Shown: positions 1-64,000 of the stretch, one piece after another
Position numbering within the stretch: position 1 is the first letter of the stretch
Layout of the letters: the number at the start of each line of letters is the position of its first letter
Assembly (NCBI RefSeq): GCF_007993035.1
Contig: NZ_VOOS01000004.1
Coordinates: forward strand, 124,001 to 188,000
Direction of reading: 5' to 3'
DNA length: 64,000 bases
DNA from: Vicingus serpentipes
GTDB taxonomy: Bacteria > Bacteroidota > Bacteroidia > Flavobacteriales_E > Vicingaceae
Notes under the pieces: model-generated
Told to the model about the DNA's origin: nothing
The model's input: only the letters and a program-made list of their open reading frames with translations
The model's database searches: none
Translations under genes and position numbers: made by a program

Positions 1-181
1 CAGAAACTAACACTATAGACTTCTTAGTTAAAACCTTATTGTTTGAAATTTTAGAGGGAATAATTAAAGCAGACTCATCTTCTATTTGAAGCAATTTTAA
101 AGTATTAGATTTTAAAATAGTATCAACATTGTTTTGTTGAAGTATAGAATCTTGTTGCTGGTATGTCTGATTTATTTTCAA
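1..181 (-). CDS. Partial gene, N-terminal end only, unknown product
   Basis: A minus-strand frame is open from about 181 to the window edge, reading KINQTYQQQDSILQQNN followed by a polar stretch. No ATG occurs in the visible part. The frame is closed upstream by an in-frame TGA, so the start must be the TTG at 181-179, another rare codon, or a later codon outside the window. A good -7 promoter box sits just upstream at 196-189, which supports a real transcript. No family is recognised and no signal peptide is visible. Confidence 0.4.
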   Translation of the reverse strand, partial: MKINQTYQQQDSILQQNNVDTILKSNTLKLLQIEDESALIIPSKISNNKVLTKKSIVLVS

Positions 182-188
182 TATGATA

Positions 189-215
189 CAAAGATATACT
201 ATTCCTCTTCAACAA
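189..215 (-). promoter_or_regulatory. Bacteroidota-type promoter
   Basis: On the minus strand TATCTTTG (196-189) matches the Bacteroidota -7 consensus TAnnTTTG, with a TTG at 215-213 about 16 bases upstream, close to the usual -33 spacing. Transcription would start near 182 and run into the partial gene at the window edge. Confidence 0.5.
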
Positions 216-217
216 AA

Positions 218-248
218 AAAGCCTTTCTTACTAACTAAGAAAGGCTTT
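218..248 (-). terminator. Rho-independent terminator of the exbB/exbD operon
   Basis: A perfect 13-bp inverted repeat (218-230 paired with 236-248) encloses a 5-base loop. Read on the minus strand it is followed by a run of T (220-214). It lies 22 bases after the stop of the last exbD gene and closes the minus-strand operon that begins at 2628. Confidence 0.85.
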
Positions 249-269
249 AATTATAAATTAAACTTTATA

Positions 270-746
270 TTAATCTAAAATTTTATCAGTTTTTTTAGTT
301 GAGTAGTTAATTTTTAATGCGTTAACTTTTCTCAACTCTTGCTTTACTTCTGTTACAATACCCATTTTAGTATCTTGATCTACTTTTAATGACCAAGTAA
401 CTAAATTACGCTCGGCCTCATCTCTTTTATCTTTTTCCATTTCAACGAATTGAAAAAGATCTTCTTTAGTTGCAAACGCATCATTTAGCTGAATACGAGG
501 TGCAGTACCGAATGAAGCTTGTAAAGATTTAATAGGTTCACCAATGTAAATGTAACTTACTAATGATTTACGTTCTAATTTTTCAACTTCAGTAGCCTTT
601 GGTGTTACCACCTTAACTTTTAAAGTTGTTTCTCTCATAGTTGTGGTAACCATAAAGAAGAATAAAAGCATAAATACAATATCAGGTAAAGCGGCAGTGT
701 TAACTGCTGGTTGACTTTTATTTCCTTTTTTTCTAAATTTTGACAT
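270..746 (-). CDS. exbD: ExbD/TolR family biopolymer transport protein (second copy)
   Basis: Inner-membrane subunit of a proton-driven energiser that couples the proton motive force to outer-membrane or periplasmic work, together with ExbB/TolQ. The 158-aa protein has a short cytoplasmic N-terminus, one membrane helix (about residues 17-37) with the expected membrane aspartate (D22, in LPDIVFMLLFFF), and a periplasmic domain. It is the last gene of the minus-strand operon exbB, small membrane protein, exbD, exbD, and its start codon overlaps the stop of the preceding exbD by one base. Paired exbD genes are common in Bacteroidota. Which transporter this system powers cannot be read from the sequence because no tonB-like gene is adjacent. 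Confidence 0.9.
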   Translation of the reverse strand: MSKFRKKGNKSQPAVNTAALPDIVFMLLFFFMVTTTMRETTLKVKVVTPKATEVEKLERKSLVSYIYIGEPIKSLQASFGTAPRIQLNDAFATKEDLFQFVEMEKDKRDEAERNLVTWSLKVDQDTKMGIVTEVKQELRKVNALKINYSTKKTDKILD

Positions 747-1348
747 TAGTTAGCCCCTCCCACAGCTTTAGGTTCAGCCTCAGAAATTCTTTGAGGATAA
801 ATTGCTTTAATTGCTTTGTATTGTTGTCCTATTAGCTCTGAAGATTCAGATTGAGCAACTAGTTCGTCATAAGATTTACCAAACTTCTGATTAGCTAATT
901 CATTTCTCAATTCACTATATGCACCAATTAATTCATTTTGAACTTTAATGTACATCTCATAAGAAGTCCCATTATCATTCTGTAATGAAATAATTTGTTT
1001 AGAAACTTCCATTTGTCCAAAAACAGGAACTTCTTCTATTTTAAACTCAGGCATTTCAGGATTGTTTTTATCTCCTTTGATAAATTCCTTTGCTTTTGCT
1101 CTCAATTCAGATACTTGAATGTAATCTCCTTCTACTAATAGTTGGTCATTTGCATTTACCAAAACCTCAAAAATATTACGTTGCTTAACATCAATATCTT
1201 CTGGATTATCCTCTGGTGGAGGTGGTAATTTTCTAATTAAACCTGTATCTGTATCCATCGTAGTAGTTACCAAGAAGAAAATCAAAAGCAAGAAAGCGAT
1301 ATCCGCCATCGAACCGGCATTTATTTCAGATATTTCTCTTTTAGCCAT
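746..1348 (-). CDS. exbD: ExbD/TolR family biopolymer transport protein (first copy)
   Basis: ExbD-type subunit of the same proton-channel complex. The protein has 200 aa, with the membrane helix at about residues 12-31 and the conserved aspartate at D16 (SMADIAFLLLIFFLVTTT). The periplasmic region is longer than usual and includes a Pro-rich segment just after the helix and a charged C-terminal half. It begins 9 bases after the small membrane-protein gene and overlaps the next exbD by one base, so the two are probably translationally coupled. The two ExbD proteins are clearly diverged outside the membrane helix, so they may form a heteromeric stator (inference). Confidence 0.9.
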   Translation of the reverse strand: MAKREISEINAGSMADIAFLLLIFFLVTTTMDTDTGLIRKLPPPPEDNPEDIDVKQRNIFEVLVNANDQLLVEGDYIQVSELRAKAKEFIKGDKNNPEMPEFKIEEVPVFGQMEVSKQIISLQNDNGTSYEMYIKVQNELIGAYSELRNELANQKFGKSYDELVAQSESSELIGQQYKAIKAIYPQRISEAEPKAVGGAN

Positions 1349-1357
1349 ATCAGGTTT

Positions 1358-1768
1358 TTATTTTAACATTTTTGAAACTTCAGCAAATATTACAGCACCA
1401 ATTGCTCCGGCACCCATAATGTAAAAAGCGATTAAACCAGTTTCTGATTGTTTAGAAGTTGAACCATCAGCTAATAATACACCATCAAGTGTGAAATATT
1501 CTTCACTACCTGCAAGTGCATAACTAATACCTACAACAACTAATAAACCAACCACTCCAATTAATGCATTTTTTGCTCCTTTCGGATTTTGTGCCATTGT
1601 TAATACTGGAAATACTACAGCTGTAAGTGCAGCGATTGCCAATAAAACATAGCACCAAGTAATTAACAAACCTTCTGAAACCACACCAGCAAAAAACAAT
1701 ACGCTTAATACTGCTGATAGTCCTAATAAGGCTATTAATATTGTACTAAATAACTTATTGTTACCCAT
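1358..1768 (-). CDS. Small polytopic membrane protein of the exbB/exbD operon
   Basis: A 136-aa protein with about four hydrophobic helices (near residues 8-30, 33-57, 66-88 and 110-133) and no charged catalytic motif. It lies between exbB (8 bases upstream) and the first exbD (9 bases downstream) on the same strand. A small hydrophobic protein in this position is a recurring feature of Bacteroidota ExbB/ExbD clusters, so it is probably an accessory part of the complex. No characterised family is recognised and no function is assigned. Confidence 0.8.
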   Translation of the reverse strand: MGNNKLFSTILIALLGLSAVLSVLFFAGVVSEGLLITWCYVLLAIAALTAVVFPVLTMAQNPKGAKNALIGVVGLLVVVGISYALAGSEEYFTLDGVLLADGSTSKQSETGLIAFYIMGAGAIGAVIFAEVSKMLK

Positions 1769-1776
1769 GTTGTTTT

Positions 1777-2628
1777 TTATTTATTTGATAATTCGTTTTT
1801 AACTAATAAATCAATTAAAGAAATAGAAGCATTTTCCATGTCATTAACTAAGCTATCTACTTTTGCAACGATATAATTATAAAAGATTTGAAGAATAATT
1901 GCAACAATCAAACCAAATACAGTTGTTAACAAGGCTACTTTAATACCATCTGCAACTACTGCTGGAGAAATATCTCCCGCTGCTGCAATCGCATCAAAAG
2001 CTCCAATCATACCAATTACTGTCCCCATAAATCCAAGCATAGGAGCCAAAGCAATGAATAACGAAATCCAAGAAATTCCTTTCTCTAATAATCCCATTTG
2101 AACACCACCATAAGAAACTACTGATTTTTCAACCATGTCAATTCCTTCATGACTTCTGTCTAAACCTTGGTAAAAGATACTAGCAACAGGACCTTTTGTA
2201 TTTCTACAAACTTCTTTAGCAGCATCAACACCACCCGAAGCTAAAGCTGATTCAATACCAGATAATAACTTGTTAGTGTTAGTTGTTGACATGTTTAAGT
2301 ATATAATTCTTTCAATAACAATTGCTAAACCTAAAATCAAACAAACTAATACAATCCCCATAAATCCAGGACCACCTTCAATAAATTTTTGTTTGATAAT
2401 TTGAGTAAAAGATTCGTCTGCAGCAGGAGCAACTTCTTCTTCCATTGCTGCTGGCTCTTCAATTGGAGCAGCATCTTCAACTACTTCTTCTGCTGGAGCT
2501 TCTTCCATTACTTCTTCGCCTTCAGCAACTACTTCTTCTGTAGCAGTTTCATCTTGTGCATAAACTGTGTTTAACATTCCGAAGCTTAAAAAGCCTGTAA
2601 TTGTTAATAGTGCAAATAACTTTTTCAT
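1777..2628 (-). CDS. exbB: MotA/TolQ/ExbB proton channel family protein
   Basis: Proton-channel subunit of the ExbB/ExbD energiser, inner membrane. The start is placed at the ATG at 2628 (283 aa), because the protein then begins with a cleavable-looking signal sequence (MKKLFALLTITGFL..YAQ). A longer open frame reaching 2769 adds residues that look like translated leader. After the signal comes a stretch of about 45 residues rich in Glu, Ala and Pro, then a first helix near 75-95 and the conserved pair of helices near 185-280 typical of MotA/TolQ/ExbB. The acidic periplasmic extension is seen in Bacteroidota ExbB proteins but not in the E. coli type. It is the first gene of the operon. The 180 bases upstream (2629-2808) hold no other gene and presumably its promoter, although I see no exact -7 box there. 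Confidence 0.9.
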   Translation of the reverse strand: MKKLFALLTITGFLSFGMLNTVYAQDETATEEVVAEGEEVMEEAPAEEVVEDAAPIEEPAAMEEEVAPAADESFTQIIKQKFIEGGPGFMGIVLVCLILGLAIVIERIIYLNMSTTNTNKLLSGIESALASGGVDAAKEVCRNTKGPVASIFYQGLDRSHEGIDMVEKSVVSYGGVQMGLLEKGISWISLFIALAPMLGFMGTVIGMIGAFDAIAAAGDISPAVVADGIKVALLTTVFGLIVAIILQIFYNYIVAKVDSLVNDMENASISLIDLLVKNELSNK

Positions 2629-2808
2629 AGAGTTTAATTGTTTGTTATCTATCTTATTTAATTTAATAATAAATGATTTTGGATGCCAAGTTACAAAAAA
2701 AATTATTCCATTGTTAATTTTTTTTATTATCGTTATGTTAACGGTTCTTTTTCTCGATAAAAGGGACAAAAAACAACTAACATTAAACGCTTGTATCTAT
2801 TTCATATT

Positions 2809-4062
2809 CTATAGGTTAAATGTTTTTTTAACTTTAGCTACATAGTCTAATTCTTCCCATGGAAATAATTTAACTTTTATTTTTTTCACTTTTCCAGAAC
2901 CATCTGTAAATTGTTTTTCAACTGTTTCACAAGTTCTTCCCATGTGACCATATGCAGCAGTTTCTGAGTAAATAGGAGTTCTTAATTTAAATCTAGTTTC
3001 AATTGCATAAGGACGCATATCAAAAAGCTTTTCTACTTTTTTAGCAATTTGTCCATCAGTTAATTTTACTTTAGAAGTACCATAGGTGTCGATAAAAATA
3101 CCCATCGGTTGAGCAACTCCAATTGCATAAGCAACTTGAACTAAAACCTCATCACACAAACCTGCTGCAACTAAATTTTTAGCGATATGACGTGTAGCAT
3201 AAGCAGCAGAACGGTCAACTTTACTTGGATCTTTTCCAGAAAATGCACCACCACCGTGAGCACCTTTTCCTCCATAAGTATCAACAATAATTTTTCTTCC
3301 TGTTAAACCTGTATCACCGTGAGGCCCACCAATTACAAATATTCCTGTTGGGTTGACATGATATTTAATTTTATCATTAAATAGTGCCTGAATATTTTTT
3401 GGCAATTGTTTTTTTACTCTTGGAATTAATATGTTGATTACATCTTCTTTAATCTTTTTCAGCATTTTAGCTTCCGTATCAAAATCATCGTGTTGAGTAG
3501 AAACAACAATAGCATCAATTCTAATTGGCGTATTATCATCATCGTATTCTATTGTTACTTGAGATTTTGCATCTGGACGTAAATAGTTAATTTCTTTTCC
3601 TTCTCTTCTCAATACTGCTAACTCTTTTAGTAACATGTGAGAAATTTGAAGTGCCAAAGGCATATAATTTTCTGTTTCGTTAGTTGCATAACCAAACATC
3701 ATTCCCTGGTCTCCAGCTCCTTGATCTTCTTTCTTTTTACGCTCTACACCCTGGTTTATATCTGGTGATTGCTCGTGAATTGCAGAAAACACACCACAAG
3801 AGTTACCATCAAACATATACTCACTTTTAGTATAGCCAATCTTATTAATTACTTCTCTTGCTATTTTTTGAACATCTAAGTAAGTTTTTGATTTAACCTC
3901 TCCGGCTAAAACAACTTGACCTGTTGTTACTAAAGTTTCGCAAGCTACTTTCGATTCTGGATCAAAAGCTAAAAAGTTATCGATTAATGCATCTGAAATT
4001 TGATCAGCTACTTTATCTGGGTGCCCTTCTGACACTGATTCTGAGGTAAATAAATACGACAT
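2809..4062 (-). CDS. metK: S-adenosylmethionine synthetase
   Basis: Makes S-adenosylmethionine from methionine and ATP in the cytoplasm. The 417-aa protein shows the family signatures: GHPDK at 13-17, [12 protein letters not shown] at 115-126, and the [19 protein letters not shown] loop at about 270-290. The length matches the Bacteroidota form, which is longer than the E. coli enzyme. The start ATG at 4062 gives the canonical N-terminus [15 protein letters not shown]. It stands alone on the minus strand and has a 60-base leader downstream of a SAM-II-type riboswitch, which would let its product repress it. Confidence 0.97.
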
Positions 4063-4123
4063 TTTATATTGTTTTTTTAGTTGTTAAAACGAAATGTCGG
4101 CCGAGAGCAATTAGAAAAATACA

Positions 4124-4170
4124 ATTTTAGCTTTTTTTTCTGTGGTCGCAAGCAGCCAAATCATTCCACA
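4124..4170 (-). promoter_or_regulatory. SAM-II (SAM_alpha) type riboswitch in the metK leader
   Basis: Read on the minus strand, TGTGG (4170-4166) pairs with CCACA (4145-4141) to form P1 around a 20-base loop containing TGATTTGGC and GCTTGC. A tail of A residues then leads to AGCTAAA (4132-4126), which can pair over 7 bp (one G-U) with TTTGGCT in the loop (4160-4154). This is the H-type pseudoknot of the SAM-II class, including its conserved GCUAAAA tail. The element ends about 60 bases before the metK start, the expected place for feedback control by S-adenosylmethionine. SAM-II is best known from Alphaproteobacteria. No terminator hairpin follows, so control of translation seems more likely than attenuation. 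Confidence 0.82.
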
Positions 4171-4183
4171 TTTAATTCGACAA

Positions 4184-4191
4184 CAAAATAA
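4184..4191 (-). promoter_or_regulatory. Possible -7 box for metK
   Basis: TTATTTTG on the minus strand (4191-4184) matches seven of eight positions of TAnnTTTG. Transcription starting 6-8 bases later, near 4177, would begin immediately 5' of the riboswitch aptamer, which is where it would need to be. No clear -33 TTG is present. Confidence 0.45.
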
Positions 4192-4230
4192 AGGAATTTT
4201 TATTTTACTTATCGTTAATTCTATAATTTT

Positions 4231-5133
4231 TTATTTTGTTAATGATTTGAAAACATTCTCTAACGATTGGGTTTCTTTTTGCATTGTTAAAACAGTTAAA
4301 TCATGTTTCATTGCAAATTGAAAAATGTTGTTTCTTACATTATCTGCTTTTATTTCCATCACCAAAACAGTCTCAGATTTTTGAGCAATTTTTGTTACTC
4401 CTTCAATTTTTTCTAATTGTTTATTATCTATCGGTTTATCAAATTCTACAGTAACAACAATACCTTGTTTGTTTCGTTGTTGTAATTCTTTTGTGGTTTC
4501 GTTGGCTACAATTACACCTTTATTTACAATAATTGTTTTATCACAAATTGCTTCAACCTCTTGCATAATATGAGTCGAAAGCATAATTGTTTTTTCTTTC
4601 CCTATCTCTTTTATTAGATTTCTTATCTCTTCTAGTTGATTTGGATCTAAGCCTGTAGTAGGTTCATCTAATATCAACACTTTTGGATTGTGTATCATTG
4701 CTTGGGCTAATCCCACTCTTTGTCTATACCCTTTAGATAAAGCTCCTATTTTTTTGTTTTGCTCCAAGCCTAATCCAACCATATCAACCATTTCTTTTAC
4801 ACGAGCTCTTCTGTTGTCAATTTTATAAACTCCTCCAACAAAATCTAGATATTCTTTAACATACATGTCTAAATAAAGAGGATTATGTTCTGGTAAATAC
4901 CCTACATTTCGTTTTACATCAATTGGATCTTCTGTTACATCATAACCACAAACTTTAATTATTCCACTAGTTTGCGGAATAAAACAAGTTATGATTTTCA
5001 TCATTGTGGATTTCCCTGCTCCATTTGGACCTAAAAAACCAACAATTTCACCACCTCCAATTTCAAATGAAACATCGTTTAAGGCTTTTTGCTCGCCATA
5101 AATTTTTGTAACATTTTTTACTTCTATTGACAT
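4231..5133 (-). CDS. gldA: ABC transporter ATP-binding protein GldA
   Basis: ATPase of the GldA/GldF/GldG ABC transporter linked to gliding motility in Flavobacteriia. With the start at 5133 (MSIEVKNVTKIYG) it has 300 aa; a longer frame to 5169 adds 12 residues that do not resemble the family. Walker A is GPNGAGKST (35-43), the signature is LSKGYRQRVGLAQ (about 134-146), and Walker B is VLILDEPTTGLD (about 155-166). The stretch GYLPEHNPLYLDMYVKEYL is typical of GldA. The permease genes gldF and gldG are not in the window, so the assignment rests on similarity to the GldA subfamily. It is divergent from rsgA. Confidence 0.85.
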   Translation of the reverse strand: MSIEVKNVTKIYGEQKALNDVSFEIGGGEIVGFLGPNGAGKSTMMKIITCFIPQTSGIIKVCGYDVTEDPIDVKRNVGYLPEHNPLYLDMYVKEYLDFVGGVYKIDNRRARVKEMVDMVGLGLEQNKKIGALSKGYRQRVGLAQAMIHNPKVLILDEPTTGLDPNQLEEIRNLIKEIGKEKTIMLSTHIMQEVEAICDKTIIVNKGVIVANETTKELQQRNKQGIVVTVEFDKPIDNKQLEKIEGVTKIAQKSETVLVMEIKADNVRNNIFQFAMKHDLTVLTMQKETQSLENVFKSLTK

Positions 5134-5194
5134 ATTAAATGCTTTATTATTGTAATACGAAAGTACCAATTTTAGCTTAAAGCATTTAATTCTT

Positions 5195-5202
5195 TAACTT
5201 TG
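5195..5202 (+). promoter_or_regulatory. -7 box for rsgA
   Basis: TAACTTTG matches TAnnTTTG exactly. Transcription would start near 5208, giving a leader of about a dozen bases before the TTG start of rsgA. No convincing -33 TTG is seen. Confidence 0.6.
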
Positions 5203-5220
5203 ATTTTTTAAAATTATACA

Positions 5221-6153
5221 TTGCAAGGAATCGTTATAAAATCTACCGGAAGTTGGTACTCAGTTCGTTTAGAAAATGAAAAGCAAGTTGACGCCCGAAT
5301 TCAAGGTAAATTTAGGATAAAAGGAATTAAAACAACCAACCCTGTTGCTGTTGGAGACATTGTAACATTAAAAGAAACGGAAGAGAATTATGTAATTACC
5401 GATATTCAAGACAGGAAAAATTACGTCATCAGAAAATCGGTTAACCTTTCTAAACGTTCGCACATTATTGCTGCCAACATCGACCAAGCTTTGTTAATTG
5501 TTACGCTAAGCCACCCTACAACTTATACTGGTTTTATCGACCGTTTTTTAATTACCGCAGAGGCTTACCATATCCCTACTATTATTGTTTTTAATAAAAT
5601 AGACATCTATACCGAAGCAGAAAAAGAAAAACTTACTAAGTTGATGGCTATATATACCAAAATTGGCTATAAATGTGTTGCTATTTCTGCATTAAAAGAA
5701 GCTAATATTGAAGAACTAAAAACAATAATGAAAGATAAAACTTCTGTAGTTTCAGGACATTCGGGAGTAGGGAAATCGACTTTATTAAACTGTATTGAAC
5801 CTAAACTGAAATTAAAAACTTCTGAAATTTCAGAGTCTCACTCACAAGGAAAACACACCACCACTTTTGCAGAAATGTACGAGCTTAATTTTGGTGGATT
5901 CATTATTGATACCCCTGGTGTTAAAGCGTTTGGTTTGATTGATTTTGATAAAAATGAACTCTCTCATTACTTTTTAGAGATGAGAGCGTTATTAAACGAA
6001 TGTCATTTTAATAATTGCCAGCACATTAACGAACCAAAATGTGCTATTAAAGCTGCTGTTTCTACTGGAGAAATTGAAGAGTTCAGATACAACAACTATA
6101 TTAGTATGTATACTGATGATGAGGAAGAAAATTATCGAGATAAAGGGTATTAA
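5221..6153 (+). CDS. rsgA: Ribosome small subunit-dependent GTPase A
   Basis: GTPase that helps 30S subunit maturation. The 310-aa protein has the OB-fold N-terminus, then the circularly permuted GTPase motifs in the order G4 (NKID, 125-128), G1 (GHSGVGKST, 179-187) and G3 (DTPG, 230-233). The C-terminal zinc site is C261, C266, H268, C274. The start is a TTG, chosen because the frame then begins MQGIVIKSTGSWYSV as in other RsgA proteins and a -7 box lies just upstream. It is followed after 2 bases by dtd and then by a gamma-carbonic anhydrase on the same strand. Confidence 0.95.
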   Translation: MQGIVIKSTGSWYSVRLENEKQVDARIQGKFRIKGIKTTNPVAVGDIVTLKETEENYVITDIQDRKNYVIRKSVNLSKRSHIIAANIDQALLIVTLSHPTTYTGFIDRFLITAEAYHIPTIIVFNKIDIYTEAEKEKLTKLMAIYTKIGYKCVAISALKEANIEELKTIMKDKTSVVSGHSGVGKSTLLNCIEPKLKLKTSEISESHSQGKHTTTFAEMYELNFGGFIIDTPGVKAFGLIDFDKNELSHYFLEMRALLNECHFNNCQHINEPKCAIKAAVSTGEIEEFRYNNYISMYTDDEEENYRDKGY

Positions 6154-6155
6154 TT

Positions 6156-6608
6156 ATGAAAGTTGTCATCCAAAGAGTATCTGAAGCTTCTGTCACAGTT
6201 AATAAAATTGTTACAGGAAAAATTAATGCTGGCTTATTGGTATTGATAGGGTTTGAAGAAACAGACACACAAGAAGATATTGCTTGGATGAGTGGAAAAA
6301 TAACTCGTTTACGCATATTTGGCGATGATAATGAAAATATGAATTTATCTGTTAGTGATGTTGGTGGCGAAATTTTATTAATTAGTCAGTTTACTTTGCA
6401 CGCTAGCACAAAAAAAGGAAACAGACCCTCTTTTATTAAGGCCGCAAAACCCGATTTAGCAATACCTTTATACGAACAGTTTATACAACAGCTGGAAATA
6501 GATTTAGGCAAACCTATACAAACTGGCGAATTTGGTGCCGACATGAAAGTGGCATTAATTAACGATGGCCCCGTAACCATAACAATAGACAGTAAAAACA
6601 AAGAATAA
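6156..6608 (+). CDS. dtd: D-aminoacyl-tRNA deacylase
   Basis: Removes D-amino acids (and glycine from mischarged tRNA-Ala) from tRNA, a proofreading role in the cytoplasm. The 150-aa protein matches the family length and has the two active-site motifs SQFT (77-80) and GPVT (138-141), the latter holding the cross-subunit Gly-cisPro. It lies 2 bases after rsgA and 1 base before the carbonic anhydrase homologue, so the three form one transcription unit. Confidence 0.96.
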   Translation: MKVVIQRVSEASVTVNKIVTGKINAGLLVLIGFEETDTQEDIAWMSGKITRLRIFGDDNENMNLSVSDVGGEILLISQFTLHASTKKGNRPSFIKAAKPDLAIPLYEQFIQQLEIDLGKPIQTGEFGADMKVALINDGPVTITIDSKNKE

Positions 6609-6609
6609 A

Positions 6610-7122
6610 ATGGCTTTAATAAAAACAGTAAACGGAATAACTCCTGAGTTTGGCAATGATTGCTTTATAGCAGAAAACGCAACCCTAACTGGCGATATAA
6701 AAATGGGCGATAATTGCAGTATTTGGTTTAATGCTGTAATACGTGGCGATGTTCACTATATTAAAATGGGAAATAAAGTAAATGTGCAAGATGGAGCTGT
6801 AATACATGCTACTTACCAAAAATCACCAACTACAATTGGCAACAATGTTTCTATTGGGCACAATGCTTTGGTGCATGGTTGTACCATACACGATAATGTA
6901 TTAATTGGTATGGGGGCAATTGTTATGGACGATGTAGTTATTGAAAGCAACTCGATAGTTGGTGCTGGAGCTGTTGTAACCAAAGGAACACACATAGAAA
7001 GTGGTTGTGTTTATGCTGGTAACCCTGCTAAAAAAATTAAAGAAGTTGGTAAAGATTTATTAGAAGGAGAAATTAACCGAATTGCTGACAGTTATGTGAT
7101 GTATTCTGGTTGGTATAAGTAA
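6610..7122 (+). CDS. Gamma carbonic anhydrase family protein
   Basis: A 170-aa left-handed beta-helix protein with hexapeptide repeats. Histidines H66, H84 and H89 (in DGAVIHAT and IGHNALVHGC) are placed like the three zinc ligands of gamma-class carbonic anhydrases and of the related YrdA/PaaY proteins. The metal site looks intact, but many homologues have no measured CO2 hydratase activity, so the reaction is not certain. It is the third gene of the rsgA-dtd unit. Confidence 0.88.
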   Translation: MALIKTVNGITPEFGNDCFIAENATLTGDIKMGDNCSIWFNAVIRGDVHYIKMGNKVNVQDGAVIHATYQKSPTTIGNNVSIGHNALVHGCTIHDNVLIGMGAIVMDDVVIESNSIVGAGAVVTKGTHIESGCVYAGNPAKKIKEVGKDLLEGEINRIADSYVMYSGWYK

Positions 7123-7654
7123 TTTAATTTTTCATTTACATGAAGACTTTTTCTATAGCTTCCTTTATTCTTATTACTTTTTATGCAAATAGTTTTTTTG
7201 CACAAGGATGCAGCGATGCTGGTTTTTGTAGTATAGACGGAATAAAACAAAACAATGTAGAACAAAATTTGATAAATACTGCTACAATAGAACCTTTTAG
7301 CAACAATATTAAAACAGGAATATCTATTGGCAATACTAGGTATAACGTATGGATATTTAATTCATACCTTGCTTATTCTAGACAAATTAATAAGCAGTTG
7401 AGTTTTTCAATAAAAATGGATGGGCAATATCGTTTCGGTGAGCTTAATCAAGTATTTGGCTTTTCAGACCTAAGTCTTTCAATGTCTCAAAAATTATCAA
7501 AATCATTCGGAATTATCGCAGGGGGAAAAATACCGTTTAATGATGCGAATAATAAATATAAAGGTAACTCAATGCCAATGGCCTATCAGACAAGTTTAGG
7601 GTCTTATGATGCTATTCTTGGAGTACAATATGTTCAAGAAAAAATTTTTGTTGT

Positions 7655-7669
7655 CCTAGTCGGGCAACA
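7655..7669 (+). repeat. Left direct repeat of the insert
   Basis: CCTAGTCGGGCAACA matches the copy at 9731-9745 in 12 of 15 positions; the three mismatches are grouped in the middle. It lies inside a dyad in which GTTGTCC (7650-7656) can pair with GGGCAAC (7662-7668). Such paired half-sites around a short variable centre resemble the core site of a site-specific recombinase. Confidence 0.7.
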
Positions 7670-7682
7670 TTAAGAAAACGAA

Positions 7683-7726
7683 AACCCCGCAAAAACAGTA
7701 GTGTTCTTTTGTGGGGTTTCTTTTTG
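7683..7726 (+). terminator. Strong terminator at the left edge of the insert
   Basis: A 13-bp stem (7683-7695 with 7708-7720, one G-U pair) with CCCC/GGGG at its base closes a 12-base loop and is followed by CTTTTT. It lies just after the premature stop of the split gene and would block read-through from rsgA-dtd into the insert's own gene. Confidence 0.85.
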
Positions 7727-7740
7727 GTACAGGATTCGTT

Positions 7741-7753
7741 ACAGGGTTTTAAT
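7741..7753 (+). repeat. Left subterminal direct repeat
   Basis: TACAGGGTTTTAA is repeated exactly at 9618-9630. Two related TACAG words flank it (TACAGGATTCG at 7729 and TTACAGAACCC at 7764). Clustered short direct repeats set inside the ends are reminiscent of arm-type recombinase binding sites, but this is only a resemblance. Confidence 0.55.
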
Positions 7754-7845
7754 TAAAGTCATTACAGAACCCTACTTTCTAATGTCTTTATTTCTTTAAA
7801 ATAGAATTCTCATTATTTTAATATCTTGCGATAATTAAATACGAT

Positions 7846-9567
7846 ATGAAATATATTTTTCTTACAACTTTAATTTTTTCATTTTATAGTCTATTCGCTC
7901 AAAGCGATTCTATTAATGATGTAAACTCAGAATTAAATTTTTATACAAAAGATTTATCTGATAAACTTATTATGCCTTATTTAACTTTAGTAGATATGGA
8001 TGGTGGTGATTTTTTTGATCATGGTGTTGGAAATAGAATACAAATGGAGCTGGCAAATTATAATGGCATTTTAGTTAACGAAAAATCATTAATAATTGAA
8101 GAAAATAAAGAAGATGACAATTACAAGTCGATGAAGTTTTACACAGGTGGGCCAAATAAGCAAAAGTATTTGAGTAAGTATGTTATTAACAATTTAAATG
8201 CTAAAAGCACACTTGCAGAATTACTAGGAAGAAATGAGGATGGAGGGTTTGATATTGATAAGTTAAATGCATTTTCGGATAAGATTATACATAAAAAAGG
8301 CATAAATAAAAACGAAGATTTTGCATATGATAGAACAGTAGATGAAGTTGGTGTTGCGCTAATGTTAAACACTTATTTTTTGGTAAAAATAGACGGTAAA
8401 TTATTTATTTTTAGAATAAACATTGAAAGAAAGAACCTTACATCATACGCTCAAGAGTATTGGTTTGAAAATTCAGAAAATAAAAATAATTTAAACGCTA
8501 AATACGACAGTTTAAAAATTCCTGTAGAATATATTGATATGGTACCATTAAATTTTATATCAAATAATAATGTGCAAAAAAATGGACCAAGATATGCTCA
8601 AAAAGTAGTTAATACTTTAATCAATAATAATATTTGGTTTAAAGATTTATCGAAAGAAGAAGGTGAAAAAATAATTTCAATAAATGATGATAAAACAGAA
8701 ATATCACTTGATGAATTATTAAAAGGAGCATACAGGACCCTGACTCAAAGAAAAACACCATCCCGAACTTCTTATTACTATTTAACCGATATAGTTGAAA
8801 ATAAACAGGGAAAATTAGAAAATAAGATTGTAGGGAAATTATTAGTTAGACCTCAAACTAAAGAGGCAAGGCAAATAGGTGGAAGGAAAATTCATAAAGA
8901 AATGAAAATTATACAAACATCTAATTATTTTAATCTTTCAATTGGATATAACCCTTTTATAGATGTAACATCTAATGGTATCAATTATGAAATTGGAATA
9001 CCAATAAGAAGATCACGTAAGGGATTTACAAACCTAGAATTTATTTTTGCTTATACAAAAAGTTTTACAAAGCGAATTGATGCTGGCAATTTAGTATTTG
9101 ATTATAATTACTATCCTGAAATAAATACGGGTTCAAAGTATAGAGCTGGAACTGGGGTTCGAAAAAATATTAATGGAGTAAGATCTTACAAATTTTGGAG
9201 TTTTACTTTGTTTGGGATTTCTGCAAAAGCTTATTTATCTAATCGTGGAAATTTTTTCATCAAATATAATATTAGCTTTGGTATGTTTGGTAACAATGTA
9301 ACTACTAACATGTTTAAAACCGAAACTGGTTCTGGTACTGTAGGTGGGTTTTTTAAGAACTCAATTGGGCTTCATCATTATTTAAACCATCGAGTAAACT
9401 TTTTCATACGTCCAACTTTAACTTCTAGGTCACATATAAATCAATATATAAATGTTTCAGAAAGCGAAATTTCAAGAAAAGCGGGAGGATGGAATGACGA
9501 ATTTAGAAACATAGGTAATAGCAAATTAACAGGATCTATTTTATTCGGTTTTAATTTTGATATTTAA
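7846..9567 (+). CDS. Envelope protein of unknown function carried by the insert
   Basis: A 573-aa protein starting with a signal peptide (MKYIFLTTLIFSFYSLFAQ), so it is exported. Residues about 20-350 are a charged soluble region with no motif I recognise; residues about 360-573 alternate hydrophobic and polar residues with many aromatic ones and end in FGFNFDI, as in outer-membrane beta-barrels. The gene has its own start and no partner gene in the insert. There is no exact -7 box upstream. It could be a surface or receptor-like protein, but no function is assigned. Confidence 0.75.
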   Translation: MKYIFLTTLIFSFYSLFAQSDSINDVNSELNFYTKDLSDKLIMPYLTLVDMDGGDFFDHGVGNRIQMELANYNGILVNEKSLIIEENKEDDNYKSMKFYTGGPNKQKYLSKYVINNLNAKSTLAELLGRNEDGGFDIDKLNAFSDKIIHKKGINKNEDFAYDRTVDEVGVALMLNTYFLVKIDGKLFIFRINIERKNLTSYAQEYWFENSENKNNLNAKYDSLKIPVEYIDMVPLNFISNNNVQKNGPRYAQKVVNTLINNNIWFKDLSKEEGEKIISINDDKTEISLDELLKGAYRTLTQRKTPSRTSYYYLTDIVENKQGKLENKIVGKLLVRPQTKEARQIGGRKIHKEMKIIQTSNYFNLSIGYNPFIDVTSNGINYEIGIPIRRSRKGFTNLEFIFAYTKSFTKRIDAGNLVFDYNYYPEINTGSKYRAGTGVRKNINGVRSYKFWSFTLFGISAKAYLSNRGNFFIKYNISFGMFGNNVTTNMFKTETGSGTVGGFFKNSIGLHHYLNHRVNFFIRPTLTSRSHINQYINVSESEISRKAGGWNDEFRNIGNSKLTGSILFGFNFDI

Positions 9568-9617
9568 ATATACATTAAATTCTCTTTCATTTCTTTAATC
9601 CAAATTCACGATTACCG

Positions 9618-9630
9618 TACAGGGTTTTAA
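9618..9630 (+). repeat. Right subterminal direct repeat
   Basis: Second copy of TACAGGGTTTTAA, in the same orientation as the copy at 7741-7753. It lies between the end of the insert's gene and the right edge, in a roughly 165-base stretch that holds no gene. Confidence 0.55.
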
Positions 9631-9730
9631 CTGTTTTCTATCGGTATTTGCGTTTTTACTTCAACCTAATAAAAGTAGAAAGTCGTGTTTAAATGCGGCC
9701 AAGTGGTATTAGCGGTTAGATTGGTAAGCC

Positions 9731-9745
9731 CCTAGGGTGGCAACA
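9731..9745 (+). repeat. Right direct repeat of the insert
   Basis: CCTAGGGTGGCAACA pairs with the left copy at 7655-7669. Translated across a rejoined junction it reads VVLGWQQPF (or VVLVGQQPF if the left copy is used), in frame with both halves of the host gene, so one copy is probably the original target. Confidence 0.7.
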
Positions 9746-10200
9746 ACCCTTTATTCAGAACTCAAATACATTTATGATTGGGAATTTTTCAAAAGAAGAA
9801 TTAGGAGCTAAATATCCCATTACAAATAAATTTAAACGTGCGGGAGATCTATTGTTGAGAATTTCTTATCACCACATCCCTAAAGTCAGAATGAAAAATT
9901 TTTCGTTTACCTATAGCTTGCTTCCTATTTATCACTTAAAAAATGATGAGTATACAAATGCAGAAAAAAAAATAGTTGAGATTAAAGATAGCAAAGGCCT
10001 TACTTTAAATACCAATGTTTTTGTGAATTATCGGATTAATAATAAATCAGCAATAGAAATATCTACTGGATTTCCTTTAATTGCTAGGAAGTTGCGCCCT
10101 GAAGGATTAAGCCAATTTGCCATAACTATAGAGTTCATTAAAAGGTTTTAAAAGCCGTTAGATTAAAATCTAAAATATTTAATCTGATAAAGTAAAATAT

Positions 10201-10719
10201 CTAACTTCTTTTTAACTTCTCCTCAATTTTTGAAGTAGAATACCCTGGTACAAATTGGATAACCTCAACAGCACCACCATTATTTAAAACTACATCAGAA
10301 CCTACAATGTATTTTTTGTCAGTTTTGTCTGTACATTTTGGATCGTAATCGCCTCCTTTAATTAATACGTTTGGTTGTAATTGGTTTATTAAATCGAAAG
10401 GGGTATCATCATCAAACACAACAACTGCAGCAACAAAATCTAACGCTGCAATTAATAAAGTTCTAGAATATTCATCTTGCAAAGGTCTTGAGTCTCCTTT
10501 TCCTTGTCGTTTTACAGAAGCATCAGAGTTAACCCCAATAATTAATTTACTTCCAAAATCAGCCGCTTGAGCCAAGTACTCAACATGTCCTCTATGCAAA
10601 ATATCGAAACACCCATTTGTAAATACTACTTTTTGGTTAGTTTTTTTCCAGTTTTCAACTTGTATTAAAAGTTGGTTTAAATCAACTATTTTATTGGTAA
10701 CGCTAGATAAGTGAGACAT
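10201..10719 (-). CDS. rfaE2: D-glycero-beta-D-manno-heptose 1-phosphate adenylyltransferase
   Basis: Activates heptose 1-phosphate with ATP to give ADP-heptose for lipopolysaccharide inner core synthesis. The 172-aa protein corresponds to the C-terminal half of E. coli HldE as a separate gene. It has the nucleotidyltransferase motif VFTNGCFDILHRGHVEYL (HRGH at 42-45) and the C-terminal GYSTSKIEEKL. The start ATG at 10719 is the only reasonable one. It lies about 100 bases downstream of the YbhN-like gene stop-to-start and is probably transcribed on its own; TACTTTAG upstream matches seven of eight positions of the -7 box. Confidence 0.93.
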   Translation of the reverse strand: MSHLSSVTNKIVDLNQLLIQVENWKKTNQKVVFTNGCFDILHRGHVEYLAQAADFGSKLIIGVNSDASVKRQGKGDSRPLQDEYSRTLLIAALDFVAAVVVFDDDTPFDLINQLQPNVLIKGGDYDPKCTDKTDKKYIVGSDVVLNNGGAVEVIQFVPGYSTSKIEEKLKRS

Positions 10720-10824
10720 TTTCTTTTTTTGTGCTAAAGTATTTATTTTTAAGGAAACGAGTATAAAATGAGATTGCTGATATTTTCAGCTTTTCAAAAA
10801 ATAATCAAAAAAAATTGTGTTTTC

Positions 10825-11808
10825 TTATTCAGAAAGGGCAGCTTGTTTTTTACTAATAAACGGTAAAGCCACAAGCGAAACTAATCCTGCTAAAATAGTA
10901 AATGCCGTAAGTGAGGTCCAAGCAAGCATACTAAACGATTCAGCATTTTCTATGTTGTATAGATTTGAAAGAACTGCAGCCACCATTAATGGATATAAAC
11001 CAATACCTCCTGGAGTAGCAGAAATGGCAATCCCACCTACAACAAAAGCAGCAAAAACAGCATTTATACTCAAGTTTGCAGTTTCTGGCAAGGCAAATGA
11101 GCACACCCAAAGCATTAAAACATAACAAACCCAAATAAAAATAGTATGTAAAACATAAGCTGTTCGTTGTTTAAGTTGAAGAATAGTTGAGACTCCTTCA
11201 TACAACCCTCTTAAAATTTCCCTAACTTTTAATTTAATTTTAGGAACACTCATAATTAAAACAAATCCAACAACAATAAGCAAAGCAGCTAGAAAATAGC
11301 CCCAAGTAGGAATTCCTCCTCCAGAATTTCCGGTATTTTTAATCGAATTAAAAGCTTCAACATCTTTTTGAAAATATAATGTTATCCCCATTACAATACC
11401 AAGCATAATAACATCAATTATTCGCTCAACTATTATAGTTCCAAATACTTTCTCGAAAGGTGCTTTCTTTTGAAATTTAGCATAATAACCTGCTCTTGCA
11501 ACCTCTCCAGATCTAGGAATAGTAAGGTTTATTAAATATCCAATCATTACACTGTGGTACATTTTCCAAAAGTTTGGAGTATGTCCTAATGGAGCTAGTA
11601 AATATTTCCAGCGATAAGCCCTACTCATATGGCTTAATAGCATAATTATAATACCTATAAAAATAAATCTATAATCAGCTTTTAAAAAAGCGTTTTTTAA
11701 ATTCTGTAGTTCAACATCAGTAAGATTCGAAATAAAAAACCAAGTAAGATACACTCCTATTCCTAAAGGAATAATAATTTTAAGAGCGGCTATAAGTCCT
11801 TTTTTCAA
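10825..11808 (-). CDS. YbhN-like flippase-domain membrane protein
   Basis: A 327-aa inner-membrane protein with about eight hydrophobic segments, of the lysylphosphatidylglycerol synthase transmembrane-region/UPF0104 (YbhN, AglD-like) family. The conserved GGIGLYPLM-type loop (ATPGGIGLYPLMVAAVL, about residues 265-281) and the NLTIPRSGEVARA motif (about 94-106) support this. It begins 7 bases after panD on the same strand, so it belongs to the panC-panD unit, although no metabolic link to pantothenate is known. Members are proposed to move lipids or lipid-linked sugars; the substrate is unknown. Confidence 0.85.
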   Translation of the reverse strand: MKKGLIAALKIIIPLGIGVYLTWFFISNLTDVELQNLKNAFLKADYRFIFIGIIIMLLSHMSRAYRWKYLLAPLGHTPNFWKMYHSVMIGYLINLTIPRSGEVARAGYYAKFQKKAPFEKVFGTIIVERIIDVIMLGIVMGITLYFQKDVEAFNSIKNTGNSGGGIPTWGYFLAALLIVVGFVLIMSVPKIKLKVREILRGLYEGVSTILQLKQRTAYVLHTIFIWVCYVLMLWVCSFALPETANLSINAVFAAFVVGGIAISATPGGIGLYPLMVAAVLSNLYNIENAESFSMLAWTSLTAFTILAGLVSLVALPFISKKQAALSE

Positions 11809-11815
11809 AAAGTAA

Positions 11816-12166
11816 TTATTTTAATTTATTGGTAGTTTCATCAGGGAAAATCAATGTTGGTTTAAATGATTTTGCTTCTTCAAAATCCATAATTCCATAA
11901 GAGATAATAATAATGATATCGTTAACTGCAACTTTACGAGCAGCAGGTCCATTAAGGCATATTTCTCCTGATCCTCTAGGCCCTTTAATCGTATATGTTT
12001 CCAATCGTTCGCCATTGTTAATATTAACAATTTGAACTTTTTCACCCTCAATAATATTAGCGCCTTCCATTAAATCTTCATCAATGGTAATGCTGCCAAT
12101 ATAATTTAAATCAGCTTCGGTTACTCTAACCCTGTGAATTTTAGATTTTACTACTTGTACTTGCAT
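11816..12166 (-). CDS. panD: Aspartate 1-decarboxylase
   Basis: Makes beta-alanine from L-aspartate for pantothenate synthesis. The pyruvoyl enzyme is made by self-cleavage at Gly-Ser. With the ATG at 12166 the protein has 116 aa, the usual length, and the cleavage site falls exactly at G24-S25 ([10 protein letters not shown]). A TTG start 12 bases upstream would shift it, so it is rejected. It follows panC after 14 bases, and the product is directly used by PanC. Confidence 0.96.
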
Positions 12167-12180
12167 AATTGGAAGCAAAA

Positions 12181-13020
12181 TTAATTAAATATTGTGATAT
12201 TATCTATCAACCTTACATTACCCATATTCACCGCTGTAAATGCCACACAATAATCAGATTGACTCCAATCTGATAAAGGCTGAAGTGTATTACCGTCAGC
12301 AATGTCAAAATACTCCAACTGAAACTTGTTTGACTTCGCTAAATTATTAGCAAAATAGGTTTTCATTTCTTCCACAGAACCTCTGGAATAATTATGCTTT
12401 ATGTTTGAAAGCAATTCAAAAATAATTTTAGCCTCATCTCTTTCTTCTTTACTAAGCCTTTCATTTCTTGAGCTCATTGCAAGCCCTGTTTTCTCTCTCA
12501 AAATAGGACACCCAATAATTTTTGTTGGACTATCTATTTGATTTACTAATGCCTTTACTATTGCTAGTTGCTGAAAATCTTTTTCTCCAAAAAATGCATA
12601 AGTAGGATTAATAATTTCGAAAAATCGTTGGATCACATTTGCAACACCATTAAAATGACCCGGTCGGTGTTCTCCTTCCATTACATTTCCTAAAGCGCCA
12701 AAATCGAATTCTTTAAATGTATAATCATCATACATTTCCTCAACTGTTGGCAAAAAAACAACATCACATCTTTGCTGTTCCAATAACCTTAAGTCTTGCT
12801 CAACGTTGCGAGGGTATTTTTCTAAGTCTTCTTTTTTGTTAAATTGAGTGGGATTAACAAAAATGCTACAAACAGTTAAGTCACATTTTTTTTGAGATGC
12901 ATCAATCAATGATAAGTGCCCATTATGCAAGGCTCCCATTGTTGGTACAAATCCGATAGATTTGTTTGCGTTTTCTTGCAAATATTGCTGCAAGCTGCTT
13001 ACACTTTCAAAGATTAACAT
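12181..13020 (-). CDS. panC: Pantothenate synthetase
   Basis: Condenses pantoate with beta-alanine, using ATP, in coenzyme A synthesis. The 279-aa protein has the nucleotide-binding motif [10 protein letters not shown] (26-35), the GEKDFQQL segment and the SSRNERLS motif (about 182-189) of the family. It heads the unit panC-panD-YbhN-like gene. The leader has TTATTTTG-like sequence but no exact -7 box. Confidence 0.97.
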
Positions 13021-13105
13021 CTATTTATTAGTTCAATTTTTCCGCAAAATAAATAATTAATAATGTAATTATAGATTTTTAACACATCTAACCTCTATTT
13101 AAAAC

Positions 13106-13136
13106 TTGACTTACAGCTGAAAATATCGTACTTTTG
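13106..13136 (+). promoter_or_regulatory. Promoter of the glycogen synthase/DUF4270/glmS unit
   Basis: TTG (13106-13108), a 20-base spacer and TACTTTTG (13129-13136) fit the Bacteroidota consensus TTG-N17-23-TAnnTTTG. Transcription would begin near 13143, giving an 18-base leader to the ATG at 13161 and excluding the longer frame that starts at 13134 inside the -7 box. Confidence 0.75.
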
Positions 13137-13160
13137 CAACTCATTTCTATAAACTGTTAT

Positions 13161-13991
13161 ATGAAGAAGAAGAAAATTTTATTTATTTCCCAAGAAATTA
13201 CCCCTTATTTAGAAGAAACAGAATTATCACTAATCGGCCGTCACTTACCCCAAGGAATACAAGAAGCAGGTAAAGAAATTAGAACGTTTATGCCAAAATT
13301 TGGCTGTATTAATGAACGTAGAAATCAATTGCATGAAGTTATCCGTTTATCAGGAATGAATTTAATCATTAATGATAACGACCACCCTTTAATTATTAAA
13401 GTTGGCTCAATTCAGCCAGCAAGAATGCAGGTTTATTTTATTGATAGCGAAGACTTTTTTCAACGAAAAGCTGTTTTTCATGACAAAGAAACTGGTAAGT
13501 TTTTTGATGATAACGATGAAAGAGCAATTTTCTTTGCAAGAGGTGTTTTAGAAACTGTTAAAAAACTTGGTTGGGTTCCAGATATTATCCATTGCCACGG
13601 GTGGATGACTAGTTTAGTTCCTTTGTATATTAAAACATCATATAGCAAAGATCCTATTTTTGAAAATTCAAAAGTTGTTTTTTCTTTATATGACAATGAA
13701 TTTGAAAACCCACTTAATCCTGAATTTGCTAACAAAGCTTTAATGGAAGGTATTAATGAAGATGCTATTGCTGATTATAAAAAAACATCTTTTGTTGACT
13801 TAAATATAGCTGCAATTAACGCTTCAGATGCTATTGTTAAAGCAAGCGAAAACATTCATCCAGATTTACAAGCGGCTTTTGATAAGACTGAAAAGCCTAA
13901 ATTTGATTGTCAAGACAAAGATTGTTTCGTAGATGATCACTCTAATTTTTATGATGAGATCTTAGAGTCTGTAGAAGTAATACACAATTAA
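13161..13991 (+). CDS. Glycogen/starch synthase (GT5 N-terminal domain protein)
   Basis: A 276-aa protein equal to the N-terminal Rossmann domain of GT5 glycogen synthases: KILFISQEITPYLEE at the start, and IIHCHGWMTSLVPLYIK at about residues 143-160. The C-terminal nucleotide-sugar binding domain is absent. Single-domain proteins of this kind are widespread in Bacteroidota, usually just before DUF4270 and glmS as here, so it is probably not a recent truncation. Whether it makes glycogen is doubtful, because the ADP-glucose binding half is missing. The start at 13161 is set by the promoter upstream. Confidence 0.85.
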   Translation: MKKKKILFISQEITPYLEETELSLIGRHLPQGIQEAGKEIRTFMPKFGCINERRNQLHEVIRLSGMNLIINDNDHPLIIKVGSIQPARMQVYFIDSEDFFQRKAVFHDKETGKFFDDNDERAIFFARGVLETVKKLGWVPDIIHCHGWMTSLVPLYIKTSYSKDPIFENSKVVFSLYDNEFENPLNPEFANKALMEGINEDAIADYKKTSFVDLNIAAINASDAIVKASENIHPDLQAAFDKTEKPKFDCQDKDCFVDDHSNFYDEILESVEVIHN

Positions 13992-13994
13992 AAA

Positions 13995-15338
13995 ATGAAC
14001 AACATTCTTATTCGTATTTATACTAAACGGAAAGCATTAATGCTTTCCGTTATCTTTTTTACGACCTTATTTTCATGTAAAAAGGATGGGGAATTATACC
14101 CTGAGTTTAATTCAGAAAATTTAATTGTTAGTTTTACTGATACCTTATCTATTTCAACTAAAGTTTTAAGAGATGATTCCATCAATACTTTTAATGTAAG
14201 CTCTAATCTTTTAGGTATTTATAATGATTCTATTTTTGGTTTAAGTAGTGCGTCATTCTATTCTGAACTAACCCTTTCTGGTGCAAATGTAAATTTTGGA
14301 AATAATGCAATAATTGACTCTATTGTTCTTTCATTAAAGTATAAAAGTCCTTTAGACTTTTACGGTGAATTATTCACTCCAATGGATATTAATGTTTATG
14401 AACTCACTGAAGAAATTTCTGGTGATGAATATAATTCTGCTCAAGATATTAATTACAACCCAACTCCTATTGGGAATTTTAATGACACCTTATATATCAC
14501 AACTCCGGTTAAAGTCATTAATAATCAAGATACTACTTCATTTGATCCTCACTTAAGAATAAGATTGAATGATGCAATTGGCCAAACTATTCTTAATGCA
14601 GGAGATGATGGTCAAACAATATCTAACAACGACGCTTTTAAATCTATTTTTAAAGGACTTTATATTTCACCTTCTTCATCAGTAACATCTTCAACATTGC
14701 AAAAAGGGAAAGGAGCTATTGTATCCTTCGATGTTAATTCATCTTTGTCAACTGTAACATTGTATTACCATAATGATTCTGACACTACTTCTTATAGTTT
14801 TATTATGAACTCCGAAAGCAAAAAGTTCAACCGATTTGATCATAATTATGCTGGAACTGATGTTGAAAAACATATAAATAATACTATTGATTTAGACTCA
14901 ACCTTAACCTATGTTCAATCTATGGGAGGGGTAAAAACTAAAATTGAAATCCCAAACATAAAAGATCTTGCAAAAATTGAAAATATTATCATTAATAAAG
15001 CAGAAATAGTTTTCCCATTGAAAGATAATTCTAACGCTACACTTCAAGCAATTCAAACGTTAGCATTAACTGGTATTAATGAATCTGGTGATGCAGTCTT
15101 TCTTATTGATAATTTTGAAGGAACTGATTATTTTGGTGGCACACTTGATGCTGAAAATAAAACTTATAGTTTTAATATTGCTCGGCATATTCAACGAATA
15201 ATTACTGGAACTGAAGAAGATTATGGATTATACTTAATTGCAACAGGGTCTGCTGTTTCTGCTAACCGCTCGGTGTTAAATTCTGCTATACACCCAACTT
15301 CAAAAATGAAATTAAATATTACTTATTCTAAACCTTAA
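13995..15338 (+). CDS. DUF4270 family lipoprotein
   Basis: A 447-aa predicted lipoprotein with lipobox LFSC (C28) after an N-terminal hydrophobic segment, followed by a beta-rich domain recognisable as DUF4270. It starts 3 bases after the GT5 gene and ends 5 bases before glmS. The conserved order GT5, DUF4270, glmS suggests a link to cell-envelope sugar metabolism, but the function of DUF4270 is unknown. Confidence 0.85.
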   Translation: MNNILIRIYTKRKALMLSVIFFTTLFSCKKDGELYPEFNSENLIVSFTDTLSISTKVLRDDSINTFNVSSNLLGIYNDSIFGLSSASFYSELTLSGANVNFGNNAIIDSIVLSLKYKSPLDFYGELFTPMDINVYELTEEISGDEYNSAQDINYNPTPIGNFNDTLYITTPVKVINNQDTTSFDPHLRIRLNDAIGQTILNAGDDGQTISNNDAFKSIFKGLYISPSSSVTSSTLQKGKGAIVSFDVNSSLSTVTLYYHNDSDTTSYSFIMNSESKKFNRFDHNYAGTDVEKHINNTIDLDSTLTYVQSMGGVKTKIEIPNIKDLAKIENIIINKAEIVFPLKDNSNATLQAIQTLALTGINESGDAVFLIDNFEGTDYFGGTLDAENKTYSFNIARHIQRIITGTEEDYGLYLIATGSAVSANRSVLNSAIHPTSKMKLNITYSKP

Positions 15339-15343
15339 TAACT

Positions 15344-17188
15344 ATGTGTGGAATAGTTGCATACATTGGAGATAAGCAAGCTTATCCTATTTTAATAAAA
15401 GGACTTCAACGTCTTGAATACAGAGGTTATGACAGTTCTGGTGTAGCATTGTTAAGCAACAATGAAATACATCTTTATAAAAAGCAAGGTAAAGTTGTTG
15501 AGTTAGAGAATTTTGCTAACGGAAAGGATGTTAGTGGTAGTGTCGGCATTGGTCATACTAGGTGGGCAACACATGGTGCTCCCAATGATAAAAATGCTCA
15601 TCCTCATTATTCTGGATCAAATAAATTAGCAATTATCCATAACGGAATTATTGAAAACTACGCCTCTTTAAAAGCAGAAATGATTTCTAGAGGGCATGTC
15701 TTTGAAAGTGATACAGATACAGAAGTTTTAATTCACTTAATAGAAGATATTCAGGAAAAAACTAATGTTGATTTGGAAGAAGCTGTAAGAATTGCTTTAA
15801 ACGAAGTGATCGGTGCTTATGCAATCGTAATCATGTCTAAAGAAAATCCTGATTTATTAATTGCAGCTAAAAAAAGTAGCCCGTTAGTTATTGGATTAGG
15901 AGAAAAAGATGAATTTTTTATCGCTTCAGACGCTACACCAATTGTTGAATACACAAGAAATGTAGTTTACCTTAATGATGAAGAGATTGCTATTATGCAA
16001 AGAGGAGAAGATCTTCGTTTATTAAACATAAAAAATCAACAAAAAACACCATATATTCAAGAATTAGAAATGCAACTCGAGGCCATTGAAAAAGGTGGTT
16101 ACGATCATTTCATGATAAAAGAAATCTATGAACAACCTCAATCTATACGTAATAGTATGAGAGGAAGAATAGATTTAAATAAAGGAATTATTTCTCTTGG
16201 TGGAATTAGAGAATACGAACAAAAAATAATTAATGCTCAGCGAATTATTATTGTTGCTTGCGGTACTTCGTGGCATGCTGGCTTAGTTGGCGAATATTTA
16301 TTTGAAGACCTAGCAAGAATTCCTGTTGAAGTTGAATATGCGTCTGAATTTAGATATCGAAATCCCATTATAAATGAAAACGATGTAGTAATAGCAATTT
16401 CTCAGTCAGGAGAAACTGCTGATACTTTAGCGGCAATTAAATTAGCAAAAGAAAAAGGCGCTACAATAATTGGTATTTGTAATGTTGTAGGTTCAACCAT
16501 CTCTAGAGAAACTCATGCAGGGTCTTACACTCATGCTGGTCCAGAAATTGGAGTAGCTTCTACAAAAGCATTTACTGCTCAAGTAACCGTTTTGTCTTTA
16601 ATGGCATTATCAATTGCCCATAAAAAAGGAACATTATCAGAATCTAGATTTAGAGAATTGTTAGTGGAATTAGATAACATCCCAAACAAAGTAGCTCACA
16701 TGCTTGAGTCTGATAAAACAATAAAATATATTTCTGATATTTATAAAGACGCTCGCAACTTCTTATACTTGGGTAGAGGCTATAACTTCCCTGTAGCCTT
16801 AGAAGGAGCTCTTAAATTAAAAGAAATCTCTTACATTCATGCTGAAGGTTACCCTGCAGCAGAAATGAAACACGGACCAATAGCTTTAATCGATGAAGAA
16901 ATGCCTGTTGTAGTTATTGCTACGAAACACGGTAACTATGAAAAAGTAGTTAGCAATATTGAAGAGGTAAAAGCTAGAAATGGAAAAATAATTGCAATAG
17001 TTACTGAAGGAGATACCGCTGTTAAAGCCATTGCAGACCATGTTATTGAGGTTCCTGAAACAGAAGATGCATTAAGTCCTTTATTAACTTCTATTCCTTT
17101 GCAATTACTTTCTTATCATATTGCAGTAATGAGAGGTTGTAATGTTGATCAACCAAGAAATTTAGCAAAATCAGTAACTGTAGAGTAA
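15344..17188 (+). CDS. glmS: Glutamine-fructose-6-phosphate aminotransferase (isomerising)
   Basis: Makes glucosamine 6-phosphate, the first step to UDP-GlcNAc for peptidoglycan and lipopolysaccharide. The 614-aa protein has the N-terminal glutaminase domain with the catalytic cysteine right after Met (MCGIVAYIG) and two SIS sugar-isomerase domains (CGTSWHAG near 305, SQSGETADT near 352). It ends with the canonical C-terminus RNLAKSVTVE. The last gene of its unit, it ends directly against the convergent TM2-domain gene with no gap, so no separate terminator is present. Confidence 0.98.
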   Translation: MCGIVAYIGDKQAYPILIKGLQRLEYRGYDSSGVALLSNNEIHLYKKQGKVVELENFANGKDVSGSVGIGHTRWATHGAPNDKNAHPHYSGSNKLAIIHNGIIENYASLKAEMISRGHVFESDTDTEVLIHLIEDIQEKTNVDLEEAVRIALNEVIGAYAIVIMSKENPDLLIAAKKSSPLVIGLGEKDEFFIASDATPIVEYTRNVVYLNDEEIAIMQRGEDLRLLNIKNQQKTPYIQELEMQLEAIEKGGYDHFMIKEIYEQPQSIRNSMRGRIDLNKGIISLGGIREYEQKIINAQRIIIVACGTSWHAGLVGEYLFEDLARIPVEVEYASEFRYRNPIINENDVVIAISQSGETADTLAAIKLAKEKGATIIGICNVVGSTISRETHAGSYTHAGPEIGVASTKAFTAQVTVLSLMALSIAHKKGTLSESRFRELLVELDNIPNKVAHMLESDKTIKYISDIYKDARNFLYLGRGYNFPVALEGALKLKEISYIHAEGYPAAEMKHGPIALIDEEMPVVVIATKHGNYEKVVSNIEEVKARNGKIIAIVTEGDTAVKAIADHVIEVPETEDALSPLLTSIPLQLLSYHIAVMRGCNVDQPRNLAKSVTVE

Positions 17189-17569
17189 TTATTTAGTCCA
17201 CATCATAATTTTAGGATTTTCTTCGAAAGAAGAAATATCCTTTTTAAAAATAAGATGGGCTAAATCAACTAATGGTAGTATTCCAAAACCACCTAAAGTA
17301 ACAGCATATATTATTGGAGCACCTGGTCTTGTTCTTAAATAAACACGATGTCCTCCAAGAGGTCCGGTTAATATTGTGAATATTATGGCTTTTACTCTTA
17401 CATGTTTTCGTTCTGCTTTTTTATTAGGCTGAATGGAGTCGCCAGCATTAATTAATTCTTTGTTTTCAGCGAAAATAGTATCTTGAAAACTAAATTGTGT
17501 TTTTTCAGCTTTTGCAAAAAATACACTCGTGAAGAATAAAAAACAAAACGTTATTTTTTTGTACATCAA
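17189..17569 (-). CDS. TM2 domain-containing membrane protein
   Basis: A 126-aa protein with a signal-like N-terminus (MMYKKITFCFLFFTSVFFAKA), a charged linker and a C-terminal pair of membrane helices forming a TM2 domain: LGGHRVYLRTRPGAPIIY, then GGFGILPLVDLAHLIF. TM2 proteins have no single known role. It overlaps the stop of cysC by 4 bases, so it is translated from the same message, and it abuts the end of glmS on the other strand. Confidence 0.8.
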   Translation of the reverse strand: MMYKKITFCFLFFTSVFFAKAEKTQFSFQDTIFAENKELINAGDSIQPNKKAERKHVRVKAIIFTILTGPLGGHRVYLRTRPGAPIIYAVTLGGFGILPLVDLAHLIFKKDISSFEENPKIMMWTK

Positions 17570-18171
17570 ACTGATAAAATAGGTAATATTTTAGCAACAA
17601 CCTCATCTATAGTTTCATCTACCGTTTTCCCTTCTGTTTTTAAATCTAAAAAAGGATTAGTTGGTGCTTCAAAAGGAGCATCTAGTCCTGTAAAGTTTTT
17701 AATTTCTCCTGCTCTTGCTTTTTTATATAACCCTTTCACATCTCTTTGTTCGCAAACCTCAAAAGGTGTGTTAACAAAAATCTCTAAAAAATCTTCCTCT
17801 CCTATAATCTGTTTTGCCTTTTCTCTAATTTCAACTGTAGGGCTTACAAAGCAATTTATTGTAACTATTCCAGCGTTTAAGAACAATTTCGATACCTCAG
17901 CTATCCTTCTAATGTTTTCCGTCCTGTCTTCTTCGCTAAAGCCAAGATTATTATTGATTCCTGTTCTTACATTATCCCCATCTAAAATTTGAGTTAAAAT
18001 CCTTTTTTTGTTAAGCTCCCTTTCTAACCCAATAGCAATTGTGGTTTTACCAGACCCTGAAAGACCAGTAAACCAAATTACAATAGATTTTTGTTGAAGT
18101 AACGCTTCTTTATCTTTTCTTTGTAATATCCTATGAAAAACAGGATGTATATTATTTGAATTATTTTGCAT
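17566..18171 (-). CDS. cysC: Adenylylsulfate kinase
   Basis: Phosphorylates adenosine 5'-phosphosulfate to PAPS. The start is placed at the ATG at 18171 (201 aa), since the longer frame to 18225 would run through the promoter. The P-loop is GLSGSGKT (36-43), the substrate motif LDGDNVRTGIN is at about 61-71, and FVSPTVEIREKAK follows the mobile lid. It has no fused sulfurylase and no cysD or cysN neighbour in the window. The opposite strand carries DUF2061 and cysQ, so the locus as a whole handles PAPS and its by-product PAP. Confidence 0.95.
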   Translation of the reverse strand: MQNNSNNIHPVFHRILQRKDKEALLQQKSIVIWFTGLSGSGKTTIAIGLERELNKKRILTQILDGDNVRTGINNNLGFSEEDRTENIRRIAEVSKLFLNAGIVTINCFVSPTVEIREKAKQIIGEEDFLEIFVNTPFEVCEQRDVKGLYKKARAGEIKNFTGLDAPFEAPTNPFLDLKTEGKTVDETIDEVVAKILPILSV

Positions 18172-18179
18172 ATCAATAA

Positions 18180-18187
18180 CAAATTTA
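18180..18187 (-). promoter_or_regulatory. -7 box for cysC
   Basis: TAAATTTG on the minus strand matches TAnnTTTG. It ends 8 bases before the cysC ATG, so the transcript would have almost no leader. Confidence 0.55.
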
Positions 18188-18209
18188 ATAATTAAAACAA
18201 CGGAGTTAA

Positions 18210-19115
18210 ATGATTCCTTTTGCAAACATAAAAGATATTCCTAGTTTAAACCCAAACTATACGTTTGATTCTGAAATTAATGAATCAATTCAGCAAGTTT
18301 TAGTTTCTACTAGCCCTATTTCTGATAAAAAAAATGAATTAGCCTTAATTTTAAACCTAATAGATTTAACTTCATTAGAAGGTGCTGATACAACCTTAAA
18401 AATAGAAGGCATGTGTAATAAGGTTTTAGGGTTAGAAAAGTATAACAAAATACCTAATGTTGCTGCAATTTGTGTTTATCCAACTTTTGCTAAACTAGTT
18501 AGTCAAAAACTAAAGGGCACCAAAATTAACACAGCTTGTGTAGCGGGAGCTTTCCCTTCAGGACAATCAAGTCTTGATATTAAACTTAAAGAAATTGAAT
18601 GGGCAATAAATGAAGGGGCTACAGAAATTGATATGGTTATTTCTAGAGGAAAACTTTTAGAGGGGAAGTATCAAGAAGTGTTTGATGAAATTGTTGCTAT
18701 TAAAAAATGTTGTGGAGAAATTCACCTCAAAGTAATTATTGAAAGTGGTGAATTGCAAAGTCTAAAAAACATAAGAATTGCAAGCGATTTAGCAATGTAT
18801 GCCGGAGCTGATTTTATTAAAACCTCAACAGGTAAGATTAGTGAAGGAGCTACGTACAAATCTGTTTATGTAATGCTTAATGCTATAAAAGATTTTAATA
18901 AGGCAACCAGTAAAAAAATAGGAATGAAACCTGCCGGTGGTATTTCTGATATTGAAACAGCAATTAATTATTTAAAATTAATTGACAAAACAGTTGGGCA
19001 AGAATGGTTTGACAATCATTTATTCCGATTTGGAGCGAGTAGATTAGCTAACAACGTTTTAAATGAGTTATCCGTATTAGTTGATGAACCAACACTAAAA
19101 AACTATTTTAATTAA
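18210..19115 (+). CDS. deoC: Deoxyribose-phosphate aldolase
   Basis: Splits 2-deoxyribose 5-phosphate into glyceraldehyde 3-phosphate and acetaldehyde. The 301-aa class I aldolase has the Schiff-base lysine K204 (FIKTSTGK), the catalytic aspartate D141 (EIDMVIS) and K240 (MKPAGGI), matching the E. coli triad, plus about 45 extra N-terminal residues as in other Bacteroidota. It diverges from cysC. Its last base is the first base of the DUF2061 start codon, so the two are probably coupled. Confidence 0.95.
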   Translation: MIPFANIKDIPSLNPNYTFDSEINESIQQVLVSTSPISDKKNELALILNLIDLTSLEGADTTLKIEGMCNKVLGLEKYNKIPNVAAICVYPTFAKLVSQKLKGTKINTACVAGAFPSGQSSLDIKLKEIEWAINEGATEIDMVISRGKLLEGKYQEVFDEIVAIKKCCGEIHLKVIIESGELQSLKNIRIASDLAMYAGADFIKTSTGKISEGATYKSVYVMLNAIKDFNKATSKKIGMKPAGGISDIETAINYLKLIDKTVGQEWFDNHLFRFGASRLANNVLNELSVLVDEPTLKNYFN

Positions 19116-19552
19116 TGTCAGAAGACTTTTTAATAAAAAGGCATCTTGCTAAAACCATGACATGGCGTATAGTTGGTACAATTGACACCATGATTATTGG
19201 TTGGATTGTTTCTGGAGATCCTTTAGTTGGTCTATCAATAGGGGGTACAGAAGTTCTTACAAAAATGGTTTTATATTTTTTACATGAACGCGCATGGTTT
19301 AAATATGGTTATTCTAAAAAAACGCACGGAGCTAAAATGTCAAGAAAAAGACACCTTTTAAAAACTATTTCATGGAGAGTAATTGGAACTATTGACACCA
19401 TGCTTTTGGCTTGGTTAATTTCTGGAAACCCATTAATAGGTTTAAAAGTTGGAGGAATAGAGGTTATTACTAAAATGATACTTTATTATTTTCACGAAAG
19501 AGTTTGGTATAAATATGATTTTGGAATTGAAAAAGAAAAAAATAATGGATAG
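19115..19552 (+). CDS. Tandem DUF2061 membrane protein
   Basis: A 145-aa protein made of two similar DUF2061 units (about residues 8-68 and 78-138), each with the pattern KT(M/I)(T/S)WR(I/V)(V/I)GTIDT, a hydrophobic stretch, GG.EV.TKM and (F/H)ER.W(F/Y)KY. Each unit has about one to two membrane segments. DUF2061 genes often lie beside sulfate-assimilation genes, and here it sits between deoC and cysQ, with cysC divergent. A role in sulfur or PAP handling is plausible but unproven. Confidence 0.88.
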   Translation: MSEDFLIKRHLAKTMTWRIVGTIDTMIIGWIVSGDPLVGLSIGGTEVLTKMVLYFLHERAWFKYGYSKKTHGAKMSRKRHLLKTISWRVIGTIDTMLLAWLISGNPLIGLKVGGIEVITKMILYYFHERVWYKYDFGIEKEKNNG

Positions 19553-20339
19553 AAAAGACTTATTATTAAATGCAATTAACGCAGCGCTAGCTGGAGGAAA
19601 AGAAATATTAGATGTATACAACTCTGATTTTGCAATCGAGCACAAAGACGATAAGTCACCTTTAACTGAGGCTGATAAAAGAGCTCATTTAAAAATAGTT
19701 GAATTATTAGAATGTACTTCTATTCCTGTTTTAAGTGAAGAAGGGAAAAATATACCTTATGACGAACGAAAAAATTGGAGTCAATTTTGGATGGTAGATC
19801 CTTTAGATGGTACTAAAGAGTTTATAAAAAGAAATGGCGAATTTACTGTAAACATTGCCCTTATTGAAAACCAAGAATCAACAATGGGGGTGATTTATGT
19901 TCCAGTAACTGGTGAATTATATTTTTCAGATGAAAAAGCTTATAAAGCTGAAAACATGAGGTTAAAAGTTAAAAGTTTGGAAGAATTATTACAAAATGCT
20001 CAAATATTACCTTTGCCTCAAACTAGAAAGAATTATATCGTTGTCGGCAGTCGTTCACACATGAGTGAAGAAACAGAAACTTATATAAACGAACAAAAAG
20101 AATTACATAACGAAGTAGACATCCTTTCTAAAGGTAGTTCATTAAAATTGTGTATGGTTGCTGAAGGAGCTGCTGATAGTTATCCTCGTTTCGCTCCAAC
20201 AATGGAATGGGATACAGCTGCAGGTCAAGCAATCGTAAGAGGTTCTGGGGCTAATGTTATTAACTGGGAAACTCAAGAAACAATGCTATATAACAAAGAA
20301 AACCTATTAAATAGCTGGTTTTTAGTAAAAAGAGACTAA
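19545..20339 (+). CDS. cysQ: 3'(2'),5'-bisphosphate nucleotidase CysQ
   Basis: Hydrolyses PAP (3'-phosphoadenosine 5'-phosphate) to AMP, clearing the by-product of PAPS use. With the ATG at 19545 the protein has 264 aa and overlaps the DUF2061 gene by 8 bases. Inositol-monophosphatase-type metal motifs are present: E65-E66 (LSEEGK), DPLDGT (85-90) and the C-terminal WDTAAGQAIV. A longer frame from 19515 lies inside DUF2061 and is rejected. It ends with a 4-base overlap with the convergent thioesterase gene. Confidence 0.95.
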   Translation: MDRKDLLLNAINAALAGGKEILDVYNSDFAIEHKDDKSPLTEADKRAHLKIVELLECTSIPVLSEEGKNIPYDERKNWSQFWMVDPLDGTKEFIKRNGEFTVNIALIENQESTMGVIYVPVTGELYFSDEKAYKAENMRLKVKSLEELLQNAQILPLPQTRKNYIVVGSRSHMSEETETYINEQKELHNEVDILSKGSSLKLCMVAEGAADSYPRFAPTMEWDTAAGQAIVRGSGANVINWETQETMLYNKENLLNSWFLVKRD

Positions 20340-20848
20340 CTAAATAACTTTTTTAATTCCGTTGCCTCTTCTGGTTTCATTTTACCCGCTAAAATAAGGC
20401 TGAGCTGTCTTCTTCTTAGTGCTGCTTCATATCTGCTTTTTTCTTCTTCTGTTTCTGGGATTACTTCTGGAGCTTCTATAGGACTTCCCATTTGATCAAC
20501 TGCAACAAAAGTATAAATAGCATCATTACATTTTGTTTTAGCTCCAGTTCTATGGTCTTCCACAAAAACATCAATCACTACTTCCATCGATGAATTAAAA
20601 CATCTTGAAACTTTAGCTTCTAGTGTAATAATATCACCTAATTTAATTGGATGAGAAAAAGAAACATTATTAACAGCAGCAGTAACAACAATTCGATTAG
20701 AACAACGATGAGCTGATATTGCTGCACAGATATCTAACCAGTGCAACAATCTTCCTCCCATTAAATTTCCAAGGGTATTGGTGTCATTAGGTAGCACCAA
20801 TTCTGTCATTATTGCTTTTGTAGATTCTGCTGTTTTAGTTTTTGCCAT
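20336..20848 (-). CDS. Acyl-CoA thioesterase, hotdog fold
   Basis: A 170-aa protein of the YciA/BACH type acyl-CoA thioesterases. It shows the LPNDTNTLGNLMGGRLLHW segment (about 18-36), where the Asn/Asp and the GG.LLHWLD helix form the active site, and the VNNVSFSHPIKLGDII strand. It probably hydrolyses acyl-CoA in the cytoplasm; chain-length preference cannot be told. It has a 4-base overlap at the 3' end with cysQ on the other strand. Confidence 0.88.
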   Translation of the reverse strand: MAKTKTAESTKAIMTELVLPNDTNTLGNLMGGRLLHWLDICAAISAHRCSNRIVVTAAVNNVSFSHPIKLGDIITLEAKVSRCFNSSMEVVIDVFVEDHRTGAKTKCNDAIYTFVAVDQMGSPIEAPEVIPETEEEKSRYEAALRRRQLSLILAGKMKPEEATELKKLFS

Positions 20849-20874
20849 AATAAAAATCTTAGCTGCAAAGGTAA

Positions 20875-22140
20875 TTACAATTCATTTACAAAATCAGTAA
20901 GCAACCTGAAACAATCTTCAAATTTAGAAAGAGGTAAAGTTTTAGAAACATCATAAACATCATGGTAAGCTTTTATTCCTCCCAAAGTATATATAAATAT
21001 TGCTGGCACACCTTTTTCTGCGAACCAATAGTGATCACTATTAGCAGCTTTTCCTCTTATTTTTACTTGCTTCAAATAATTATTAGTAGAGTTAATCTCA
21101 ACCAACTTATCAAACTGAGGTTTGAATTCTGAACCATTAACCACTTGAATTCCTTCGTCTCCAGTTCCCATTATGTCAACATTTATCATAAAATTAATGC
21201 TAGCCAATGAGAAAGTTGGGTTTTCTACAAAGTGTTTAGAGCCAATAATTCCTGCTTCTTCGGCACCAAAAGCCATAAATACAATTGTTTTTTTAGGAAC
21301 TTCTTTATATGAGTAATAGTAAGCTAAATTTAATAACATTGCTATTCCGCTTGCATTATCGTTAGCTCCAGGAAAATAAACTTCACTTCCCATTTTTCCT
21401 AAATGGTCGTAATGAGCACTAAAAACAATAATAGAGTCCGGGAATTCAGCTCCAACAATTTTACCAATAACATTTTGAGAGGTATAGTTTGGAATAAATT
21501 CTTGATCAATTTCTATTGAAATTTTAGTTGCCGTTTTGTCAAAAGAATTCCTCAAGACTTTTAAAACAACATAATCTGAAACTATGGTTGAAAGATGGTG
21601 AGTTAACTTTGCTTCTTCTAAAAAAACAAGACCTGAAGCTAATATACCATTAGTTTTAATTATTGTAAACTCTTCTTTTTGAGTTGCATCTTTATCATCA
21701 ATAACAATAATTTTATCCTTAAAAAACCCTTGTTTTTTTAATTTGTAAAGCTTCTTTTTTGATGGTATAGTTGATTTATCATAATAAACCAGGTTAAAAA
21801 CACCTTTCGTTTTAACGGACTTAGGATCAACTAAATAGTCAACTCCTGCGATTAATTCTTTATCCTCTAACTTTACTTTTAAAGTGCTCGGAAAAGTATT
21901 TATTGAATAATTGAAAGGCTGAAAAAAAGACTGCGCAATAGGTTTGAGCCCTACTTTTAAAAATTCGTTAGCAATATAATCTGCTGCTTTTTTTTCGCCT
22001 TTATTTACAGCACCTCTTCCCGAAAAATAAGATGAAGTTAATGTGTCTATAACCTCTCTGGCGTATTCAATATTTTGTGAATTTAAATCAACCGAAAAAA
22101 CATAAACTAAAAAAATTAAACCTACAAGCTGCTTTTTCAA
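20875..22140 (-). CDS. M28 family zinc aminopeptidase
   Basis: A 421-aa exported metallopeptidase. A signal peptide (MKKQLVGLIFLVYVFSVDLNS) is followed by a PA-like insert and the M28 catalytic domain with SAHYDHLG (about 239-246), NDNASG (about 256-261) and AEEAGIIGSKHF (about 290-301), which supply the zinc ligands and the general base; further metal-site residues follow (DIMGTG, SDHYWF). It follows the coiled-coil gene at 22143 after 2 bases. It is likely an extracellular or periplasmic aminopeptidase. Confidence 0.92.
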   Translation of the reverse strand: MKKQLVGLIFLVYVFSVDLNSQNIEYAREVIDTLTSSYFSGRGAVNKGEKKAADYIANEFLKVGLKPIAQSFFQPFNYSINTFPSTLKVKLEDKELIAGVDYLVDPKSVKTKGVFNLVYYDKSTIPSKKKLYKLKKQGFFKDKIIVIDDKDATQKEEFTIIKTNGILASGLVFLEEAKLTHHLSTIVSDYVVLKVLRNSFDKTATKISIEIDQEFIPNYTSQNVIGKIVGAEFPDSIIVFSAHYDHLGKMGSEVYFPGANDNASGIAMLLNLAYYYSYKEVPKKTIVFMAFGAEEAGIIGSKHFVENPTFSLASINFMINVDIMGTGDEGIQVVNGSEFKPQFDKLVEINSTNNYLKQVKIRGKAANSDHYWFAEKGVPAIFIYTLGGIKAYHDVYDVSKTLPLSKFEDCFRLLTDFVNEL

Positions 22141-22142
22141 AA

Positions 22143-22802
22143 CTATAAAAATCTTCGTTGAACTTTATTTTGAAGCATCAATAAGTGCTCGTTTTCCAAA
22201 TCCCAATCATAGGTGGCTCCAAACTCATTTAATTTACCCATAGCTATTACTTCATTTTCACAGGCATCTAAAGTTTTTATGGCTTCATTAAAAAGCGTCA
22301 TGTCTTTATTAAATAATTCGTTGGCAAACAAATACCTATCATTTAATGAAAAAGCATCTTTTAATGACGCAATAGGGGTTTGAGAAAATTTATCACTAAC
22401 CGAATTCTGACCGTTCTCTTTTACTTCTTTAGCTTCCAATTTTTTAGCTTCTTCTGCTTCTTGAACAGGAATAACTTCCTTTTCTTCTTCTATTTTAATC
22501 GCCTCATCAATTAATTCAATCTGGACTTCTTCTGGTGCCTCAATTAACTCTTCAATTATTGCTTCTTTCTTTAGTTCTCTTTGTTCTTGTTGATAATTTC
22601 TTCTTTTATGGCTGGCCTGCTCCTCATTTAATTCAATTGCAAATTTCAAAACAGCGGCCAATTCCTGCAGTTTATTTATTTTTGATAGCATTACGCTTGC
22701 TTCTAACGAAGGAAAATAATCTTTGTCTGTAAATCTATCTGAGTGTTGATTAATCTTGTCTAATAGTTGGTTAAATTCTTTGCGCAGTTCTTGAATTTCC
22801 AT
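22143..22802 (-). CDS. Conserved hypothetical coiled-coil protein
   Basis: A 219-aa cytoplasmic protein: a helical N-terminal part (residues 1-85), a Glu/Lys/Ile-rich linker (about 86-140), and a conserved C-terminal part beginning SLKDAFSLNDRYLFANELF and ending EHLLMLQNKVQRRFL. The C-terminal pattern recurs in Bacteroidota hypothetical proteins. No signal peptide or catalytic motif is seen. It lies directly upstream of the M28 peptidase gene on the same strand and is divergent from tdk. Confidence 0.75.
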   Translation of the reverse strand: MEIQELRKEFNQLLDKINQHSDRFTDKDYFPSLEASVMLSKINKLQELAAVLKFAIELNEEQASHKRRNYQQEQRELKKEAIIEELIEAPEEVQIELIDEAIKIEEEKEVIPVQEAEEAKKLEAKEVKENGQNSVSDKFSQTPIASLKDAFSLNDRYLFANELFNKDMTLFNEAIKTLDACENEVIAMGKLNEFGATYDWDLENEHLLMLQNKVQRRFL

Positions 22803-22883
22803 AACTTCGAATTGTTTTATAATGAACCATAAAGTTAATCAAAATCTAGCTCTAACAAACTTAATTAAACAACTAATAAAAGC

Positions 22884-23462
22884 ATGTTTTTAGAAAACAA
22901 TATAAACACTACAAACAAAAAAGGATGGATAGAGGTTGTTTGTGGCTCAATGTTTTCAGGTAAAACAGAAGAACTTATTAGGAGAATGAAGAGAGCTCAA
23001 TTTGCAAAACAAAAAGTTGAAATTTTTAAACCTGAGATTGATATTCGATATGATGAAGAAAAAGTAGTGTCACATGATGCTAATGAAATTCATTCAACTC
23101 CAGTGCCATCATCTTCAAATATTTTATTGTTGGCAAATAACGTTGATGTTGTTGGTATTGATGAAGCTCAATTTTTTGATGATGAATTAGTTAATGTATG
23201 CAATCAATTAGCAAATAGTGGCGTTAGAGTTATTGTTGCCGGTTTAGATATGGATTTTAAAGGAAAGCCTTTTGGACCTATGCCCAAAATCATGGCTTGT
23301 GCTGAATATGTTACTAAAGTTCATGCTATTTGTATGAAATGTGGCGATTTAGCAAATCATTCATTCCGGTTTTCAGAAAATGAAAAACTAGTTGAGCTAG
23401 GTGAAACAGAAGCTTATGAACCGCTATGCCGAAAATGTTTTTATACTCACTCAAAAAAATAA
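22884..23462 (+). CDS. tdk: Thymidine kinase
   Basis: Salvages thymidine to dTMP using ATP. The 192-aa type II enzyme has the P-loop GSMFSGKT (21-28), Walker [11 protein letters not shown] (about 91-100) and paired zinc cysteines (CMKCGD and CRKCF). The frame after its TAA stop stays open and reads as alanine racemase N-terminal sequence (see alr), so the two genes share one frame. Confidence 0.96.
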
Positions 23463-23507
23463 GCCCCGATTAAAGAATTAATTTACGATACCACCCTAGA
23501 AATCAAC

Positions 23508-24593
23508 ATGAGGAATTTAGAATCGAATCTAAATTACTTTAAGTCGCTATTGCAGCCTTCAACCAAAATAATGGTAATGGTTAAAGCTTACTCTTATGGT
23601 ATGGGAACTTTTGAGATTGCCAACTTATTAGAGAAAAACAATGTTGATTATTTAGGTGTTGCAAATACTTTTGAAGGAGCTGAACTTAGAAATGTTGGGA
23701 TAGGTTTACCTATCATGGTAATGAACCCAGAAGTTGAAAGTTTTGACTTAGTAATTAAACATCAGTTAAATCCTGTTATTTTCTCATTAAAATCACTTAA
23801 TGTATTTTTAAAATATATTGAAACCAACCAACATTTATTGCCAATTAAGCCCTATCCTATTAATATTAAAATAGAAACTGGAATGAATCGTTTGGGATTT
23901 AATATTCGTGACCTCGAAAAAGTTGCTGAAGAAATAAAATCACACCCATTAGTTTTTGTAGAGAGTGTATTTTCACATCTTTCTGCAGCAGATGAGTCTC
24001 AATTTGATGATTTTACTAATCAACAAATACAATTGTTTCATCAATCTGCTAAAAAATTCTGCTCAACTTTTGATTACCCTATATTAAAGCACCTCCTAAA
24101 TTCTCATGGAATTGTTCGTTTTAATAATGCTCAATTTGATATGGTAAGGTTAGGAATTGGTATTTATGGTTTCTCATCTGATAAAGAGACTCAACAAAAT
24201 TTATTGCCAGTAAGTACGTTAACCTCTAAAATTTCTCAATTTAAAACCATACCTAAAGGAGATACAGTAGGTTATGGAAGGGCTGGTAAAGCAACAAAAG
24301 AATTGTCTATTGCCACCATACCATTAGGTTATGCTGATGGTTTAAACCGAAGATTAAGTAACGGAAATTGGAGTATGATGGTTAATGGCAAAAAAGCTCC
24401 AATAATTGGTAACATTTGTATGGACATGCTAATGCTTGATGTAACAGGAATTGAATGTAAGGCAGGCGACAATGTAGTTGTTTTCGGAAAGGACAACACT
24501 ATTGTTGAAATGGCTGAAAAATTAGAGACAATTCCTTACGAGATTTTAACAACAATATCCCCTAGAGTAAATAGAATTTTTTCTTATAATTAG
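23508..24593 (+). CDS. alr: Alanine racemase
   Basis: PLP enzyme that interconverts L- and D-alanine for peptidoglycan. From the first ATG it has 361 aa with the PLP lysine at K26 (VMVKAYSYG), earlier than the usual 35-40, and the tyrosine motif GYGRAGK near 255. The 15 codons before the ATG (23463-23507) are open and read IKELIYDTTLEINM, which looks like the missing first strand of the barrel. They contain no ATG, GTG or TTG and begin immediately after the tdk stop. The real start may be the ATT at 23469 or the ATG at 23508. In many Bacteroidota Alr is fused to MurF; here it is separate. Confidence 0.92.
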   Translation: MRNLESNLNYFKSLLQPSTKIMVMVKAYSYGMGTFEIANLLEKNNVDYLGVANTFEGAELRNVGIGLPIMVMNPEVESFDLVIKHQLNPVIFSLKSLNVFLKYIETNQHLLPIKPYPINIKIETGMNRLGFNIRDLEKVAEEIKSHPLVFVESVFSHLSAADESQFDDFTNQQIQLFHQSAKKFCSTFDYPILKHLLNSHGIVRFNNAQFDMVRLGIGIYGFSSDKETQQNLLPVSTLTSKISQFKTIPKGDTVGYGRAGKATKELSIATIPLGYADGLNRRLSNGNWSMMVNGKKAPIIGNICMDMLMLDVTGIECKAGDNVVVFGKDNTIVEMAEKLETIPYEILTTISPRVNRIFSYN

Positions 24594-24648
24594 ACTACAT
24601 TAAATAGCTACTCGTCTAATTCTCATCTTATTTCTTTATAGAATGGTT

Positions 24649-24656
24649 TATATTTG
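24649..24656 (+). promoter_or_regulatory. -7 box upstream of the T9SS-exported protein gene
   Basis: TATATTTG matches TAnnTTTG. It gives a leader of about 58 bases before the ATG at 24720. No -33 TTG is visible. Confidence 0.5.
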
Positions 24657-24719
24657 ATTATAGATTTAACAATCTAATAATTCGAATTAAACTAAATTAT
24701 CAATATAAAATTTTATCCT

Positions 24720-27275
24720 ATGAAAAAAAATACATTTTTTATGTCATTTCTTTTGCTTTTAAGCTGGCAAGGAATGGCGCAAACAACTTTGTATCTTACA
24801 ACTTCAGGAGGAAGTTTTGCTACAGAAAAGTGGGTAGAAATCACAGATGGTCCTAACGGAACAGGAGCTGTTCTTTGGGCTCAAGGAAACGGAACTTATG
24901 GTGACGGTCAAGGTCTTGTAACTGATAGTGCCTTTACTATTGTTGATGGCACAACTTATTACATTAATTGTTATGATAGATATGCTGATAGTTGGGATGG
25001 CACCACTTACCAAATAAGAACAGCTCCAGCTGGAGGTGGAATTTTAATTGTCAATAATGGAGGGGTTTCTCCTGATGATGGGACTGATAATGACGCAGCT
25101 TCTACATGGGAAATAATGGATGATGAAAGAGAATCGTCTGAAGCTTTCTCGTATACTCCAGCTTCTTGTCTTCAACCAGGCAATTTAAATGTAAGTAATG
25201 TTACTTCGATATCTGCTGATTTAGCTTGGACTGAAAATGGAATTGCTTCTACATGGGATATAGAATGGGATACAACTGGCTTTACTCCTAGTACAGGAAA
25301 CATGATTACAGGAACATCTTCAAATCCATACAATTTGACTGGTTTATCTCCAGAAACATCTTATGAGTTTTATGTAAGAGCTGATTGTGGTGGTGCTAAT
25401 GGTACAAGTGCTTGGGTTGGACCTTTCTCTTTTACAACAACTTGTGCAACATACACACCAAATTATTTAGAAGATTTTACAATCTTTACTCCTAATTGTT
25501 GGAATGAAGCTGGTGATGGAACACCAACAACAGGATACACAGGTATCGGAACTGGAGAATGGAATCATACCCGTTATTTAAATATCGGAGCAGCTAATGA
25601 TGCTGTAAAAATTAACCTTTATAATGTTGGAACTAATGATTGGTTGTTATCTCCAATATTTGATTTATCTGCTGGAGGTTGGGAATTAGCGATTAATGCT
25701 GGAGTTACCTCATATAATGGTACAGCGTCTATCAATATGGGGTCTGATGACACTGTTCAAGTATTATTATCTGTTGATGGTGGGATTAACTGGTCAGCGA
25801 TTTACACATGGGATGTGAATAATCAACCAACGAATACAGGGTCTGCATATACTATAGATTTATCTGCCTATACAGGAATTAATAATCAGTTTGCAATATG
25901 GGCAACTGAAGGTTCTATTGATGATACTGAAGATTTTGATTTTCATATCAATGATTTTGAAATTAGAATTCCACCAACCTGTCCAGCTCCATCCTCTTTA
26001 ATTGCAATAAATATTGATGGCATTTCTGCTGATTTAGGTTGGACTGAAAATGGAACTGCTTCTACTTGGGATATTGAATGGGACACAACTGGCTTTTCTC
26101 CTGGTACAGGAAATATGATTACAGGAACATCTTCAAATCCATACAATTTAACAGGTTTAATCCCAGAAACATCTTATGAATTTTATGTTCAAGCTGATTG
26201 CGGTGGTTCTGGAACAAGTACTTGGGTTGGCCCATTTTCTTTTACAACAACCGTTTCTTGTCAAGCACCTAGTGCTATAATGGCTTTGGCTATTAACCCA
26301 ACTGATGCTTTAATTGGATGGTCTGAAAATGGTTCTGCAACATCATGGCAAGTAGAATGGGGGAATCTAGGGTTCTCTTTAGGTTCTGGTTTTTCTGAAG
26401 TAACCTCTTCAAATCCTTATTTATCTATGCCTTTAATGCCAGAAACTCCTTACGATTTTTATGTAAGATCTATTTGTGGTGCTGGAGATACAAGTGTTTG
26501 GGTTGGTCCATTTACATTTATGACGCCTTGTGTTGCTTCACCGATTACTACATTCCCGTGGACAGAGGATTTTGATGGAGAAACTACACCAAATATGCCT
26601 TGTGGTTGGATTGTTGATAATGCTAATGCAGATGCATATACTTGGGAAACAGGTACAAATCAACCAAATTCAGGTGCCAATGCAATGCAAGTAAGATGGA
26701 ATTCAGCAGAAGCTGCAAATGATTGGGCTTTTACTCCTGAATTACAATTGACAGGTGGTGTAACTTACCAATTATCATTTGCATTTAGTGTGGCTGGTAG
26801 TACATTCCCTGAAAAATTAAAAGTAATGTATGGTGCTGGACAAAATGTTGCTGGTATGACTGATTTATTATTTGATTCTACTATGACAAATACAACTTAT
26901 CAAACTGCAACAGCACTATTCACTCCTCCTACAACTGGTTCTTATTATGTTGGTTTCCACAATTACAGTGATGCCGATATGTTTAGAATTTATGTTGATG
27001 ATGTAACTGTTGATATCGCAACTGCTATTGAGGATAATATGTTAGCAAACAACATCAGTATCTACCCAAATCCAACAACTGGTATATTTACTATTGTTGG
27101 AACTGTTAAAAATACTTCTGTAAATGTTATGAGTATTACTGGAGAAGTTGTTTACCAAAACAATATTTCAGGAAATAATACAATAATAGACTTAAGCAAT
27201 AAAGCTAAAGGATTATATTTTGTTTCTATTTCAACTGAAAATGGAACAGAAACATACAAAATGGTAATTCAATAA
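24720..27275 (+). CDS. T9SS type A cargo protein with fibronectin III repeats
   Basis: An 851-aa secreted protein. A signal peptide (about 1-20) precedes a beta domain (20-145). Fibronectin type III modules lie near 150-240, 420-515 and 520-600, with a choice-of-anchor/MAM-like beta-sandwich between the first two (about 245-415) and another after the third (about 610-760). The C-terminal type A sorting domain starts at ISIYPNPTTGIF (about 779) and ends YKMVIQ, marking it for export by the type IX system and attachment to the surface. The first two FNIII modules are nearly identical (ASTWDIEWDTTGF, TGNMITGTSSNPYNLTGL), a recent internal duplication. It is probably an adhesin. Confidence 0.9.
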   Translation: MKKNTFFMSFLLLLSWQGMAQTTLYLTTSGGSFATEKWVEITDGPNGTGAVLWAQGNGTYGDGQGLVTDSAFTIVDGTTYYINCYDRYADSWDGTTYQIRTAPAGGGILIVNNGGVSPDDGTDNDAASTWEIMDDERESSEAFSYTPASCLQPGNLNVSNVTSISADLAWTENGIASTWDIEWDTTGFTPSTGNMITGTSSNPYNLTGLSPETSYEFYVRADCGGANGTSAWVGPFSFTTTCATYTPNYLEDFTIFTPNCWNEAGDGTPTTGYTGIGTGEWNHTRYLNIGAANDAVKINLYNVGTNDWLLSPIFDLSAGGWELAINAGVTSYNGTASINMGSDDTVQVLLSVDGGINWSAIYTWDVNNQPTNTGSAYTIDLSAYTGINNQFAIWATEGSIDDTEDFDFHINDFEIRIPPTCPAPSSLIAINIDGISADLGWTENGTASTWDIEWDTTGFSPGTGNMITGTSSNPYNLTGLIPETSYEFYVQADCGGSGTSTWVGPFSFTTTVSCQAPSAIMALAINPTDALIGWSENGSATSWQVEWGNLGFSLGSGFSEVTSSNPYLSMPLMPETPYDFYVRSICGAGDTSVWVGPFTFMTPCVASPITTFPWTEDFDGETTPNMPCGWIVDNANADAYTWETGTNQPNSGANAMQVRWNSAEAANDWAFTPELQLTGGVTYQLSFAFSVAGSTFPEKLKVMYGAGQNVAGMTDLLFDSTMTNTTYQTATALFTPPTTGSYYVGFHNYSDADMFRIYVDDVTVDIATAIEDNMLANNISIYPNPTTGIFTIVGTVKNTSVNVMSITGEVVYQNNISGNNTIIDLSNKAKGLYFVSISTENGTETYKMVIQ

Positions 27276-27292
27276 TTATCACACATCTAAAC

Positions 27293-27329
27293 AAAAAAAG
27301 GCTTGATACACATGTATCAAGCCTTTTTT
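27293..27329. terminator. Bidirectional terminator between the T9SS cargo gene and trpS
   Basis: An inverted repeat (GGCTTGATACA at 27300-27310 with TGTATCAAGCC at 27313-27323) has A7 before it and T6 after it, so it works as a U-tailed hairpin on both strands between two convergent genes. Confidence 0.9.
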
Positions 27330-27348
27330 ATAATAACTAACCTTAATT

Positions 27349-28317
27349 TTAATATCCTAACCTTTCTCTAACTCTTTTTAAAACTGGTCGAGCCACTTTT
27401 CTTGCTTTTTCAGCTCCTATTTGAAGCTCTTTTTCCAATTCATCTAGATTCTCAATATAATAATTAAATCGTTCTCTTTCTGCTTTAAATCGGTGGCAAA
27501 TTAATTCAAACAATTCTTGTTTAGCATGTCCGTAACCAAAATTACCTGCTAAATATTTAGCTTTTAAATCAGCTATTTGTTCATGAGTTGCTACCAATTT
27601 AAAAATTGCAAACACATTACAAGTATCTGGATTTTTAGGTTCTTCTAGCGGAGTACTATCTGTTTCAATACTCATTATTTGTTTTCTTAATTGTTTATCG
27701 TTTAAGAAAATATTAATAATGTTATTTTTTGATTTACTCATTTTTGCACCATCGATACCAGGAATCAACATCGTATCTTCTTGAATTTTAGCCTCTGGCG
27801 GAACTAAAGTATCTCCCATCTGATGATTGAAGCGATTGGCAACATCTCTTGTCATTTCTAAATGCTGCAATTGGTCTTTCCCTACAGGAACAAGTTCTGC
27901 GTCATATAATAATATATCAGCAGCCATCAACATTGGATAAGTAAATAATCCAGAGTTCACATCCTCTAATCTATCAGCTTTATCTTTAAATGAATGAGCT
28001 AATGTTAATCTTTGATAAGGGAAAAAACAACTTAAATACCAAGACAATTCTGCCACCTCAGGAATATCAGACTGACGATAAAAAACAGTTGTTTCTGGAT
28101 TTAATCCACAAGCCAACCATACAGCTGCAGTGTTATTGGTGTTTTCTTTTAATGTTTTCGCATCTTTTATTTGCGTAAGCGAATGCATATCCGCTATAAA
28201 TAAAAACGCATCATTTTTAGGGTTATTTGCCATTTCTATAGCTGGTAATATTGCCCCTAATAAATTTCCTAAGTGTGGTGTTCCTGTACTTTGAACCCCT
28301 GTTAATATTCTTGCCAT
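27349..28317 (-). CDS. trpS: Tryptophanyl-tRNA synthetase
   Basis: Class I aminoacyl-tRNA synthetase charging tRNA-Trp. The 322-aa protein has the HIGH-like motif TPHLGNLLGA (about 13-22) and KMSKSKN (about 194-200), and ends with a basic tail. It diverges from plsC. Its -7 box ends only 4 bases before the ATG, so the mRNA is probably leaderless. Confidence 0.97.
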   Translation of the reverse strand: MARILTGVQSTGTPHLGNLLGAILPAIEMANNPKNDAFLFIADMHSLTQIKDAKTLKENTNNTAAVWLACGLNPETTVFYRQSDIPEVAELSWYLSCFFPYQRLTLAHSFKDKADRLEDVNSGLFTYPMLMAADILLYDAELVPVGKDQLQHLEMTRDVANRFNHQMGDTLVPPEAKIQEDTMLIPGIDGAKMSKSKNNIINIFLNDKQLRKQIMSIETDSTPLEEPKNPDTCNVFAIFKLVATHEQIADLKAKYLAGNFGYGHAKQELFELICHRFKAERERFNYYIENLDELEKELQIGAEKARKVARPVLKRVRERLGY

Positions 28318-28321
28318 GTTG

Positions 28322-28329
28322 CAAAAATA
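28322..28329 (-). promoter_or_regulatory. -7 box for trpS
   Basis: TATTTTTG on the minus strand matches TAnnTTTG and is separated from the trpS ATG by 4 bases (CAAC). A start point at the usual distance would fall on or beside the start codon. Confidence 0.6.
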
Positions 28330-28389
28330 GCTTTTTAAGAGTAAATTCTAAGATATTTTTTGAATAGCTATTTAGTACTTTGTTTTTTT

Positions 28390-28397
28390 TACCTTTG
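28390..28397 (+). promoter_or_regulatory. -7 box for plsC
   Basis: TACCTTTG matches TAnnTTTG and ends 6 bases before the ATG at 28404. It also excludes the longer frame that begins at 28380, upstream of the box. Confidence 0.6.
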
Positions 28398-28403
28398 CTG
28401 CTT

Positions 28404-29150
28404 ATGAAAAAAATTAAAGAAATCATTGGAGGGCTATGGAAAATCTATATTTTTTTTTGGTTTACTTTACTCCTATTAATTCTTTACCCTATTTATTTAG
28501 TTTTTCTATTAAATGACAAACATTTTCACAAAGGTTTTAAATTGCTCCGCTGGCATACTGGTTTACTGATGTATATTTCAGGAATATTTACAACTGTTAA
28601 AAACAAACATTATTTACAAAAAGGACAAGCGTATGTTTACGCTCCAAATCATTCTTCCTATTTAGATATTGTAATATTATATCAAACCTTTTCCGAGTAC
28701 TTTGTATTTATGGGGAAAAAAGAACTTGCAAGCGTGCCTGTTTTCAATATTTTCTTCAAAAAAATGAATGTAACTGTTGATAGAAAAAGTAGCATGTCAG
28801 GTAAAAGAGCAATGGATAGATGTGCAACTGAAATCGACAAAGGACATAGTGTTGTTATGTTTCCTGAGGGAACAATTCCTGACAACGCTCCAATATTAGG
28901 TAGATTTAAAGTCGGTGCTTTTAAATTAGCTATTGACAAGCAAGTACCAATTGTTCCAATAACAATGCCTAGCAACTATAAACGATTAGAAATGAAAGGT
29001 TTATTTTCTGGTAAAGCAAGTCCAGGAATTGCAAAGGTGGTAATTCATGAGCCAATTTCTACGATTGGTATGACAGAAGAAGATATTCCAACACTTCAAA
29101 GTAAAGTTTATAATATCATTAATTCAGAGTTAAAAGAAGCTGGGTTGTAA
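28404..29150 (+). CDS. plsC: 1-acyl-sn-glycerol-3-phosphate acyltransferase
   Basis: Adds the second acyl chain in phospholipid synthesis at the inner membrane. With the ATG at 28404 the protein has 248 aa: a membrane helix near 15-36, the catalytic HxxxxD motif HSSYLD (83-88), and FPEGT (153-157) that contacts the phosphate. It is convergent with rnc, with no gap between the stops. Related lyso-lipid acyltransferases share these motifs, so the exact acceptor is inferred. Confidence 0.9.
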   Translation: MKKIKEIIGGLWKIYIFFWFTLLLLILYPIYLVFLLNDKHFHKGFKLLRWHTGLLMYISGIFTTVKNKHYLQKGQAYVYAPNHSSYLDIVILYQTFSEYFVFMGKKELASVPVFNIFFKKMNVTVDRKSSMSGKRAMDRCATEIDKGHSVVMFPEGTIPDNAPILGRFKVGAFKLAIDKQVPIVPITMPSNYKRLEMKGLFSGKASPGIAKVVIHEPISTIGMTEEDIPTLQSKVYNIINSELKEAGL

Positions 29151-29846
29151 TTAATCTTCTTTCTCTTTAAGGAATTGTTCCGCAGCTAATTGTTCTGCTT
29201 TCTTTTTGCTTATAGCTTCACCTTTACCCTTTAGTTGATTTTCAATAAATAGCTTTGCTAAATAAATTTTAGATTGTCCTTGCTCTATCTCTTCAATTTC
29301 AAACTCAAATTTTAGTTTATTTTTTTGAGCCCATTCTATTGCTCTACTCTTAAAATCAGTTTCATTTTCAATTACTTCATTCAATTCAACGTGATTTTGA
29401 AGTAATTTATTTAAAATGAAAAATTCAGCTTTATTGTAGCCTTTATCTAAAAAAATAGCACCAATTAAAGCTTCTAAAGCATCGCCATAAATCGACTTTG
29501 ATTCTCTATCGAGATTAGAAATAACTAACTCAGTTAATCCAATTTTTTCAGCTAAATTATTTAGAAATTGTCTTCTAACTAATTTAGATCTCAATTGGGT
29601 TAAAAAGCCTTCATCTTTAAATGGAAACTTTGAATAAATATAATTTGAAATTACAGCATCGAGTATTGCATCTCCTAAAAATTCGAGGCGCTCATTACTT
29701 TCGAAAGGCTGTTTATCTTCATCTATTAATATAGATTTATGAGTAAACGCTTGTTCGTATAAAGATATTTTATCGGGATAAAAACCTAATATGCGCTCAA
29801 GTTTGAGCGCATATTCAGATTTTTTTTTAAAGAAATTTATTGCCAT
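29151..29846 (-). CDS. rnc: Ribonuclease III
   Basis: Double-strand-specific RNase that processes rRNA precursors and structured mRNAs. The 231-aa protein has the signature NERLEFLGDAILD (51-63), the second catalytic acidic segment GDALEALIGAIFLD (about 130-143) and a C-terminal double-stranded RNA-binding domain (about 163-228). It is the last gene of the acpP-fabF-rnc unit, 31 bases after fabF, a common order in Bacteroidota. Confidence 0.96.
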   Translation of the reverse strand: MAINFFKKKSEYALKLERILGFYPDKISLYEQAFTHKSILIDEDKQPFESNERLEFLGDAILDAVISNYIYSKFPFKDEGFLTQLRSKLVRRQFLNNLAEKIGLTELVISNLDRESKSIYGDALEALIGAIFLDKGYNKAEFFILNKLLQNHVELNEVIENETDFKSRAIEWAQKNKLKFEFEIEEIEQGQSKIYLAKLFIENQLKGKGEAISKKKAEQLAAEQFLKEKED

Positions 29847-29877
29847 AAAGGGTTAACCTTTTATGGGAAAAGTAATC

Positions 29878-31131
29878 TTAAGCTTCATACTTTTTAAATA
29901 TTACAGAAGCATTGTGGCCTCCGAAACCAAAAGTATTACTTAAAGCAGCTCTAACTTCTCTCTTTTGAGCCTTATTAAACGTAAAGTTTAATTTAGGGTC
30001 AAATGCTTCATCATCTGTGAAGTGATTAATCGTTGGAGGCACTATATTTTCTTTAACAGCCATTAATGTTGCAACTGCCTCAATAGCCCCTGCTGCACCT
30101 AATAAATGGCCTGTCATTGATTTTGTTGAACTAATATTTAAGTTATAAGCATGATCAGCAAATACACTTAAAATAGCTTGAGATTCAGCAACATCTCCTA
30201 ATGGAGTAGATGTTCCGTGAACATTGATATAATCAATATCTTCTGGTTTTAATCCAGCATCATCTAAAGCAGCTAACATTACGTTTTTAGCTCCTAATCC
30301 TTCTGGATGAGGTGCTGTCATATGGTGAGCATCAGCAGACATTCCTCCACCAACTATTTCAGCATAAATTGTTGCTCCTCTTTTAATTGCGTGCTCATAT
30401 TCTTCAAGAATAACAGAAACTCCACCTTCTCCCATTACAAACCCATCTCTTTCTTTATCAAAAGGACGAGAAGCCGTTTCTGGAGAATCGTTTCTAGTTG
30501 ATAAGGCATGCATTGCATTAAAACCTCCCATTCCAGCTTCATAAATAGAAGCTTCAGAACCCCCTGAAACAAAAACGTCTGCTTTTCCTAATCTGATATA
30601 GTTAAAAGCATCTATTAATGCATTGGTAGAAGAAGCACAAGCCGCAACTGTTGTAAAGTTTGGTCCTCTAAAACCATATTCCATAGATATTAATCCTGAA
30701 GCTATATCAGCTATCATTTTAGGAATAAAAAATGGATTGAATCGAGGAGTTCCATCTCCACCAACAAAGTTTGAAACTTCATCTTGGAATGTTTTAATTC
30801 CTCCAATACCAGAACCCCAAATAACACCAACTCTATCTTTATTCACCGTTTCTAAATCAATTTTAGAATCAGCTACAGCTTCTTTAGCTGCTATTAAAGC
30901 AAATTGTGTGTAAGGGTCAATTTTTCTTGCTTCTTTTCTATCAAAATAATCTGCAACATCATAATCTTTAACTTCACAAGCAAATTGTGTTTTGAATTTT
31001 GATGCATCAAATCGAGTTATAGGCGCACATCCACTAACCCCTTTTTTAAGATTTTCCCATGTTTCAGGAAAAGTTTTTCCTAGAGGAGTTATGGCTCCTA
31101 TACCTGTTACTACTACTCTTCTTAATTCCAT
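29878..31131 (-). CDS. fabF: 3-oxoacyl-ACP synthase II
   Basis: Elongating condensing enzyme of type II fatty acid synthesis. The 417-aa protein has the catalytic cysteine C165 (AACASSTNA) and histidines H305 (VHGTSTPLGD) and H342 (GHLLGAAGAIE). It lies between acpP, which carries its substrate, and rnc. A terminator-like hairpin in the acpP-fabF gap probably lowers its expression relative to acpP. Confidence 0.97.
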   Translation of the reverse strand: MELRRVVVTGIGAITPLGKTFPETWENLKKGVSGCAPITRFDASKFKTQFACEVKDYDVADYFDRKEARKIDPYTQFALIAAKEAVADSKIDLETVNKDRVGVIWGSGIGGIKTFQDEVSNFVGGDGTPRFNPFFIPKMIADIASGLISMEYGFRGPNFTTVAACASSTNALIDAFNYIRLGKADVFVSGGSEASIYEAGMGGFNAMHALSTRNDSPETASRPFDKERDGFVMGEGGVSVILEEYEHAIKRGATIYAEIVGGGMSADAHHMTAPHPEGLGAKNVMLAALDDAGLKPEDIDYINVHGTSTPLGDVAESQAILSVFADHAYNLNISSTKSMTGHLLGAAGAIEAVATLMAVKENIVPPTINHFTDDEAFDPKLNFTFNKAQKREVRAALSNTFGFGGHNASVIFKKYEA

Positions 31132-31165
31132 TTAAGAAACATTAAATATTGATAATATAAAACAG

Positions 31166-31193
31166 AAAAAGCTTTGAATTAGATATTCAAAGC
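31166..31193 (-). terminator. Terminator-like hairpin between acpP and fabF
   Basis: A perfect 9-bp stem (31171-31179 with 31185-31193) around a 5-base loop is followed on the minus strand by TTTTTCTGTTTT. It should end a share of transcripts after acpP, so that acpP is made in excess over fabF and rnc. Confidence 0.75.
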
Positions 31194-31220
31194 AATTTCA
31201 TTTAACCTAATAAAGGCTTA

Positions 31221-31457
31221 TTACTTAGCGTTATCTTCGATGTATTTAACAGCATCTCCAACAGTAGCAATTTTTTCAGCTTGATCATCTGGAATTGCAA
31301 TATTGAATTCTTTTTCGAATTCCATAATTAATTCAACTGTATCAAGAGAATCAGCTCCTAAATCATTTGTGAAGCTAGCTTCAGCTGTTACTTCGTTTTC
31401 GTCAACACCTAATTTGTCAACAATAATTGATACTACTCTTCCTTTAATATCTGACAT
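31221..31457 (-). CDS. acpP: Acyl carrier protein
   Basis: Carries acyl chains on a 4'-phosphopantetheine arm in fatty acid synthesis. The 78-aa acidic protein has the attachment serine S37 in [10 protein letters not shown]. It is the first gene of acpP-fabF-rnc. The leader holds TTTCTTTG near 31506-31499, seven of eight positions of a -7 box, with a TTG about 20 bases further up. Confidence 0.98.
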
Positions 31458-31543
31458 GTTATTTAGTTTTTAAATTTATTTTTAATCTTAATAGTTTGCA
31501 AAGAAAATTATTTCTGTGAATATAGACAAATTATTTTGAATTA

Positions 31544-32203
31544 TTAATACACAATCATTACTTCTTCAAGGGGCTTTCTTCTGATATCAGGCACTTGAGC
31601 GTCTTTTGAAGGATAGCCAACAGGTATTAATAAAAATGGGCGTTCGTTTTCTGGGCGATTTAATAGTTTGGTTAAAAAATTCATTGGACTTGGTGTGTGC
31701 GTTAATGCGATTAAGCCTGCATTATGTATTGCTGTTAAAAGCATCCCTGTAGCCAAGCCAACAGATTCATTTACATAATAGTTGTTCACTTTTTCTCCTT
31801 TAACCATTTCGTAAGCTCTTTTACAAACTATAATTAAATAAGGTGCTGTTTCTAAAAAAGGTTTGTGCCAATCGGTAGCAAATGTTTCCAAATCTTTTAG
31901 CCATCGCTCGCTCATCCTTCCATGGTAGTTTTCATATTCTTCTTTTTCGGCAGCTTCACGTATTTTCTTTTTCATTTCTGGATTTGCTACCACACAAAAT
32001 GTCCAAGGTTGTTTGTGCGCGCCCGATGGTGCTGTGGAAGCTGCTTTTATAATGTTTTCAATTACTTTAATATCTACAGGTTCATCAGAAAAATCTCGTA
32101 CAGTTCTTCTTTGATCTAACCAATTAAAGTACTCTTCACTTTTTATTAACTGCTCTTGGGGTTTAATCTCTTTTCTTTTATAAGGGATAAATTTATCTTC
32201 CAT
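31544..32203 (-). CDS. Nitroreductase family protein
   Basis: A 219-aa FMN-dependent oxidoreductase of the nitroreductase superfamily. The N-terminal RRTVRDFSDEPVD (about 32-44) and APSGAHKQPWTFCVV (about 58-72) form the flavin site; SVGLATGMLLTAIHNAGL (about 145-162) is the conserved helix. The substrate is not predictable; related proteins include iodotyrosine-deiodinase-like and quinone reductases. It is divergent from purN. Confidence 0.9.
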   Translation of the reverse strand: MEDKFIPYKRKEIKPQEQLIKSEEYFNWLDQRRTVRDFSDEPVDIKVIENIIKAASTAPSGAHKQPWTFCVVANPEMKKKIREAAEKEEYENYHGRMSERWLKDLETFATDWHKPFLETAPYLIIVCKRAYEMVKGEKVNNYYVNESVGLATGMLLTAIHNAGLIALTHTPSPMNFLTKLLNRPENERPFLLIPVGYPSKDAQVPDIRRKPLEEVMIVY

Positions 32204-32209
32204 AATAGT

Positions 32210-32217
32210 TACTTTTG
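32210..32217 (+). promoter_or_regulatory. -7 box for purN
   Basis: TACTTTTG matches TAnnTTTG. Transcription would start near 32224, which rules out the upstream TTG at 32223 as start and supports the ATG at 32241. Confidence 0.6.
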
Positions 32218-32240
32218 AGGTATTGAAATTAGTAAAAAAA

Positions 32241-32816
32241 ATGACAAAAAAAATAGCTGTTTTTGCTTCGGGTAGTGGTTCTAATGCTGAGAATATTTTT
32301 AATTATTTTAAAAATAATGACAAAGTAACCATATCGTTAATTTTAACTAACAACCCTACCGCTGGTGTTATTGAACGAGCTAATCGGTTAAATATTCCTT
32401 TTGTTGTTTTTGATAAAAATGCTTTTAAAAACACCAATGAAATTGTAAAGCTATTACAAGAAAACAACATTGATTTAGTAGTGTTGGCTGGTTTTTTATG
32501 GTTAATACCAGAAAATTTAATTGAAGCTTTTCCCAATAAAATTGTAAACATACATCCGGCATTATTACCAAAATATGGCGGCAAAGGAATGTTTGGCGAC
32601 AATGTGCACAAGGCAGTAGTAGAACATAAAGAAACCGAAACAGGTATTACCATACATTTTGTAAACCAACATTACGATGAGGGCAAAGTTATTTTCCAAG
32701 CTAAATGTAAAGTTTTACCAACGGATACTTTTGAGGAAGTAGCTTCAAAAATTCATGCTTTAGAATATGAACACTTTCCGAAAGTAATTGCGGATTTGCT
32801 CTTGACTTTCTCATAA
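32241..32816 (+). CDS. purN: Phosphoribosylglycinamide formyltransferase
   Basis: Third step of de novo purine synthesis, transferring a formyl group from 10-formyl-THF to GAR. The 191-aa protein begins with the phosphate loop VFASGSGSNAENI and has NIHPALLPKYGGKGMFG (about 101-117, with the catalytic Asn and His) and the aspartate in NQHYDEGKVI (about 139-148). It is transcribed alone and is followed by the cassette-like unit at 32.88 kb. Confidence 0.96.
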   Translation: MTKKIAVFASGSGSNAENIFNYFKNNDKVTISLILTNNPTAGVIERANRLNIPFVVFDKNAFKNTNEIVKLLQENNIDLVVLAGFLWLIPENLIEAFPNKIVNIHPALLPKYGGKGMFGDNVHKAVVEHKETETGITIHFVNQHYDEGKVIFQAKCKVLPTDTFEEVASKIHALEYEHFPKVIADLLLTFS

Positions 32817-32893
32817 AAATCAGCTACCTTCATTTATCAACCGATTAAATCGCATTGAAACGCGACTTAGACAGGCGTTATAACCAATTGAAA

Positions 32894-33433
32894 ATGAAAA
32901 AAATAATATTCATAACCATATTAGCATTGATAACTTATGGGCAATGTTTTAGTCAATCTAACACTCCTATTTTTATCGGATTTCAGCCAAACATTACAGT
33001 TGAACCATTCTATGACAAAGGCGAATTTGACTTAGATATTGCTCCTGTGGTTTTTGAAGCTTCTGTAGGCTTAAGAACAAACATTAAAATTTCACCGATT
33101 GTTAATTATCATTTTGGAGGAACAACTAATGGAGTTTCTGATATTGGAGTTTTTAGTGTTTTGCCAATCTTCATTAAATCCAAGGAAGCTAAAAATGAAA
33201 GGCCCTATGGATTCTACCTAGGGCCGGTGATTGGTTTTGGAAGGAATTTAATTAACAGTCATTATACAACTACATTAAGCATAGAACCTGGATATATGTT
33301 TGAGACTAAAAACCGATTTACGATTTCCATGGGATTGCAATTAGGTGGATCATATTTCTCATACGATAAAGAACCTAATAAATGGGTTATTCATTGGGGG
33401 CCAAAATTCAGCTTTGGTTTTTGGATAAACTAA
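32894..33433 (+). CDS. Small exported beta-rich protein of unknown function
   Basis: With the ATG at 32894 the protein has 179 aa, starting with a signal peptide (MKKIIFITILALITYGQCFS) and continuing with alternating beta-strand sequence ending GPKFSFGFWIN, an aromatic-terminated barrel-like end. A longer frame to 32855 would translate the recombination-like site and is rejected. No family is recognised. It is the only gene of the cassette-like unit between purN and a convergent polysaccharide deacetylase gene. Confidence 0.7.
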   Translation: MKKIIFITILALITYGQCFSQSNTPIFIGFQPNITVEPFYDKGEFDLDIAPVVFEASVGLRTNIKISPIVNYHFGGTTNGVSDIGVFSVLPIFIKSKEAKNERPYGFYLGPVIGFGRNLINSHYTTTLSIEPGYMFETKNRFTISMGLQLGGSYFSYDKEPNKWVIHWGPKFSFGFWIN

Positions 33434-33460
33434 AATGAAAATAAGACTGGCTATAACACT

Positions 33461-33631
33461 GTATATAGCAAATAGGGCGTTCGGTGGTTTACGAAAGTGT
33501 TGCTATTTACAAACACCGCCAAATCGTTTATTTGGCTTTTAAGAATGAATAAGATAAAAACAAAATGCAACGCTTTGGCTAAGCGCAAACTTTATAGTTT
33601 TTCTGTATCTTTTGCCCTAAATGCCATATAC
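33461..33631. repeat. Long-range inverted repeat with internal hairpins (attC-like fold)
   Basis: GTATATAGCAAATAGGGC (33461-33478) is matched by the reverse complement of GCCCTAAATGCCATATAC (33614-33631) at 15 of 18 positions. Between these arms lie three smaller hairpins: CGGTGGTTT with AAACACCG (near 33482 and 33511), GCCAAAT with ATTTGGC (33518-33536), and CGCTT with AAGCG (near 33571-33585). Such a branched single-strand fold is characteristic of large integron attC sites, but other structured repeats could look alike. Confidence 0.6.
33518..33540 (+). terminator. Hairpin with T-tail after the cassette-like gene
   Basis: A perfect 7-bp stem, GCCAAAT (33518-33524) with ATTTGGC (33530-33536), loop CGTTT, followed by TTTT. 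It could terminate transcription of the gene ending at 33433 as well as being part of the folded repeat. Confidence 0.5.
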
Positions 33632-33650
33632 TAAACGAAAGAAGATGAAG

Positions 33651-34268
33651 TCAATCTTCTGTAATTACTCCAAAAGTAAAACCTTGTTGTTTTAAAAACT
33701 CAATTGCTTTAGGCAAAGCATATTTCAGGTTTTTTTCGGCTTTTACGCTGTCGTGAAAAACAATTATAGAGCCTGCTTTGGTGTTGTTAATTACATTTTC
33801 GGCACATTTTGCAGGGCTTAAATTCGCATCAAAATCTCCACTCAACACATCCCACATTATAATTTTATAATGTTGTTTAAGCTTTCTTATTTGCGTGTTT
33901 TTTATTCTCCCGTAAGGTGGGCGAAATAAATTAGAATCTACTAATTCTGCACATTTTTCAATGTTTTGTAAGTAATCAGAAGATTTTGTTTTCCATCCAT
34001 TTAAATGGTTGTAGGTGTGGTTTCCTATTGCATGTCCTTCAGCGATTAATTGCTGATATATTTGAGGGTATTTTTTTACATTATCGCCAACCACAAAAAA
34101 TGTAGCTTTTATCTTGTGTTTTTTTAATGTTTCTAAAACCCATGTTGTAATTTCTGGTGTTGGACCATCATCAAAGGTTAAGTATATTGTTTTTGTATTG
34201 TTAGGTATATCCCAAACTAAGCTAGGAAATGATTTTTTTATAGCTAATGGTGTTTTTACAAGAAACAT
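33651..34268 (-). CDS. Polysaccharide deacetylase family protein
   Basis: A 205-aa NodB-homology (carbohydrate esterase 4) protein. Motif 1 is TFDDGPTPE (about 31-39), with the catalytic Asp and a metal Asp; motif 2 is GNHTYNH (about 81-87) with the metal histidines; motif 3 is FRPPYGR (about 116-122). There is no clear signal peptide, only a short N-terminal segment. It probably removes acetyl groups from peptidoglycan or another envelope glycan. It follows the 270-aa hypothetical gene after 8 bases. Confidence 0.92.
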   Translation of the reverse strand: MFLVKTPLAIKKSFPSLVWDIPNNTKTIYLTFDDGPTPEITTWVLETLKKHKIKATFFVVGDNVKKYPQIYQQLIAEGHAIGNHTYNHLNGWKTKSSDYLQNIEKCAELVDSNLFRPPYGRIKNTQIRKLKQHYKIIMWDVLSGDFDANLSPAKCAENVINNTKAGSIIVFHDSVKAEKNLKYALPKAIEFLKQQGFTFGVITED

Positions 34269-34276
34269 AGCCTGCT

Positions 34277-35089
34277 TTATTCTGGTTTTACATTAACTAT
34301 TTTTTCAGCTAACTTATCAGCAATTAATGGGAATTCTGATTTAATGATTTTCTCGATATCGTTTTCGCTACTGTTAAACAATGTTTTAATTGCTCCAGAA
34401 TCCATCACTTTTTCTTGATTGTTGAATATTGTGTAATGTACTTTTATTTCTCGCTGAGACTGACTATTCATCCCGCCACTTTCTTTCATTGTGCGTTTAA
34501 TGTCTAGCTCGTTTATAAATAAATAATACGTTGCTTGGTATTGTTTATTTAAAGTGTTGATTAAATTTTCATTAGAGATTTTAGTCATCATGTATTTTTC
34601 TCTATCATCTGTTTGAGAAACAATTTGACCATTATTAATTCCTGCTTCGATTGGTTCTTCTTCTCTCTCTTTTTTCTTAAACTTATTCATCAATTTTTTG
34701 CCTGTATTTTCTTTTTCTACCACTTCTTCTACAGGCATTACTTCGTATTTATAGCCTATAGAGTTATAGATGTAAGAAAGTTCTTTAATGGCATCTTCTT
34801 GAGGGATAGTGTAAAAAGAAAGAGAAGTGTAATACTTTTTTAAGGAAATGTAAATGTTTTGATCTAAAGCTGCTCTAAACTTTGCTTTAATATCCTGAAA
34901 ATTCATTTGATTTTCTTTAACCAACTCTTTATCTATATCAGAAATGTAAAGTCTTGGTTCGAAAGGAATAATTAAAACTTTGGCTTTTCCGTTGGCTTCA
35001 CTATTCGTAACTGTACCCATTGTATTGTTTTGGGCAGTTAGTTTAATCGAGAAAATAAACAGCGTAATAATAAAAATGATTTTATTCAT
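34277..35089 (-). CDS. Exported hypothetical protein
   Basis: A 270-aa protein with a signal peptide (MNKIIFIITLFIFSIKLTAQ), then a conserved-looking segment KAKVLIIPFEPRLYISDID (about 36-54), a basic/acidic low-complexity linker (about 125-150) and a C-terminal mixed region. The opening motif resembles Bacteroidota periplasmic proteins of unknown role. It lies 8 bases upstream of the polysaccharide deacetylase on the same strand, which suggests envelope work. I do not recognise a named family. Confidence 0.75.
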   Translation of the reverse strand: MNKIIFIITLFIFSIKLTAQNNTMGTVTNSEANGKAKVLIIPFEPRLYISDIDKELVKENQMNFQDIKAKFRAALDQNIYISLKKYYTSLSFYTIPQEDAIKELSYIYNSIGYKYEVMPVEEVVEKENTGKKLMNKFKKKEREEEPIEAGINNGQIVSQTDDREKYMMTKISNENLINTLNKQYQATYYLFINELDIKRTMKESGGMNSQSQREIKVHYTIFNNQEKVMDSGAIKTLFNSSENDIEKIIKSEFPLIADKLAEKIVNVKPE

Positions 35090-35176
35090 TGGTTTAGTGT
35101 TATGTAGAAGTAGTAAAGCTAAGTTATAATCACTGTTATGAGATTAAAACTAGAATAGCTTTTAAACAACTACGCG

Positions 35177-36511
35177 TTAATTACTAAACCACGCTCTTAC
35201 AACATCCATACCATTAGCGTATAACATAAATGCTAACAACAACATCATTCCGGCTATTTGAGCATATTCCATAACCTTTTCGTTAGGCTTTCTTCCTGTA
35301 ATCATTTCATAGCTCAAAAACATTACGTGCCCGCCATCTAAAGCAGGTATTGGTAATAAATTCATTACAGCAAGCATTACTGAAATCAAGGCTGTTTTTT
35401 CCCAAAAGTTTTGCCAATCCCAAGTAGCTCCGTAAAGTTTGCTTATCGAACCAAATCCTCCTAATTGTTTTACTCCAGCCTTAGAAAAAATTAATTTAAA
35501 TTGGTCAATATATCTTTTTAAAACATTTCCTGTTTTATAAAATCCTGCAGGAATAGATTCAAAAAAACCATACTCTTTGGTAGCTATTGTTAAATAGTCT
35601 AAAAGTGACCCATAATGAATTCCTATCTTCCCTTCATCATTTGAAATAATCTGAAAATCTAATTCTTCATTATTTCTTAGTACTTTAAAAGTATATGCTG
35701 TCTTTGGCTCTGCAGAAGTATATTGAGTTGAATTCACCACTCCTGATATTTTCTCTCCGTTAACTCCAATAATTTTATCGCCAATTAACAGCCCCGCTTT
35801 TTCCGCTTCAGACAAAGGTGTTATCGAGTCTAAAATCATAGGATAATCTTCTACAAACAACCCTTTGGTTACTTTATTGCTAATAACTGTTTCGGCAAAA
35901 TCTAAAGGAATAGACACTGTTTCTCTATTTCCTCCTCTATCAACCGTAACTTCTTTAATGTTGTCTAATAAAATTTGAACCGTAATTTGACCATAAGTTG
36001 TTTCACTATCTATTGGCTTACCATCTAAGGCAACAATTTTATCTCCGTTTTTAAACCCTATGCTTTGCGCTACAGAATCGCAATAAACGCCATAAGTAGC
36101 ATTTTGAGCTGGGATATAAGTTTCTCCCCATGCAAACAAAATCATTGCATAAATAAAGAACGCTACAATAACATTTACAATAACACCACCAAGCATAATA
36201 ATCAATCGCTGCCAAGTTGCTTTAGAACGGAATTCCCAAGGTTCAGCAGGTTTTTCCATTTGTTCTTTATCCATACTTTCATCTATCATCCCTGATATTT
36301 TTACATAGCCCCCAAGTGGTAACCATCCAATACCATATTCAGTGTCTCCAATTTTCTTTTTTACTAAAGAAAACCAAGGATTAAAAAATAAATAAAATGC
36401 CTCAACTCGAGTTTTAAATGCTTTGGCAGCAATAAAATGACCAAACTCATGCAATACCACAAGTATTGAAATTCCTAGTAAAAGTTGTGCTGCCTGTATA
36501 ACGTAATCCAT
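35177..36511 (-). CDS. rseP: RIP metalloprotease RseP (site-2 protease)
   Basis: Intramembrane zinc protease that cleaves membrane-bound anti-sigma factors and similar substrates. The 444-aa protein has HEFGH (21-25) in the first membrane helix, periplasmic PDZ sequence (two copies, about 135-215 and 220-290) and the second active-site motif NLLPIPALDGGH (about 383-394). It stands alone between the exported hypothetical gene and the GSCFA gene, all on the minus strand. Confidence 0.95.
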   Translation of the reverse strand: MDYVIQAAQLLLGISILVVLHEFGHFIAAKAFKTRVEAFYLFFNPWFSLVKKKIGDTEYGIGWLPLGGYVKISGMIDESMDKEQMEKPAEPWEFRSKATWQRLIIMLGGVIVNVIVAFFIYAMILFAWGETYIPAQNATYGVYCDSVAQSIGFKNGDKIVALDGKPIDSETTYGQITVQILLDNIKEVTVDRGGNRETVSIPLDFAETVISNKVTKGLFVEDYPMILDSITPLSEAEKAGLLIGDKIIGVNGEKISGVVNSTQYTSAEPKTAYTFKVLRNNEELDFQIISNDEGKIGIHYGSLLDYLTIATKEYGFFESIPAGFYKTGNVLKRYIDQFKLIFSKAGVKQLGGFGSISKLYGATWDWQNFWEKTALISVMLAVMNLLPIPALDGGHVMFLSYEMITGRKPNEKVMEYAQIAGMMLLLAFMLYANGMDVVRAWFSN

Positions 36512-36569
36512 TCTTTTGTTTTATTTGAATAGCGAAATTACTATTTCCTTATTTGTAAATGCTATATCT

Positions 36570-37541
36570 TTAGTTTTGTTGATTCAATTGACTTATTTCT
36601 TGTTCAAAATCTAAATAAGGAGCTGTTTGCTTTAGCTTATTAATTAATTCAGTTTGTTTTGCTACAAACTGTTTGTGTCCAATGCTTTCGTAATTAAATG
36701 GTTTATGAGCTGCAGCATTTTTTATTTTGAATATTTGCTCAACTAAATCTAATGTACTTGGTTCAAAATAAGTTTCGGAAAACTTATCCCACACATAATT
36801 TATGGCTTGATCTGATGGGTGAATCATATCTTCTTTGTAAAAGCGATAATCCCTTAATTCATCAATTACTATTTCGTAAGCAGGAAAATAACTACAGTTT
36901 TCATACTTATTCATCAATTCATTTATTGCTAAATGTAATGTTGATTTACTTAAATTATTTTCGTGCAAACCACCTTTTGCATGTCGAACAGGACTAACCG
37001 TAAAAACAATGTTTTTAGTTTTAAAGTGGTTTAACAATTCATCATATTTTGTTACTATCTCAGCAACTGTTAATAAACGTTTTGAGAAAAATGTATTTGG
37101 TATTTTATGGCAATTGGCTACGATTTGACTGGTTTCTTTCCACTCATAAGCCCAAGCTGTACCAAATGTTAAAATAATGGTGTTCGATTGATTTAAAGCT
37201 AAAATATCTGCAGCTAACTTATCATTTTCCTTCATCAAAAATGCACTCTCATCAATTTTATGTGAACTACTTTGATTTGAAAAATTTACAAGTTTTTCAT
37301 CTTTATAATTATAGATGTCATTACCATCATAATGCTTAACCTTTAATAAACGATGAAGATTTTCCGCAATAGAAATAGGGTTATATATCGTACCAAACGA
37401 GTTGGAACTAATATTAAATTTAGCTTCTTTTAACCTATGTCCAATATTTTGCGAAAAGCAAGACCCGATTAAAAATAGCCCCTCATTATGAGAGATTTTA
37501 AAGTTTGATTGAGGTATTTTAGTAGGAATGGAAAGTATCAT
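36570..37541 (-). CDS. GSCFA domain-containing protein
   Basis: A 323-aa protein with the family's namesake motif GSCFSQNIG (about 27-35), followed by NSFGTIYNP and, near the C-terminus, DMIHPSDQAINYVWDKF, a DxxHP element like that of SGNH-type hydrolases. GSCFA proteins are thought to be SGNH-like esterases or acyltransferases, but the substrate is unknown. No signal peptide. It follows the EnvC-like gene after 13 bases. Confidence 0.88.
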   Translation of the reverse strand: MILSIPTKIPQSNFKISHNEGLFLIGSCFSQNIGHRLKEAKFNISSNSFGTIYNPISIAENLHRLLKVKHYDGNDIYNYKDEKLVNFSNQSSSHKIDESAFLMKENDKLAADILALNQSNTIILTFGTAWAYEWKETSQIVANCHKIPNTFFSKRLLTVAEIVTKYDELLNHFKTKNIVFTVSPVRHAKGGLHENNLSKSTLHLAINELMNKYENCSYFPAYEIVIDELRDYRFYKEDMIHPSDQAINYVWDKFSETYFEPSTLDLVEQIFKIKNAAAHKPFNYESIGHKQFVAKQTELINKLKQTAPYLDFEQEISQLNQQN

Positions 37542-37554
37542 TTTTAGTAAAAGC

Positions 37555-38784
37555 CTATTTTCTAAAAATCCAATATTCAGGGTTAAGCTTGGTCATTCCT
37601 TTCCATATTTCAAGATGGACATCCGTTTTTGATGCTCCCGACTCATTAACTAAAACTCCCAAATGTTGTTTTGTACTTACTTTATCTCCTTTCTTAACAA
37701 AAACTTCAGTCATATATGAATAAACACTCAAGTATTCTCCATGTCTAATCATTACAACTTTTCCTTCTCCAGGAATAATGGCCACAGAACTAACTTCACC
37801 ATCAAAAATTGCTCTAGCTATTGCTCCTTTTGTTGTACTAATATCAATACCATTATTGTTTATTACAATTCCTGTTAAAACTGGGTGTGGATGTTGACCA
37901 AAACGATCAGTAATAACTCCCTCCATAACTGGCCAAGGTAACTTGCCTTTATTGGCAGCAAAAGAATTTGAAAGTTTTAATGCTTCTGGAGTCATAGGGA
38001 AACCTTTTGAAGTATTTCCAGCTTTTTTAGCTGCTTCACGAGCTTTTCTAATCTCGTCTTCAATAATTTTTTGTATCGCTTTTTGTAATTTTTGAGCTGC
38101 AGCTTGCTTTTTAGCTAATTCTTGCTTTAACTCTTGCTCCTTTCCTTGAAGCTGTTTTACAGCACCCTCTCTCTCTACTTGCTCAACAGCTAATTTTTGT
38201 TTCTCTTGTTCTTCTAAAGAAATTATAGCACCTTTTTCTTGCTTTGCTTGGTCTAATTCTGTTATTTTTTGTTTTAGCGATTCTTGTGTTTTTACAATAT
38301 TTTTTGCTTGACTTTTTCGGTATGTTGAATATTGCTGAATATACTTTAATCGCTTATAAGCTTGATTAAAACTATTTGAAGCAAATACAAACATAATCTT
38401 TTCAAAAGAACCCTTATGGACATATGCATAGTAAATCATTTTAGCATACTCCTCTTTTAGCTTTGATAAATCATTTTGCAAAAAAGCTATTTCATCTGTG
38501 TTTTTCTTAATCTCATTATTGTACATTCTAAGTTCAGCATTTAAAGCTGAAATCAATCCTGCACGAGCATTAATTTTACTCTTTAATTTCAATAACTCGT
38601 CTAATGAAAGCTCTTTGTTTTTTCGTGTTTCGTTTAACAATTTGTTCGTTAGCGAAATTTCTTTCTGAAGCAACTTCTTTTTAGCCTCTAAATCATTTTT
38701 GGACTGAGCATTAGTATTTAAACTAAAAAATAGTGAGCAAATAATTGCCAAGCATCCAAGAATATGTTTATTGAATTTGCTCAT
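37555..38784 (-). CDS. EnvC-like coiled-coil protein with degenerate M23 domain
   Basis: A 409-aa exported protein: signal peptide (about 1-26), a long coiled coil (about 28-250) and a C-terminal M23/LytM domain (about 285-409). The zinc and catalytic residues are largely lost: the usual HxG(I)D reads NNNGID, YAHL reads YSYM, and HLHFE reads DVHLEIW. This matches EnvC-type proteins, which do not cut peptidoglycan themselves but activate amidases at the division site. It overlaps DUF4292 by 17 bases. Confidence 0.88.
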   Translation of the reverse strand: MSKFNKHILGCLAIICSLFFSLNTNAQSKNDLEAKKKLLQKEISLTNKLLNETRKNKELSLDELLKLKSKINARAGLISALNAELRMYNNEIKKNTDEIAFLQNDLSKLKEEYAKMIYYAYVHKGSFEKIMFVFASNSFNQAYKRLKYIQQYSTYRKSQAKNIVKTQESLKQKITELDQAKQEKGAIISLEEQEKQKLAVEQVEREGAVKQLQGKEQELKQELAKKQAAAQKLQKAIQKIIEDEIRKAREAAKKAGNTSKGFPMTPEALKLSNSFAANKGKLPWPVMEGVITDRFGQHPHPVLTGIVINNNGIDISTTKGAIARAIFDGEVSSVAIIPGEGKVVMIRHGEYLSVYSYMTEVFVKKGDKVSTKQHLGVLVNESGASKTDVHLEIWKGMTKLNPEYWIFRK

Positions 38785-39586
38785 ACTTAGATGGGATTTT
38801 AAACGAATAACTTTGCTCTTTATCTAATGTTATTTTACTATAGTCAACATTAATTTTAAGTTGCTTTTTAGACTGTATATTAAAAGCTAATTTATAAGGA
38901 AACAATTGATTGTTTAAATCAGTGTGCTTAGAAAAAATAGCATTTAATGATTGGTCTTTATTAGGGTCTAAGATTAACAATTCAACAATTTTATAGGTTT
39001 TAGGAATTAACCATATTGCCTGAGATTGCTCTTTTATTTTTTCCTTCTCTTTTTTAATGTCTTTTTTTACTTTTCGTTTCTTCTCGGTTCCTATAAAATA
39101 ACGGTTAGTTTTACGGTCTATTGCAGTCTTAAGTTTTTCATTTTTTTCAAATTCTAAACTATTACCAATCAATAATGATTGAAGCATTTCAAAATCAAAC
39201 TCTACATTAAACATTTTATTAATGTATTCGAAATCACCCTTAAAATATTCTGACTTTACTCTGTTCATTAACATTACTGAATCTTGAGTAATCATTACTC
39301 TCGCTATTTCTATTCCTAAAACTGGTGTAATTGAAATCCATATCACACTGTCTTTTTGAATTCTAAGGTGCGCTTTAAAAGAAGTTGACTTCTCATCAAT
39401 AAATTCAATTTCTGCTTTTGCAGAAAGCGAACCAAAATTAAATTCATTTTTACTTAATGAATCCACTAACTCTTTAGTGGTATGATGCTCTATTTTATTT
39501 TTAACTATTTCTTCTTGCGGTTTACATGCATAAAAAAATATAAACAAAAAAAGAATAGAATATTTAATATGAAACAGCTTATTCAT
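38768..39586 (-). CDS. DUF4292 lipoprotein
   Basis: A 272-aa predicted lipoprotein; with the ATG at 39586 the lipobox FYAC places the cysteine at C21. The DUF4292 domain shows RIQKDSVIWISITPVLGIE (about 72-90) and is LolA/LolB-like in pattern. A lysine-rich stretch lies near 170-185. The gene overlaps the TPR gene before it by 8 bases and the EnvC-like gene after it by 17, so the three are translationally coupled. DUF4292 proteins may handle lipids or lipoproteins (inference). The longer frame to 39604 is rejected because it spoils the signal sequence. Confidence 0.85.
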   Translation of the reverse strand: MNKLFHIKYSILFLFIFFYACKPQEEIVKNKIEHHTTKELVDSLSKNEFNFGSLSAKAEIEFIDEKSTSFKAHLRIQKDSVIWISITPVLGIEIARVMITQDSVMLMNRVKSEYFKGDFEYINKMFNVEFDFEMLQSLLIGNSLEFEKNEKLKTAIDRKTNRYFIGTEKKRKVKKDIKKEKEKIKEQSQAIWLIPKTYKIVELLILDPNKDQSLNAIFSKHTDLNNQLFPYKLAFNIQSKKQLKINVDYSKITLDKEQSYSFKIPSKYEQIQ

Positions 39587-41333
39587 ACAGCTTTTTATCT
39601 TCAATTTTTTTGTTCAGTAAATCTGAGCCTTCGCCTTGCGTTTTAGCTAAATTCCAAAACTCTAATGCTTTTTCTATATTATTTAATTTGGCATGGACAT
39701 CACCAAGGTGTTCAAGAATTACAGCATTTTTATCTCCTCCATTTGCAATCGCTTTTTCTAGCCATTCTTTAGCAGCAATATATTTTCCTTGTTTGTATAA
39801 AATCCAAGCATAAGTATCTTCGTAGTTAGGTTGGTTTGGTTCTATTTCATTTGCTAAAGCAGATAATTCTTCAGCTCTTTCTAAATGCTCTTCCCTAAGT
39901 GATAAATAGTAACCATAGTTATTGAGTACAAAAATATTTCTTGGCTCAATTTCTAATGCTTTTTCATAAGCTTCATCTGACTCTTTATGTTGTTTTAATT
40001 GATAATAACTATCTCCTAAATTTGCATAAAACTGAGCCAATAAAGGAGGATTATCTAGAACAAAATCTTTACCTAGAACAAAATAATCAGCTGCTTCTTG
40101 ATAATTCTTCTTTTGCATATTTGCAACACCATAAAAGAAGTAAAACATTGGTTGATTTGGGAATAAATCAATTGCAGGTTTACTATGAGCTAATAAATCA
40201 TCATAGTTCTGTAACTCTGCATCAATTAACAACACTTGACTCCAAATAGCAAACTTAGAACTATCTAATTCAATTGCTTTTAAATAATTTTCTTTAGCAC
40301 TTTCAACCTTTTTTTCACGATATAAAAAATCAGCATATATCGTATATGCTTTAGCTTCCGAAGGATGTGTTTTTATTAAAATTTTGTTTAAATCAAATGC
40401 TTCTTTTTTTAGTTCTGAATCATTTTCAGTGTAAGAAAAATAAGATAGTAAAATTTGCATTTTAGAGTCTATATCAAAATCTTCACTTTCAAAAACTTGC
40501 TTTATTTCATTATATGCTTTTTCTTTTTCACCAATGTTTCGGTAATAATCATAAAGCCCTAAATGTGAAAAATTATCAGTAGAATCTTTTTCTAAAATTT
40601 GCTGATAGATTTCAAACGCCTTATCATTTAAATTGTTTGCTAAATACATATCAGCCAAATACCCTTGAAATTTAGTTTCTTCTGGGTACTCATTAATTAA
40701 TGCTTTTAATTCTTCTGCAGCCTTATCAATGTTATTTAACTTTATATAAACCTTTTGTTTTTGTAGCGATATTTCTTCTGAAATACCCATTTTTTCTTCC
40801 AAGCTATTATAGCTTTTTATTGCTTCTTGGTATTGTCCAACGTATAGCTGCATACCAGCTAAATCATAATACAACTCAACATTTTCAGGGTTTTTTTCAA
40901 CAAGTTTTTGATATTGCTTTATTGCGTTTTCTGTGTCTCCATTTTTCTGTAAAGCGTAAGCATAAAAATAACGGTACCAATAGTTCTCTCCATCTATTTC
41001 AACAGACCTTTGAGCATTGTCTAAAGCTAATTGTTTCTGCTCAGCAAAATCAAAAATCTTAGCTACTTCATAATATGCAGCAGGCTCATCTGGTGCTATT
41101 TCAATACATTTACTAAACAAACCAGCAGCGATTTGATAGTTGCCTAATATTCTTTCTTTGTTTGCATTATGAAACATAAAATCATAATTCATTCTTTCCT
41201 TTTCAGAAAGTTCAGAAAGGCTTTTGCTTTTTGTTTTTTTAGGTTGACTTGAATTATTTTCTACACTTTTAGGTGCTGAACATCCTATAAAAAAGAGGAT
41301 AAAAAACGAGAAAATGTAGAAGAATATTTTCAT
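39579..41333 (-). CDS. TPR-repeat lipoprotein
   Basis: A 584-aa lipoprotein (MKIFFYIFSFFILFFIGC, C18) made almost entirely of tetratricopeptide repeats from about residue 50 to 580, with many copies of the pattern A..YY..A.....(Q/E)A, for example PAAYYEVAKIFDFAEQKQ. It is likely a scaffold in the periplasm, attached to a membrane. It sits between the nucleotidyltransferase and DUF4292, an order often seen in Flavobacteriales. Confidence 0.9.
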   Translation of the reverse strand: MKIFFYIFSFFILFFIGCSAPKSVENNSSQPKKTKSKSLSELSEKERMNYDFMFHNANKERILGNYQIAAGLFSKCIEIAPDEPAAYYEVAKIFDFAEQKQLALDNAQRSVEIDGENYWYRYFYAYALQKNGDTENAIKQYQKLVEKNPENVELYYDLAGMQLYVGQYQEAIKSYNSLEEKMGISEEISLQKQKVYIKLNNIDKAAEELKALINEYPEETKFQGYLADMYLANNLNDKAFEIYQQILEKDSTDNFSHLGLYDYYRNIGEKEKAYNEIKQVFESEDFDIDSKMQILLSYFSYTENDSELKKEAFDLNKILIKTHPSEAKAYTIYADFLYREKKVESAKENYLKAIELDSSKFAIWSQVLLIDAELQNYDDLLAHSKPAIDLFPNQPMFYFFYGVANMQKKNYQEAADYFVLGKDFVLDNPPLLAQFYANLGDSYYQLKQHKESDEAYEKALEIEPRNIFVLNNYGYYLSLREEHLERAEELSALANEIEPNQPNYEDTYAWILYKQGKYIAAKEWLEKAIANGGDKNAVILEHLGDVHAKLNNIEKALEFWNLAKTQGEGSDLLNKKIEDKKLYE

Positions 41334-41355
41334 TTAATTAGTTGCTTAAGCATTT

Positions 41356-42357
41356 TTAGTTTATTTCGTTATAATCGCCAATGCTTAATTCTTGAGCATT
41401 ATTACTAATTTTTACAAAATTTCCAATCATTGAATTGTTTAATGTAGAATCAGTAATTGTTGTGTTTGTTTGAATTATTGTATTAGTTATGGTTGAATTT
41501 TCAATCATCGAATTATCTCCAATAGAAACATGAGGCCCAATTGTTGCGTTTTTCAAAACAACATTTTTACCAATAAAACAAGGTTCTATTATCTTTGAAC
41601 CTTCATTTTTTAGTGAAGCATCAACAATATTTTCATTTTTAATATGCTCTAAAACCCTTTGGTTTGTATAAACTGTAGCTTTATAATTACCACAATCGAG
41701 CCATTCATTCACCTTCCCAGGAACAAATTTCGTTCCTTTTTGCTTCATGTTCTCTAAAGCATTGGTTAATTGATATTCTCCCTTTTCTTTAATGTCGTTA
41801 TCAATTAAATATTGTAATTCGTTTTTTAAATACGCTCCGTCTTTAAAATAGTAAATTCCAATGATTGCTAAATCAGAAACAAACTCAACTGGTTTTTCAA
41901 CAAAATCAGTAATTACATTTTGTTCGTTAAGTTTAACAACACCAAAAGCACTTGGATCATCAATTTGATTCACCCAAATAATACCATCAGCACTACTATC
42001 TAATGTAAAATCTGCTCTAAATAATGTATCGGCAAACGCTACTACAACATTGCCTTGCAAGCTATCTTTAGCACAAAGTATTGCATGTGCTGTTCCTAAA
42101 GCTTCTTCTTGGTGATAAATACTTCCTTTTGCCCCTAATCCTTCTGCAACAGCAATTAAGTCTTTTTCTACTTGATCGCCAAAATCACCGATAATAAAAG
42201 CTATTTCATCAACTGGTTCTCCGCAAACTTTTGTAATATCTTCAACTAATCGTTGAACTATTGGTTTTCCAGCTACTGGAACTAACGGTTTTGGAACTGT
42301 TAATGTATGAGGTCTTAAGCGTGAACCTCTTCCTGCCATTGGCACTATAATTTTCAT
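41356..42357 (-). CDS. Sugar-phosphate nucleotidyltransferase
   Basis: A 333-aa enzyme with the nucleotidyltransferase signature MAGRGSRLRPHTLTVPKPL (7-25), the FADTLFRAD metal site (about 109-117) and a C-terminal left-handed beta-helix (about 250-325, CFIGKNVVLKNATIGPHVS). It transfers a nucleotide to a sugar 1-phosphate to supply glycan synthesis. The sugar cannot be told; glucose-1-phosphate thymidylyltransferase-like is the closest class. It begins 6 bases after dut. Confidence 0.88.
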   Translation of the reverse strand: MKIIVPMAGRGSRLRPHTLTVPKPLVPVAGKPIVQRLVEDITKVCGEPVDEIAFIIGDFGDQVEKDLIAVAEGLGAKGSIYHQEEALGTAHAILCAKDSLQGNVVVAFADTLFRADFTLDSSADGIIWVNQIDDPSAFGVVKLNEQNVITDFVEKPVEFVSDLAIIGIYYFKDGAYLKNELQYLIDNDIKEKGEYQLTNALENMKQKGTKFVPGKVNEWLDCGNYKATVYTNQRVLEHIKNENIVDASLKNEGSKIIEPCFIGKNVVLKNATIGPHVSIGDNSMIENSTITNTIIQTNTTITDSTLNNSMIGNFVKISNNAQELSIGDYNEIN

Positions 42358-42363
42358 GTCTTT

Positions 42364-42798
42364 TTATTTTTTCCCTGTACTACCAAATCCTCCAGCACCT
42401 CTTTCGGTGTCTGAAAGTTCTTCAACTAATTTCCATTCTGCTTGCTCATGTTTAGCAATCACCAACTGCGCTACTCTTTCTCCATTTTCTATTGTAAATT
42501 CTTCATTTGAAAGGTTTACCAAAATCACACCAATTTCGCCTCGGTAATCAGCATCTATTGTTCCTGGAGTATTTAAAACGGTTACTCCATTTTTATATGC
42601 TAAACCACTTCTTGGTCTTACTTGTGCTTCATAACCTATTGGTAACTCTATAAAAAGACCTGTTTTAACGAGTGTTCTTTCTAAAGGTTTAAGTGTAATT
42701 GATTCTGATATATTTGCTCTTAAATCAACTCCAGCAGAAGCTTCGGTACCATAAGTTGGTAAAGGATGATTTGACTTATTGACTATTTTAATATCCAT
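42364..42798 (-). CDS. dut: dUTP diphosphatase
   Basis: Hydrolyses dUTP to dUMP, preventing uracil incorporation and feeding dTMP synthesis. The 144-aa protein has the five family motifs, including [10 protein letters not shown] (19-28), [12 protein letters not shown] (about 61-72), [11 protein letters not shown] (about 80-90) and the C-terminal [10 protein letters not shown]. It lies between the flippase and the nucleotidyltransferase genes. Confidence 0.97.
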
Positions 42799-42821
42799 TG
42801 TAAATTCTTTTTTGCAATTGA

Positions 42822-44312
42822 CTAAATTACCACTTTTTTTGGTCTTTCTATAAGGTAAATTATAGCTGCAAAAGCTATTAATAAAAGACTATGAACACTG
42901 TATTTTAAAAATCCTGACGTTAAATCAATATAACTGCTTATAAGGTAAAATCCAAACGAAATTGTTAAGTATAAAAATATCTTGGGTAAATCGTATTTAA
43001 TTGGATAATGTTTTCTACTTAAAATAAATGATAATAACATCATTGAAAAATAACAAATTAGTGTAGCCCATGCCGACCCTACATAACCATAAACTGGAAT
43101 CCAAACATAATTTAAAGCAATTGTAATTAATGCCCCAAAAATACCAATGTATGCTCCATATTTTGTTTTTCCACTTAACTTGTACCATATAGATTGGTTA
43201 TAATATATCCCCAAACTTATATTTGCAAACATTAAAATTGGCACTACATGTAAACCCTCCCAAAAAGCTTCGTTTGGAATAAAATATTTTACAACATCAA
43301 TAAATAACATAACTCCTAAAAAAATGGTTGCGCAAACTATCACAAAATAGGTCATTACTTTCGAATAATTTTCCTTAGCATTTACTTCTTTTTCTTGAGC
43401 AAAAAAGAATGGTTCTGCTGCATATCTAAATGCTTGAATAAATAGTGTAATAATTATTGAAACTTTATAGCATGCTCCATAAATTCCAATCTGTGATAAT
43501 GTTTCTTTTTCTCCTAAAACATCAAACAACATTCTTTTTAGCATTATTCTATCAATTGTTTCATTAACAATTCCTGCCAAACCAAAAATTAACAGGGGTA
43601 AAGCATAAATAAACATTTTTTTAAGTAAACTTAATTCAAAGCCATACTTAGCATAAATCATTTCGGGCAATAGAAGAACAAACTTTATAATACTTGCTAT
43701 TAAGTTTGATATGAAAACATAACCCACACCAATATTAGGATTGTAAAAAGTGTCTATTATCCAATTAGTTTTCCCGCTTGCATGCATTGGGCGACAATAA
43801 GCTAGAAAAAATAAGTTTAATCCAACAAAAACAATAATATTAGCAAAGTTTACAATAACAAATTTTGTGGCTTTATTCTCTGCTCTTAACCTTGCCATTG
43901 GTATAGATGACACAGCGTCTAAGCCAACAATAATTGCAAACCAAGTAACAAACTCTTTATTATTTGGATATTTTAACCAATCAGCAATTGATTGGTTAAA
44001 CAAAAATGCAACGGAAATAAAAATAAAAGATGTTGCTAATAAAGAATAAATTATAGTTGTATAAACTTTCTGTTTACTCTCATCTTTTTGAGTAGAATAC
44101 CTAAAATAGGCCGTTTCCATGCCATAAGTTAAAAAAACAACTAAAAACGCAACATAAGAATACATTTCAGTAATAATTCCATATTGGTCTGTAGAAAACT
44201 TAGCAGCACCGATATAAATTGGGACTAAAAACCATGTCATTAACCTTCCAATAATGGTTGTAAGACCATAGATGGCAGTTTGACTTGCTAATTTTTTTAG
44301 TGGATTTGACAA
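42822..44312 (-). CDS. Polysaccharide biosynthesis flippase (MOP superfamily)
   Basis: A 496-aa polytopic membrane protein with about 14 helices, of the Wzx/MurJ-like MOP group. The N-terminus [20 protein letters not shown] and the repeated G-Y-x-G-S-A-W motif ([16 protein letters not shown], about 415-430) are typical. It would move lipid-linked oligosaccharides across the inner membrane for surface polysaccharide. It precedes dut by 23 bases and follows the enoyl-CoA hydratase gene. Confidence 0.92.
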
Positions 44313-44321
44313 TTTTTCAAT

Positions 44322-45104
44322 TTATTTCCCAGGAAAATTGGCTTTTCGTTTTTCAATAAAAGCAGTTGTTCCTTCTTTAAAATCTTCTGTTCCAAAGCAT
44401 TTTCCAAACTCTTCTATTTCAGTATCAAAACCATTTACACCATCAGTATAACCTGCATTTACAGCTCTTATTGCACTTGCTATTGCAACAGATGAGTTTT
44501 TAACAATCTTTAACGCAATTTTTTGGCAGGAAGCTAGTAATTCTTCTTGTGTTGTAACCTGATTTACTAATCCATAACCGTAAGCTTCTTCGGCAGAAAT
44601 CATTTTTGCAGTCATTATCATTTCCATAGCTCTCCCCTTACCAACTAATTGAGCCAGCCGTTGTGTTCCACCATACCCAGGAATAACTCCTAAAGTAACC
44701 TCTGGCAATCCTAATTTAGCATTGTCTGAAGCTAATCTAAAATGACAACTCATCGCCAACTCTAAACCTCCTCCTAGGGCAAATCCATTAACAGCTGCAA
44801 TTACTGGTGTTGTTAAATTTTGAACTACGTCAAATAAATATTGATGTCCTTTTGCAGCCAATTCTTTCCCTTCAGCAACATCAAACTGATAAAACTCTTT
44901 AATGTCTGCACCAGCTACAAAAGCTTTTTCACCTGAACCTGTAATAATTATTGCTTTTACATTATCGTCACTTTCCAAACTCTTAAAAGCATCTCCTAAC
45001 TCTTTTATAGTTTCAGAATTTAATGCATTTAACTGATTAGGACGGTTAATTGTTAAAACAGCGACTTTTTCTGCTATTTCAATTATAATGTTGTTGTAAC
45101 TCAT
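44322..45104 (-). CDS. Enoyl-CoA hydratase/isomerase family protein
   Basis: A 260-aa crotonase-fold protein. AFVAGADIKEF (about 61-71) and GFALGGGLELAM (about 102-113) form the oxyanion hole, and both catalytic glutamates of true hydratases are present (LELAMSCHF and GLPEVTLGVIPG). It most likely hydrates trans-2-enoyl-CoA in fatty acid breakdown, although related reactions are possible. It is the first gene of a run with the flippase, dut and nucleotidyltransferase genes. Confidence 0.93.
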   Translation of the reverse strand: MSYNNIIIEIAEKVAVLTINRPNQLNALNSETIKELGDAFKSLESDDNVKAIIITGSGEKAFVAGADIKEFYQFDVAEGKELAAKGHQYLFDVVQNLTTPVIAAVNGFALGGGLELAMSCHFRLASDNAKLGLPEVTLGVIPGYGGTQRLAQLVGKGRAMEMIMTAKMISAEEAYGYGLVNQVTTQEELLASCQKIALKIVKNSSVAIASAIRAVNAGYTDGVNGFDTEIEEFGKCFGTEDFKEGTTAFIEKRKANFPGK

Positions 45105-45206
45105 TGCTAATATTTTTTATTTATGAAAACAAAAATAAAACATTGAACAACAATGAAGAAACTATTTAAAATAAGTTGTAAAAAAGAAATGTTAAAAAAG
45201 GTTCAA

Positions 45207-46286
45207 TTAAAGGTTTCCTGTACTCCCTTTCATTGTTACGTGTTTACTTCCCTGACCAAACAAAGTACCCTCAAAATCATTAAATTGTATCGAAAATTCA
45301 AATCCGTTTACACTTTTACCTCCAGCACCATTTAATGCCGAAAGATTATAATCGTAAGAACCACTTAATTTAAAGTTTCCAAATTTGAAAAACAAAACAG
45401 GAATAATTGCGTCTTTATAACGATATAAAAGTTGTGCTCCTATGTATGAATCTTTTAAGTAACCAGTGTACTTTGTATTAGTCATTAAAGAATATCTAAA
45501 CTCAGGTCCAAAAGTAAGTTCTCTAGATGTGTTTTGCATCATATATAAAAAAGTACCTCCAACAACAAACTTCGAACTATTTATTGAAGCTAAATATTTA
45601 CCATGACCAACATATCTTCTACTGATTTGGCTTTCTCCATCCGATAAAAATTCATACTTAGGTTCAAACAAACGAAAAGAAGCTAACCCTAACTCAAGAA
45701 GTTTTTGATCGTTATTTGTAACAGCTTTACTTCCTGTATGATATCTATAGCTAATACCTGCAGACATATCTATTATACTTGTTGAAACTACCGCAAAATT
45801 TTCACCACTCGATAATTCAGGGTTATATTCATATCCATTATATTGTGACCCCCATTCAATATTGTCTGGGTTAACAGATTTTTGAATATAGCTCCCCATA
45901 ATACCAAGAGCTATTTTACTGTTTTTCCCAACAAATAGGGCTGAACTTATGACAAAATTAATTTCATTAGTCCCTAAATTTCCAGCTCCAGCTTTGTCAG
46001 TATAAAAAGCTAATCCAGTTCCAATGTAGCCTCTTTTCCAATTCATTTTTTCTGAAAAAATTGGTAAATCGATCGAAATTCCAGTTGTTTTAAATGAATT
46101 TTCTATCCCTGTCCATTGTGTTCGATAATTAATGTTTGCCCTACTGTAGCCGTTTCCCATTCCTGCTAACCCTGGGTTAAGAAGTAATGGTGAAGAATTA
46201 AATTGAGAAAATCTATTATCCTGAGCAAACAAGTCTTGTTTACTCAAAAACACTAAGGTTATTATTAAAAAAATAAGTTTTTTCAT
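45207..46286 (-). CDS. PorP/SprF family type IX secretion membrane protein
   Basis: A 359-aa outer-membrane beta-barrel of the PorP/SprF family, with a signal peptide (about 1-21) and the family start QDNRFSQFNSSPLLLNPGLAG (residues after cleavage). SprF-type proteins are needed for export or anchoring of the SprB-like adhesin encoded next to them. Here the gene begins 2 bases after a 1,229-aa gene with a type B sorting domain, so the pair is very probably a cargo-partner unit. Confidence 0.94.
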   Translation of the reverse strand: MKKLIFLIITLVFLSKQDLFAQDNRFSQFNSSPLLLNPGLAGMGNGYSRANINYRTQWTGIENSFKTTGISIDLPIFSEKMNWKRGYIGTGLAFYTDKAGAGNLGTNEINFVISSALFVGKNSKIALGIMGSYIQKSVNPDNIEWGSQYNGYEYNPELSSGENFAVVSTSIIDMSAGISYRYHTGSKAVTNNDQKLLELGLASFRLFEPKYEFLSDGESQISRRYVGHGKYLASINSSKFVVGGTFLYMMQNTSRELTFGPEFRYSLMTNTKYTGYLKDSYIGAQLLYRYKDAIIPVLFFKFGNFKLSGSYDYNLSALNGAGGKSVNGFEFSIQFNDFEGTLFGQGSKHVTMKGSTGNL

Positions 46287-46288
46287 TA

Positions 46289-49200
46289 TTATCTAAATAA
46301 CGTAATTGTACCGCTTTGCTCAACTGTTGTTTGATCTACCATACTAGCTTCAAACTTGTAAACATAAACTCCAGCATCTAATTTTTTCCCATTATGAGTA
46401 CCATCCCAACTATTTTTCTGGTCATTTGATTCAAAAATTAAAGTTCCCCACTTATCAAATATTTGTATTGTCATTAAGGAAATACTTTTACTTCTTACAT
46501 CTACAAAATCATTTAACCCATCTCCATTAGGAGAAAACCCGTTAGGAATAAATAAATCAGGTACAACTATTTCAATATTTACTGATCCGCTAGAAATACA
46601 ACCATTTGAATCTTGAACAGTTACAAAGTAAGTTATATTTTCAGTAGGTTTAGCTATTGGACTTTGGCATGCTACACAAGATAAAAAGTCTGCTGGCGAC
46701 CATAAATAATTTTCTCCTCCTGTTGTAGTCAGTGTAATTTCATCTTGTATAGTTATTATCGTGTCAGAAATTGTTGTTACTATTGGTAAAGGATTGACAA
46801 TAATTAATTGACTTAGAACAAGTTCTGAAACACAAAATGTTGATGCTGTAACAGAAATTAGACTATCATTTTGTGGTGTAAACGTAAAAGATGATGAAGT
46901 TGTACTGTCTGGCCACCACAAAATATTGTCGGCATTTACGGATAGTGTTGTTGTTTCACCTATACAAAGTGCTGTATCAATTACTGATAATGTTGGCGCA
47001 ACTACACTTCTCACGTCCATAGAAATTGTATTTGATACCTCTGAGCAATTATTATTGCTGTTTAAAACAACTGCTGCTTGATAGTTTTCAGAAGTTACAG
47101 CTGTAAAAATTGGATTCGCAATTGATGCATCAGATAGTTGTGTTGATGGTGTCCATGAAATACTATAAGCATTACTACATGTTGCATTAAATGTTCCTAG
47201 CAAGCCTGCTGAAGGGTTTGTAGTGTTCAATAGTTCTGTATTATTTGCGTCAAATAATTGAACAGTATTTTCAATATCAGTAGCACCTGAAATATATTCA
47301 AGAGTTAAAATATCTCCTTCGTTGATTGGTATAACCATAGAATAAGAGCAAGAGCCACTTGTGCATGCATCTACAGCAACTCCTGACTCATAAATAATAC
47401 CGTTAATTTTAACGTCAACACCTTCAAATCCGCTCCATCCATCACCAACAGCATCTGAGAGGGTTAATAAATAAGTACATTCATCTAAAATCCCATCTAG
47501 GTTAATATTCACAACGTCACCTTCACAAATAACAGTGTCAGGAGAAGCTGATAAATTAATTTGAGGATAAACAACAACATGTTTATTCCATGTAACACTT
47601 CCACATCCTGTTGTTGCAGTAACAGAAACTAAACTGTCATTTTGAGGAGAAAAAGTGAAAGTTGAACTATTTGAATTATCAGGCCAAAACACTGAGTCTG
47701 CACCATTTACAATAAACGTTGATGAAGCTCCAAAACAAATAGCCGAATCACCAGCAATTGTAGGTAAATCGTTTGAACTAACCCCGATTGTAATTGAATC
47801 AGATACTACCGAACATTCGGGATGTGCAATATTAAAAACTTCAACTGCATAAGTGTTTGTTGTTGTTCCATTAAAAATAGGTGTTTGAATCATCGGATCT
47901 GACAAATCTATTGTTGGACCCCAGCTAAAAGATAGATTTTGATAAAACAAATTCAAAGTAAGGTCTATAGTTACATTGTCACTAAAAGCGTCTTCATCGT
48001 TTGCAGAAATTGTTACACTTGTAATAGGTAAAAACGCACTTAAATCTAAATCCGTTTGATTACATTGTTGAGTAAATTGAGTCACTCCATTAATAATTAT
48101 ATCATAAGTATACCAATTAGGACAATTTGTTCCCGTAAATGCAGCGTCTAATGTAATAGAAGTTATGTCTGCTCCAGCAGGAATACAAGAAAAGCTATTA
48201 ATAGTTACATCAGTATTAGGGTCATCGTCTTGCCCTGTTACTGAAGCTGTTTCTTGGCAGCTTACAAGGTTTCCTGAAATTCCTAACACATCTAATTGCA
48301 CTTGTTGTCCTTCACAAATAGAAGTATCACTAATCATAATAGCATTTAATTCTTCTAAAACAAATACACTTATAGTGGTATCAAATTCACAACCATATTC
48401 ATCTGTTACCTGAAAAATATATTGATTTTCGCCTTCAACCTGAGTGTATGCAACAGACATTGAATCATATGAAGCAATAATATCTGGCGATGCTTGCCAA
48501 AATCCATCGGCAATTGCAACATCATAAAATTCTGAGTTAGGGTTAATGTCAGGATTTAATGTAATTCCCCATTCAAAAATATAACCATTATCAGCGCCTA
48601 TATTATCAGTAACTGTTATAGTCCAGTTACCATCAATTGGGCACCCAATAAGGCTGTTAAAACTTTCTTCAGGCAAGAAATCCCCCGGAGTTAAAATATT
48701 GTTTCCTGGATCAAAAGTTGAAGGAATATAGTTGCCTGCAATATTTTCATCAACCATAGTTCCCATTGCTGCTCCTAATGTAAAACAATAGTCCATACCA
48801 ATTCCAGGGTCATTACTGCCGTCATCATTTGCATCTCCTAAGAAAGTACCTCCAGAACCACCTCCGCCATAATTATCCGCCAACATAATTGTTGTTCCAT
48901 TAGGGCAAGTTAATTGAAAATCAAGGTCTCCAATATAAGAATGTTCAATATTCATACATACTGTTTCTATGTCTGTCCCCGCATTTATTGTTTGTCCAGG
49001 AAACCCACTAATCCCCACTGATGTAGTATATGAATTACCATTCCCATCTGGCAAAAAAGTTTGTCCAGTTACTGTACCTCCAGCTGTAATAGCTCCAGAG
49101 TTAGGCGAAACACCTGACCCAGAACCTGTTATCTGATTAAAACCACCCATTAACAGGATGGTATCTCCAAAACATGTACTATCAGGCATTGCTAAAATAC

Positions 49201-49978
49201 CTGAAAAAGTAGGCGTTATACCTGTTCTTACTTTGTGTATAATTTGCTCTTGACAACCATTTGCATCAGTTATTGTTAAAAGCACAGCAAAACCACCTTC
49301 GCTATCATAAATTATTGCCTCATTCTGATTTGTAGACTCGGTTCCTTCTCCAAAATTCCATTCGTAAGTGGAAGTAGCATCACTTTGTGTATAATTAATT
49401 CCATTAATTCCATTGTGAGGATAAGCTGCAGAAGCACTAAAAAAGACAGTGTCTCCAGCACAAATATTTGTATAGCTAGAATCAGGTCCATAAGATGTAA
49501 GTGCTGGAACTGTTGTGACAATTGGATCTATTGGCTGACATACTTTTACACAATTTAATATTGCAATCCAGCCTGTATCTGCAATTGCTCCGTCAGAAAC
49601 AAATTTGAAAGTAATACATCCTGAGGGATTGGCTGTTGTTGATGTAACACCAACAGGAGGGTTATCATTATTATATGCTCCAATTAGTGGTGAAGAGGTT
49701 GAACTTCCATCGTAAACATATAAAGTATCTGATGGATCAATACTGAACAATTCTCCAAAACCAACATTAACTGTATTACCTCCTCCTGTTCCGTCAGAAC
49801 AAAATGTTATAGTATAATTTTCATTATTTTGATAAAAACCACTAGAATCACTATCATACATTGTTGTCGAACATGTTGTATATGACCCTTCTTGATCTAT
49901 AGTATAATTCTGAGCTTCAGATTTATTAAAAAATCCAAAAAAAGCAACTACCAATAATGTTTTGATGTATTTCTTCAT
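46289..49978 (-). CDS. SprB-like surface protein with gliding-motility C-terminal domain
   Basis: A 1,229-aa secreted protein: signal peptide (about 1-22), a CUB-like domain (about 25-145), a PKD domain (about 160-255), a proprotein-convertase P-like domain (about 325-480, MNIEHSYIGDLDFQL to NGYIFEWGITLNP), then Ig-like/PKD modules, including a diverged repeat pair (SVFWPDNSNSSTFTFSPQND and LWWPDSTTSSSFTFTPQND). The C-terminal type B sorting domain opens with FIPNGFSPNGDGLNDF and ends TITLFR. It is exported by the type IX system and probably moved or anchored with the SprF-like partner downstream. Likely role: adhesion or gliding. Confidence 0.92.
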   Translation of the reverse strand: MKKYIKTLLVVAFFGFFNKSEAQNYTIDQEGSYTTCSTTMYDSDSSGFYQNNENYTITFCSDGTGGGNTVNVGFGELFSIDPSDTLYVYDGSSTSSPLIGAYNNDNPPVGVTSTTANPSGCITFKFVSDGAIADTGWIAILNCVKVCQPIDPIVTTVPALTSYGPDSSYTNICAGDTVFFSASAAYPHNGINGINYTQSDATSTYEWNFGEGTESTNQNEAIIYDSEGGFAVLLTITDANGCQEQIIHKVRTGITPTFSGILAMPDSTCFGDTILLMGGFNQITGSGSGVSPNSGAITAGGTVTGQTFLPDGNGNSYTTSVGISGFPGQTINAGTDIETVCMNIEHSYIGDLDFQLTCPNGTTIMLADNYGGGGSGGTFLGDANDDGSNDPGIGMDYCFTLGAAMGTMVDENIAGNYIPSTFDPGNNILTPGDFLPEESFNSLIGCPIDGNWTITVTDNIGADNGYIFEWGITLNPDINPNSEFYDVAIADGFWQASPDIIASYDSMSVAYTQVEGENQYIFQVTDEYGCEFDTTISVFVLEELNAIMISDTSICEGQQVQLDVLGISGNLVSCQETASVTGQDDDPNTDVTINSFSCIPAGADITSITLDAAFTGTNCPNWYTYDIIINGVTQFTQQCNQTDLDLSAFLPITSVTISANDEDAFSDNVTIDLTLNLFYQNLSFSWGPTIDLSDPMIQTPIFNGTTTNTYAVEVFNIAHPECSVVSDSITIGVSSNDLPTIAGDSAICFGASSTFIVNGADSVFWPDNSNSSTFTFSPQNDSLVSVTATTGCGSVTWNKHVVVYPQINLSASPDTVICEGDVVNINLDGILDECTYLLTLSDAVGDGWSGFEGVDVKINGIIYESGVAVDACTSGSCSYSMVIPINEGDILTLEYISGATDIENTVQLFDANNTELLNTTNPSAGLLGTFNATCSNAYSISWTPSTQLSDASIANPIFTAVTSENYQAAVVLNSNNNCSEVSNTISMDVRSVVAPTLSVIDTALCIGETTTLSVNADNILWWPDSTTSSSFTFTPQNDSLISVTASTFCVSELVLSQLIIVNPLPIVTTISDTIITIQDEITLTTTGGENYLWSPADFLSCVACQSPIAKPTENITYFVTVQDSNGCISSGSVNIEIVVPDLFIPNGFSPNGDGLNDFVDVRSKSISLMTIQIFDKWGTLIFESNDQKNSWDGTHNGKKLDAGVYVYKFEASMVDQTTVEQSGTITLFR

Positions 49979-50024
49979 TTACAAAACGATTTATCCGTTT
50001 AACTAAATCATGTTAAACTTATAA

Positions 50025-50032
50025 CAAATTTA
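50025..50032 (-). promoter_or_regulatory. -7 box for the SprB-like/SprF operon
   Basis: TAAATTTG on the minus strand matches TAnnTTTG and lies 46 bases before the adhesin ATG at 49978. No -33 TTG is seen. Confidence 0.5.
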
Positions 50033-50089
50033 ACATTTTTACATTTAGTAGACGATTTGGACTCTAAGAAGTTGCTTTGACTCGATTGT

Positions 50090-50815
50090 TTATGAAAAAA
50101 CCTCAATAAATACTTCTCTAGATTTGATATTTTTTAAATTAAATGAATGTAATGAAAAATACTCTATAACATCTGTTAGTAATTTTTTCCTTGTTTCATT
50201 TGTAATTATTATACGTTCTTCTTCGTTAAAATTGAAATTTAATAACTGCCTTATAAAACTTGATTCTTCAACAGAACAAAAATAAACATGCTGTGGCTTT
50301 AGAACTTTAAACACCCCTTCATATAAATCAAAAAATACTGCGTTTTCATCTAAAATTCCTTGAGGATAAATTCCTAAATATTTTGTGAATTGTAATAGAA
50401 ATATTAAATGAAAATTACTGTTGTTATTTTCTGATAAATCAAAAAATTCAATAGCGTGATAAATAAAATCAAACATTTCTGGGTTTGACTCTTCTTCCTT
50501 AATTAATTTGCTTAGGCATTCTGCTAAAAAAAAAGCCGTCGAACTCTTATAAATATTAAAAGGAATAGATTGGAAAAGTACTCCTGATTTAATATTATTT
50601 AGACTTTGAAGTCCCTTGTTTTCTTTATGGTATGCCGTTATTTCAACTAAAGAGAGCGGCTGCAAAAATGCTTTTTGCATTTTAGTCTTTTTGTTCCCTA
50701 AGCCTTTAAGAATATAGGATTGTATTCCAAATTTTCTAGTGTAAATTTTAGCAATTACACTATTTTCTGAGTATTTAAAATAATTAAGAACAACACCGTT
50801 TGTTGTGTGTAGCAT
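50090..50815 (-). CDS. recO: DNA repair protein RecO
   Basis: Recombination mediator that helps load RecA at gaps. The 241-aa protein has the N-terminal OB-fold with the typical NGVVLNYFKYSENSVIAKIYT and a helical C-terminal domain; the four zinc cysteines found in some RecO proteins are absent. Its first base overlaps the last base of porZ, so the pair is co-translated, a conserved adjacency in Flavobacteriia. Confidence 0.92.
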   Translation of the reverse strand: MLHTTNGVVLNYFKYSENSVIAKIYTRKFGIQSYILKGLGNKKTKMQKAFLQPLSLVEITAYHKENKGLQSLNNIKSGVLFQSIPFNIYKSSTAFFLAECLSKLIKEEESNPEMFDFIYHAIEFFDLSENNNSNFHLIFLLQFTKYLGIYPQGILDENAVFFDLYEGVFKVLKPQHVYFCSVEESSFIRQLLNFNFNEEERIIITNETRKKLLTDVIEYFSLHSFNLKNIKSREVFIEVFS

Positions 50816-53139
50816 TAGTTAACAAATAAAATTTTGGCTGCTTTTTTTAGTTCGCCATCTTTTGTTGCATTAAAAACTAAATAAACACCCGTTTGAACTC
50901 TATTTCCATTTAAATCATTCCCATCCCAAATAGCTTGCCCTCCATAAGATATAGTTTGAGAAACTATATTACCACTAATATCTGTTATTCGAACATCAGT
51001 ATCTTTAGTAAGACCCCTTATAGCAATTACCCCAGTATAATCAGGTTTAACTGGATTTGGATAAACAAAAACATTATCAAAATCTTCATTACTTTCAGTT
51101 GCGGTACCTTTATAGGAAATTAGCCCTTTTTCTGTAGCAATAAACACCTCTCCTGTTTTACCATTAATTTTAATATCAAAAATATTATTTGAAAACAATG
51201 GGCTGTTATCAGTTGTGAAATGTGAAATTTGTTCCGTCCCATCTTCACTCATTAAAAAAACACCTGAGCTTTGGGTTCCAAACCATTTACGATTAGCACC
51301 ATCTATCGCAATTGAAGTTACTAGTTCCGATTCTAATAAAATTTGTGTTTGCCCATCTTCTTGAACAAATATTTGACTTGCAGTAATATTCTGACTAAAA
51401 ACATCATTTGGATTGTTAATTACAGCAACACCCTCATCAGATCCAATCCAAATTTCACCGTCTAAATCTATTTCCATTGAGTAAATTCTAGCTCCAGGCA
51501 AATTAGCATCAAAAATATTGGCATTATTAGTATTTGATGAATTTATATAAACAAATCTATCATCTGATAATTCTTGCAAGGTCTTATTGTCATCAAACAC
51601 TAATATTCCATTTTCTCTTAAATCTGCAATCCATTTCCATCCATTAGCGTCAACTAATGTTTTTGTATAATAACTATCCTTTGTTAAAATACCCTGAAAA
51701 CTATAATTATACCAATCTCCGTTGGGAGTTCTTACGGATAATGGACTATCAGAATATGAGCTTAAAGCCCATAAGTTTTGTTCGCTATCAAATACTAAAG
51801 ATGAAACTCGAGTTGTTCCAAAGAAAGTGCTATCTAAAGGTGTGTTTTGAGCTAAAAATTGATCTACTTTAGTGTTTCCATTAAATTCAAACAAACCTTG
51901 ATCCCAAGCTCCATAATAAACATGGTTTTTATTAGAAGGGTCTATTGCTATTGCAACAAAATCTCTTACTTTTTTATTATCTTTATCATAAATTGATTTT
52001 GGTACAGTTTCATCCCAAAAGTTATTTTCCCAAAAATTTGGTGTGTCGTATAAAAAAGTTCCATAAGCTCCACTAACCATTCCAAGCTTACCATCAACAA
52101 AATCCATTAAAAAAGAAAAAGATGAATTTGGTCCACTAGGAGCTATAATCTCCCCATTCCAATTATCAGTGAGCTTTATTAATCCCCTATCATTGTCGGC
52201 AATCCAAAAAACATTATCTTTTATTATGACATCAAATGGACTAAGACTAAATTGGCCCTTGTATGTATAAACTTGTTGTACAAGATTCAAATCTAAATCA
52301 TAAGAACTAGCACTACTATTTTCGATAACAATTAGTTTGTTTTCAAACACAGAAAGTTGAGTAATATTAAGTCCATTTGGTAAAAACTTAGACCAAGTAC
52401 CGGCATCATTATAATAAATTGTATCAGAAGCCCACAGAGGATCGTCGTATGAAACAAATAATCTGTTTGAAAAAAAAGTTATTTGATTATAATTTTTAGG
52501 TCCTAATTCAGGAACTATATTCCATTCGTTATAATCAGCTAAATTACCACTCGTTTTACTTGCAAAATAAACTCCCTCTTCTGATGCTGCATATATATTG
52601 TTGGCATCAAAAGCTATAGCATTAACCCCTATGTATTCACCATTTATCCCAATATAGTAGGTATCTATTATCTCGTTTTTTAAACAATCTAACACAACTA
52701 TCCCAAACCCAGTTGATAGGTAAGCTAAGTTATCTTTAATATAAATGTTATTAATTGATTTATCTCCAATAATATTACTGTTCTTGACGAAAGGAATATT
52801 TATGATAATATTTTCTTTTGTCATTAGATCAATATTCCCATTAGAATAAGTGATAACCAATTTTTCTGCAATATTATTGTATTCTAAATTTGACAAACCA
52901 ATATCTGATAACCCATTAACAAGGTTTAATCTTTGAATAGAATTATCTGCTAAATTATAAGTAAATAAGGCTGAAGAAGATGCGCAATAAACTATGTTGT
53001 TGCCATAAGTAACAGAAACTGCATCAGTATATCTTAGATGATCTCGCCAAGAACCAACAGGGATTTCTTGAGAAAAGGTATCCAGAGAAATCACAGTAAT
53101 TAAAAAAAGTAAAATGTGTTTAAAAATTTGACGTTTCAT
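50815..53139 (-). CDS. porZ: PorZ-like type IX secretion component
   Basis: A 774-aa exported protein with a signal peptide (about 1-23), then GSWRDHLRYTDAVSVTYG, the usual PorZ start, and two seven-bladed beta-propeller regions (about 30-340 and 345-680) with two-component-regulator-propeller-like motifs such as GEIWIGSDEGVAVIN. The C-terminal type A sorting-like domain (FVYPNPVKPDYTGVIAIRG to KAAKILFVN) is retained in PorZ. PorZ sits on the cell surface and takes part in attaching cargo to lipopolysaccharide. Upstream is the divergent tRNA-Arg gene. Confidence 0.9.
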   Translation of the reverse strand: MKRQIFKHILLFLITVISLDTFSQEIPVGSWRDHLRYTDAVSVTYGNNIVYCASSSALFTYNLADNSIQRLNLVNGLSDIGLSNLEYNNIAEKLVITYSNGNIDLMTKENIIINIPFVKNSNIIGDKSINNIYIKDNLAYLSTGFGIVVLDCLKNEIIDTYYIGINGEYIGVNAIAFDANNIYAASEEGVYFASKTSGNLADYNEWNIVPELGPKNYNQITFFSNRLFVSYDDPLWASDTIYYNDAGTWSKFLPNGLNITQLSVFENKLIVIENSSASSYDLDLNLVQQVYTYKGQFSLSPFDVIIKDNVFWIADNDRGLIKLTDNWNGEIIAPSGPNSSFSFLMDFVDGKLGMVSGAYGTFLYDTPNFWENNFWDETVPKSIYDKDNKKVRDFVAIAIDPSNKNHVYYGAWDQGLFEFNGNTKVDQFLAQNTPLDSTFFGTTRVSSLVFDSEQNLWALSSYSDSPLSVRTPNGDWYNYSFQGILTKDSYYTKTLVDANGWKWIADLRENGILVFDDNKTLQELSDDRFVYINSSNTNNANIFDANLPGARIYSMEIDLDGEIWIGSDEGVAVINNPNDVFSQNITASQIFVQEDGQTQILLESELVTSIAIDGANRKWFGTQSSGVFLMSEDGTEQISHFTTDNSPLFSNNIFDIKINGKTGEVFIATEKGLISYKGTATESNEDFDNVFVYPNPVKPDYTGVIAIRGLTKDTDVRITDISGNIVSQTISYGGQAIWDGNDLNGNRVQTGVYLVFNATKDGELKKAAKILFVN

Positions 53140-53187
53140 GAAGTTTCTTAACTATAAAACTAAACTATTTATTGTGTAAAAATATGA

Positions 53188-53195
53188 TATATTTG
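53188..53195 (+). promoter_or_regulatory. -7 box for tRNA-Arg
   Basis: TATATTTG matches TAnnTTTG and ends 10 bases before the tRNA 5' end, so the primary transcript would have a leader of only a few bases. A TTG occurs 13 bases upstream, closer than the usual -33 spacing. Confidence 0.6.
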
Positions 53196-53205
53196 CTAAA
53201 TAAAT

Positions 53206-53279
53206 GGCCTCGTAGTTCAACTGGATAGAATATCAGATTTCGGCTCTGATGGTTGAAGGTTCGAATCCTTCCGAGGTCA
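53206..53279 (+). tRNA. tRNA-Arg (anticodon TCG)
   Basis: A full cloverleaf of 74 bases: acceptor stem GGCCTCG with CGAGGTC (one G-U pair) and discriminator A; D stem GTTC/GAAT; anticodon stem TCAGA/TCTGA with loop TTTCGGC, giving anticodon TCG at 53240-53242; T stem GAAGG/CCTTC with TTCGAAT loop. CCA is not encoded and would be added after transcription. Confidence 0.95.
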
Positions 53280-53341
53280 CTACCAAATCAACAATCTTTT
53301 TTATCACGATTGTTTTGATATATTTATAATTCAACCTATAA

Positions 53342-55366
53342 ATGTTTAATTTTTTTAATAAAAATAAATTTAAACTTGTCTTGCTAGGCATAGTGTTGGT
53401 TTCTTTATGGCAAATCTCCTTTTTTGTTTATATTAGTAAGTGGGATAATATTGATGCTTACTTGCCTTACCGTTATTTTATTAGTGATTATTTATGGAAC
53501 GGGCACTTTCCTTTTTGGAATTCATTTCAACAACTAGGAACACCTGTTTATTCAGATTTGCAAAGTGGTGCTTGGTATCCTATTACATGGCTATTAATTT
53601 TATTTGGCAAGTACAATATTACCTCGTTGTCACTTGAGATAATCTCTTGCTATATTATTGCAGGATTAGGTTTTTTTAAATTAAGTAATTACATACACCA
53701 AAACAAAAAAGTAGCTTTATTATTAGGTCTTTCTTATGCCTTGTCTGGTTTTATGGTTGGGTCATCACAACTTTTGCCTTTTTTAATTGGTTTAGCTTGG
53801 CTTCCTTGGATTATTTATAGCAGCTTATGCTTTTTTAATGAGATTAAATATAAGTACGCCGTTTTATTAGCAACATTTATGGCTTTATGTACTACTGGCG
53901 CAAGCCCAAACTTTATAATAGTTCTTGCTTATTTTTTATTTTTTATGTTTTGTTTTTATATCTATAAATACAGAAAGGATAAAAACAAAATGTACAAACT
54001 TATTTTAGGTAGCTTTATTAGTCTTGGGTGTTCGATCATACTTTTATTACCCTACCTAAATGCTTTTTATGAGTTTTCGCCTTATTTTAACCGATTAGAA
54101 AAATTGGAGTATGCCAGAATTGAAAGTTCTAATTCATTTACTATTTCCGAATACATTTCATTCTTATATCCTTTTTCTGTAATCTCAAATGCAGAAATTT
54201 TTAAACATACAGACTTAACTTTAAGGAATGGATACTTCGGTTTGATTGCATTGATTTTTTTGGCCTCTTCTGTTTTTTCTTACAAAAGCAAATATTTTAA
54301 ACCATTAGTTTTTATTGCTCTTTTGTCTTTATTATTAGCAGCTGGGGCTCATACTTCCTTTTATAAGTTTATTTACAAATTACCTTATTTAGCCGTTTTT
54401 AGACACCCTTCTTTTTATAGAGCATACTTTATATTATCCTGTCTTTTGTTAGCTGGATTTTCCATGAATAACTTTTTTAACAACACTTTTTCTCAAAAAA
54501 AAATTAACTTAATAATCCTTGGTTTTTTCACAGTCAATCTTATAATTTTATTGGTATCAATAACTCAATCTTCTTCAGGAGAAATTTCATCAATATTGAC
54601 TAAATTAATCTCTGCAGAAGAAAATTTTGAAGGAACACTCTACAGCCACATAGCTATTAATAGCGTAATAGTTTTAATTTTATTAAGCCTATGGTGGCTT
54701 TTAACAAAAAAGACAAATTATTTTTTCGCCACAGCAATAATTTTGGTGCTCGACTTATTTATTCAAACACAACTTTCTGTACCTAAAACTGTCACGAACA
54801 AAATAAGTTATTCAGTTGTGAAAGATTATTTTAATAAATTACCCAAAGAAATAAATCAAGATGTTGTTTATTCAAAATTAAATGATAATTCTCTAACAGA
54901 AAATTTTGTCAAAATAGATGGCTTTTGGAGAAACTTATCTACTCTTAATAAAACTATCTCTTTTAAGGGTTATAACCCATTAAAATTTCGTGAGTTTGAA
55001 AAATCAGAAGATGATGGCAGACTAGATGAAGCAATATCTCACAATATTCTATATTTTGAAAATTCAGAACTAACCCCCAAGAATATTAATATTGGTTATA
55101 ATTCTTTTAGTGGAGAGATAGAAACTCTAAAAGAAGAAAAAATTATTCTAAACCAGAACTATCACCATCTATGGTCCGCAAATTTGGATGGTGAAACATT
55201 AGAAATAAACCCTTATAATAATTTAACAATGGTTATTGAAATTCCAGAAAAATCTAATGGAAAGCTTCAATTGGAATTTAAATCTCCCCGAACAAAATAT
55301 GCTATAATTATAAGCTTATTAGGTTATGTTTTGGTAATTGCTTTTTTACTTAAAAACAAAGAATAA
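53342..55366 (+). CDS. YfhO-like multi-pass membrane protein
   Basis: A 674-aa membrane protein with about 12 helices. The first extracytoplasmic loop reads DAYLPYRYFISDYLWNGHFP and then GTPVYSDLQSGAWYPITWL, matching the YfhO/GT-C type glycosyltransferase-like proteins, in which an acidic residue of the first loop is the likely catalytic site. YfhO-like proteins add sugars to lipids or lipid-linked polymers. The tail (about 490-640) is a soluble beta-rich domain before a last helix. It is convergent with pgk. Confidence 0.82.
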   Translation: MFNFFNKNKFKLVLLGIVLVSLWQISFFVYISKWDNIDAYLPYRYFISDYLWNGHFPFWNSFQQLGTPVYSDLQSGAWYPITWLLILFGKYNITSLSLEIISCYIIAGLGFFKLSNYIHQNKKVALLLGLSYALSGFMVGSSQLLPFLIGLAWLPWIIYSSLCFFNEIKYKYAVLLATFMALCTTGASPNFIIVLAYFLFFMFCFYIYKYRKDKNKMYKLILGSFISLGCSIILLLPYLNAFYEFSPYFNRLEKLEYARIESSNSFTISEYISFLYPFSVISNAEIFKHTDLTLRNGYFGLIALIFLASSVFSYKSKYFKPLVFIALLSLLLAAGAHTSFYKFIYKLPYLAVFRHPSFYRAYFILSCLLLAGFSMNNFFNNTFSQKKINLIILGFFTVNLIILLVSITQSSSGEISSILTKLISAEENFEGTLYSHIAINSVIVLILLSLWWLLTKKTNYFFATAIILVLDLFIQTQLSVPKTVTNKISYSVVKDYFNKLPKEINQDVVYSKLNDNSLTENFVKIDGFWRNLSTLNKTISFKGYNPLKFREFEKSEDDGRLDEAISHNILYFENSELTPKNINIGYNSFSGEIETLKEEKIILNQNYHHLWSANLDGETLEINPYNNLTMVIEIPEKSNGKLQLEFKSPRTKYAIIISLLGYVLVIAFLLKNKE

Positions 55367-56557
55367 CTAATTCAAAATAGCTTCAATACCTGGCAATTCT
55401 TTTCCTTCTAAATATTCTAACATGGCACCTCCCCCTGTACTTACATGGCTTACCTCATCGGCTAAATCAAATTTATTTACAGCAGCTACAGAATCGCCAC
55501 CTCCAACTAAGGTAAAAGCTCCTTTTTTTGTTGCCTCAGCTACAGCATAAGCAATAGCTTTTGTACCTTTTTCAAATTTTTCCATCTCAAAAACACCCAT
55601 TGGCCCGTTCCATAAAATGGTTTTTGAATTTACAATACAGTCAGTATAATCTTTTATGGCTTGCTCACTAATATCTAAACCCATCCAGCCATCAGGAATA
55701 GCGGTTGTGTCACACATTTGAGTGTTTGCATCATTACTAAAATTATCTGCAGCAAGTGTGTCAACAGGTAATAAAACGGCTACATTTTTTGCTTTTGCCT
55801 TTAGTAAAATATCTTTTGCCATTTCTAAATAATCATCTTCAACTAAAGAGTTTCCTGTTTCACCTCCTAAAGCTTTAATAAAGGTATAGGTCATACCTCC
55901 TCCAATAATAATGTTGTTTACTTTATCCAATAAATTTTCTATTATAATTATTTTGCTAGAAACTTTTGCTCCTCCTACAATTGCAGTAACTGGAGACACA
56001 CTTTTGTCCATAACCTTAGAAACACTTTCAATTTCTTTTTCAAGCAAATAACCAAACATTTTATTGTTAGGAAAAAATTGAGCAATAATTGCTGTTGAAG
56101 CATGCGCTCTATGCGCTGTTCCAAAAGCATCATTCACATAAACATCTCCATGTTGAGCCAATTGTTCTGCGAAATTTTTATCTCCAGCAGTTTCGTGTTT
56201 ATAAAAACGCAAGTTTTCTAAAAGTAAAACTTCTCCTGGTTTTAAATTGTCTGACATAGTTTGAGCTTCTGCTCCAATACAATTATCTGCAAACAAAACT
56301 TTACTGCCTAATAATTTTTCAATTTCATTAATAATATGCTTTAAAGAAAACCGTTCTTCTGGGCCATTTTTTGGTCTTCCTAAGTGAGACATTAAAATCA
56401 CTGCTCCACCACCGTTTAACACTTTTTTTATAGTTGGAATTGCAGCACTAATTCTTGTGTTATCCGTAACATTTAAATTCTCATCAAGAGGCACATTAAA
56501 GTCTACTCTTATTAATGCTTTTTTATTTGAAAAATCGAAAGTGCTAATATTTTGCAT
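55367..56557 (-). CDS. pgk: Phosphoglycerate kinase
   Basis: Glycolytic enzyme that makes ATP from 1,3-bisphosphoglycerate. The 396-aa protein has the N-terminal substrate site [13 protein letters not shown] (15-27) and MSHLGRPKN (about 57-65), and the nucleotide site GAKVSSK and GGGDSVAAV (about 351-359). It lies directly against the end of the YfhO-like gene and diverges from holB. Confidence 0.98.
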
Positions 56558-56575
56558 AGTTATTTTGTTTTAAAA

Positions 56576-56583
56576 CAAAAGTA
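56576..56583 (-). promoter_or_regulatory. -7 box for pgk
   Basis: TACTTTTG on the minus strand, an exact TAnnTTTG, 18 bases before the pgk ATG at 56557. Confidence 0.6.
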
Positions 56584-56625
56584 AAATTTCCTCCTCAAAT
56601 AAACCTATAAAAGGCTTATAATATT

Positions 56626-56633
56626 TACTTTTG
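56626..56633 (+). promoter_or_regulatory. -7 box for holB
   Basis: TACTTTTG, an exact TAnnTTTG, ends 5 bases before the holB ATG at 56639, so the mRNA is predicted to be leaderless. Confidence 0.6.
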
Positions 56634-56638
56634 AAGGT

Positions 56639-57787
56639 ATGCAATTTAAAGAAATAGTTGGACATAGTGAAGTAAAAAAAAGACTAATCGCTACTGTGAA
56701 TGAGGGACGAATTAGTCATGCTCAATTATTTTTAGGTGGAGAAGGAAGTGGAAATTTGCCGATGGCTATTGCTTATGCGCAATACATTGCTTGCGAAAAC
56801 AAATCAGATAATGATTCTTGTGGCAATTGTAGTTCATGTGTAAAGTTTGAAAAATTAGCTCATCCCGATTTACATTTTGTTTTTCCAGTTGCAACAAACA
56901 AATCGATAAAAAAAGACCCTGTAAGCTCAAAATTTATTAATGAATGGCGAGAATTAGTTATAGAAAAAAAAGGGTACTTTACTTTGCCTGATTTACAAGA
57001 AAAATTAGCAACAGAAAACAAACAATTAATTATTCCGAAAGACGAAAGTGTTGAAATTTTAAAAACACTTAGCCTAAAAACGTACGAGGCGGAATACAAA
57101 ACAATGATTATTTGGTATCCAGAAAAATTCAATATAAGTTCTGCAAATAAGTTATTAAAAATTCTTGAAGAACCACCAAATAAAACATTGTTCATTCTTG
57201 TTGCCCACGATTCAGAACAAATAATACCAACTATTCTTTCAAGAACTCAATTGGTAAAAGTGGACAAAATAAAAGACGCTGATTTAATTTCTGTACTTAC
57301 CGATAAGTTTAATTTAACAGAAAATCAAGCAACAAGTATTACAAGTTTTGCTGACGGGAACTTTGTTACAGCTCAAAAAATAATTGAAGAATCTAGTGCA
57401 GAAGAATTTTTCTACTCTCATTTTACAAAATGGATGAGAATGGGGTTTGTTGCAGATGTTCCTGGCTTAATTAATTTCTCTGAAGAAAGTTCGAAGCTTG
57501 GCCGAGAAAAGCAAAAGCAATTTTTAAGTTATTCTCTTCATATTTTTAGAGAAAGTTTAATTCAAAATTATGGCGATACTTCATTAAACAGAGTTTCTTC
57601 AAATGAAAATAAATTTTTAGAAAAATTTGCTCCTTTTATTCATGGGGCAAATTGCATTGATATTATTGAATTATTCAACGACGCCATCTACCACATTGAA
57701 AGAAATGCTAATCCCAAAATATTATTTCTCGATGTTTCGTTAAAGCTTACCAAGCTATTAAGGGTTAAACAACCTGAAATTTCTTAA
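56639..57787 (+). CDS. holB: DNA polymerase III delta-prime subunit
   Basis: Clamp-loader subunit. The 382-aa protein has the zinc cysteines C52, C61, C64 and C67 and the AAA+ fold. The Walker A equivalent is GGEGSGNLPMA, with Asn in place of Lys, as expected for a subunit that does not hydrolyse ATP. The segment NKLLKILEEPPNKTLFIL (about 175-192) and the following SRTQ motif are conserved. It is followed by ricT and gldH, a usual order in Flavobacteriales. Confidence 0.93.
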   Translation: MQFKEIVGHSEVKKRLIATVNEGRISHAQLFLGGEGSGNLPMAIAYAQYIACENKSDNDSCGNCSSCVKFEKLAHPDLHFVFPVATNKSIKKDPVSSKFINEWRELVIEKKGYFTLPDLQEKLATENKQLIIPKDESVEILKTLSLKTYEAEYKTMIIWYPEKFNISSANKLLKILEEPPNKTLFILVAHDSEQIIPTILSRTQLVKVDKIKDADLISVLTDKFNLTENQATSITSFADGNFVTAQKIIEESSAEEFFYSHFTKWMRMGFVADVPGLINFSEESSKLGREKQKQFLSYSLHIFRESLIQNYGDTSLNRVSSNENKFLEKFAPFIHGANCIDIIELFNDAIYHIERNANPKILFLDVSLKLTKLLRVKQPEIS

Positions 57788-57841
57788 ACAAAAACTCCTA
57801 CACAATATTTTTCAAGAAATAAAAGTTTCGATTAAGAATAG

Positions 57842-57849
57842 TATATTTG
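57842..57849 (+). promoter_or_regulatory. -7 box for ricT
   Basis: TATATTTG matches TAnnTTTG. It predicts a leader of about 50 bases before the ricT ATG at 57907, containing a small hairpin. Confidence 0.5.
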
Positions 57850-57877
57850 TTAATTAAGATTTTTAGTAAAAACAAGC

Positions 57878-57892
57878 ACAGCTTTTAGCTGT
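57878..57892 (+). other. Small hairpin in the ricT leader
   Basis: ACAGCT and AGCTGT form a perfect 6-bp stem around a TTT loop, 14 bases upstream of the ricT ATG. It could affect translation initiation, but a stem this short may have no role. Confidence 0.35.
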
Positions 57893-57906
57893 TTAAGATA
57901 TATAAT

Positions 57907-59202
57907 ATGGGTTGTAGTAGTTGTGGTTCTGAAGGAGGTTGTGGCTCATCTGACAGAGGTGGATGTAGTAATAGTGGGTCTTGTAGTAGTTACAAATTAA
58001 ATGTTTATGATTGGCTTAATGATATAGAACTTCCTCACGGACAAAAAATGTTTGATTGTGTTGAGGTACGATTTAAAAATAGTCGAAAAGAGTTTTATAG
58101 AAATGTTGATGAATTAAGCCTTAATGTTGGAGATATTGTGGCTGTTGAAGCTATGTCAGGACATGATATAGGAACAATTTCATTAACTGGTGAATTAGTT
58201 AAAAAACAAATGCGAAAAAACAAAGTAGCATTTGATTCTGAAGAGATAAAAAAAATATATCGATTAGCAAAAAAAGGTGATATCGACAAGTGGTTTGAAG
58301 CACAAAATCTTGAAAAAGAAACCATGTACAAAGCTAGAACTATAGCTATTGAACAAGGTCTTCAAATGAAAATTAGCGATGTAGAATATCAAGGAGATAA
58401 AACAAAAGCAATCTTTTATTACACTGCTGAATCGAGAGTTGATTTTAGAGAATTGATAAAACGATTGGCTGATGAATTCAAGGTTAGAATTGAAATGAAA
58501 CAAATTGGTGTTAGGCAAGAAGCTAGCCGTTTAGGTGGAATTGGTTCTTGTGGTAGAGAGCTTTGTTGTTCTACTTGGCTAACCGATTTTAGATCTGTAT
58601 CAACATCAGCAGCACGTTATCAACAACTTTCATTAAACCCTCAAAAACTTGCAGGCCAATGTGGAAAATTGAAGTGTTGTTTAAATTATGAGTTAGATAG
58701 CTATGTTGATGCATTAAAAGTATTCCCAGACAATAATATTAAGCTTAAAACCGCTAAAGGAAGAGCTTTTTTTAGAAAAATGGACATCTTTAAGGGGTTG
58801 ATGTGGTACTCTTACGAAAGTGAACCAATTCGATTTATTGAATTAAAAGTTGAACGAGTAAATGAAATTCTTGCGCTTAACAAAGAAGGAAAAGAGCCAC
58901 AAGATTTAATGGATTTTGTTGAAAAAGTAATAGAAGTTAAACAACCTAACTACGAAAACGTTGTTGGTCAAGACAGTTTAACTCGTTTTGATAAACCAAA
59001 AGGATCTGGGAATAAAAATAAACGCAAGAAAAACAACAATAGAAAACCTAATAGTTCTACTAACGGGAACAATAATCCTAATAGTAATAATGGAAACAAG
59101 CCTAAAACTCCACAAAACAATAGTGGAAACAAAAATGGGAAAAAACCAAACAGGAAGCCTAACAACAACAATAGAAATAATCCAAAACCTGAAAAAAGTT
59201 AA
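57907..59202 (+). CDS. ricT: PSP1/RicT family iron-sulfur protein
   Basis: A 431-aa homologue of RicT (YaaT). The PSP1 core has the conserved cysteine motifs GGIGSCGRELCCSTWL (about 213-228) and GQCGKLKCCLNYELD (about 251-265) that bind an iron-sulfur cluster in the B. subtilis RicAFT complex. The N-terminus is unusually rich in Cys, Gly and Ser (seven cysteines in the first 27 residues). The C-terminal 70 or so residues are a Lys/Asn-rich low-complexity tail. The partner proteins RicA and RicF are not seen here, so its role in Bacteroidota is unclear. It ends 2 bases before gldH. Confidence 0.9.
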   Translation: MGCSSCGSEGGCGSSDRGGCSNSGSCSSYKLNVYDWLNDIELPHGQKMFDCVEVRFKNSRKEFYRNVDELSLNVGDIVAVEAMSGHDIGTISLTGELVKKQMRKNKVAFDSEEIKKIYRLAKKGDIDKWFEAQNLEKETMYKARTIAIEQGLQMKISDVEYQGDKTKAIFYYTAESRVDFRELIKRLADEFKVRIEMKQIGVRQEASRLGGIGSCGRELCCSTWLTDFRSVSTSAARYQQLSLNPQKLAGQCGKLKCCLNYELDSYVDALKVFPDNNIKLKTAKGRAFFRKMDIFKGLMWYSYESEPIRFIELKVERVNEILALNKEGKEPQDLMDFVEKVIEVKQPNYENVVGQDSLTRFDKPKGSGNKNKRKKNNNRKPNSSTNGNNNPNSNNGNKPKTPQNNSGNKNGKKPNRKPNNNNRNNPKPEKS

Positions 59203-59204
59203 AA

Positions 59205-59708
59205 ATGCCTTTTAAACAACTGCATACTTTTTTAACCGACCAAAAACCTATTGCTTTAATTTCTTTGGTTTGTCTTTTTCTATTTTCATGCGACAGCAAC
59301 AAAATGTTTGAGCAATACATTGAAGTTGAAAATGGTGTTTGGAAAAAAGAAAATTTAGCAAAATTTACAGTTGATGTTGCGGATACAATTAACGCTCATA
59401 ACTTATACATTAACGTAAGAAATAAGGGAGACTATCCTTATAGCAATTTATATTTATTTGTAACAATCGAAGGCCCTGATGGAGGTATGAGTACTGATAC
59501 TGTAAATTGTATTTTAGCAGATAAACGTGGAAAATGGCTTGGAAAAGGAATTGGAGATTTATGGGATTTAAGACTTCCATACATCGGTGGGTTTAAGTTT
59601 GCTCAATCAGGAAACTATATATTTACTTATGAGCAGGCAATGCGTGTTGAAAATGGCTTAGAAGGTATTACAGATTTAGGATTGCGAATTGAACGAAAAG
59701 ATAACTAA
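59205..59708 (+). CDS. gldH: Gliding motility lipoprotein GldH
   Basis: A 167-aa lipoprotein with lipobox LFSC (C29) and the GldH-typical beta domain ending in YEQAMRVENGLEGITDLGLRIE. GldH is required for gliding and type IX secretion in Flavobacterium, although its exact place in the machine is not settled. It follows ricT after 2 bases and shares one base with the start codon of the penicillin-binding protein gene. Confidence 0.92.
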   Translation: MPFKQLHTFLTDQKPIALISLVCLFLFSCDSNKMFEQYIEVENGVWKKENLAKFTVDVADTINAHNLYINVRNKGDYPYSNLYLFVTIEGPDGGMSTDTVNCILADKRGKWLGKGIGDLWDLRLPYIGGFKFAQSGNYIFTYEQAMRVENGLEGITDLGLRIERKDN

Positions 59709-62179
59709 TGACTAAAAAACAAGATAACAAGCAAAATGTTTTCAAGTGGGTTATTCTTACTTGGGGTATAGTAGTTGTGCTGCCATTCTTTATTTTTTTT
59801 ACAACTATGTGGGCTGCAAAAACAGGCTCGTTAGGTTTTGATCCTCTTCCATCATTAGAAGAATTAGAAAACCCTAAAAGTAATCTTGCGTCAGAAATAT
59901 TTACTGCCGATGGCAAGATGATTGGTAAATATTTTAAAGAAAATAGAACTAATGTTAAGTTCGAAGAGTTATCTCCATTTTTAGTAGACGCATTAATTGC
60001 TACTGAAGACGAACGTTTTAGAAGTCATTCTGGAATAGATTTTAGAGGTTTAATGAGGGCTGTTGTAAATTTAGGTAGTGCTGGTGGGGCTAGCACAATT
60101 ACCCAACAATTAGCAAAAATGATGTTTAATGAACCTGCTAAAAGTAAATTACAACGAATTGGGCAAAAATTACAGGAATGGATATTAGCAGTTGAATTAG
60201 AGAAACGTTACACTAAAAACGAAATTATTGTAATGTATTACAACAAGTTCGATTTTATTTATAATGCTGTTGGTATTAAATCAGCTAGTAATGTTTACTT
60301 CAATAAAAACCCTAAAGATTTAAATATTGAAGAAGCTGCAGTTTTAGTTGGTATGGCTAAAAATCCTTCCTTATATAATCCAAAACGTTTTCCAGAAAAT
60401 GCAATGAAACGAAGAGAAGTTGTATTTGCTCAAATGAAGAGAAGTGAATTAGTTTCAAAAGAAGAATATGATTCTTTAAGGGTTCTACCTCTCACTTTAG
60501 ATTATAAAATTGTTGACCACAAGGAAGGAATTGCTCCTTATTTTAGAGAAACCCTTCGTTTAAGACTTCAAGATTTATTAGACTCTAAAGATGAAGATGG
60601 AAATTATATTTACTCTAAAAAAGACGGTACGCCTTATAACATTTATAAAGATGGTTTAAAAATTCACACCACAATCAATTCAAGAATGCAAAAATATGCA
60701 GAGTGGGCTATTGAAGAATACATTGCTAAAACCCTTCAAAAACAATTTAATAAACATTTATCAAGGGTTAGAACAAAACGCTATCCATATGATGGTAGTC
60801 ATAAAGGAATATCGGAAAAACAATATGCTAGCATTATGGAATCAGCTATGATTAACACCCCTCGCTACCGAATATTAGCTGGACAAGAATGTGAAAATTG
60901 TGGTAGAAGAGGAAAAACAATTAAAAAAGAAGGCGATTTTTATGTTTGTCAAGCTGAAGATTGTGGTAATAAAAGAAAAGTATTCCCTTTAGATTCTATT
61001 CCTTCTGTTTTCGATAAAAAAATTAAAATGGAAGTATTTTCTCACCAAGGTGAAATTGACACTTTATTGTCTCCTAATGATTCTTTAAAATATTACAAAA
61101 CCTTTTTACATGCTGGTTTAATGTCTGTTGACCCTCATACAGGATATATTAAGGCGTGGGTTGGAGGTGTTAACTACCAAAATTTTGCTTACGATCACGT
61201 AACTAGTACCAGACAAGTAGGTTCTACATTTAAGCCTTTTGTCTATTCTACAGCAATACAAAATGGATACTCTCCATGTCATGAAGTAACCGACACAAAA
61301 TATACTTTTCATAAAGGAGAATTTGGGCTTTTAAAAGACTGGACACCCAGCAATTCTGATGGATCTAGTGGTTGTAATGTGTCGTTAAAATATGCTTTAG
61401 CAAACTCTATGAATACCATTACTGCTTGGATAATGAAACAATTTGGACCACAAGCAGTTATTGACCAAGCTAGAGCAATGGGAATTACAAGTCACCTTGA
61501 CCCTGTACCTTCTCTATGTTTAGGGGTAGCAGATATTAGTGTTTATGAAATGGTTGGGGCAAACGCTTCTATGGCTAACAAAGGGGTTTGGATAGAGCCT
61601 AGCATGTACACGAGAATTGAAGATAAGCACGGAAATGTTATTGTAGATTTTAAACCAAAAACAAACGAAGCAATGAGCGAAGAAACTGCCTATGTAATGC
61701 TCGACTTGATGAAAGGTGTTGTAGATGGAGAATACAATAAATGTACTGGAGACTTAAGAAAATCGAAAGGGAAATCTCCGATGTATACTTCCGGAACAGG
61801 AATGAGACTTAGAGGTTCTGTTTCAGAATCAAGACCTTATGTTGGTCATAGATACCCAATTGCTGGTAAAACAGGTACCACTCAAAATAATTCTGATGGT
61901 TGGTTTATGGGTATTACTCCTGATTTAGTTACTGGCGTATGGGTTGGAGCTGATGAAAGAGCGATTCGTTTTGCAACTACAGATATGGGGCAGGGAGCCA
62001 ACACAGCACTTCCTGTATGGGGTTATTACATGCAAAAAGTAAAAGCAGATAAAAAATTAAATTATCCTGATAAGGATTTTGAAAAACCTGAAAAACCATT
62101 GGTAATAGAATTGGATTGTGTAAAATACAATTTAGGAAACTCTGTTGGCGGTGGTTATAATGATGATGTACCATATTAA
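59708..62179 (+). CDS. Class A penicillin-binding protein (PBP1A) with a four-cysteine insert
   Basis: An 823-aa inner-membrane enzyme that polymerises and cross-links peptidoglycan. A membrane helix (about 12-36) precedes the glycosyltransferase domain (catalytic E100 in ATEDERFRSHSG). The transpeptidase domain has S506 and K509 (GSTFKP), S567-x-N569 (SMN) and K721 (KTGT). Between the domains are four cysteines, C395, C398, C414 and C419 (CENC, 15 residues, C, 4 residues, C), arranged like a zinc ribbon. That is unexpected in this family. It overlaps gldH by one base and is followed after 10 bases by the CoA-transferase genes. Confidence 0.95.
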   Translation: MTKKQDNKQNVFKWVILTWGIVVVLPFFIFFTTMWAAKTGSLGFDPLPSLEELENPKSNLASEIFTADGKMIGKYFKENRTNVKFEELSPFLVDALIATEDERFRSHSGIDFRGLMRAVVNLGSAGGASTITQQLAKMMFNEPAKSKLQRIGQKLQEWILAVELEKRYTKNEIIVMYYNKFDFIYNAVGIKSASNVYFNKNPKDLNIEEAAVLVGMAKNPSLYNPKRFPENAMKRREVVFAQMKRSELVSKEEYDSLRVLPLTLDYKIVDHKEGIAPYFRETLRLRLQDLLDSKDEDGNYIYSKKDGTPYNIYKDGLKIHTTINSRMQKYAEWAIEEYIAKTLQKQFNKHLSRVRTKRYPYDGSHKGISEKQYASIMESAMINTPRYRILAGQECENCGRRGKTIKKEGDFYVCQAEDCGNKRKVFPLDSIPSVFDKKIKMEVFSHQGEIDTLLSPNDSLKYYKTFLHAGLMSVDPHTGYIKAWVGGVNYQNFAYDHVTSTRQVGSTFKPFVYSTAIQNGYSPCHEVTDTKYTFHKGEFGLLKDWTPSNSDGSSGCNVSLKYALANSMNTITAWIMKQFGPQAVIDQARAMGITSHLDPVPSLCLGVADISVYEMVGANASMANKGVWIEPSMYTRIEDKHGNVIVDFKPKTNEAMSEETAYVMLDLMKGVVDGEYNKCTGDLRKSKGKSPMYTSGTGMRLRGSVSESRPYVGHRYPIAGKTGTTQNNSDGWFMGITPDLVTGVWVGADERAIRFATTDMGQGANTALPVWGYYMQKVKADKKLNYPDKDFEKPEKPLVIELDCVKYNLGNSVGGGYNDDVPY

Positions 62180-62189
62180 AAAGTAAACT

Positions 62190-62894
62190 ATGGCAATAAA
62201 CAAAGTAGTGGCAAATGCCAAAGAAGCAACAAAAGACATAAAAGACAACATGACATTAATGTTAGGTGGTTTTGGTTTATGTGGAATACCTGAAAACTGT
62301 ATTAGTGAATTGGTTAACATGAATGTGAAAGGGTTAACTTGTATTTCAAACAATGCTGGTGTTGATGATTTTGGATTAGGTCTTTTATTGCAAAAAAAGC
62401 AAATAAAAAAAATGGTCTCTTCTTATGTTGGAGAGAACGATGAGTTTGAAAGACAAATGTTAAGTGGCGAACTTGAAGTTGATTTAATTCCCCAGGGATC
62501 TTTGGCTGAGAGATGTAGAGCTGGAGGCGCAGGAATTCCTGCATTTTATACTCCTGCAGGATACGGAACTGAAGTAGCTGACGGAAAAGAAGTAAGAGTA
62601 TATAATGGAAAACCTCATATTTTAGAAGAAGCACTAACTGCTGACTTTGCAATTGTAAAAGCATGGAAAGGAGACACAGCAGGAAATTTAATTTACAAAG
62701 CTACTGCACGAAACTTTAACCCTATGATGGCGATGGCTGGTAAAATTACCATAGCTGAAGTAGAGGAATTAGTTCCTGAAGGAGAATTAGATCCAAATTT
62801 TATTCATACTCCAGGGATATTTGTACAACGAATATTCAAAGGAGAGAATTACGAAAAAAGAATTGAACAACGCACTGTAAGACAAAAAGGATAA
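62190..62894 (+). CDS. scoA: 3-oxoacid CoA-transferase subunit A
   Basis: Alpha subunit of a succinyl-CoA:3-oxoacid-type CoA-transferase, which activates acetoacetate and similar acids. The 234-aa protein has the signature [15 protein letters not shown] (about 28-42) and [12 protein letters not shown] (about 54-65). The beta-subunit gene starts 2 bases after it. Confidence 0.95.
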
Positions 62895-62896
62895 TT

Positions 62897-63556
62897 ATGG
62901 CTTTAGATAAAACAGGAATTGCAAAGAGAATTGCACAAGAATTAAGAGATGGTTGGTATGTAAATTTAGGAATAGGCATTCCTACATTGGTTGCCAACTT
63001 TGTAAATAAAGATATTACAGTAGAATTCCAATCAGAAAATGGAATTTTAGGTATGGGGCCTTTTCCATTTGATGGGGAAGAAGATGCAGACATGATTAAT
63101 GCAGGAAAACAAACTGTTACCCTTCAGCCAGGGGCTTCTATTTTCGACTCAGCAACAAGTTTTGCAATGATTAGAGGGCAGCATGTTCAATTAACTGTAT
63201 TAGGAGCAATGGAAGTAGCTCAAAATGGAGATATTGCCAATTGGAAAATACCAGGAATGATGGTAAAAGGAATGGGGGGTGCTATGGATTTAGTCGCTTC
63301 TGCAAAAAACATTATTGTTGCCATGATGCACACCAATAAAAAAGGAGAAAGCAAACTTTTAAAAGCATGCTCGTTACCTTTAACTGGTGTTGGTTGTGTA
63401 ACTAAAGTAGTTACAAATTTAGCTGTTTTAGACATTAAAGATGGTGCTTTTCATTTAGTTGAACGTGCGCCTGGAGTAAGCGTAGAAGAAATACAAGCAG
63501 CTACAGAAGGAACCCTGATTATTCCTGACCATGTGCCAGAAATGAAGTTGGATTAG
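62897..63556 (+). CDS. scoB: 3-oxoacid CoA-transferase subunit B
   Basis: Beta subunit of the same CoA-transferase. The 219-aa protein carries the catalytic glutamate E47 in SENGILGMGP, and the conserved LGIGIPTLVANF (24-35) and GMGGAMDLVA segments. With subunit A it forms the active enzyme for ketone-body or short-chain acid use in the cytoplasm. Confidence 0.96.
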   Translation: MALDKTGIAKRIAQELRDGWYVNLGIGIPTLVANFVNKDITVEFQSENGILGMGPFPFDGEEDADMINAGKQTVTLQPGASIFDSATSFAMIRGQHVQLTVLGAMEVAQNGDIANWKIPGMMVKGMGGAMDLVASAKNIIVAMMHTNKKGESKLLKACSLPLTGVGCVTKVVTNLAVLDIKDGAFHLVERAPGVSVEEIQAATEGTLIIPDHVPEMKLD

Positions 63557-63603
63557 ATATTATAAATCAATAAACATTTCATTTAATATATTTTAGAATA
63601 AAA

Positions 63604-64000
63604 ATGAATATGAAAAATAAAGTGTTTATTGCAACTAGTATAGATGGTTACATTGCTGATAAAAATGGTAAAATAGACTGGTTACACTCTATTCCAAACC
63701 CAGAAAATAATGATATGGGTTATGCCGCTTTTATATCTAAAGTTGATGCCCTAGTTATGGGTAGAACTACATTTGAAACAATATGCAATTTCGATATTGA
63801 ATGGCCTTTTCAAAAACCCGTTTTTGTATTAAGTAATAGTCTCACCAACTTGCCAATAAAGTATTCGGGCAAAGCCGAGCTTTTATTGGGTTCTATAACT
63901 GAAATTCTAGAAAAAATTCATAGTAAAGGCTTTTTTAATCTTTACATCGATGGAGGAAAAACAATCCAAAATTTTCTAAAGGAAGATTTAATTGATGAAA
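63604..64000 (+). CDS. Dihydrofolate reductase/RibD-like protein, partial
   Basis: The first 132 codons of a gene cut by the window end. The protein begins KVFIATSIDGYIADKNGKIDWL and has VMGRTTFETI (about 51-60) and LYIDGGKTIQNFL (about 114-126), the pattern of RibD C-terminal/DHFR-like reductases (YwjB and YyaP types). It may start at the ATG at 63604 or the one at 63610. The substrate is not predictable. Confidence 0.88.
   Translation, partial: MNMKNKVFIATSIDGYIADKNGKIDWLHSIPNPENNDMGYAAFISKVDALVMGRTTFETICNFDIEWPFQKPVFVLSNSLTNLPIKYSGKAELLLGSITEILEKIHSKGFFNLYIDGGKTIQNFLKEDLIDE

Follow-up and report, generated by a model that had tools for sequence, protein, structure and literature searches.

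A small integrative element without a detected recombinase, probably at home at tRNA-Gln 3′ ends, interrupts a protein gene in Vicingus serpentipes

Introduction

Integrase-less islets at tRNA genes are often taken for decayed remnants. They are also dropped by Islander-type searches, which require an integrase gene (PMC4383910). The closest described systems are the cis-mobilizable elements (CIMEs), which accrete in tandem at tRNA 3′ ends, keep their attachment sites without integration or transfer genes, and are usually thought to arise by loss from a larger integrase-bearing element (PMC5704250). The ssrA islands of Dehalococcoides likewise form tandem islands bordered by 3′-end repeats, 15 of them without an integrase, alongside 16 sister islands that carry a serine recombinase module (PMC3146451). 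In the Methylophilaceae, fGI-2 is an additive flexible island of 330 bp-42 kb with tRNA-Lys end repeats (PMC10872708). Where the primary site is missing or changed, integration at imperfectly matching secondary sites is known for ICEBs1 (PMC3715440) and for SGI1 (PMC2297512); in the case of ICEBs1 mismatched crossover bases leave differing left and right copies, and excision from secondary sites is impaired (PMC3715440).

The 64,000-nucleotide stretch of V. serpentipes DNA analysed here (the window) contains a one-gene insert that resembles each of these systems in part. As in CIMEs, attL and attR are both kept, no integration or transfer genes were found, and members of its family stack in tandem at tRNA 3′ ends, here in relatives. 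Unlike CIMEs, the family has dedicated conserved ends across many cargoes and two tRNA specificities. As to an origin from an ICE or IME by loss of genes, no integrase-bearing sister with these ends was found. The window copy lies inside a single gene with no neighbouring element with which it could move in cis; given that it stands alone in a non-tRNA gene, it was not placed by stacking beside a helper, in contrast to CIMEs. The Dehalococcoides islands share the tandem arrangement, the 3′-end borders and the integrase-less members, but they target ssrA instead of tRNA-Gln and tRNA-Met, and no sister with a recombinase was found here. The fGI-2 island is alike in having variable units bounded by tRNA 3′-end copies with mostly unknown cargo, and differs in phylum and tRNA and in that it is not known to have conserved left or right end modules. 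Finally, the imperfect match and the differing crossover bases recall ICEBs1, and the former also SGI1; both of these, unlike the window element, encode their own integrase.

Results

Two imperfect 15-bp repeats, CCTAGTCGGGCAACA at 7655-7669 and CCTAGGGTGGCAACA at 9731-9745, are the borders of an insert (7656-9731; 2.08 kb, one gene) that splits one gene. The initial annotation had described these repeats, with three differences confined to their centre, and they lie where it placed them. Exact matches to the shared pattern CCTAGNNNGGCAACA occur at these two places only in the whole 2.92-Mb genome (a draft of 34 contigs), with about 0.07 expected by chance. The features, all read on the forward strand, are as follows.

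7140..7655, +, interrupted host gene, 5′ part; encodes a QGCSDAG-type protein whose N-terminus is signal-like
7655..7669, +, left attachment core as in the element, CCTAGTCGGGCAACA; equals the T-stem 3′ strand plus the acceptor 3′ strand of tRNA-Gln(TTG)
7682..7720, +, terminator-like hairpin AAACCCCGC...GTGGGGTTT with a T run; belongs to the conserved left end
7726..7752, +, left arm-like repeat GGTACAGGATTCGTTACAGGGTTTTAA; common to the right end
7846..9567, +, cargo ORF of 573 aa with a secretion-signal-like N-terminus
9602..9730, +, right-end module TTCACGATTACCGTACAGGGTTTTAACTG...GGTAAGCC; conserved, about 145 bp including the core
9731..9745, +, right attachment core as in the host, CCTAGGGTGGCAACA; continues the reading frame of the host gene and matches the element core at 12 of 15 positions
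9732..10151, +, interrupted host gene, 3′ part; frame LGWQQPFIQNSNTF... aligns with an intact homologue

The two 15-mers share the reading frame of a single gene. The ORF at 7140-7673 enters the insert and then stops, and joining 7140-7655 to 9732-10151 within CCTAG gives an uninterrupted 311-aa frame. This fused frame is 41% identical to an intact homologue from a related genome (G007:C4:72850-73731), with no gap at the junction (KIFVVLGWQQPF against RWLFSTAWQQPL). Given the clean restoration of the gene and the gap-free alignment, the insertion was clean, the exchange falling within CCTAG or immediately to its left. With the right copy taken as host sequence and TCGGGCAACA of the left copy taken as element sequence, the central TCG is the element version, from the tRNA-Gln 3′ end, and GGT is the host version. 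The predicted empty site at the interrupted gene is GTTGTCCTAGGGTGGCAACAACC; rebuilt, it contains TTGTTGTC-CTAGGGT-GGCAACAA, a good dyad of the size found in tyrosine-recombinase cores. The dyad GTTGTCC/GGGCAAC that had been noted at the left copy is present, but proves to be a chimera in which host GTTGTC is joined to element GGGCAAC.

Neither terminal inverted repeats nor a recombinase gene were found in the insert, in agreement with the initial annotation, and searches of it against Rfam and for tRNAs returned nothing. The hairpin at 7682-7720 has a predicted RNA fold of -18.8 kcal/mol (z -3.1); it has equivalents in L035, L159 and L166 and is conserved in 11 left ends. The arm sequence TACAGGGTTTTAA occurs exactly at 7740 and 9618, and the arm is conserved in both left and right ends of relatives. 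The cargo ORF had no match in Pfam, NCBIfam or PADLOC, and no relatives in IMG/VR or plasmids.

The 15-mer CCTAGTCGGGCAACA, or a one-base variant of it, is the 3′ end of tRNA-Gln in six of the compared genomes (G025, G026, G027, G028, G017 and G029), CCTAG being the 3′ strand of the T-stem and TCGGGCA that of the acceptor stem of tRNA-Gln(TTG). A tRNA-Met(CAT) ends correspondingly in a sister core, CCTGGTGGGCCCACA. The window copy itself is not at a tRNA gene, and the window genome's own tRNA-Gln ends in CCTAGTAGGACAACA, with two positions different from the element core, and has nothing of the element family behind it. Because this tRNA-Gln both differs from the core and is empty, we infer that the element arrived horizontally, from a relative with an exactly matching tRNA-Gln, and recombined into a 12/15 look-alike.

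No other CCTAGnnnGGCAACA pairs, for which a search of the genome had been suggested, were found, since the window copy is the sole Gln-type copy there; a one-mismatch site at 15557 lies within a glmS-like coding region and looks like chance. The element family is recognisable instead by its shared ends, and in related genomes. Its members are anchored at tRNA-Gln or tRNA-Met 3′ ends, carry varied cargo and form tandem arrays. The left end consists of the tRNA end, the terminator hairpin and the arm TTCGTTACAGG, and the right end, of about 145 bp, is common to the family. We aligned 11 left ends and 14 right ends; several left ends lie directly behind intact tRNA-Gln or tRNA-Met genes (in L163, L166, L167 and L203 the left end immediately follows an intact tRNA gene). 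The compared genomes are drafts whose contigs often stop within these regions.

About 18 copies of the right module occur in other genomes of the same taxonomic family, all of one other genus, and two further copies in the window genome (C4:13525-13669 and C1:475331-475475). Among 395 genomes spread over the class, a sample that does not include the module-bearing relatives, only the window genome has the module; it was found neither in phage or plasmid collections nor, as an exact 21-bp pattern, in IMG/VR. In the window genome a family left end follows the tRNA-Met gene at C6:3058-3133, and its CCAGG variant of the core recurs at the right end at C4:13525-13669. The two probably bound one island broken across two contigs. 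The copy on C1 (G000:C1:475,331-475,475; L037 6331-6475) is a solo right module with the core CCGGGTGGGGC, between LytTR-type regulator and UspA-like genes; no left end was found for it.

Two complete elements were found besides the window insert. The first, L035, is 7.8 kb long with the tRNA-Met core TCCTGGTGGGCCCACA at both ends (41 and 7863), and thus has the restored tRNA end and displaced fragment by which islands are recognised in the Islander sense; the second, L060, is 5.3 kb long (872-6201). L035, L060 and the arrays carry, among other cargo, regulators, an IS240 element and secreted proteins that have type IX sorting tails. In L063 a right end, core and left end are joined directly, as in a tandem junction or a circle, and L061 and L159 contain stacked tRNA-Gln-type cores. 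L035 carries a homologue of the window cargo gene at the same place, first after the left end, and has no integrase. The two cargo genes are 99.2% identical in DNA, whereas the ends of the two elements are only 79% and 84% identical; given that the same cargo lies between Gln-type ends in one and Met-type ends in the other, ends and cargo have been exchanged.

Two mini-elements, of 97 and 117 bp (L159 11619-11730 and L061 7075-7206), each lie between two tRNA-Gln cores and contain nothing but a terminator and a right end of a second type, GGGCGAGAAGTTTATACTGAGC..., which also occurs at L171 1647. An AAA ATPase gene matching the PADLOC candidate defence family PDC-S27 (1.7e-171) stands alone between two tRNA-Gln cores at L061 7486-8985. 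In 6 of the 18 copies of the right module (L036 5485, L037 6310, L058, L059, L064 and L065), an IS6/IS240-type terminal repeat, GGTTCTGTCGCATTAAT with at most 4 mismatches, is found in the 60 bp interior to the right end, against a background of 11 in 20,000 random 60-mers. Such repeats may drive the exchange of cargo.

These comparisons bear on whether the insert is the passenger of a DDE transposon or IS, with CCTAG as a 5-bp target duplication and the remaining 15-bp similarity due to chance. CCTAG is indeed identical at both ends, in L035 an IS6/IS240 element adjoins this cargo gene, and IS6-like ends are found immediately interior to several right modules. But GGCAACA is also exact, in a pattern expected 0.07 times per genome and found only here; tRNA 3′ ends bound L035, L060, L163, L166 and L203; the IS6 ends are internal to the element and not at its edges; and the insert has neither terminal inverted repeats nor a transposase. 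We consider this origin highly improbable. Homologous elements are bounded by 14-16-bp copies of tRNA 3′ ends, and neither a 5-bp CCTAG duplication with random flanks nor terminal inverted repeats was seen among them, which bears out the earlier proposal of a recombinase-type site over a short transposase duplication.

We found no site-specific recombinase in the three complete elements (the window insert, L035 and L060) and no PF00589-type gene beside the right modules; serine recombinases were covered through Pfam scans of the listed proteins. The integrase inside the island that the Islander definition calls for was found in none of the three. It could be that the insert is the decayed remnant of a larger element that had its own integrase at insertion and later lost it by internal deletion. 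This would match the usual origin of cis-mobilizable elements (PMC5704250), and the conservation of the cargo ORF far above that of the ends (99.2% against 79-84%) points to internal exchange in the family. On the other hand, no integrase was found in any of the three complete elements or beside any right end, and in L035, likewise without one, this gene occupies the same position behind the left end. We regard such a loss as unlikely.

The initial annotation had also suggested looking for a tyrosine recombinase beside a matching site, and one was found, in a single relative. At L159 1517-11633 (G028:C14) a larger element extends from tRNA-Gln to a second core and encodes a 426-aa tyrosine recombinase and an excisionase-like HTH protein. 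No other tyrosine recombinase was found next to a tRNA-Gln core, and this enzyme is the nearest candidate helper, but its element has unrelated ends. As the helper of the family it was set aside: the core is shared but not the arms, and a close relative is missing from most module-bearing genomes. XerC/XerD-like host enzymes are present and are also candidates.

The window genome further contains, at L129 8190-10320 (G000:C1, about 541,190-543,320), a gene for a 382-aa tyrosine recombinase followed by TTGTTAGGCGC, a 284-aa CPBP-like gene and GCGCCTAACAA; the recombinase scores above the cut-off of the NCBIfam model "tyrosine recombinase/integron integrase", and the locus is possibly a small integron-like one. 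In relatives, contigs often break off about 100 bp behind the gene related to this recombinase. As a helper, the clade of 390-aa integron-like integrases was rejected: its members are not beside the modules, and the module-bearing genomes G028 and G026 have no strong match.

Since the insert holds one gene, has a conserved end and lacks an integrase, and an integron-like integrase (C1:541,190-542,338) lies next to a possible cassette in the same genome, the insert might be an integron gene cassette moved by that enzyme to a secondary site. Sites of the attC type, however, work as folded strands, and folding of the aligned right modules predicted no conserved pairs. The core is a tRNA end, unlike the GCGCCTAACAA and TTGTTAGGCGC repeats beside the integrase, and in G028, which has modules, that integrase clade is without a strong member. 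We find a cassette origin very unlikely.

Discussion

In all likelihood, the insert at 7656-9731 is an integrase-less element whose home is the 3′ end of tRNA-Gln and which was integrated at a look-alike site by a borrowed site-specific recombinase. Support comes from the repeats, the restoration of the gene, the family of elements ending at tRNA-Gln and tRNA-Met, the shared modules, the tandem junctions in relatives and the three elements without a recombinase; that none of the recombinases found is tied to these ends counts against it. In the mechanism that we propose, the element would have formed a circle whose attachment site ran from the right-end module through CCTAGTCGGGCAACA to the terminator and left arm. 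A recombinase from another element or from the host, most likely of the tyrosine type, would have bound the core and possibly also the TTCGTTACAGGG arms, and the circle would have been joined to the 12/15 look-alike in the protein gene, the strands being exchanged within CCTAG or immediately to its left. Exchange at that position leaves TCG, from the element, at the left junction and GGT, from the host, at the right. Since 3 of 7 bases mismatch in a plausible overlap region, the reaction should be rare.

The earlier suggestion that the enzyme is supplied in trans is largely supported, being favoured by the comparative evidence. As to a tyrosine-recombinase core, the anatomy of the site fits, and the enzyme is presumably of that type.

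In part this locus fits what is known, namely cis-mobilizable integrase-less islets at tRNA genes and secondary-site integration as in ICEBs1. What is new is that elements of two tRNA specificities have their ends in common, that one copy moved alone into a protein gene, without a helper in tandem beside it, and that no recombinase-bearing sister was found in the family. Tentatively, and with more doubt than confidence, the elements could be a dedicated family of recombinase-free tRNA-end cassettes, with common ends acted on by an outside enzyme, exchange of cargo between Gln and Met types, arrays at tRNA genes and lone jumps to another genus. If so, the family would be a double-stranded, tRNA-anchored analogue of integron cassettes.

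The clean move into an unrelated gene indicates that integrase-less islets are apparently still mobile with a borrowed enzyme. The junctions of the window copy record which bases came from which partner, and through the conserved ends the helper enzyme can be searched for and the reaction tested.
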